Virus record (IMG/VR): IMGVR_UViG_3300044638_004703
Span: 1 to 21,990 of that record
Strand: one strand, 5' to 3'
DNA length: 21,990 bases
DNA from: a virus
The notes under the pieces were generated by a model that ran no database searches, was not told the origin of the DNA, and worked only from the letters and a program-made list of their open reading frames with translations. Shown here piece by piece: positions 1-21,990 of this stretch (position 1 is its first letter; each line of letters opens with the position of its first letter). Position numbers and translations under genes: made by a program.

Positions 1-3
1 TCT

Positions 4-279
4 GTGTTCTCGGAACTTGCTCAGGGGCACGCCATTGTTCCACCAGATAACTTCACTTGGGTTCAGGCTCGTCGTGGAGACATCAAGGTCAGAGACATTG
101 TTCGTGTAAAAGCAGATGGATTTACTGGAGACGCTGGACACGCTCACAATGGGCGTACTGGAGTGGTAATCGCTATTCGCTCTGGAGACATTATCGTAGA
201 CATTACTGACGAGCAAGAGCCAGAACTAAAGGGCGCTCACTATCAGCCAGATGTTCTAGAAAAGAGAGTATCGGCCTAA
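4..279 (+). CDS. Small hypothetical protein, possibly 5'-truncated (KOW/SH3-like)
   Basis: The frame opens at a GTG three bases inside the window and has no stop upstream, so the true start may lie outside; 91 residues are visible. The second half (about residues 28-88) is a run of short beta-strand-like segments with an NGRTGVVIAIR stretch followed by DIIVDITDE, which resembles the KOW/SH3-like small barrels found in some phage proteins. No catalytic residues are evident. Its stop overlaps the next gene's ATG by one base (TAATG), so the two are probably translationally coupled. Function unknown; the fold suggestion is from pattern only. Confidence 0.6.
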   Translation: MFSELAQGHAIVPPDNFTWVQARRGDIKVRDIVRVKADGFTGDAGHAHNGRTGVVIAIRSGDIIVDITDEQEPELKGAHYQPDVLEKRVSA

Positions 280-470
280 TGAAGACCAAAATTACTTTTG
301 AAGTAGTTGGTAGCAATAAGTCAGATATCGAGCGCAGGGCAATCACTGAAATTTCTGAGTTTTTAGGAATTGAAGCGGGAGCCGTAGAGTCTAAATGCGA
401 CATTGAGTTACATATCGAGCCCGAAACAGCAGGGAATTTCAAGGCAACCGTCTATGTGAGGGTAAAGTAA
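279..470 (+). CDS. Small hypothetical protein (63 aa)
   Basis: The ATG sits in a TAATG overlap with the gene before it, and the stop makes a second TAATG overlap with the methyltransferase gene after it, so it lies in the middle of a coupled three-gene string. The product alternates beta-like segments (KITFEVVG, IELHIEP, ATVYVRVK) with one helix-like segment (SDIERRAITEISEFLGI), a beta-alpha-beta-beta pattern of a small ferredoxin-like or dodecin-like fold. There are no membrane segments and only one cysteine. I do not recognise the family. The double overlap and coherent secondary-structure pattern argue that it is a real gene. Confidence 0.65.
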   Translation: MKTKITFEVVGSNKSDIERRAITEISEFLGIEAGAVESKCDIELHIEPETAGNFKATVYVRVK

Positions 471-1000
471 TGGGTAATTCAGCACCAGAAAACAAGTCTT
501 GGGCTGCTACTGTCATAAGCAAACTGAAGCCAAAAAGTGTTTTGGATATGGGTCCTGGTGAGGGTATTTATGGAAAAATTGTCCGCACATACTCGCCTAA
601 CACTGAAAAACTGGTAGGTGTAGAGATTTGGGCACCTTATGTAGAGCAGTTCCAACTTCGTGAGTTCTATGATGAAGTGTGGATTTGCGATGCTCGTATC
701 TATTCTGACTTCAAATATGACTTAGTAATTCTAGGAGATGTTCTAGAGCATATGAGCAAAGAAGATGCTGTTGCTCTATGGAAAAAAATCTCTAAGCAAG
801 CGAGGTACGCTCTTATCTCAGTCCCAATTATTCACTTCCCTCAGGGGATTCATCACGGTAATCCTTATGAAGTCCATGTAAAAGAAGACTGGACTAGCGA
901 AGAAGTTATAGAAAGTTTTCCTGGCATAGTGGCTCACGAAGACTTTGAAGTTACGGGCATTTACTTAGCAAAGTTTGACAATAGTAAGAAAAAGAAGTAG
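470..1000 (+). CDS. Class I SAM-dependent methyltransferase
   Basis: The 176-residue product has the Rossmann-type methyltransferase signature. Motif I is VLDMGPGEGIYG (residues 24-35), the acidic ribose-binding end of strand 2 is VGVEIW (49-54), and motif IV is DLVILGDVLEHM (84-95). This DVLEH form is common in small phage and bacterial methyltransferases acting on small molecules, nucleotides, RNA or glycans. No DNA-methylase catalytic motif (DPPY, NPPF or PCQ) is present, so a DNA-base methylase is unlikely. The substrate cannot be read from the sequence. The ATG is in a TAATG overlap with the preceding gene and has GAGGG about 8 bases upstream. The C-terminus ends in a lysine run. Confidence 0.85.
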   Translation: MGNSAPENKSWAATVISKLKPKSVLDMGPGEGIYGKIVRTYSPNTEKLVGVEIWAPYVEQFQLREFYDEVWICDARIYSDFKYDLVILGDVLEHMSKEDAVALWKKISKQARYALISVPIIHFPQGIHHGNPYEVHVKEDWTSEEVIESFPGIVAHEDFEVTGIYLAKFDNSKKKK

Positions 1001-1031
1001 TATCTATAACACAAATGACAAAAGGACAATC

Positions 1032-1526
1032 ATGCAAACATTCGTACCACTTACCAGCACTGTAGACGACATTGCTAAGGTGCTTGACAACAAGCGTCTA
1101 AACAAGCAAGCCCTTGAGGGCTGGCAAATTCTTATGACCCTGCTCGAACTAGACCCGCAAGGCAACCACCGTGTTCCTAAGGGCTGGTACAACCACCCTG
1201 CCGTAAAGATGTGGCGTGGACACGAGATGGCTCTCTTTATGTATGTCAACGCAATGGTCGAAGAGTGGAAGTCTCGTGGCTACAAGTCGACTATTGGGAC
1301 TAAGGCTTGGGGCACTATCCAAGTTGCTATGTCTAAAGGCATTATTAGCGATAGCACACTAGATGCTCCGCAGTGGATTGAAGACAGAGACCTGTTTGAG
1401 CAAATAGCATCTAGCCACAGATTAGCCCTGCTCAACAAAGACTACGAGTGGTACTCGCAGTTTGGTTGGGCTGAAGACACTGGCACTAAGCCAGAAACTT
1501 ACGAATACATCTGGCCTGTGAACTAA
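1032..1526 (+). CDS. Pyrimidine-dimer DNA glycosylase-like (Pyr_excise family) protein
   Basis: I place the start at ATG 1032, 57 bases inside the longest frame, because AAAGGAC lies just upstream and the family begins MQTF. The 164-residue product matches the pattern of bacterial and phage relatives of T4 endonuclease V (PF03013-type, including the MSMEG_6728-like group): MQTFVP at the N-terminus, VLDNKRLNKQ near 18-27, NHPAVKMWRGHE near 56-67, HRLALLNKDYEWYSQFGW near 131-148, and a C-terminal Y-WP. T4 endonuclease V removes UV-induced cyclobutane pyrimidine dimers using its N-terminal amine. Whether this divergent group is catalytically active is not established here. A UV-repair role would suit a sunlit aquatic phage, but that is inference. 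Confidence 0.65.
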   Translation: MQTFVPLTSTVDDIAKVLDNKRLNKQALEGWQILMTLLELDPQGNHRVPKGWYNHPAVKMWRGHEMALFMYVNAMVEEWKSRGYKSTIGTKAWGTIQVAMSKGIISDSTLDAPQWIEDRDLFEQIASSHRLALLNKDYEWYSQFGWAEDTGTKPETYEYIWPVN

Positions 1527-1556
1527 ATAATAAACGGCGTGTTGCGCTGATTTATT

Positions 1557-1582
1557 CTATAAAACAAGTTATTCTTTTATAG
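1557..1582 (+). promoter_or_regulatory. Inverted repeat overlapping the ribosome binding site of the next gene
   Basis: CTATAAAA (1557-1564) is the exact reverse complement of TTTTATAG (1575-1582), with a 10-base loop. The right arm ends inside the purine-rich AGAGGT (1581-1586) that serves as ribosome binding site for the gene at 1593. As RNA it is an AT-rich hairpin that could partly mask that site; as DNA it could be an operator. No T-run follows, so it is not a classical terminator. Confidence 0.4.
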
Positions 1583-1592
1583 AGGTAATTCT

Positions 1593-1934
1593 ATGAAAGA
1601 TTCACGCAAAGGCGAAACTCTATGGAGTGAGTGGTTCGGCAACGGCTACTCAAAAGAAACTCCAGAGTCGCTAGTCTTCTACACGGAAGACCATGTAGAC
1701 ATCCATAACGAAATAGTGAGACGCGCTCTAGCCTCTGCCATACAGCGAGACGGTACAACCGACTCTCTTGGCGAGGCTTTTCGTCTACTAGACGGTCCAG
1801 TATTAGTTAGTCACGGCTACGCTGGATTTATTGATGAAGAACTCACCCAATGTGATAAAGACGCAATGACAGCCTACGAAGACGAGGCAGAAAGCGTTCT
1901 ACACATCACTTGGGTTGAGATAAATGGCAATTGA
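1593..1934 (+). CDS. Hypothetical acidic protein (113 aa)
   Basis: The ATG has AGAGGT about 6 bases upstream. The product is acidic and soluble, with no membrane segment, signal peptide or recognisable catalytic motif. It begins MKDSRKGETLWSEWFGNGY and has a histidine/acid-rich stretch (TEDHVDIHNEIVRRAL, about 32-47) and a helical acidic segment near the C-terminus. Its 3' end overlaps the start of the WhiB/zinc-ribbon gene by 11 bases, so the two are likely co-expressed. I do not recognise the family. Confidence 0.65.
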   Translation: MKDSRKGETLWSEWFGNGYSKETPESLVFYTEDHVDIHNEIVRRALASAIQRDGTTDSLGEAFRLLDGPVLVSHGYAGFIDEELTQCDKDAMTAYEDEAESVLHITWVEINGN

Positions 1935-2391
1935 CGACACTAACTGGCAAAGTGAGTCGCTCTGTGCCAAAAAAGAAAATGAGCACATGATTGAGTGGTT
2001 CTTCTCTGAAGAACCTGAGGAAAAGTATGCTGCTAAAAACTTATGCTTTAGTTGCCCTGTAAGAAAGGACTGTATCAAATATGCCCTTGAGCAAAAAGAA
2101 ATTTGGGGTGTTTGGGGTGGCAGAGATGAAAACGAGATTCGTAGGATTCTATCTGTCGATGCTAACGGTGACGAATATCGCAGAGGTCGCTACCCTCAGT
2201 GTCCTTTCTGTTTCGCTCGTACTAGCAAACTAAAGACATACATTGTTGACTTGCCAGGTGGTGGTCGGTGGACTACCGCTCGTATGGTTGAGTGTACCGA
2301 TTGTGGATTTGCTTGGCGTAGTCGCACAAGTGCCAATGCGGTAAATGCTTATCACGCTCAGAAGAGCGACAAGAAAAAGCCTAAGAAGTAA
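1924..2391 (+). CDS. WhiB-family protein with extra C-terminal zinc ribbon
   Basis: The N-terminal half is a WhiB domain: cysteines C14, C41, C44 and C50 in the C-x(n)-C-x2-C-x5-C pattern that binds a [4Fe-4S] cluster, followed by the diagnostic turn GVWGG at 62-66. WhiB proteins are redox- or NO-sensing transcription factors restricted to actinobacteria and their phages. They usually act by binding the primary sigma factor's C-terminal domain. Unusually, residues 90-128 add a second metal-binding unit, CPFC (93-96) paired with CTDC (124-127), like zinc ribbons that contact nucleic acid or RNA polymerase. A lysine-rich tail follows. The ATG overlaps the preceding gene by 11 bases. A second, standard-length WhiB gene lies at 20501. 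Target genes cannot be deduced. Confidence 0.9.
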   Translation: MAIDDTNWQSESLCAKKENEHMIEWFFSEEPEEKYAAKNLCFSCPVRKDCIKYALEQKEIWGVWGGRDENEIRRILSVDANGDEYRRGRYPQCPFCFARTSKLKTYIVDLPGGGRWTTARMVECTDCGFAWRSRTSANAVNAYHAQKSDKKKPKK

Positions 2392-2394
2392 GTT

Positions 2395-3597
2395 TTACAG
2401 TCTTACTGGAATAACGCTAATGTTTTCGCGTGGGTCATAATCTCCGCCAAACACCATTGTCAAAAGCCCTGGCTTTGATTCCATACCTGAACGGTCTCGG
2501 AACCACTCGCTACCAGGGTCAGTTGTTGGGCACTGAAGCCACAAGCGGTCGCCAATATCCATCGTGCGGAAGTTGTGGAAGTGTCCTGACACCCAAATGT
2601 CTGCCCCGCCTAGTGCGGTTTGACCAGCAGCGTGCCCAGACAAGAACTTCATAACATTATTCTGATTTGCTTGGTGTCCGTGAAAAAGTCCTAGCATTGT
2701 GCCGTTGACATCTACGGTAAGTGTTTGGTGCCCAGATGATGGATAGCGAAACTCTACATGGGAGAGTGCTGGGTTTTCGGCGCAAGCATCTTGAACTGCT
2801 GAAGCAATCTCGACATTCCAACCATCTGCTGGGTCAGCGGCTACCTGACGAGTCACTTCATCGTGGTTTCCGTTGACTACTGGGACAATAATCCGCTCTG
2901 CTAGTGGGGCTAATGCTTTTATTTGAGCCATTAGCAATCTTCTAGCAACACGCACCTGCTCGGTAAGTCCTAAGTCAGAAGATGCTAAACCTTGTAATCT
3001 TCCGTTCTGAGATACATTTCCCTCGACATGGTCGCCAGGTAGACCAAGAACAATAGTTCCTAGATTCATACCCATCTTTTGTAGACCCTTGAAGCGTGCT
3101 ACTGATTGTTCGGTGAGGTTTAGTAAGCGGTCAATTGATTGCTGAGTACCGCCAGAGCCAGTCTTCTTACCGATTTGCTGGTCGCTAGGGAATACAGCAT
3201 ATGTGCCGTCGCCAGTAGCAATTTTGATTTTTCGGTCTGGTCGCCAATTCTTTACTTCATCAATAAGTTTCTCGGCGTCTAAGCGCTCTTCTTGCTCTAC
3301 TGCTACTGGCAGTAGGTTTACTCGAACTGACTCAAGCCACTCTCCTGAGTAGGTCTGCCAGCGTGAGCGACGAAGTGAAGTCACTGACCAAGCGTTCGGG
3401 TCTAGGTCAAACTCTTCAAGAATAGTTTTACTATCTGGGACTTCCCCTGCGGGTCTTGGCTTAGAAATAACAAAACCACCCTTAGATTCATCTACATCTA
3501 AGCGTGGTCGCCAATCTTCTGGTGTATTCGTGTGTCGGGTATCAGAGCCAGATTTTCCTGGGCTTGACATATCCTCTAAACGGTCTGAAATAGACAT
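2395..3597 (-). CDS. Calcineurin-like metallophosphoesterase
   Basis: I choose the ATG at 3597 (400 aa), which forms a TAATG overlap with the preceding HTH-like gene and has AGGAAA upstream; a start at 3630 would overlap that gene by 34 bases. The metallophosphoesterase motifs are in order: SDQQIGK (about 138-144, a D-x-Q form of the usual D-x-H), LPGDHVEGN (about 187-194), VVNGNHDE (about 240-247), LFHGHQ (about 304-309) and VSGHFHNF (about 336-343). This set coordinates two metal ions and hydrolyses phosphodiesters or monoesters. Phage members may be DNA nucleases or Mre11/SbcD-like, but no motif settles the substrate. The first ~125 residues are a separate polar region without clear homology. 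It converges on the WhiB gene with a 3-base gap. Confidence 0.85.
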   Translation of the reverse strand: MSISDRLEDMSSPGKSGSDTRHTNTPEDWRPRLDVDESKGGFVISKPRPAGEVPDSKTILEEFDLDPNAWSVTSLRRSRWQTYSGEWLESVRVNLLPVAVEQEERLDAEKLIDEVKNWRPDRKIKIATGDGTYAVFPSDQQIGKKTGSGGTQQSIDRLLNLTEQSVARFKGLQKMGMNLGTIVLGLPGDHVEGNVSQNGRLQGLASSDLGLTEQVRVARRLLMAQIKALAPLAERIIVPVVNGNHDEVTRQVAADPADGWNVEIASAVQDACAENPALSHVEFRYPSSGHQTLTVDVNGTMLGLFHGHQANQNNVMKFLSGHAAGQTALGGADIWVSGHFHNFRTMDIGDRLWLQCPTTDPGSEWFRDRSGMESKPGLLTMVFGGDYDPRENISVIPVRL

Positions 3598-3869
3598 TAT
3601 TTTCCTGTCACTAGGTTGAAGCAACCGCAATCTTTGCGTCGGTGTCTGTCAACAGTACTTAGACTAATATCATAACCCTCTTCGCGAAGTATTCTGGAGA
3701 GCGCGACATTGCTAACTCTGCCTGGAACTCGGTCGGGGATTTCAAAAGTTTCAATGAGACTTTTCTTATCGTTTTCTGACAGGGCATCTCCCGAAAGCAT
3801 TAGACCGATTTTGCAAGGTCTGATACTAGATTCTTTAGATGCTGACTGAAGTCGTTCTGATAGAGACAT
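3597..3869 (-). CDS. Small HTH-like DNA-binding protein (90 aa)
   Basis: Residues 54-78 read VALSRILREEGYDISLSTVDRHRR, the pattern of a helix-turn-helix in which ISLSTVDRHRR is the recognition helix. Similar short proteins in actinophages are annotated as HTH proteins or as small-terminase-like. A CGC motif follows at 81-83. The first residues, MSLSERL, resemble MSISDRL at the start of the phosphoesterase encoded immediately downstream. AAAGGA lies upstream of the ATG. The stop shares a base with the phosphoesterase start, so the two are translationally coupled and may act together on DNA. No terminase large subunit is visible in the window to support a packaging role. Confidence 0.65.
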   Translation of the reverse strand: MSLSERLQSASKESSIRPCKIGLMLSGDALSENDKKSLIETFEIPDRVPGRVSNVALSRILREEGYDISLSTVDRHRRKDCGCFNLVTGK

Positions 3870-3919
3870 AAGTAAATCCTTTGGTCAGTTGTGTCATTTT
3901 TTATCCTACCTTATAGCGG

Positions 3920-4261
3920 CTAGATATTAGTTTTTATTTCCTGCTTCTTTGAGCGGCGTGTCTTTGTCGCTTCTACGGGCTGGGTTGGGATAAGAAACTC
4001 TTTTATAAGAGCCAATTCAGTTGTTGTTTTTAGGGCGTGAGACTCGATGGTGTTTACTCGGTCTGCTAGAGATGTGCCACCATTTTCCCAGAGTTGGTGC
4101 TCTACTCGGTCTAGGCGTTCAGCCAGTGTGCGACCATTTTTATCAACGCCGATGGATTGACCGATTCGATTAGCAACTCTATAGATTGCTACTAGGGAGC
4201 CAATGATTACACCGACTGCCGTAATTACCGCTGCTATGGTTAAAATAACTTCTTGAGGCAT
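3920..4261 (-). CDS. One-pass membrane protein with coiled coil, holin candidate
   Basis: The N-terminus (about residues 5-28) is a single hydrophobic membrane segment, followed by a charged helical region (about 45-90) with heptad-like spacing (ERLDRVEHQL, LADRVNTIESHAL) and a basic lysine/arginine-rich tail. Actinophage proteins with this architecture, such as the DUF2746-like group, are often placed near lysis genes and called holin-like. No endolysin is visible here, so the lysis role is only a suggestion. No Shine-Dalgarno sequence lies close to the ATG. Instead TATTTT ends 5 bases before it, as in leaderless actinobacterial transcripts. Confidence 0.6.
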   Translation of the reverse strand: MPQEVILTIAAVITAVGVIIGSLVAIYRVANRIGQSIGVDKNGRTLAERLDRVEHQLWENGGTSLADRVNTIESHALKTTTELALIKEFLIPTQPVEATKTRRSKKQEIKTNI

Positions 4262-4465
4262 GGGCTAAAATAGAACTCTCACTTTGGTCTTCATAATGAA
4301 GAAGTCTTATGTATTAGTTTATCTAATAAACGAAAAGCCTATTTTTTCTTTTTGAAATTGGCGGCTTTGCTTGCTCTTTCTGAAATACAAAGTGCTACTA
4401 TGGTGAGACTAGAACAACAAAAAATGATTGAGAGACGGGTACCGTGGAGAGGCTTTTAGACACTG
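4262..4465. promoter_or_regulatory. Divergent intergenic region with palindromes and a putative -10
   Basis: This 204-base AT-rich gap separates the membrane-protein gene (-) from the primase-helicase gene (+) and holds no convincing gene. It contains a palindrome CTTCAT-A-ATGAAG (4289-4301) and a second inverted repeat GTTTAT-CTA-ATAAAC (4317-4331). Either could be a repressor operator. TACTAT (4396-4401) is a good actinobacterial -10 for the forward gene, with TTGCTC 19 bases upstream as a weak -35. On the minus strand TATTTT (about 4267-4272) lies next to the membrane-protein ATG. Promoter assignments are by eye. Confidence 0.4.
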
Positions 4466-7093
4466 ATGTCATCTGACCACATTGAAAGATTAAAAAAGGC
4501 AACCGATTGGTATGCCAAACAGGGGTGGAAAGTTCTTCCTTGCTACGGAATCAATGATTCTGGTCGCTGTACCTGTAATGGGCAACACGATGAACCTAAA
4601 GATGTGGGTAAGCACCCAGCCATTGGCGATTGGAACACCCGTGCTACCGATGAAGAAAATGTAGTACAGACTTGGTGGAACAACTCCCCTGAGCACAACA
4701 TTGGCGTTGTCTGTCAGAAGTCTGGATTCTTTGTAATTGATGTTGACCCTCGTTCTGGTGGCATCGACTCTTGGGAAAAGTTCCAAGAACTTATGGAGTA
4801 TGACTTACCTGAAACCGTGGAAGCCTACACTGGTGCCTACACATACAGTGGTAAGAACTCTCGTGGTCGTCACATCTACTACAGAATTGCTGATAGCGAG
4901 AAACTAATCGGAAACCTGAAGACTCTAAATCTTCCAGGTATTGACATTAAGCACAACGGCTATGTCTTGCTTGCCCCGTCTCGCCACTTCTCTGGCGTGA
5001 ACTACGAGTGGGTTGACGGTAAGGCTCCTTGGCAGATTCCTATTGCGGAAGCCAATGAAAAACTGCTTTCAGTTTTGCGTAAAGGTGGTCGTAGAAACAG
5101 CGGGACTTCTCTTGGGGTCTATGACTGGGACTCTATTACTGACTTAGAGTACCGCGGTGAGTCTGTAGACATCGCCAAGTTCCTTGAAGAAGGAATTGAA
5201 GAGGGCTCTCGTGCGGTAGATATCTATAAGTTGGCTTGTGCGCTTGCGAACAAGATGGGCGTTGACACTGAATACAAGCGTATGGCAATTGAAACGCTGA
5301 TGATTCGCTTCAACTATGAAAAAGTTCGCCCGCCTATGGAACTTGAGGGACCTAACTCTTTGCTAATGCACACTCGTCGTGCGATTGAGTTTGTCTCTGA
5401 AAATCCTGTCACCGAGCGTATCTGGCCAGGACTACAAACTTGGGCTGAGCAGAATAAGTCCCAAAATGGGATTACATATCAAGGTCAGACTGAGCGCGAA
5501 AGCACATCTGACCCAGATGATATGGAGATTTATCAGAGCACTGACTTACACGGAACCGTTGGCGGTGCTGTAGACGAGGCTGCTCGTAATGGAATCTCTA
5601 TTGCCGAGGCTTTTGGTTCTGGCGATATCGATATTCCTAAAGACCCAGACGCAATCACTGAAGCAGAGGGTGGAACTCCAGGCAAGCGTTCACTCTCCGA
5701 CATCGGTAATGGTCGTCGTCTTGTGGATTCTTTTGGTTCTTCTATCCGCTATACGCCTGGCATCGGCTGGTTTATTTGGAACGGTCAGTATTGGAAATCT
5801 GATGCTGAAGATTTAGGTATGCAGGAGTTGGCTAAGAAATTGGCTCCTATTATTGCTTCCGAAGTGTCGCAGTATGACGACCCAGATAAGAAAAACGATG
5901 TAGTCAAATGGGCTAACCAAGCCAAGGCTAATGGTCGCCTAAACGGTGCCATTGAGAGTTCCAACTCTGACCCCAGAATCACCACTTCGGTTGACAGTTG
6001 GGATGGCGACAAGCACCTGCTAGGTGTCGCAAACGGCGTAGTAGACCTCAAGACAGGCGAACTAATCAAGGGTAAGCCAGAACTCCACATCACCAAGAGA
6101 GCGCCTGTAGGGTACACACAGGGGCTCCGTAATGTGCGTTGGGAGCAGTTTATCGACTACGCCACTGGTGGCGATAAGGAACTTCAGGAGTGGCTACAGC
6201 GTGCTGCTGGGTACACCCTCACTGGGTTGAATACCCAAGATGTTATGTTCTTGGTTTACGGTCCACCAGGCTCTGGTAAGAACACATTTGTTGAAGCACT
6301 TGTAAAAGCATTAGGCACTCAGCAATACTCTTGGCCTTTGGATTCAAGCATCCTTGCTGCCAATGACGGCAACTCCAGTAGCACAGATTTATACCACTGG
6401 GCTGAGTTGCGTGGTCGCCGTATGGTTTGGGTTGACGAGTTGCCAGACTCTGAGCGTCTAAAAGAGAACTCCGTGAAGAAACTAACTGGTTCATCTGAAA
6501 TCTCTGCTCGTTCTCCGGGTGAGAAGCCGTTTACATTTGAGTCCAGTGCCAAGTTGTGGGTTACTACTAACCACCGACCAATCATTACTGACGAGGCTAT
6601 GTGGCGTCGTCTTCGACCGATTCCTTGGAGCAATGTTCCTGAGTCTCCAGACCCAGACCTAAAGGCTTACTTGTTTGACCCAGAGGGTGCTTTACCTGCT
6701 GTCCTGTCTTGGGCAGTCGAGGGTGCGATTCGGTACTTGGGTTCTTCTGCTCGCGACCCTCTTGGTATGTGTTCTGCTGTCAAAGTTGCTAGCGAGATGT
6801 ATCAAAAGAATGAAGACCGTATTGGTATGTTCCTTGAAGAAGAGACTAAAGAATCTAATGGTGGAGCGTTGGCAGTAAAGTCTCTATTCTCTGTCTACCG
6901 TATGTGGTCTGAAGACCGAGGTGAGCGGGCTATGACTCAGATTGCGTTCCAGCGTAAATTGTCTGACCGTGGGCTGGACATTGTTGGTCAAGGTTCTCGT
7001 GCCGAGATTCAGAATATGGTTCTGATACCTAAGGCAGTACCGACATCGACTGATGTCAACTGGGATGCCATAACTAGATTTAACCGTTTCTAG
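4466..7093 (+). CDS. Primase-polymerase / SF3 (D5-like) helicase
   Basis: This 875-residue replication protein combines priming and unwinding. The N-terminal prim-pol domain (about 10-200) has a Cys/His cluster (C26, C35, C37, H41), the GKHP motif (48-51), the metal-binding D92/D94 in VIDVDPRSGG, and the GRHIYYR motif containing the catalytic-site histidine. After a linker comes a D5_N-type region (about 430-590). The superfamily 3 helicase core follows: Walker A GPPGSGKNT (599-607), Walker B MVWVDE (653-658), sensor-like VTTNHRP, and arginine-finger candidates in MWRRLRP (712-718). The last ~80 residues look like a winged-helix D5 C-terminus. This is the typical single-protein primase-helicase of many phages and mobile elements. 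The ribosome binding site is weak (GAGAGG 14 bases upstream). Confidence 0.93.
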   Translation: MSSDHIERLKKATDWYAKQGWKVLPCYGINDSGRCTCNGQHDEPKDVGKHPAIGDWNTRATDEENVVQTWWNNSPEHNIGVVCQKSGFFVIDVDPRSGGIDSWEKFQELMEYDLPETVEAYTGAYTYSGKNSRGRHIYYRIADSEKLIGNLKTLNLPGIDIKHNGYVLLAPSRHFSGVNYEWVDGKAPWQIPIAEANEKLLSVLRKGGRRNSGTSLGVYDWDSITDLEYRGESVDIAKFLEEGIEEGSRAVDIYKLACALANKMGVDTEYKRMAIETLMIRFNYEKVRPPMELEGPNSLLMHTRRAIEFVSENPVTERIWPGLQTWAEQNKSQNGITYQGQTERESTSDPDDMEIYQSTDLHGTVGGAVDEAARNGISIAEAFGSGDIDIPKDPDAITEAEGGTPGKRSLSDIGNGRRLVDSFGSSIRYTPGIGWFIWNGQYWKSDAEDLGMQELAKKLAPIIASEVSQYDDPDKKNDVVKWANQAKANGRLNGAIESSNSDPRITTSVDSWDGDKHLLGVANGVVDLKTGELIKGKPELHITKRAPVGYTQGLRNVRWEQFIDYATGGDKELQEWLQRAAGYTLTGLNTQDVMFLVYGPPGSGKNTFVEALVKALGTQQYSWPLDSSILAANDGNSSSTDLYHWAELRGRRMVWVDELPDSERLKENSVKKLTGSSEISARSPGEKPFTFESSAKLWVTTNHRPIITDEAMWRRLRPIPWSNVPESPDPDLKAYLFDPEGALPAVLSWAVEGAIRYLGSSARDPLGMCSAVKVASEMYQKNEDRIGMFLEEETKESNGGALAVKSLFSVYRMWSEDRGERAMTQIAFQRKLSDRGLDIVGQGSRAEIQNMVLIPKAVPTSTDVNWDAITRFNRF

Positions 7094-7156
7094 ACTTAGA
7101 TACTTACAGATATGTTGTAGAGTAAAAGAGTCTGGTTGCGGGAGAGTAACAAGACA

Positions 7157-7184
7157 GGGACTGGGGTCACAAGACCCCAGCCCC
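7157..7184. terminator. GC-rich hairpin after the primase-helicase gene
   Basis: CTGGGGTC (7161-7168) pairs perfectly with GACCCCAG (7173-7180) around an ACAA loop. After one mismatch, GGG (7157-7159) pairs with CCC (7182-7184). It sits in the 114-base gap between the primase-helicase and the glycosyltransferase. No T-run follows, so it may be a poor terminator, an RNA-processing or stabilising stem, or a regulator of the next gene. No tRNA features are present in the gap. Confidence 0.5.
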
Positions 7185-7207
7185 ACCTAATAGAAAGATA
7201 AATACGC

Positions 7208-8059
7208 ATGAAAATTGTTATAGCGACACCTATGTATGGTGGAAACTCTAAGAGCGTCTATGTATCTTGCCTCACTCAGTTGACTGGTGAATTGGCAAAG
7301 GCTGGGCACACTGTAAACATTATGTCCATCACCAATGAAAGCCTCATTACTAGAGCGCGAAACACTCTTGCTCATATGTTTATGAAGAGCGACGGTGATG
7401 CTCTTCTATTCATCGATGGAGACCACGGTTGGGTATCTGAAGACATCGTAAAGATGATTAACTCTGGTAAAGACCTTATCGGTGCCATCTACCCGATGAA
7501 ATCCATTAACTGGGACAACATCCGTGCCGCAGCGCTTGCTGGTAAGGAAAACCTAGAACTTTACTCTGGCAACTTTGCCATCAACTTCCTACCTGAGCCT
7601 CAGAACTTTAAGGCTGATGAACCTTTCAAGGTTCGCGATGTCGGCACTGGAATGATGTTTATTCGTCGTAATGTTCTTGAAGAAATGGCAAAATCTGACC
7701 TAGTCAAGAAGTACAAGAACAACTCACCTAGCGTTGACATTGCTATGGGTGAAGAAATTACTGAATACTTCACCACTTACATCACGCCTGAGCCAGAGGC
7801 AATCTTGCTATCTGAAGACTATGCTTTCTGTGACATCTGGCGTAAGTTAGGTCACGATGCGTGGGCTGCTCCTTGGGTTCGTATTACCCACGCTGGTGAG
7901 TTCAACTTCCCTGGCTACTTCCTAAATACTTTGGAAATTACTGGTCAAATGCAGGTAGACGAAAACGCTACTCCTAGTCAGCCAGTCCCTGCTGAATTGA
8001 GTCAAGCAGATTCTTTACAGTCGTTGGATACCATACTCGATGATTCTGAGTCGGAATAG
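7208..8059 (+). CDS. Glycosyltransferase, GT-A type
   Basis: The 283-residue product begins MKIVIATPMYGG, typical of a nucleotide-sugar-binding Rossmann-like strand, and has a DxD-type metal/nucleotide-sugar motif in LLFIDGDHGW (residues 67-75). Further family features are IGAIYPMK (91-98), VGTGMMFIRR (145-154) and LSEDYAFCDIWRKLGH (about 201-216), where the S/E-D pair often contributes the catalytic base. Phage members may glycosylate virion proteins, host surface glycans or modified DNA bases; nothing here decides between these. The C-terminal ~35 residues are acidic and low-complexity. Their coding bases (7974-8059) also encode, on the other strand, the end of the serine recombinase. Confidence 0.8.
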   Translation: MKIVIATPMYGGNSKSVYVSCLTQLTGELAKAGHTVNIMSITNESLITRARNTLAHMFMKSDGDALLFIDGDHGWVSEDIVKMINSGKDLIGAIYPMKSINWDNIRAAALAGKENLELYSGNFAINFLPEPQNFKADEPFKVRDVGTGMMFIRRNVLEEMAKSDLVKKYKNNSPSVDIAMGEEITEYFTTYITPEPEAILLSEDYAFCDIWRKLGHDAWAAPWVRITHAGEFNFPGYFLNTLEITGQMQVDENATPSQPVPAELSQADSLQSLDTILDDSESE

Positions 8060-8651
8060 AATCTCGGTTTAGTCCGTCAGCAATCTTTCTAAACGAAGCC
8101 CCTTGAGAACGCTCTAAGACCACTCGGTCTTTGACTTCTTGAGGGGTTTTGTTCATTGGTCCCATATCTACACCCCACACGACACCGCGAGCGCGACGGT
8201 CTTTGTGTACATCTTTCTGACGCTCAGCGATAATTCCGCGTTCCATCTCGGCTAAGGCAGACATAATGGTCACAACAAAACGACCTTGATAAGTTGCTGT
8301 GTCCAGATTGAGGTCAAGCATAACTAGACGCCAACCATTGGCATTTGCTCTGTCAATAATGTTCAAGAAATCTTTTGTGGAGCGGGCTAATCTGTCGATA
8401 CGGGTAACAAATAAAGCATTAGCCTCACCAGAATCAAGGCGTTTGAGGGCTGCGGTGAGTGCTGGTCTCCCTGAAATGTTTTTTCCAGAGCGACCCTCTT
8501 CGCGAATTAGTTCAATGTTTGTGTACCCAGCAATCTCGGCTGAGGTTTGTAGTTGACGCTCTTGAACATCAAGGCTTACCCCATCATTGACTTGGAGTTG
8601 AGTCGAGACGCGAGCGTAGAGTAACGCTATCTCTTTATTCGGTTCCGTCAT
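7974..8651 (-). CDS. Small serine recombinase (resolvase/invertase family)
   Basis: The N-terminal catalytic domain has LLYARVST with nucleophile S16, EEGRSGKNISGRPAL (51-65), the catalytic cluster TRIDRLARS (83-91, with D86, R87 and R90), and the long E-helix start MSALAEMERGIIAERQ. A C-terminal helix-turn-helix (about 175-222, ASFRKIADGLNRDSIP) follows. At 225 residues it is the size of a resolvase or invertase, far shorter than a large serine integrase (450 or more), and it lacks their zinc-ribbon/coiled-coil domain. It could resolve genome multimers, invert a segment or act in integration. I found no crossover site. Its start overlaps the gene before it by 17 bases and its end overlaps the glycosyltransferase gene by 86 bases on the opposite strand. 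Confidence 0.9.
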   Translation of the reverse strand: MTEPNKEIALLYARVSTQLQVNDGVSLDVQERQLQTSAEIAGYTNIELIREEGRSGKNISGRPALTAALKRLDSGEANALFVTRIDRLARSTKDFLNIIDRANANGWRLVMLDLNLDTATYQGRFVVTIMSALAEMERGIIAERQKDVHKDRRARGVVWGVDMGPMNKTPQEVKDRVVLERSQGASFRKIADGLNRDSIPTQNHRVWYPTTVKNLLDSIQQGLAD

Positions 8652-8991
8652 TGTCGACCTGCTTAGCCTCTGCTAGTTGAGCCTTACGCTTTACTTTGAA
8701 TTCTTTAGCCAAGTGGAAGTCGGTCTTGTTCTTGCTGTGAACGGTCTTTACCTGTTCTGGTCTGAAACTGCGAATACACTCTAATCCTTTAGGTCCACCG
8801 TAGACATCAATCCAAATAATGTTTTTCTCGGTAATTACTTTTTTGATAAAACGGAAGCGACCTCGCTGTCCAGCAATCTTTAGTTCAGTACCCTTTACAA
8901 CATTGCGACCATTGATTTGAATTTCGGTTTGGATATCCCAAGCGTCGCAAGGCTTAGGTGCCACTGGCACCACTGTCTTTTTCCTAGCCAT
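8635..8991 (-). CDS. Small conserved-looking phage protein (118 aa)
   Basis: I use the ATG at 8991, with AAGGAG six bases upstream, rather than a longer frame from 9027 lacking such a site. The product has a basic, proline-rich N-terminus (MARKKTVVPVAPKP) and a beta-rich core (about 22-85: GTELKIAGQRGRFRFIKKV, IIWIDVYGGPKG, IRSFRPEQVKTVH). The core resembles a small uncharacterised family seen repeatedly in actinophages, which I believe is catalogued as DUF7246. Function is unknown; the barrel-like pattern and positive charge allow nucleic-acid binding. It ends 17 bases inside the recombinase gene, so the two are probably co-translated. Confidence 0.7.
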   Translation of the reverse strand: MARKKTVVPVAPKPCDAWDIQTEIQINGRNVVKGTELKIAGQRGRFRFIKKVITEKNIIWIDVYGGPKGLECIRSFRPEQVKTVHSKNKTDFHLAKEFKVKRKAQLAEAKQVDNDGTE

Positions 8992-9006
8992 AATAATCTC
9001 CTTATT

Positions 9007-9026
9007 TGCTATTAGAAACAATAGCA
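9007..9026 (-). promoter_or_regulatory. Inverted repeat upstream of the 118-aa gene
   Basis: TGCTATT (9007-9013) and AATAGCA (9020-9026) are exact reverse complements around 6 bases, in the 48-base gap between the ABC/GNAT stop and the ATG at 8991. On the minus strand the TGCTATTGT sequence also fits an extended -10 (TGn plus TATTGT), with TTAGCA 19 bases upstream. It may be an operator over an internal promoter or a small hairpin in the leader. Confidence 0.35.
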
Positions 9027-9039
9027 CATACTACTGACA

Positions 9040-10125
9040 TTATGCTAATCCAATGTATTCGTGTGAATAACTCCAACGGTTAGGGTCAATGCTCCAACGC
9101 TGTTTTCCGTCTAAGTTTTGCCCGTCTGTGCGACGCTTATGGTTTTTAGATGTCGGTTTCCATAGTGGCGACTGGTCTCGATAACCGCCGAGGCGGGGGT
9201 GGCTGGTCTTAGAGAAATAACGCTTACCGTTGTCTAGGTAGTGCTGAGCAACTAACTCTGAAAGTTTAGGTCCCAGTCCAAAGCCTTGGTAGTCTGGGTG
9301 GATTACTAAACGATGCTCTCGGTACGCTTCCTTTACAGTTCCTGACGGATATGCGATAGATGCAACAAAACCTACTACTTCTCCGTTCCAGAGTGCCAAG
9401 TAGCAGTGTGCTGATTTGTTGAGCGATTCGGAGAGATAGTGATGCGGAGCGAAGTGGCTCCAAATTTCGTTTGAGCACGACTGTACTTCAAGTACCATTT
9501 CTGGTCGATGAAGATACCTTCCCGAAGCCCACTCGCCTCTGTCAGTGTCAATAATCCAGTCTGGCTCTATGTATTCCAAAATGTCTCGGTGACAGGTAGC
9601 CAAGACAATACCTTTTATGTCGTTCTTTCTTACATAGCGAGCCATTGCGGTTGAAGCAGCCTTAGCGACATTGCGGTCAATTACGGAAGTGAATTCGTCG
9701 ATGTGTGCGTTATTTTCTAGTGAGCGTGCCAAGTCAGCGCGGAACTGCTGGCCATTAGATAGGACTTCGTAAGGCTTTACCCACTCTGGTACGGACATAA
9801 GACCAGACGCTGAAAGTTTTTCTATGGCGTCTACTGGATTGGCAAAGTGAGATGCGATTGAGTGGCTGTTGTTCCAAACTGGAGAGGTGTAGACGCCTTT
9901 AGCAAAGTGGTCTAAAAGTTTTGATTTGCCAGTCCCAGATGCCCCGACAATTACGCCAATGCCCCAAGTGGTGGGTAGGTCATCTGGAATTAGATATGGG
10001 TAGAACTCTTCCGTGCCGTCTGAGTTGTAGTCAAAAGGCTTTATAAGTTCAGATGTAATCTCATCCATCACTACTTTTGAAGTGATTGGAGTAGGTGAGC
10101 GTTGTAATGTCTTCCAGTCCGTCAT
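9040..10125 (-). CDS. ABC-type ATPase fused to GNAT acetyltransferase domain
   Basis: Residues about 40-200 form an unusually compact ABC ATPase: Walker A GASGTGKS (61-68), signature LSNGQ (122-126), Walker B/glutamate HIDEFTS (141-147) and H-loop ATCHRD (176-181). Residues about 225-330 are a GNAT domain with VVGFVAS (250-256), REHRLVIHP (269-277) and the acyl-CoA pyrophosphate loop DYQGFGLG (278-285), followed by SKTSHPRLGGYRDQSPLW. This architecture corresponds to COG2401, an ABC-type ATPase fused to a predicted acetyltransferase. It has no membrane domain, so it is not a transporter. The acyl acceptor is unknown. By analogy with the GNAT-fold phage Mu Mom protein, DNA-base modification is one possibility. 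Basic tail from 325. Confidence 0.85.
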   Translation of the reverse strand: MTDWKTLQRSPTPITSKVVMDEITSELIKPFDYNSDGTEEFYPYLIPDDLPTTWGIGVIVGASGTGKSKLLDHFAKGVYTSPVWNNSHSIASHFANPVDAIEKLSASGLMSVPEWVKPYEVLSNGQQFRADLARSLENNAHIDEFTSVIDRNVAKAASTAMARYVRKNDIKGIVLATCHRDILEYIEPDWIIDTDRGEWASGRYLHRPEMVLEVQSCSNEIWSHFAPHHYLSESLNKSAHCYLALWNGEVVGFVASIAYPSGTVKEAYREHRLVIHPDYQGFGLGPKLSELVAQHYLDNGKRYFSKTSHPRLGGYRDQSPLWKPTSKNHKRRTDGQNLDGKQRWSIDPNRWSYSHEYIGLA

Positions 10126-10147
10126 ACGAATAGCCTAGCACCCGGCG

Positions 10148-10156
10148 TGGGATAAT
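10148..10156 (+). promoter_or_regulatory. Putative extended -10 promoter element
   Basis: TG-G-GATAAT matches an extended -10 box and lies 30 bases upstream of the ATG of the small gene at 10187, which has AGGGAGA as ribosome binding site. This gap also separates that gene from the divergent ABC/GNAT gene. No clear -35 is visible. Confidence 0.3.
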
Positions 10157-10186
10157 TGGTATGAAATACCTAGTGTTTAGGGAGAT

Positions 10187-10351
10187 ATGGCTAAAGAACA
10201 TGACGCTTCAAATCAATGCTCGGTATGTAAAGAAAGGTTTGTTGTCGACTCTTTGGCTCGCATATGTGAGATGAAGCACGACGGAGTTGTATTTGTTAGG
10301 CAACCTTATGTGCCTAGACCTAATCAAAAACCGCTAAAGCCTAAGGATTAG
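10187..10351 (+). CDS. Tiny Cys-containing protein (54 aa)
   Basis: An ATG with AGGGAGA upstream opens a 54-codon frame ending in TAG. The product has C11-x2-C14, then C27 and H31, spaced like a small zinc knuckle (CSVC ... C-E-M-K-H). The C-terminus is proline/lysine-rich (PYVPRPNQKPLKPKD). It is the only forward gene within a long minus-strand region, and it overlaps the end of the convergent 49-aa gene by 11 bases. Function unknown; a zinc-binding adaptor is possible. Confidence 0.55.
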   Translation: MAKEHDASNQCSVCKERFVVDSLARICEMKHDGVVFVRQPYVPRPNQKPLKPKD

Positions 10352-10490
10352 AGAGAGTCTGAACTTGAGCCTCTAGTTGCTCTACTTTATCGACCAAGAG
10401 CGAGATGGCTTCGTATGCTTTTCCTAAAGAGTCTGGATTTGGGAATCCGTCTTCTTTCCACTGTTCTAAAAGTTCTTTTATTTCATTCAT
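10341..10490 (-). CDS. Small coiled-coil protein downstream of tail fibre (49 aa)
   Basis: The ATG at 10490 shares a base with the stop of the tail-fibre gene before it (TAATG), strong evidence for a real, coupled gene. The product is almost wholly helical: MNEIKELLEQWKEDGFPNP, then a leucine/valine heptad segment (AISLLVDKVEQLEAQVQTL). It is the last gene of the tail module and might be a fibre-assembly helper or a small structural peptide. I do not recognise a family. Confidence 0.65.
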   Translation of the reverse strand: MNEIKELLEQWKEDGFPNPDSLGKAYEAISLLVDKVEQLEAQVQTLSNP

Positions 10491-11809
10491 TATGCCCAAG
10501 TTCCTACAGTCGTAACTGTTCCATTACCAATTGGTGTCATTCTAAAAATTGACCCTGGCTCTACTATCCAAGCATTATCCACCGAACCAGCAGAGAATCT
10601 AATTGATGGATAGATTTCTATGGTTCCTGTACCAGTTACGGCAATTCTTCCACGCATTTTTACTGTGTAATATCTGTTACCTGTGGTTAAAGCAGTTAGG
10701 GCTATACCAGTCGTTGTAAATCTATATGCACTCAGGGCTGAAGCCGAGCCGAGTCCCGTAGCGTTGTTTCCAGATTCAACAACAGTTTGATGTGCAAATA
10801 CCGGGCTACCAGTTACTGTTGTGCTAATGAGATTTATAGTTGGGGTTTGGCTAGTGACAATAAATGTTGCCGATATTACAAACAAACCTTCGTACTCATA
10901 GGTAGTTCCAGCGGCAACTGTAATGCCTGTTCCGCTTGCACCTAAAAGACTGAGCGGTAGAGACGCACTTGTTGAATCTATAACATACTGAGCACTGGAT
11001 ACATAGTAGTAAGAAGCAACATCCAAAGCCTTACCTGGAGTGGTGGTTGTGGTGGAGTAGAAAACCGTGCCATCAAAATCACGCAGACCAGCAGTTGCGG
11101 TGGTGGTTGAGTTGGCGAGCCTTGGGGTTGTTAGGGTTGGGCTAGTAGAAAACACTAAGTTGCCTGAACCAGTTTCATCAGACACTACACCTGCCAACTG
11201 TGCTGAAGTTGTAGCAGCATAGTAAGTATTGCTTAGGGTGGGAGTAACCCAAAACGGAGCGTTCGTGCTTGAGTTAAAAGCAAGAGTTGAATTGTTTGTT
11301 GCTGTTCTTGCTAAATAGGTTGTTGTGTTGGCTGCGGATTGGTAAGGCAATGAGCCAGCAGCGCCATTACCTATGTTTACTGAAATGCTAGTAGTTGCTG
11401 CGTTTAGGTTTGCTACTTGAGTAGTTGAAGAGACTGTGAACGGTGAGGTACCTGTAGAGACATTTGAAACAAATCTAACCCCATTAACTACATTGGCACT
11501 AAAACTAGCGTTGGCATCGCGCTGTACTACAAAGTTAGCGGTGCTTGCTGAAGACGCATTTATTCCTATAGTGCCAGAGGTTGTGATTGTTCCGCCAGTA
11601 AGTGGGGAAGATGCTGTAATAGATGTTACAGTGCCAGAGCCAGAAGAACCTTGGTAAGCAAGAGAGGTCCATGCGGTGGACCCATTTCCAATTTTAAACT
11701 TTAGGGTGTCAGTTTCAAAACCAATTTCACCTGAAGCAAGAGTTGGATTTGTAGATGTCCAGTTTGCTGCGGTGTCTCTGCGGACTTGAAGTTTAGTAGA
11801 TACAGGCAT
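10490..11809 (-). CDS. Tail fibre protein with Mtd_N-like N-terminus
   Basis: The N-terminus (about 5-52: KLQVRRDTAANW, NPTLASGEIGFETD, FKIGNGSTAW) is the small beta domain shared by many phage receptor-binding fibres and related to the major tropism determinant N-terminal domain. The middle is Ser/Thr/Ala/Gly/Asn-rich beta-repeat sequence, including the fibre module LAGVVSDETGSGNLVF followed by STSPTLTTP. The C-terminal ~170 residues form a more complex beta domain that may be the receptor-binding head. Total 439 residues. GGGG lies 7 bases before the ATG. It is paralogous to the 644-residue fibre at 12068-14002 in both the N-terminal domain and the central repeat. Confidence 0.8.
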   Translation of the reverse strand: MPVSTKLQVRRDTAANWTSTNPTLASGEIGFETDTLKFKIGNGSTAWTSLAYQGSSGSGTVTSITASSPLTGGTITTSGTIGINASSASTANFVVQRDANASFSANVVNGVRFVSNVSTGTSPFTVSSTTQVANLNAATTSISVNIGNGAAGSLPYQSAANTTTYLARTATNNSTLAFNSSTNAPFWVTPTLSNTYYAATTSAQLAGVVSDETGSGNLVFSTSPTLTTPRLANSTTTATAGLRDFDGTVFYSTTTTTPGKALDVASYYYVSSAQYVIDSTSASLPLSLLGASGTGITVAAGTTYEYEGLFVISATFIVTSQTPTINLISTTVTGSPVFAHQTVVESGNNATGLGSASALSAYRFTTTGIALTALTTGNRYYTVKMRGRIAVTGTGTIEIYPSIRFSAGSVDNAWIVEPGSIFRMTPIGNGTVTTVGTWA

Positions 11810-11812
11810 TTA

Positions 11813-12046
11813 CTACCCCTTTACTGGAGGTAGTGTGTTTAGTTCCTGCTGATAAGTCTCAATTACAGTACTCAATTCACGCATAGCAATGTCCGCTTCT
11901 GTCACCAATTCTGGCTTATTGTTTCGTTGAGCAGCCAAACGATTGATGTGGTGTTGGTATCCTTCAGCAGCGAGTTGTTGAATACGCTTGGTTATCACTT
12001 CTCGACGCTCTTCCAACGGAAGTAGAGATGCAAAGTCGACTGTCAT
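11813..12046 (-). CDS. Small helical protein between two fibre genes (77 aa)
   Basis: AAGGATT precedes the ATG. The product is helical and polar, with segments EERREVITKRIQQLAAEGYQ and EADIAMRELSTVIETYQQEL suggesting two helices or a coiled coil. No membrane segment or catalytic motif. It lies between two paralogous tail-fibre genes, with a 3-base gap to the next. A fibre chaperone or assembly factor would fit the position, but this is inference. Confidence 0.65.
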   Translation of the reverse strand: MTVDFASLLPLEERREVITKRIQQLAAEGYQHHINRLAAQRNNKPELVTEADIAMRELSTVIETYQQELNTLPPVKG

Positions 12047-12067
12047 TTGGAATCCTTATGGTTATTA

Positions 12068-14002
12068 TTAGGCTGAGCCACCATCAATTGTAACTGCAAA
12101 TAGTGTACCAGTGTTGCTGACAGACACCATTGGCGTGGTGTTTCCACCGTACTGAATCTCGAATACATTTGCTTGCTGAGTTGCGTGGTTCTTCACGATT
12201 AGACCAGCAGAAGCATTTGATGCGTTTTGGAAAGTCTGAGTAGCAGTGAATGTACCTGTGCTAGCAAAACGAGGAACTACAGAGGTGTCAATCGATACTG
12301 AGCCAGTGGAGGTAATCGTAGTGAACGACATACCTGTTCCAGCAGAAACGCTAGTAACACCAGTTGCGGTGGCTGCTGCCCAGTAGGGAGCACCAGTTGT
12401 GTTAGCCGATAGAACATAGTTGTTTCCAGCAGGTGCTGCTAAGAAAGTAGTAGTGTTCGATGCTGACTGGTAAGGGATAAGGTTTGGTGTAGTTCCAGTT
12501 AGGTTATTAGCCTGAGCGACTGTGGCCGAACCAACATAAGTCTGAGTAGCAAGTGTTCCAGATGTTGGAAGAGTTACATTTGTGGTGGCTGTTCCAGTAA
12601 GAGTAATGCTAAAAGCACCGCTTGTAGCAAGGGTTGAGCCGTCAGCAAGAGTAAGAGTTGCTGCGGTTGCTGGGGCAGTAACTGTTACTTTGTTGAGGCT
12701 TGTTGCTGAAGCGACACCGAGAGTTGGGGTAGTAAGAGACGGGCTAGTACTAAATACTAGGCTTCCTGTACCAGTCTCGTCTGTTACTGCTGCCAATAGG
12801 TTTGAACTGCTTGGGGTTGCCAAGAAAGTAGCAACACCATTTCCTAGGCCAGCAATACCAGTCGATACTGGAAGACCCGTGGCACTTGTAAGGTTGGCAA
12901 AAGATGGAGTACCGATGTTTGGCGTAGTAAGAACTGGGCTAGTCGCAAATACAAGAGCACCAGAACCAGTCTCGTCTGAGACTACGCCAGCAAGTTGGGC
13001 TGAGGTAGTTGCCCCGTAGTATGTGTTGCTTAGAGTTGGGGTCAGCCAGTAAGGGGCATTTGTGCTTGTGTTGTAAGCAAGAATCTGGTTGTTAGTTGTA
13101 GTTGCGGTGAGTTTAGATGTGGTGTTGACACCAGACATATAAACAATTTCACCCTTGTTTGCGTTGCCGCCAGTTAGGTTTGAAGCAAGCGAAGCGACAC
13201 CAGTAAGCGATGCGGTGATTGTTCCAGCCGCAAAGTTTCCAGACGCATCACGAGCAACAATTGTTGATGCACCGTTTGCGGTAGCAATTGAGTAACCAAG
13301 AACCTGTGTGTTAGAGAGAACAGTTACAGCGTTGATTTCATAAACTTTGCTAGCAGCAATGTTGAAGTCTTGGTTTGATGTCCAAGCATCGGTGGTGTCT
13401 GACCATTGAAGAGTTTTGTCGGTTGTACCTTTTACGGTAATACCTGCACCGTCAGCGGTTACATCTGTTGCTCCACCGATAGTCAGTGTTACTGAACCAG
13501 TGGCACCAAAAGTGCCAGTAACGGTAAATTCGGTCGGGCTTACAATAGAGGCAATAGTTCCGCCAGCGTATGCCACACCCGCGGTTCTGGTTACTGACTG
13601 ACCAACTATGAAGTTGTATGAGGTTGATGTAAGAACTGTAGATGTGCCGTTTTCAACACTTCCGACAATTCCAACAGCCTCAGCGACAGAGCCAAGTTCA
13701 ATATTCTTGTCGTCTACCTGAAGAGTAGAAGAGTTAATTGAAGTAGTTGTACCGTTTACGGTTAGGTTTCCGCCAACAACTACTGCACCAGTAGTGGTAA
13801 GAGTTGTAAGAGTAGCAGCACCTGATAGGAGAGAAGCGTCGGTCTGATAAATAAGTTGAGACCAAGTATTGCTACCAGTACCAATCTTGAATTTGTTATT
13901 GGTAGTGTCATAACCAATCTCACCAGCGGCCAGCGTTGGGTTGGTTGAAGTCCAGTTGGCGGCGGTATCTCTGCGGACTTGAATTTTAGTTTGTACTGGC
14001 AT
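12068..14002 (-). CDS. Large tail fibre protein with internal repeats
   Basis: This 644-residue protein starts with the same Mtd_N-like domain as the 439-residue fibre (KIQVRRDTAANW, NPTLAAGEIGYDT, FKIGTGSNTW). A long Gly/Thr/Ser/Ala-rich beta repeat region follows. The module LAGVVSDETGSGALVF plus ATSPVLTTP recurs as LLAAVTDETGTGSLVF plus STSPSLTTP about 50 residues further on. A motif TFTATQTFQNASNASAGLIV near the C-terminus resembles one in the 228-residue fibre. Such proteins form trimeric beta-helical fibres that bind host receptors. There is no signal peptide, as expected for virion proteins. AAAGGATAA lies upstream of the ATG. The tip function cannot be read. Confidence 0.8.
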   Translation of the reverse strand: MPVQTKIQVRRDTAANWTSTNPTLAAGEIGYDTTNNKFKIGTGSNTWSQLIYQTDASLLSGAATLTTLTTTGAVVVGGNLTVNGTTTSINSSTLQVDDKNIELGSVAEAVGIVGSVENGTSTVLTSTSYNFIVGQSVTRTAGVAYAGGTIASIVSPTEFTVTGTFGATGSVTLTIGGATDVTADGAGITVKGTTDKTLQWSDTTDAWTSNQDFNIAASKVYEINAVTVLSNTQVLGYSIATANGASTIVARDASGNFAAGTITASLTGVASLASNLTGGNANKGEIVYMSGVNTTSKLTATTTNNQILAYNTSTNAPYWLTPTLSNTYYGATTSAQLAGVVSDETGSGALVFATSPVLTTPNIGTPSFANLTSATGLPVSTGIAGLGNGVATFLATPSSSNLLAAVTDETGTGSLVFSTSPSLTTPTLGVASATSLNKVTVTAPATAATLTLADGSTLATSGAFSITLTGTATTNVTLPTSGTLATQTYVGSATVAQANNLTGTTPNLIPYQSASNTTTFLAAPAGNNYVLSANTTGAPYWAAATATGVTSVSAGTGMSFTTITSTGSVSIDTSVVPRFASTGTFTATQTFQNASNASAGLIVKNHATQQANVFEIQYGGNTTPMVSVSNTGTLFAVTIDGGSA

Positions 14003-14047
14003 GGGTTAATTATCCTTTTGTGAAATAAAGGTTCTTTATAGAGTTTA

Positions 14048-14734
14048 TCACGCGTTTCCGCCCTCTATTCTGGCTAAACCTAGGGTAGAAGTATCTTCCC
14101 CAGAGGTTGTCGGGATGTTGTCCACTAGAACCACTTCTGAGCCAGAGGCACCCGCTTTTATGGAAATTTTTAAGGTCCCGGCGTCTGTTCCGTCTTTGAG
14201 GAACTCTATTGAATTGTTGTTTCCTGGTGAAGATGGAGAAGTGTTCTGTTTGATAAGCGTTAGAGAGTTACCGCTTATGTTGTTTGCGGTCAGATTTCCG
14301 CTCTGGTCTATTCCAGCCACTACAACATTGGCAGATGACATAACCTGAAGAATATTGGCGGTTCCGCCAGCACCCTTGATTATTAGAGTTGCTGAGTTTG
14401 CCGTTCCAGCAACCATTGTTTGAGTGCCAGTAAAAGTCTGAGATGCGGTTAGGTAAGGAATTACGGCACTGTCAACAGCCAAAGTTCCAGTTGTCGTAAT
14501 AGTTCCGCCAGTTAGACCAGTTCCGCCGATGATGCTAGATACGGTGTTTGCCCAAGTTGTTGTGTAATTAGTGTTTCCTACCTTGGTAAGAACCTGACCC
14601 TGAGTTCCGCCAGACGCAACACCGACTGGGTCTACTACGGCATCCCAAGTTGTGCCTGTCCATTTCCAAGTACGCTCGCCTACGGCAAATGTGTCATTTA
14701 CCGCTGGTGAGTTAGGAAAATCTACGGCTGGCAT
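14048..14734 (-). CDS. Tail fibre-like protein (228 aa)
   Basis: The N-terminus PNSPAVNDTFAVGERTWKW is a short beta module that recurs in phage tail proteins, with the pattern P-x2-P-x(n)-G-x2-W-x-W-x-G-x2-W. It is followed by TGGTITTTGTLAVDS and ASQTFTGTQTMVAGTANSAT, repeat types shared with the two larger fibres. The composition is Gly/Thr/Ser/Asn-rich and beta-structured. The start lies one base after the stop of the collagen-like gene. It is most likely a fibre or fibre-joining subunit. Confidence 0.7.
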   Translation of the reverse strand: MPAVDFPNSPAVNDTFAVGERTWKWTGTTWDAVVDPVGVASGGTQGQVLTKVGNTNYTTTWANTVSSIIGGTGLTGGTITTTGTLAVDSAVIPYLTASQTFTGTQTMVAGTANSATLIIKGAGGTANILQVMSSANVVVAGIDQSGNLTANNISGNSLTLIKQNTSPSSPGNNNSIEFLKDGTDAGTLKISIKAGASGSEVVLVDNIPTTSGEDTSTLGLARIEGGNA

Positions 14735-14735
14735 A

Positions 14736-15794
14736 CTACACCGCCGCCGCTATGTAAGTGCCGTTCACATACACCTTGCTAATAGTCGTCAATGTTACGG
14801 GAGTGCCTTGGACAAAGAGACCCTCTCTAATTGGAGAGTTGGCTCCACCAGACTGCTTTAGGTAATGCAAATCAAGCACATCCGTGATGCCAGCGGTGTC
14901 GCAGTTGAGGATGGTGTGCCCAGTTCCAGTGTCTGGGTCGATGTTTGGGTCAGCCCAAGCCCAGCCGCTGAAGTGGTTAAAGCCAACTGCTGGAGTGAAA
15001 GGTAGTTGCAGTTTGTACTGACCAGTACCAAAGTTTGTGACGGTAGTGCAATCAACCTCAATAACAAAACTAACTAATCTACCTGCTTTAACATAGTAAG
15101 AGTTGTAGGTTGGATAGGTGACTCCTGAACCAGTAAAAGTCAATCCAGTTGCAGTAAATGTAGGAGAGTATCTTGTCCAGGTTTCTAGTCCTGAAGTTCC
15201 GCTAGGTCCTGTTGCACCCGTTGCACCAGTTGCACCAGTTGCACCTGTAGCACCAGTTGCCCCTGTTGCTCCTGTGGCACCTTTTTCTGCAAATAAATCC
15301 CACGCTGCGCTAGAGCCTGGTACAACATTAACAACACCATTTTCGCGGCAAACATAGGTGGAACCATTGTAAGTTACTACAAAGTACTCGTTGTAAACTG
15401 CTCCTGGAGTGTATGGACCTCGAAAATCAAATCCCTGTCCCTGTGCACCCTGTGCACCTGCTTCACCAGTTTCACCAGTTTCACCAGTAGGACCAGCATA
15501 ACTTGTTGAGGTCTCTACCCAGTAGCCGTCATAGTAAAGATAAAGTTGTGCGGTAGATGAGCGGAACCAAGCGTCACCTGCGGTTGGACTTGATGGGGCA
15601 GTTTCTGAAACTGTGAATCTACCTGGTTCACCCTGCTCGCCAGCAGCACCCGCTGCTCCAGCAGGTCCAGCGATGCCTTGGGGTCCAAAGCCTGTGACTT
15701 TTACTTGAGTATTTACTTCTTGAATGACGACTTTATTTGCGTCGCGAGGATTTACCTTTACTAAGGGTCTCTCGTCATTGATTTCAATTGCCAC
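14736..15794 (-). CDS. Collagen-like tail fibre protein with CBM-like module
   Basis: The start is GTG, overlapping the preceding stop (TAGTG). Three Gly-X-Y collagen-like stretches are present: about 36-59 (GFGPQGIAGPAG...), 101-120 (GPTGETGETGEAG...) and 172-199, the last mainly perfect GAT triplets. Between the second and third lies a carbohydrate-binding-like module (about 122-170) with FDFRGPY, YNEYFVVTYNGSTYVC and AAWDLFAE, which resembles the aromatic pattern of chitin-binding CBM5/12 modules. The last ~150 residues form a beta domain. Collagen-like stretches give phage fibres trimeric rods, and the CBM-like unit could bind surface glycans. The whole protein is probably part of the adsorption apparatus. 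Confidence 0.8.
   Translation of the reverse strand: MAIEINDERPLVKVNPRDANKVVIQEVNTQVKVTGFGPQGIAGPAGAAGAAGEQGEPGRFTVSETAPSSPTAGDAWFRSSTAQLYLYYDGYWVETSTSYAGPTGETGETGEAGAQGAQGQGFDFRGPYTPGAVYNEYFVVTYNGSTYVCRENGVVNVVPGSSAAWDLFAEKGATGATGATGATGATGATGATGATGPSGTSGLETWTRYSPTFTATGLTFTGSGVTYPTYNSYYVKAGRLVSFVIEVDCTTVTNFGTGQYKLQLPFTPAVGFNHFSGWAWADPNIDPDTGTGHTILNCDTAGITDVLDLHYLKQSGGANSPIREGLFVQGTPVTLTTISKVYVNGTYIAAAV
15211..15282. repeat. Tandem 9-bp repeat encoding Gly-Ala-Thr triplets
   Basis: Eight head-to-tail copies of a 9-base unit (GTTGCACCA and variants such as GTAGCACCA and GTTGCTCCT on the plus strand) encode the GAT collagen run on the minus strand. Several adjacent copies are identical or differ by one base, as expected where copy number changes by slippage. 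A shorter similar 9-base repeat (TTCACCAGT) lies at about 15465-15492. Confidence 0.85.
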
Positions 15795-16162
15795 TAGCGA
15801 GTCACCTCGGCTGTTACTTTGAAATTGCCCTCAAGTAATCTAGTTACTACTCCACCGCCAGACACCAACTCTAGGTCGTAAACATACTGACCTGCGGTTA
15901 GGGCCGCTGTGTTAGTGGCGGAGATAAGTAAATCTACTGTCCCTGCGGTTCCACCTAAAGTAATAGTTCCTGTATTACCAGCAGTTGTGGATAGGGTGGC
16001 AATTATGGTGTTGGAAGTGACATTTGACCTTACTTGCATACGGGCAGTGTAGCCAGTCAAGTTATAGGCATCTCTAGCAGGGTCAGTCCAAGTTAACTGC
16101 CGCTGAAAAGTAGCACCTTGCTGGCAGGTGATGTTGTAAAGTCCAGCGATTCCGCAAGTCAT
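15794..16162 (-). CDS. Phage tail/baseplate beta-domain protein (122 aa)
   Basis: The product begins with a short cysteine-containing segment and continues GATFQRQLTWTDPARDAYNLTGYTARMQVRS, the pattern (x-G-x-T-F-x-W-x-D-x(n)-L-T-G-Y-T-A-x-M-Q-V-R) found in small Ig-like or BppU-like proteins upstream of collagen-type fibres in many phages. The remainder (GTITLGG, GQYVYDLELVSGGGVVTRLLEGNFKV) is beta-sandwich-like and typical of that family. It is the first gene of the tail-fibre module and probably connects fibres to the baseplate. GGGG lies 5 bases before the ATG. The next gene's GTG overlaps its stop. Confidence 0.7.
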   Translation of the reverse strand: MTCGIAGLYNITCQQGATFQRQLTWTDPARDAYNLTGYTARMQVRSNVTSNTIIATLSTTAGNTGTITLGGTAGTVDLLISATNTAALTAGQYVYDLELVSGGGVVTRLLEGNFKVTAEVTR

Positions 16163-16236
16163 AGGAACCCCGTTCAGGAGAGAGTGTAGTCCCTATTATT
16201 TTACAATAAAACTACCCCTATGAGTTTTAAGCAAGA

Positions 16237-16269
16237 CCAAATCAACCAGTGTTTAGTTGGTTTATTTGG
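16237..16269 (-). terminator. Hairpin between the tail module and the 67-aa gene
   Basis: CCAAATCAACCA (16237-16248) pairs with TGGTTTATTTGG (16258-16269) with a single mismatch and a 9-base loop. It lies downstream of the minus-strand 67-aa gene (ends 16281) and upstream of the tail-fibre module, so it could terminate the former. The longer T-run (CTTTTT) is on the plus-strand side, so it may work better for forward transcription. The rest of the gap 16163-16280 holds no gene. Confidence 0.4.
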
Positions 16270-16280
16270 CTTTTTATTGG

Positions 16281-16484
16281 TTATCGGAGAAGAAGTTTTG
16301 CGCTTTCGTCGACCACTTCGGTCGCGGATTTTTCTAAGGCGCTCTTGTTCTCGTTCCAATGGTGGAGACAGAAGAGGAGTTCACCAGACTCTAAAACGAC
16401 ATAAACATATGCTTGCGCTCTGCAAGCATCGCAGCGGTCTTCGGCAGTCAATACATAGTCGGGAACTTCAACCTTTGTGTCCAT
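16281..16484 (-). CDS. DUF7455-like actinobacterial Cys/His protein (67 aa)
   Basis: The sequence LTAEDRCDACRAQAYVYVVL (12-31) followed by SGELLFCLHHWNENKSALEK matches the short actinobacterial family with a CxxC (C18, C21) and CxHH (C39, H41, H42) metal site, here called DUF7455 from memory. Host members are small, conserved and of unknown function. This strand is preferred over the longer forward frame covering the same bases because of that match. A good -10, TATACT (16496-16491 on the minus strand), ends 6 bases before the ATG and no Shine-Dalgarno is present, suggesting a leaderless transcript. It is divergent from the DUF3039-like gene. Confidence 0.8.
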   Translation of the reverse strand: MDTKVEVPDYVLTAEDRCDACRAQAYVYVVLESGELLFCLHHWNENKSALEKSATEVVDESAKLLLR

Positions 16485-16490
16485 ACCAAG

Positions 16491-16505
16491 AGTATAAGGT
16501 AAAAT
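16491..16505. promoter_or_regulatory. Overlapping divergent -10 elements
   Basis: On the minus strand TATACT (16496-16491) sits 6 bases before ATG 16484. On the plus strand TATAAG (16493-16498) and TAAAAT (16500-16505) sit 12 and 5 bases before ATG 16511. The two start codons are only 26 bases apart, so the -10 regions of the two divergent genes must overlap and their transcripts would be leaderless or nearly so. -35 elements are not obvious. Confidence 0.4.
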
Positions 16506-16510
16506 TAACT

Positions 16511-16738
16511 ATGCTTGATTTGTTAGAGAAGCCAGACACCCAAGAAACAGATTCCGACGACTCGGAACACTTTGCTCATTATGCGGATGCTGCCAAGGTT
16601 ACTGAGGGGTATATTATGGGAACTCCAGTAATAGCCCTATGTGGCAAGGTTTTCATACCCTTTAGAAACCCCGAAAAACTTAGGGTCTGTCCAAATTGTA
16701 AAGAAATTTTAGACGCACTATTTCTTGATTCGGAGTAA
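16511..16738 (+). CDS. DUF3039-like actinobacterial protein (75 aa)
   Basis: The start is set at ATG 16511: the open frame extends further upstream, but that part runs antisense to the DUF7455-like gene. The 75-residue product has the DUF3039 pattern: HFAHY (20-24), a helix, then MGTPVIALCGKVFIPFRNP (36-54), and CPNCKEIL (60-67). C44, C60 and C63, together with a histidine of the HFAHY motif, could hold a metal. DUF3039 proteins are small, widespread in actinobacteria and uncharacterised. It precedes the ribonucleotide reductase gene by 57 bases and may or may not share its promoter. Confidence 0.8.
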   Translation: MLDLLEKPDTQETDSDDSEHFAHYADAAKVTEGYIMGTPVIALCGKVFIPFRNPEKLRVCPNCKEILDALFLDSE

Positions 16739-16755
16739 TACTCTTTTTTTCAAGT

Positions 16756-16761
16756 TATACT
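16756..16761 (+). promoter_or_regulatory. Putative -10 upstream of the ribonucleotide reductase
   Basis: TATACT lies 35 bases before the TTG start of the reductase, in the 57-base gap after the DUF3039-like gene, and is followed by the strong ribosome binding site AGAGGTG. No good -35 is seen. If used, it would drive the whole reductase/corrinoid cassette. No long leader or B12-riboswitch-like structure fits in this short gap. Confidence 0.35.
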
Positions 16762-16795
16762 GATATCTCTTCCCAACCATATAGAGGTGTAAAAA

Positions 16796-18835
16796 TTGTC
16801 TTTTTTCTCGTTTGAACTAAATAAAGAATTTGTTAATAGTTATAAGGAGAAAGAATCTCCATTTGGCTTCAAAGATGCCGCTGGCAACTCTGTTGGTGAG
16901 ATTACATTCCTACGCACATACTCGCGCAAGAAAGAAGACGGCACTAAGGAAACTTGGGCTGAAGTCTGCGAACGCGTTACCAATGGAACTTACTCGCTAC
17001 AAAAGGACTACGCAAAGCAACAGCGTTTGCCTTGGTCAGATGCTAAGGCTGCTGCCTCAGCGAAAGAGTTTTTTGACCGCCTGTTCGACCTAAAGTGGTC
17101 TCCACCTGGTCGCGGTCTGTCCCAGATGGGCACTGACCTAGTGAACCGTCAGAAAAACTCGGCTTCACTACAGAACTGCGCGTTTGTTTCTACTTTGGAA
17201 ATGACAAAAGCAAATCCTGGTAAGCCGTTCGCTTTCCTTATGGAAGCCTCGATGCTAGGTGTTGGTGTTGGCTTTGACGACAAGGGTGCGGACAAGGGCT
17301 TTGAGATTTACGAGCCTGGTCAGCCACAGGACTACAACATTCCAGACACCCGCGAGGGTTGGCAGGAAAGCACCGTTGCTCTTATCAACTCGTTCCTAAA
17401 GCCAGACCAGCCAAACTGGGATATGAACTACGACGAGATTCGCCCGTATGGAACTGCTATTAGAACTTTTGGTGGCACTGCGTCTGGTCCAGACCCACTA
17501 ATCGCACTTCACAATAAGATTCGTGAGATTTTCTTGGGTCGTAAGGGTGAACTTCTAACTACTGTTGACATTGCCGATATCGGTAATCTAATTGGTCGCT
17601 GTGTTGTTTCTGGCAATGTTCGTCGTTCCGCCGAGTTGCTTATCGGTCGTATTGACGACGACAACTTTCTAAACCTAAAAAACGCTGAGGCGTTCCCTGC
17701 TCGCAACTCTTACGATGAAGAAAATCCTGGTTGGGGTTGGATGTCAAACAACTCTGTCATGGTAAATGTTGGGACTGACTTCTCGAAGATTATCGATGGA
17801 ATCATCCGCAATGGTGAGCCAGGTGTTATCTGGGAAGATGTGTCAAAGGCGTATGGTCGTCTAGGCGACCCAATCAACAACAAGGACTGGCGTATTGCTG
17901 GGTACAACCCTTGTGCTGAGCAAAGCCTTGAGTCATACGAAATGTGTACTCTCGTCGAGACTTACCTAAACCGCCACACAGATGTGGAAGACTTCAAGCG
18001 CACGCTAAAGTTTGCCTACCTCTATGCCAAGACTGTGACTCTTCTTCCTACACACTGGGAAGAGACCAACGCAATCATGCAACGCAACCGTCGTATCGGA
18101 ACCTCAATCTCTGGTATCGCGAACTTTGCTGATAACAAGGGTCTCCCTGTTCTCCGTACTTGGATGGATGAGGGTTATGCGGTAGTAAAGAAGTATGACT
18201 CGGTTTACTCTGAGTGGCTAGGTGTTCGTGAGTCCATCAAGACCACAACCGTCAAGCCATCAGGTACTGTATCTATTCTTGCTGGTGAGTCTCCAGGTGC
18301 CCACTGGTCTCCTGGTGGCGAGTACTTCAACCGTGCTATCCGCTTCGGTAACGATGACCCGCAGTTGGCTCTATTCAAGATGGCTAACTACACAGTGGAG
18401 CCAGCATCTGAAAACCCAGAGCACACTTCTGTTGTCTACTTCCCAATCAAAGCAAGTGCTAAGCGTGCCGAGAAAGATGTAAGCATTTACGAGAAGATGA
18501 ACTTGGCTGCTACTGCTCAGCGTTACTGGTCGGATAACTCTGTATCTGTAACTATCTCGTTCAACCCTGACACGGAGTCAAACGACATTGAAAAGGTTCT
18601 TCATATGTATGACGGAAGCCTAAAGACTGTATCGTTCTTGCCGTCTGGGAACTTCACATACAAGCAGATGCCGTACACGCAGATTACTAAAGAAGAATAC
18701 GAAGAAGCGCAAGGCAAGTTGTTCCCTATCGATTTCGCTGGTATCTACGCGGGTCTAGGTCTAGACGCTATTGGTGAGAAGTATTGCACCACTGACGCCT
18801 GTGAAATCAAGTTGATTGTGGAGAACCAAAAGTAA
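16796..18835 (+). CDS. nrdJ: Adenosylcobalamin-dependent (class II) ribonucleotide reductase, monomeric type
   Basis: The enzyme reduces ribonucleotides to deoxyribonucleotides using a radical generated from adenosylcobalamin. Its 679 residues have the monomeric class II (Lactobacillus RTPR-like) layout. C128 in QNCAFVST and C384 in YEMCTLVE form the active-site disulfide pair. NPCAEQ (371-376) supplies the thiyl-radical cysteine C373 and glutamate E375. KPSGTVSILAGESPGAHW is the conserved substrate loop. The C-terminal C664/C669 (YCTTDACEIK) is the swinging dithiol that passes electrons in. RTPR is about 739 residues, so this is slightly short but has all key cysteines. It starts at TTG with AGAGGTG six bases upstream. 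The adenosyltransferase gene follows its stop with no gap, and an NrdH redoxin lies four genes downstream. Confidence 0.95.
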   Translation: MSFFSFELNKEFVNSYKEKESPFGFKDAAGNSVGEITFLRTYSRKKEDGTKETWAEVCERVTNGTYSLQKDYAKQQRLPWSDAKAAASAKEFFDRLFDLKWSPPGRGLSQMGTDLVNRQKNSASLQNCAFVSTLEMTKANPGKPFAFLMEASMLGVGVGFDDKGADKGFEIYEPGQPQDYNIPDTREGWQESTVALINSFLKPDQPNWDMNYDEIRPYGTAIRTFGGTASGPDPLIALHNKIREIFLGRKGELLTTVDIADIGNLIGRCVVSGNVRRSAELLIGRIDDDNFLNLKNAEAFPARNSYDEENPGWGWMSNNSVMVNVGTDFSKIIDGIIRNGEPGVIWEDVSKAYGRLGDPINNKDWRIAGYNPCAEQSLESYEMCTLVETYLNRHTDVEDFKRTLKFAYLYAKTVTLLPTHWEETNAIMQRNRRIGTSISGIANFADNKGLPVLRTWMDEGYAVVKKYDSVYSEWLGVRESIKTTTVKPSGTVSILAGESPGAHWSPGGEYFNRAIRFGNDDPQLALFKMANYTVEPASENPEHTSVVYFPIKASAKRAEKDVSIYEKMNLAATAQRYWSDNSVSVTISFNPDTESNDIEKVLHMYDGSLKTVSFLPSGNFTYKQMPYTQITKEEYEEAQGKLFPIDFAGIYAGLGLDAIGEKYCTTDACEIKLIVENQK

Positions 18836-19411
18836 TTGGTAGTAATCAGTAGTGTCTATACAAAGACTGGCGACCAGGGAACTACTTCTCTCGGAGACGG
18901 AAGTCGTACTTCTAAGAACGATGCCAGACTTGAGGCGTTCTCTACCGTGGATGAGGCTAACTCCAACATTGGGGTTGCCTTGTCTATGGATATTGATTCA
19001 GATATAAAGGAAATCCTGCTCCGTATTCAAAACGATATGTTTGATGTCGGGGCAGATTTGTGTACACCAGTTGTTGATGACCCTAAATATCCACCGCTAA
19101 GAGTTACGGAAGAGCAGGTTACTCGTCTAGAGAACCTAATCGACCAGTACAACGAGCCACTAAGTACGCTTAGAACTTTTGTGTTGCCTAGCGGAACTCC
19201 TTTAGCGGCGCAACTTCATGTAGCCAGAACGGTGGTCCGTAGAGCAGAGCGTCAAACTTGGAACGCTATTCACTCGTTTGGCGAGGGAGTGAACATCACT
19301 ACCGCCAAGTATCTGAATCGCTTGTCTGACTTATTGTTCGTATTGTCCCGCCACGCTAACCGCGAGATTGGCGATGTGCTTTGGGTTCCTGGTGCTAATC
19401 GTGAGAAATAA
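18836..19411 (+). CDS. PduO-type cob(I)alamin adenosyltransferase
   Basis: The enzyme transfers 5'-deoxyadenosine from ATP to cob(I)alamin, making the adenosylcobalamin the adjacent reductase needs. The 191-residue protein carries the full PduO-type (ATR) signature: VYTKTGDQGTTSLGDGSR (7-24, ATP binding), FSTVDEANSNIG (35-46), TFVLPSG (114-120), ARTVVRRAER (130-139, with R135, R136 and E138) and KYLNRLSDLLFVLSR (158-172). F115, just before LPSG, aligns with the phenylalanine (F112 in L. reuteri PduO) that helps hold the four-coordinate corrinoid. The only in-frame start before the first motif is TTG directly after the reductase stop, so translation is probably coupled. The 3' end overlaps the next gene by 11 bases. 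All expected motifs are present, so activity is likely. Confidence 0.93.
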   Translation: MVVISSVYTKTGDQGTTSLGDGSRTSKNDARLEAFSTVDEANSNIGVALSMDIDSDIKEILLRIQNDMFDVGADLCTPVVDDPKYPPLRVTEEQVTRLENLIDQYNEPLSTLRTFVLPSGTPLAAQLHVARTVVRRAERQTWNAIHSFGEGVNITTAKYLNRLSDLLFVLSRHANREIGDVLWVPGANREK

Positions 19412-19880
19412 AAACATAAGCATCCTTATTTCCTTAGGGATTATCCTCACTGGGTCTTGGTTTGTCGCTTCTTCTACAGCAGATAAGAAATGCGTAGATG
19501 TCTATGTCGACTACGGTGTGCTGGACTCTAATGCGGTGTCCACTAAGTGTGTAGAAGTCAGTGGTCAAGTAAACGGACTAGAGGTTCTAAACAAGGCTGG
19601 GCTATCAATTGAGGGTACTGGCAAGTACGGTCTACAGATTGTATGCCGTGTCAACTCTCTGCCTAGTGCTACAAGACCTATCGGCATCAAAGACCACGAA
19701 GATTATGTAGAGACTTGCGCTGAGATGCCAGCGGCTTTTGCTTACTGGGCTGTCATTGTTAAAAAGGGAGCGTTGCCTTGGGGCTGGGCTGACACAGGTA
19801 TCGACAAGGTAATGCTAGAAGACGGGGACTCAGTTGGTCTAGTGTTTGCCGACAACGAGAATGTGAAGTTCCCAGAGTGA
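19401..19880 (+). CDS. Exported four-cysteine protein with transcobalamin-like (DUF4430-type) domain
   Basis: I choose GTG 19401 because it gives an N-terminal export/anchor segment (MRNKNISILISLGIILTGSW) and an 11-base overlap with the adenosyltransferase gene; GTG 19392 is an alternative. The 159-residue product has a short basic start, a hydrophobic stretch (6-23), then C31, C50, C82 and C106, which outside the cell could form two disulfides. Residues about 55-155 (NGLEVLNKAGLSIEGTGKYG, FAYWAVIV at 113-120, LEDGDSVGLVFAD at 139-151) follow the DUF4430/transcobalamin-C-terminal-like pattern. That pattern is also seen in exported actinobacterial proteins of the SCO2322 type. No lipobox is evident. 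Corrinoid binding is inferred from fold resemblance and neighbours, not from any identified ligand residue. Confidence 0.6.
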   Translation: MRNKNISILISLGIILTGSWFVASSTADKKCVDVYVDYGVLDSNAVSTKCVEVSGQVNGLEVLNKAGLSIEGTGKYGLQIVCRVNSLPSATRPIGIKDHEDYVETCAEMPAAFAYWAVIVKKGALPWGWADTGIDKVMLEDGDSVGLVFADNENVKFPE

Positions 19881-20056
19881 TTGTAAAAAACAAACAAGAT
19901 GATTTAGTTTTTAATTCAATCATCGAATCTAATTTCAAAAAACAAGAAACTAAATCTGTATCTAGAATTGCCGTTGAGGTGTTAATCCAACTCACGGGGT
20001 TCTGGCTACTAACCAACTTAGCCATCTATGTGTGGCGTATCTGTACTGGATGCTAG
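19877..20056 (+). CDS. Small one-pass membrane protein (59 aa)
   Basis: A GTG overlapping the preceding stop (GTGA) opens a 59-codon frame ending in TAG, 12 bases before the NrdH start. The first ~30 residues are polar and charged (MIVKNKQDDLVFNSII, KKQETKSVSR). Residues about 33-53 are a hydrophobic segment (VEVLIQLTGFWLLTNLAIYVW), followed by a short tail RICTGC with two cysteines. The overlap and the fit between coupled genes argue it is real. Being coupled to an exported protein, it could be its membrane partner, but it could equally be an unrelated small phage membrane protein. Family not recognised. Confidence 0.65.
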   Translation: MIVKNKQDDLVFNSIIESNFKKQETKSVSRIAVEVLIQLTGFWLLTNLAIYVWRICTGC

Positions 20057-20068
20057 AGAAAGAAAATA

Positions 20069-20299
20069 ATGAGCGTAATTGTTTACAGCAATCCCAACTG
20101 CCAAGCGTGCGAGCAGACCAAGCGGTTTCTCACCGTCAAGGGCATCGAGTTTGAAGCGAAGATGATTCAGGACAGCCCTGAGGTCTTCTCTCTTATCGAG
20201 GAAAAGGGCTATGCCTCTGCTCCAGTAGTTGTAGTTGGAGACGACAGTTGGTCTGGATTCCGTCTAGACAAACTGAACACATTGGTACATCAGGACTAA
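20069..20299 (+). CDS. nrdH: NrdH-type glutaredoxin-like redoxin
   Basis: The 76-residue product is a NrdH redoxin: active site CQAC (11-14), cis-proline in APVVVV (51-56) and the NrdH hallmark WSGFRLDKL (61-69). NrdH has a glutaredoxin-like fold but is reduced by thioredoxin reductase, and it supplies electrons to ribonucleotide reductases. In this operon it is the natural donor for the class II reductase's C-terminal cysteine pair. The ribosome binding site is weak (AGAAAG). The FmdB-like zinc ribbon gene begins 2 bases after its stop. Confidence 0.9.
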   Translation: MSVIVYSNPNCQACEQTKRFLTVKGIEFEAKMIQDSPEVFSLIEEKGYASAPVVVVGDDSWSGFRLDKLNTLVHQD

Positions 20300-20301
20300 C
20301 A

Positions 20302-20481
20302 ATGACTTATGAGTATGTGTGTGCCGAGTGTGGTACCCCCTACAACGAAACTCGTAGAATCAACGAGGAGCAGAAGCAGCAGACTTGCGCTGCTGAGGGT
20401 TGCGAAGGTAAACTGAAGCGAGTGTTCTCAGCACCACCTATTCAGTTCAAAGGCACAGGCTTTAGTTCTAATAGGGGATAA
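20302..20481 (+). CDS. FmdB-family zinc ribbon protein (59 aa)
   Basis: The ATG at 20302 (CAGGAC upstream) is chosen over a longer frame that would overlap nrdH by 52 bases. The product has MTYEYVCAECGTPYNE with C7 and C10, then TCAAEGC with C29 and C34, and the family's C-terminal pattern KRVFSAPPIQFKGTGF. FmdB-type (PF09723-like) zinc ribbons are small putative regulatory or nucleic-acid-binding proteins found in bacteria and many phages. Its exact role is unknown. Directly after nrdH, it is likely on the same transcript. Confidence 0.85.
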   Translation: MTYEYVCAECGTPYNETRRINEEQKQQTCAAEGCEGKLKRVFSAPPIQFKGTGFSSNRG

Positions 20482-20500
20482 CTAAAAAGAAAGTTGTAAA

Positions 20501-20821
20501 GTGTCAGTCCCAGATTTTGATTTCGGATTACCGTTCCTGAGCGATGAGATTGGCACCCCTGTTTGTGCTGAAACAGACCCTGAGTTGTTCTTCCCTCAGG
20601 ATGTTGAAGGTCATAAAAAGCCCAGTTACTACGACGAACGAGGGGCTAAGAAAATATGTGGTGTGTGCGAGTATCGAGTAGACTGCCTGATTTTTGCTCT
20701 AAAGCACAATGAAATTGGTATTTGGGGAGGCACTACCGAGGGACAGAGAAAACTAATGAGAAAACAGGCGAAAATCAAGGGGCTCTCTGCCGAAGAAATA
20801 GCAATTCAAATTCCGAGGTAA
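20501..20821 (+). CDS. WhiB-family transcriptional regulator
   Basis: The start is GTG 20501. The 106-residue product has the standard WhiB arrangement: C22, then C53-x2-C56-x5-C62 for a [4Fe-4S] cluster, the turn GIWGG (73-77), and a basic C-terminal segment (RKLMRKQAKIK) that in the family contacts DNA. It lacks the extra zinc ribbon of the other WhiB protein at 1924. Phage WhiB proteins can antagonise host WhiB regulators (as TM4 WhiB does to host WhiB2, affecting septation and superinfection) or regulate phage genes. It lies 19 bases after the FmdB-like gene and may be co-transcribed with the reductase cassette. Confidence 0.92.
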   Translation: MSVPDFDFGLPFLSDEIGTPVCAETDPELFFPQDVEGHKKPSYYDERGAKKICGVCEYRVDCLIFALKHNEIGIWGGTTEGQRKLMRKQAKIKGLSAEEIAIQIPR

Positions 20822-20879
20822 AATAGAAGTACCCCTTGGGAGAGAGGTCTATTAACTAACATCTACCCAGGGAGAAACC

Positions 20880-21146
20880 TTGAATATTCTAAAAACAATC
20901 CTCAAGAGAACTATTGCTCTTGTAATCCTCAAAGTCAGTGCTGTTCTTGCTGCTGGTTCTATCGGTGGCGTTGAACTCTGGCAGTCAGCCCTAATCGCCG
21001 CTTTCGTTGGAATTATGGAAGTTGCTGAGTCTCTAGCCCGTGCTTATGTTGTAGACGGTGTACTAGACGAAGACGAAATCAACATTGCGTTTGCATCATC
21101 TGCTGAGGCAGAAGTTGCTCGTGGTAAAAAGTCTGCCTCGGAGTAA
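20880..21146 (+). CDS. Small membrane protein, r1t-type holin candidate
   Basis: The start is TTG with GGGAGA about 5 bases upstream; no ATG or GTG fits. The 88-residue product has a basic amphipathic start (MNILKTILKRTI) and two hydrophobic segments (about 12-27 and 34-50) separated by a short GG-V-E-L-W turn. A charged tail follows, with an acidic DGVLDEDE stretch and a basic end. Size, N-terminal charge and the two-helix layout resemble r1t-type phage holins. An uncharacterised membrane protein is the alternative. No endolysin gene is visible. It ends the forward operon just before a strong terminator. Confidence 0.6.
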   Translation: MNILKTILKRTIALVILKVSAVLAAGSIGGVELWQSALIAAFVGIMEVAESLARAYVVDGVLDEDEINIAFASSAEAEVARGKKSASE

Positions 21147-21203
21147 AAGTCTGCTAGTATTTCCTTACAACTAGGAGTACGACCAAGTTGCCATAACTAA
21201 ATA

Positions 21204-21235
21204 GAAAACCCCCTAGTTAGCGCCAGGGGGTTTTC
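21204..21235. terminator. Strong bidirectional intrinsic terminator
   Basis: GAAAACCCCCT (21204-21214) and AGGGGGTTTTC (21225-21235) form a perfect 11-bp stem with a 10-base loop. It is followed on the plus strand by TTTT within the stem and a further ATTTTT, and on the minus strand by the complementary run of the A-rich arm. It lies between the convergent holin-like (+) and HTH (-) genes and would stop both transcripts. Confidence 0.88.
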
Positions 21236-21248
21236 ATTTTTAAGACTT

Positions 21249-21713
21249 CTAAGCCTTTTTGATTTTGGTCCGTGCCACTCCGTAGTAGAGAGGGTTGGAA
21301 GAACTCAAGCCAAGAGCCTTAGCAATCTTGGTCAGAGAGATTCCGTTGTCTTCGTACTCGTGGCGAAGAGCCTCGTGATAATCTTCAACGCTCTGCTCTT
21401 TAGCAATCTTGATTCTTGCTACTGCTTCGGCTAGTTGCTCTGGAGTAGCCTTGCTACGAACACGCTTAGTCGCTGGTGAAATCTCGGCGGTGGTAACGCG
21501 ACGACGAACGCCAGCGTATGTGACGCCAACTGCCTGAGCAATGGCAATGAGTGAGCCACCTTGGTTGTAGTACTCGACTAACAATCGGGTGTACTCGCGA
21601 CTAGCATCGTGCTGTGGCGACTTGGTGTTCCTAGACCCGTATGCCTGTCGTGCTAGTGGCAGTAGGTCAATCAGAAGTGGAGCGTAAACTTCTACTAACT
21701 GGTTGTTCTTCAT
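21249..21713 (-). CDS. Tandem helix-turn-helix DNA-binding protein
   Basis: The 154-residue protein contains two similar units of about 35 residues. The first (about 41-73) is YTRLLVEYYNQGGSLIAIAQ followed by AVGVTYAGVRRRV. The second (about 112-146) is YHEALRHEYEDNGISLTKIA followed by KALGLSSSNPLYYGV. Both share Y-x3-L-x3-Y-x2-G-x-S-L-x2-IA-x-A-x-G-[VL], a homeodomain/resolvase-like HTH, with a charged linker between (KRVRSKATPEQ). The second recognition helix is atypical. Such proteins are likely DNA-binding regulators or accessory factors of phages. The ATG has AAAGGAA upstream, and a promoter-like TTGCTA-N18-TATAAT precedes it. Confidence 0.75.
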   Translation of the reverse strand: MKNNQLVEVYAPLLIDLLPLARQAYGSRNTKSPQHDASREYTRLLVEYYNQGGSLIAIAQAVGVTYAGVRRRVTTAEISPATKRVRSKATPEQLAEAVARIKIAKEQSVEDYHEALRHEYEDNGISLTKIAKALGLSSSNPLYYGVARTKIKKA

Positions 21714-21862
21714 CTGTTGTTTCCTTTTGTATTTGTCATTTGGTTGAAACCTTTATACCTGATTATAGACATAAGTTTTATTAGATAGCAAATCAATACA
21801 ATAAGCCCACAGCGAACATATTGTGATACCATTTATAAGCAATCATCTAGAGTGAGGAAGAA
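21714..21862. promoter_or_regulatory. Divergent intergenic region with promoter for the HTH gene
   Basis: On the minus strand TATAAT (21767-21762) is preceded by TTGCTA (21791-21786) with an 18-base spacer, the best promoter match in the window, about 50 bases upstream of the HTH start. The forward gene at 21863 has GTGAGGAAG as ribosome binding site; its promoter is less clear, with TACCAT around 21828-21833 as a weak -10 candidate. Confidence 0.55.
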
Positions 21863-21990
21863 ATGGCAAAGGGTAGTGGTGGCGGAAAGCCAGCAGCAAA
21901 AGGCAACAATGACGACAGACTAAGTTCAAAGAAAAAGGCGTACAAAAAGCGCCCTAAGGTTTGGGACCCAGAAAAGCGTCGCCTAGTTAC
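21863..21990 (+). CDS. Basic protein, 3' end outside the window
   Basis: An ATG preceded by GAGGAAG opens a frame that stays open to the end of the window (42 codons seen). The visible part is MAKGSGGGKPAAKGNNDDRL followed by a lysine/arginine-rich stretch and VWDPEKRRLV. A flexible, strongly basic N-terminus could be a nucleic-acid-binding or virion-associated tail. The rest is needed to say more. Confidence 0.6.
   Translation, partial: MAKGSGGGKPAAKGNNDDRLSSKKKAYKKRPKVWDPEKRRLV

Follow-up and report, generated by a model that had tools for sequence, protein, structure and literature searches.

A phage ABC-type ATPase–GNAT fusion protein as a probable nucleic-acid acyl-modification enzyme of a known family

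What function could a phage have for an ATPase of the ABC type that lacks any transporter part and is joined instead to a GNAT acyltransferase? The question is raised by a gene located in the window, i.e., the whole 21,990-base virus record analyzed here, which also contains reading frames for a phage RNR, a primase-polymerase and a WhiB-like protein (the last recognized by eye). The gene occupies positions 9040..10125 (stop codon included) on the minus strand, a strand absent from the preliminary description of the locus; it starts with an ATG at 10125 and encodes a protein of 361 aa.

The architecture first proposed for this protein, a compact ABC ATPase joined to a GNAT domain, was borne out by a Pfam GNAT match, by invariant ABC motifs and by the folds of both halves. 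An AlphaFold2 model, for which an alignment of 59 sequences served as input, reached a pLDDT of 90.1 and a pTM of 0.84. The ABC-type ATPase domain comprises approximately residues 5-205 (9511..10113; this and the following protein features are on the minus strand). Residues 13-203 matched the ABC cassette MJ0796 (1l2t) with a Z of 13.2 over 165 residues and an rmsd of 3.2 (VIA-align), and the Pfam match of this half to PF00005 (E 0.0025) was sub-threshold by itself. Motif conservation was assessed in an alignment of 27 members, including the window, viral contigs and cultured phages, six of which were represented by two concatenated ORFs. All the ABC motifs noted previously were present: the P-loop (Walker A) GASGTGKS (residues 61-68; 9922..9945), with G61, S63, G64, G66 and K67 invariant in 27/27; the ABC signature LSNGQ (residues 122-126; 9748..9762), with invariant S123 and G125; Walker B and the D-loop in HIDEFTSVID (residues 141-150; 9676..9705; the part HIDEFTS being 141-147), with invariant D143, E144, S147 and D150; and the H-loop histidine 179 within ATCHRD (9589..9591), invariant in 27/27. 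Walker A, the signature, Walker B with its catalytic Glu, the D-loop, the H-loop and the fold together identify an ABC-type ATPase. The extent originally given for it, about 160 residues, was loose, since the P-loop and the H-loop lie ~ 120 residues apart and the entire ABC fold takes up ~ 190-200.

The GNAT acyltransferase domain (residues 208-361; 9043..9504) was recognized by Pfam (PF00583, E 4.9e-9), and its residues 208-359 matched the GNAT protein 1y9k with a Z of 14.5 over 140 residues and an rmsd of 3.5 (VIA-align). The QGFGLG acyl-CoA pyrophosphate loop was found as described at residues 280-285 (9271..9288); it is nearly invariant among the 27 relatives (G281 and G283 in 27/27, G285 in 26/27, Q280 in 25/27) and conforms to motif A, [QR]xxGx[GA], which, with the fold, assigns this half to the GNAT superfamily. 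The HHYL motif (residues 228-231; 9433..9444) contains two family hallmarks, Y230 (27/27) and H229 (26/27). Residues of the catalytic type are thus retained in the ABC and GNAT halves alike.

Comparison with nucleotide-binding domains of ABC transporters such as MJ0796 revealed the same fold, Walker A, LSxG[EQ] signature, Walker B, D-loop and H-loop. The window protein differs from them in its fusion to GNAT, in a shorter spacing between the P-loop and the signature and in the lack of a transmembrane part, while the conserved Q-loop glutamine was not seen in the alignment of its family. No transmembrane domain was detected in the protein or in the scanned adjacent genes, which gave DUF7246 and resolvase matches in Pfam. 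The earlier claim that no transporter part exists was therefore correct, and an ABC transporter ATPase was ruled out, as there is no membrane partner.

How widespread is such a protein? A profile match to phrog_11143 (E 7e-102) covering residues 15-359, i.e., practically the full length, with GNAT motif A coming after the ABC motifs, places the window protein in a family (hereafter ABC-GNAT) that is carried by hundreds of phages and prophages. Seventy-eight phage records were matched by tblastn, all with less than 60% identity to the window copy, and they ranged from T4-like phages (PX29, VmeM-32) to phages of Streptococcus, Lactococcus, Leptospira, Porphyromonas and Gordonia; some of the weakest matches were confined to the ABC half. 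In each of two profile-guided scans, at least 600 matches were obtained from viral contigs, and relatives are encoded in 399 stretches of prokaryote genomes. Dozens of further viral contigs encode close relatives (64-97% identity), and many of these contigs belong to records of 110-160 kb. In the ABC-GNAT tree, two large branches were resolved, and the window falls into the one composed mostly of large environmental phages (the window branch, as opposed to the distant branch). P335, MismyG, Oenococcus phage unk162 and Enterococcus phage 9184 encode the two halves in separate, adjoining ORFs, and in pT24 and TR-TP2 the protein is annotated as two ORFs. Since the halves occur as neighboring genes in other phages, the fusion joins natural partners. 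Nucleotide divergence from six close relatives corresponded to a dN/dS of 0.04-0.11, which indicates strong purifying selection on the window copy. Only 3 of 15 records of at least 100 kb that were sampled by RNR carry the gene, so it is an accessory one, and such patchy presence within one phage group is as expected for a counter-defence gene. The window copy is an ordinary member of this known family and adds little beyond its own sequence.

The suggestion that ABC-GNAT modifies nucleic acids is not new. Iyer et al. (2013) predicted that phage ABC-GNAT proteins acyl-modify DNA bases, a prediction repeated in 2021 (PMC7824862) with Tenacibaculum phage pT24 as an example. The DNA-modification role guessed at in the preliminary description therefore repeats an existing prediction, although of the roles it offered this one is the best supported, by the gene context of relatives. 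The pT24 locus shows 40% identity to the window ABC-GNAT (tblastn); it shares with it, and with phrog_11143 in general, both domains and their order, homology over the full length and the same invariant motifs, and it differs in being annotated as two ORFs rather than one fused ORF. COG2401 and MK0520, described as an 'ABC-type ATPase fused to a predicted acetyltransferase domain', resemble the window protein by described architecture only, and our literature search returned nothing on either of them. In Escherichia phage Cyrano/SSU5, a related ABC gene cluster bears the COG2401 annotation, but there, unlike in the window, two genes are involved, one for the ABC protein (221 aa) and one for the COG2401-labelled protein (296 aa), which had no match in Pfam.

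What the present analysis adds is contextual support from the neighbors of relatives, the DNA acyl-modification idea itself being already known. A survey of gene neighborhoods, proposed earlier as a check, yielded ParB, Com, PanD/CoA-transferase, formyltransferase and terminase genes, and these neighbors support DNA modification. The result is one of relatives: in contrast to the phage systems of the published prediction, the window copy has no ParB or donor-synthesis gene beside it, and neither PanD, CoA-transferase, formyltransferase nor Com adjoins it. The most frequent partner is a ParB_N-fold gene, which immediately adjoins ABC-GNAT in 96 of 112 distant-branch clusters (clusters at 70% identity) and lies elsewhere within the 5-kb flank in only 21 of the 112. 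In most distant-branch members, this ORF ends at or overlaps the ABC-GNAT start. Pfam confirmed ParB in the examples from Jace, P335, Oenococcus phage unk162, Cyrano, EastWest and L098, a locus designation of the kind used below. The unk162 gene (L009, 4291-4902) is annotated as a 'DNA modification methylase', and its only Pfam match is the ParB N-terminal domain. In the window branch, ParB was adjacent in only 1 of 40 clusters and was rare in the large relatives. ParB-fold domains were found in a 2025 survey to bind ATP, CTP or GTP, with an acetyltransferase-fused one binding GTP (PMC12704722). In Gordonia phages, P335, LE3, MismyG and Pmp13, both ParB and the terminase region adjoin ABC-GNAT.

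A second line of context comes from the Mu-like Pseudomonas phage Komp_PAO1_1 (transposase, Gam), in which a Com zinc ribbon (E 9e-21) is encoded just upstream of ABC-GNAT, between it and a tail-fibre assembly gene. This ORF (L011, 4584-4829; about 22093-22338 of the phage) is unannotated and lies among annotated small ORFs. In Mu, Com sits on mom, with com-mom behind the tail-fibre genes, and Com activates mom translation (PMC6483171); in Pseudomonas phage B3, the gene that overlaps Com encodes a D12 adenine DNA methylase. The position of Com in these three phages therefore indicates that ABC-GNAT occupies a slot otherwise held by DNA-modifying enzymes.

Is ABC-GNAT then a relative of Mom itself? 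The analogy drawn earlier with Mom of phage Mu, a methylcarbamoylase represented by PF25680 and by the solved structure 8bv8, is reasonable in the sense of working alike. Like Mom, ABC-GNAT would be a phage late modification gene, the GNAT fold of Mom being a published prediction, and Com precedes ABC-GNAT in Komp_PAO1_1 just as it precedes Mom in Mu. The analogy does not extend to membership: the window protein had no match to PF25680 at E 0.1, so by the Pfam model it was excluded from the Mom family; Mom has no ABC domain, and some relatives carry both genes. Profile comparison with Mom was weak and unstable, with a probability of 67% in one run and 1% in another. H229-Y230 aligned with H58-Y59 of Mu Mom in both comparisons, both weak overall, and because of the discrepant probabilities this alignment was not used as an argument for membership. 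R272 aligned with Mom R111 in the 67% comparison only, also weak overall, and a control with a solved GNAT missed the HY region. No Mom structure was among the VIA-align matches listed, which carries no weight because these listings give the top matches only. H229-Y230 and R272 are invariant or nearly so in ABC-GNAT, and the HY and Arg of Mom are nearly invariant in Mom. PF25680 genes were present in 12 of 50 window-branch records, and Mom-family genes adjoin ABC-GNAT at L138 and L149; in the records behind L024, L027, L086, L047 and L051, which are related viral contigs, they lie 8-35 kb from it. Among records of at least 100 kb, Mom was found in 5 of 11 with ABC-GNAT versus 0 of 12 without it, a co-occurrence that is only suggestive because the carriers are related and represent approximately two events rather than phylogenetically independent cases.

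Taken with the published prediction, these data make it probable that ABC-GNAT is a phage nucleic-acid acyl-modification enzyme that acts most likely on DNA bases. Acylation of a protein is an alternative that we consider unlikely; the target would be a host factor (for instance RNA polymerase, the ribosome or a defence protein), and the ABC domain would regulate the reaction in an ATP-dependent way. Most structural neighbors of the GNAT half are indeed protein N-acetyltransferases, e.g., RimI and Naa50, and host RNAP is a substrate of Rac, a phage GNAT that acetylates it (PMC7824862); however, such neighbors mirror only the common GNAT fold, and ParB, Com, terminase and Mom as gene neighbors fit DNA better. 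Also unlikely is a role like that of TmcA, an ATPase-GNAT fusion, with RNA or tRNA as the molecule modified. Some carriers, e.g., Jace, encode tRNAs, and TmcA (2zpa) appeared at rank 33 of the Foldseek matches, but its whole-length match was poor (TM 0.18-0.28), its ATPase is not of the ABC type, and the gene context indicates DNA handling and packaging. Modification of a virion tail component, also raised in the preliminary description, is very unlikely: in the window and in L021, L023, L024, L027, L028, L043 and L044, the genes just upstream, with the same orientation, encode tail fibres, and ABC-GNAT comes after tail genes in Mu-like phages, but the other window-branch relatives do not keep this neighborhood, the Gordonia phages, P335, LE3, MismyG and Pmp13 have ParB and the terminase region there instead, and Mu places its own DNA-modification gene at the same tail-end position.

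If ABC-GNAT acyl-modifies DNA, where would the acyl group come from? Two sets of neighbors look like donor or tailoring chemistry. The first, PanD with a short CoA-transferase III, lies directly downstream of ABC-GNAT at 10 loci (Jace, L197, L205, L207, L209, L226, L247, L293, L294 and L295; L196 is Jace again and was left out of the count). In Jace, gp87-gp88 (L003, 7086-8197) encode an aspartate decarboxylase and a half-length CoA-transferase III behind ABC-GNAT. The complete copies keep the Gly-Ser cleavage site of PanD and the FDxxAQA motif of the CoA-transferase, which contains the catalytic Asp of class III enzymes. The presence of PanD and/or CoA-transferase requires at least 6 changes on the ABC-GNAT tree. 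A single Gemmataceae genome assembly accounts for two of the loci and Thermoanaerobaculia for another; the genes at L293-L295, from cellular assemblies, could in principle be those of the host rather than of a prophage, a doubt that does not touch the viral contigs. The second set is represented by a PurN-like formyltransferase gene, which adjoins ABC-GNAT in 13 of the records inspected (ten Gordonia phages, Komp_PAO1_1 and two faecal phages), with Porphyromonas phage011a as a fourteenth; in 3 of 3 records searched whole, it was the sole gene of its kind. The gene at L006 (1799-2446) and gp3 of other Gordonia phages are annotated as 'tRNA-methyltransferase' or hypothetical; they match the Komp_PAO1_1 formyltransferase, and the example scanned with Pfam, that of Mariokart, matches the formyl transferase domain PF00551. 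Pfam searches of the large window-branch relatives detected no formyltransferase, CoA-transferase III or aspartate decarboxylase except for PanD in L176. As no donor enzyme was found beside the window copy or in its 22-kb fragment, the donor in this phage is presumably a host acyl-CoA.

The surroundings of the window copy were compared across 51 loci with recognized window neighbors. A DUF7246 gene (8635-9027, minus strand) directly follows ABC-GNAT and is near it in 26 of the 51; in another sub-branch, it is on the opposite strand. Two genes downstream of ABC-GNAT, a serine recombinase of 225 aa (7974-8651, minus strand), with a resolvase domain and a cut-down recombinase domain, recurs in 35 of the 51 loci. 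Beside it, a 22-nt inverted repeat (86%; 8900-8921 and 10207-10228) flanks ABC-GNAT, which gives the locus the look of an invertible cassette, and exceeds chance in simulation (0/100). Of the relatives checked, only the two closest ones, L020 and L021, keep the repeat at 19/22; it drops to 17/22 in L019 and to chance level in the others. Because the repeat decays in this way and the gene and recombinase keep the same orientation at 35 of 35 loci, with no inverted state among the 35 that show both, phase-variable inversion of ABC-GNAT was ruled out. Further away, the methyltransferase reported in the window (470-1000) was supported by Pfam, and the reported glycosyltransferase (7208-8059) was left unconfirmed, with no Pfam or PDB match and only a hit to phrog_1574, 'unknown function'. 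Elsewhere in the window branch, a C-5 cytosine DNA methylase was matched by a single gene next to ABC-GNAT, as was the Thoeris inhibitor Tad3 by another, which hints that this may be a counter-defence region. In one sub-branch (L170, L171, L172 and six other loci), ABC-GNAT is preceded by a conserved 519-aa ORF and followed by a 534-aa ORF.

How might a DNA acyl-modifying ABC-GNAT work? We infer that the GNAT domain would move an acyl group from acyl-CoA to an exocyclic amine of phage DNA, with H229, Y230 and R272 perhaps in its active site. The ABC domain would dimerize head to tail around two ATPs, and ATP binding and hydrolysis could load the protein on DNA or open it, presenting a base to the GNAT site. 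DNA acylated in this way would be protected against host restriction, as well as against other defences that target DNA. In ParB-containing relatives, the phage PanD and CoA-transferase III may produce the donor, e.g., beta-alanyl-CoA; in the window phage, it may be supplied by the host.

A bolder version of this scheme, which we offer only tentatively, is that these proteins form a machine for DNA hypermodification whose donor chemistry can be swapped. In one branch, a ParB-fold NTPase, ABC-GNAT, the phage PanD and a minimal CoA-transferase III would jointly produce beta-alanyl-CoA or a similar amino-acyl-CoA and attach it to bases; in others, a PurN-like formyltransferase would cap an amine of the adduct; and host acyl-CoA would be used in the window phage. 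If this is true, an ATP-driven acyltransferase would produce an amino-acylated DNA base, of which we know no earlier description. The two accessory cassettes and the Com-controlled copy turn a general prediction of acyl modification into specific, testable chemistry for a widespread family whose members are mostly mislabelled as 'ABC transporter' or 'hypothetical', and carriers such as Jace, Mariokart, P335, LE3 and Komp_PAO1_1 are held in culture collections. An acyl adduct, if confirmed, would represent another class of phage DNA modification and would explain how these phages evade restriction.
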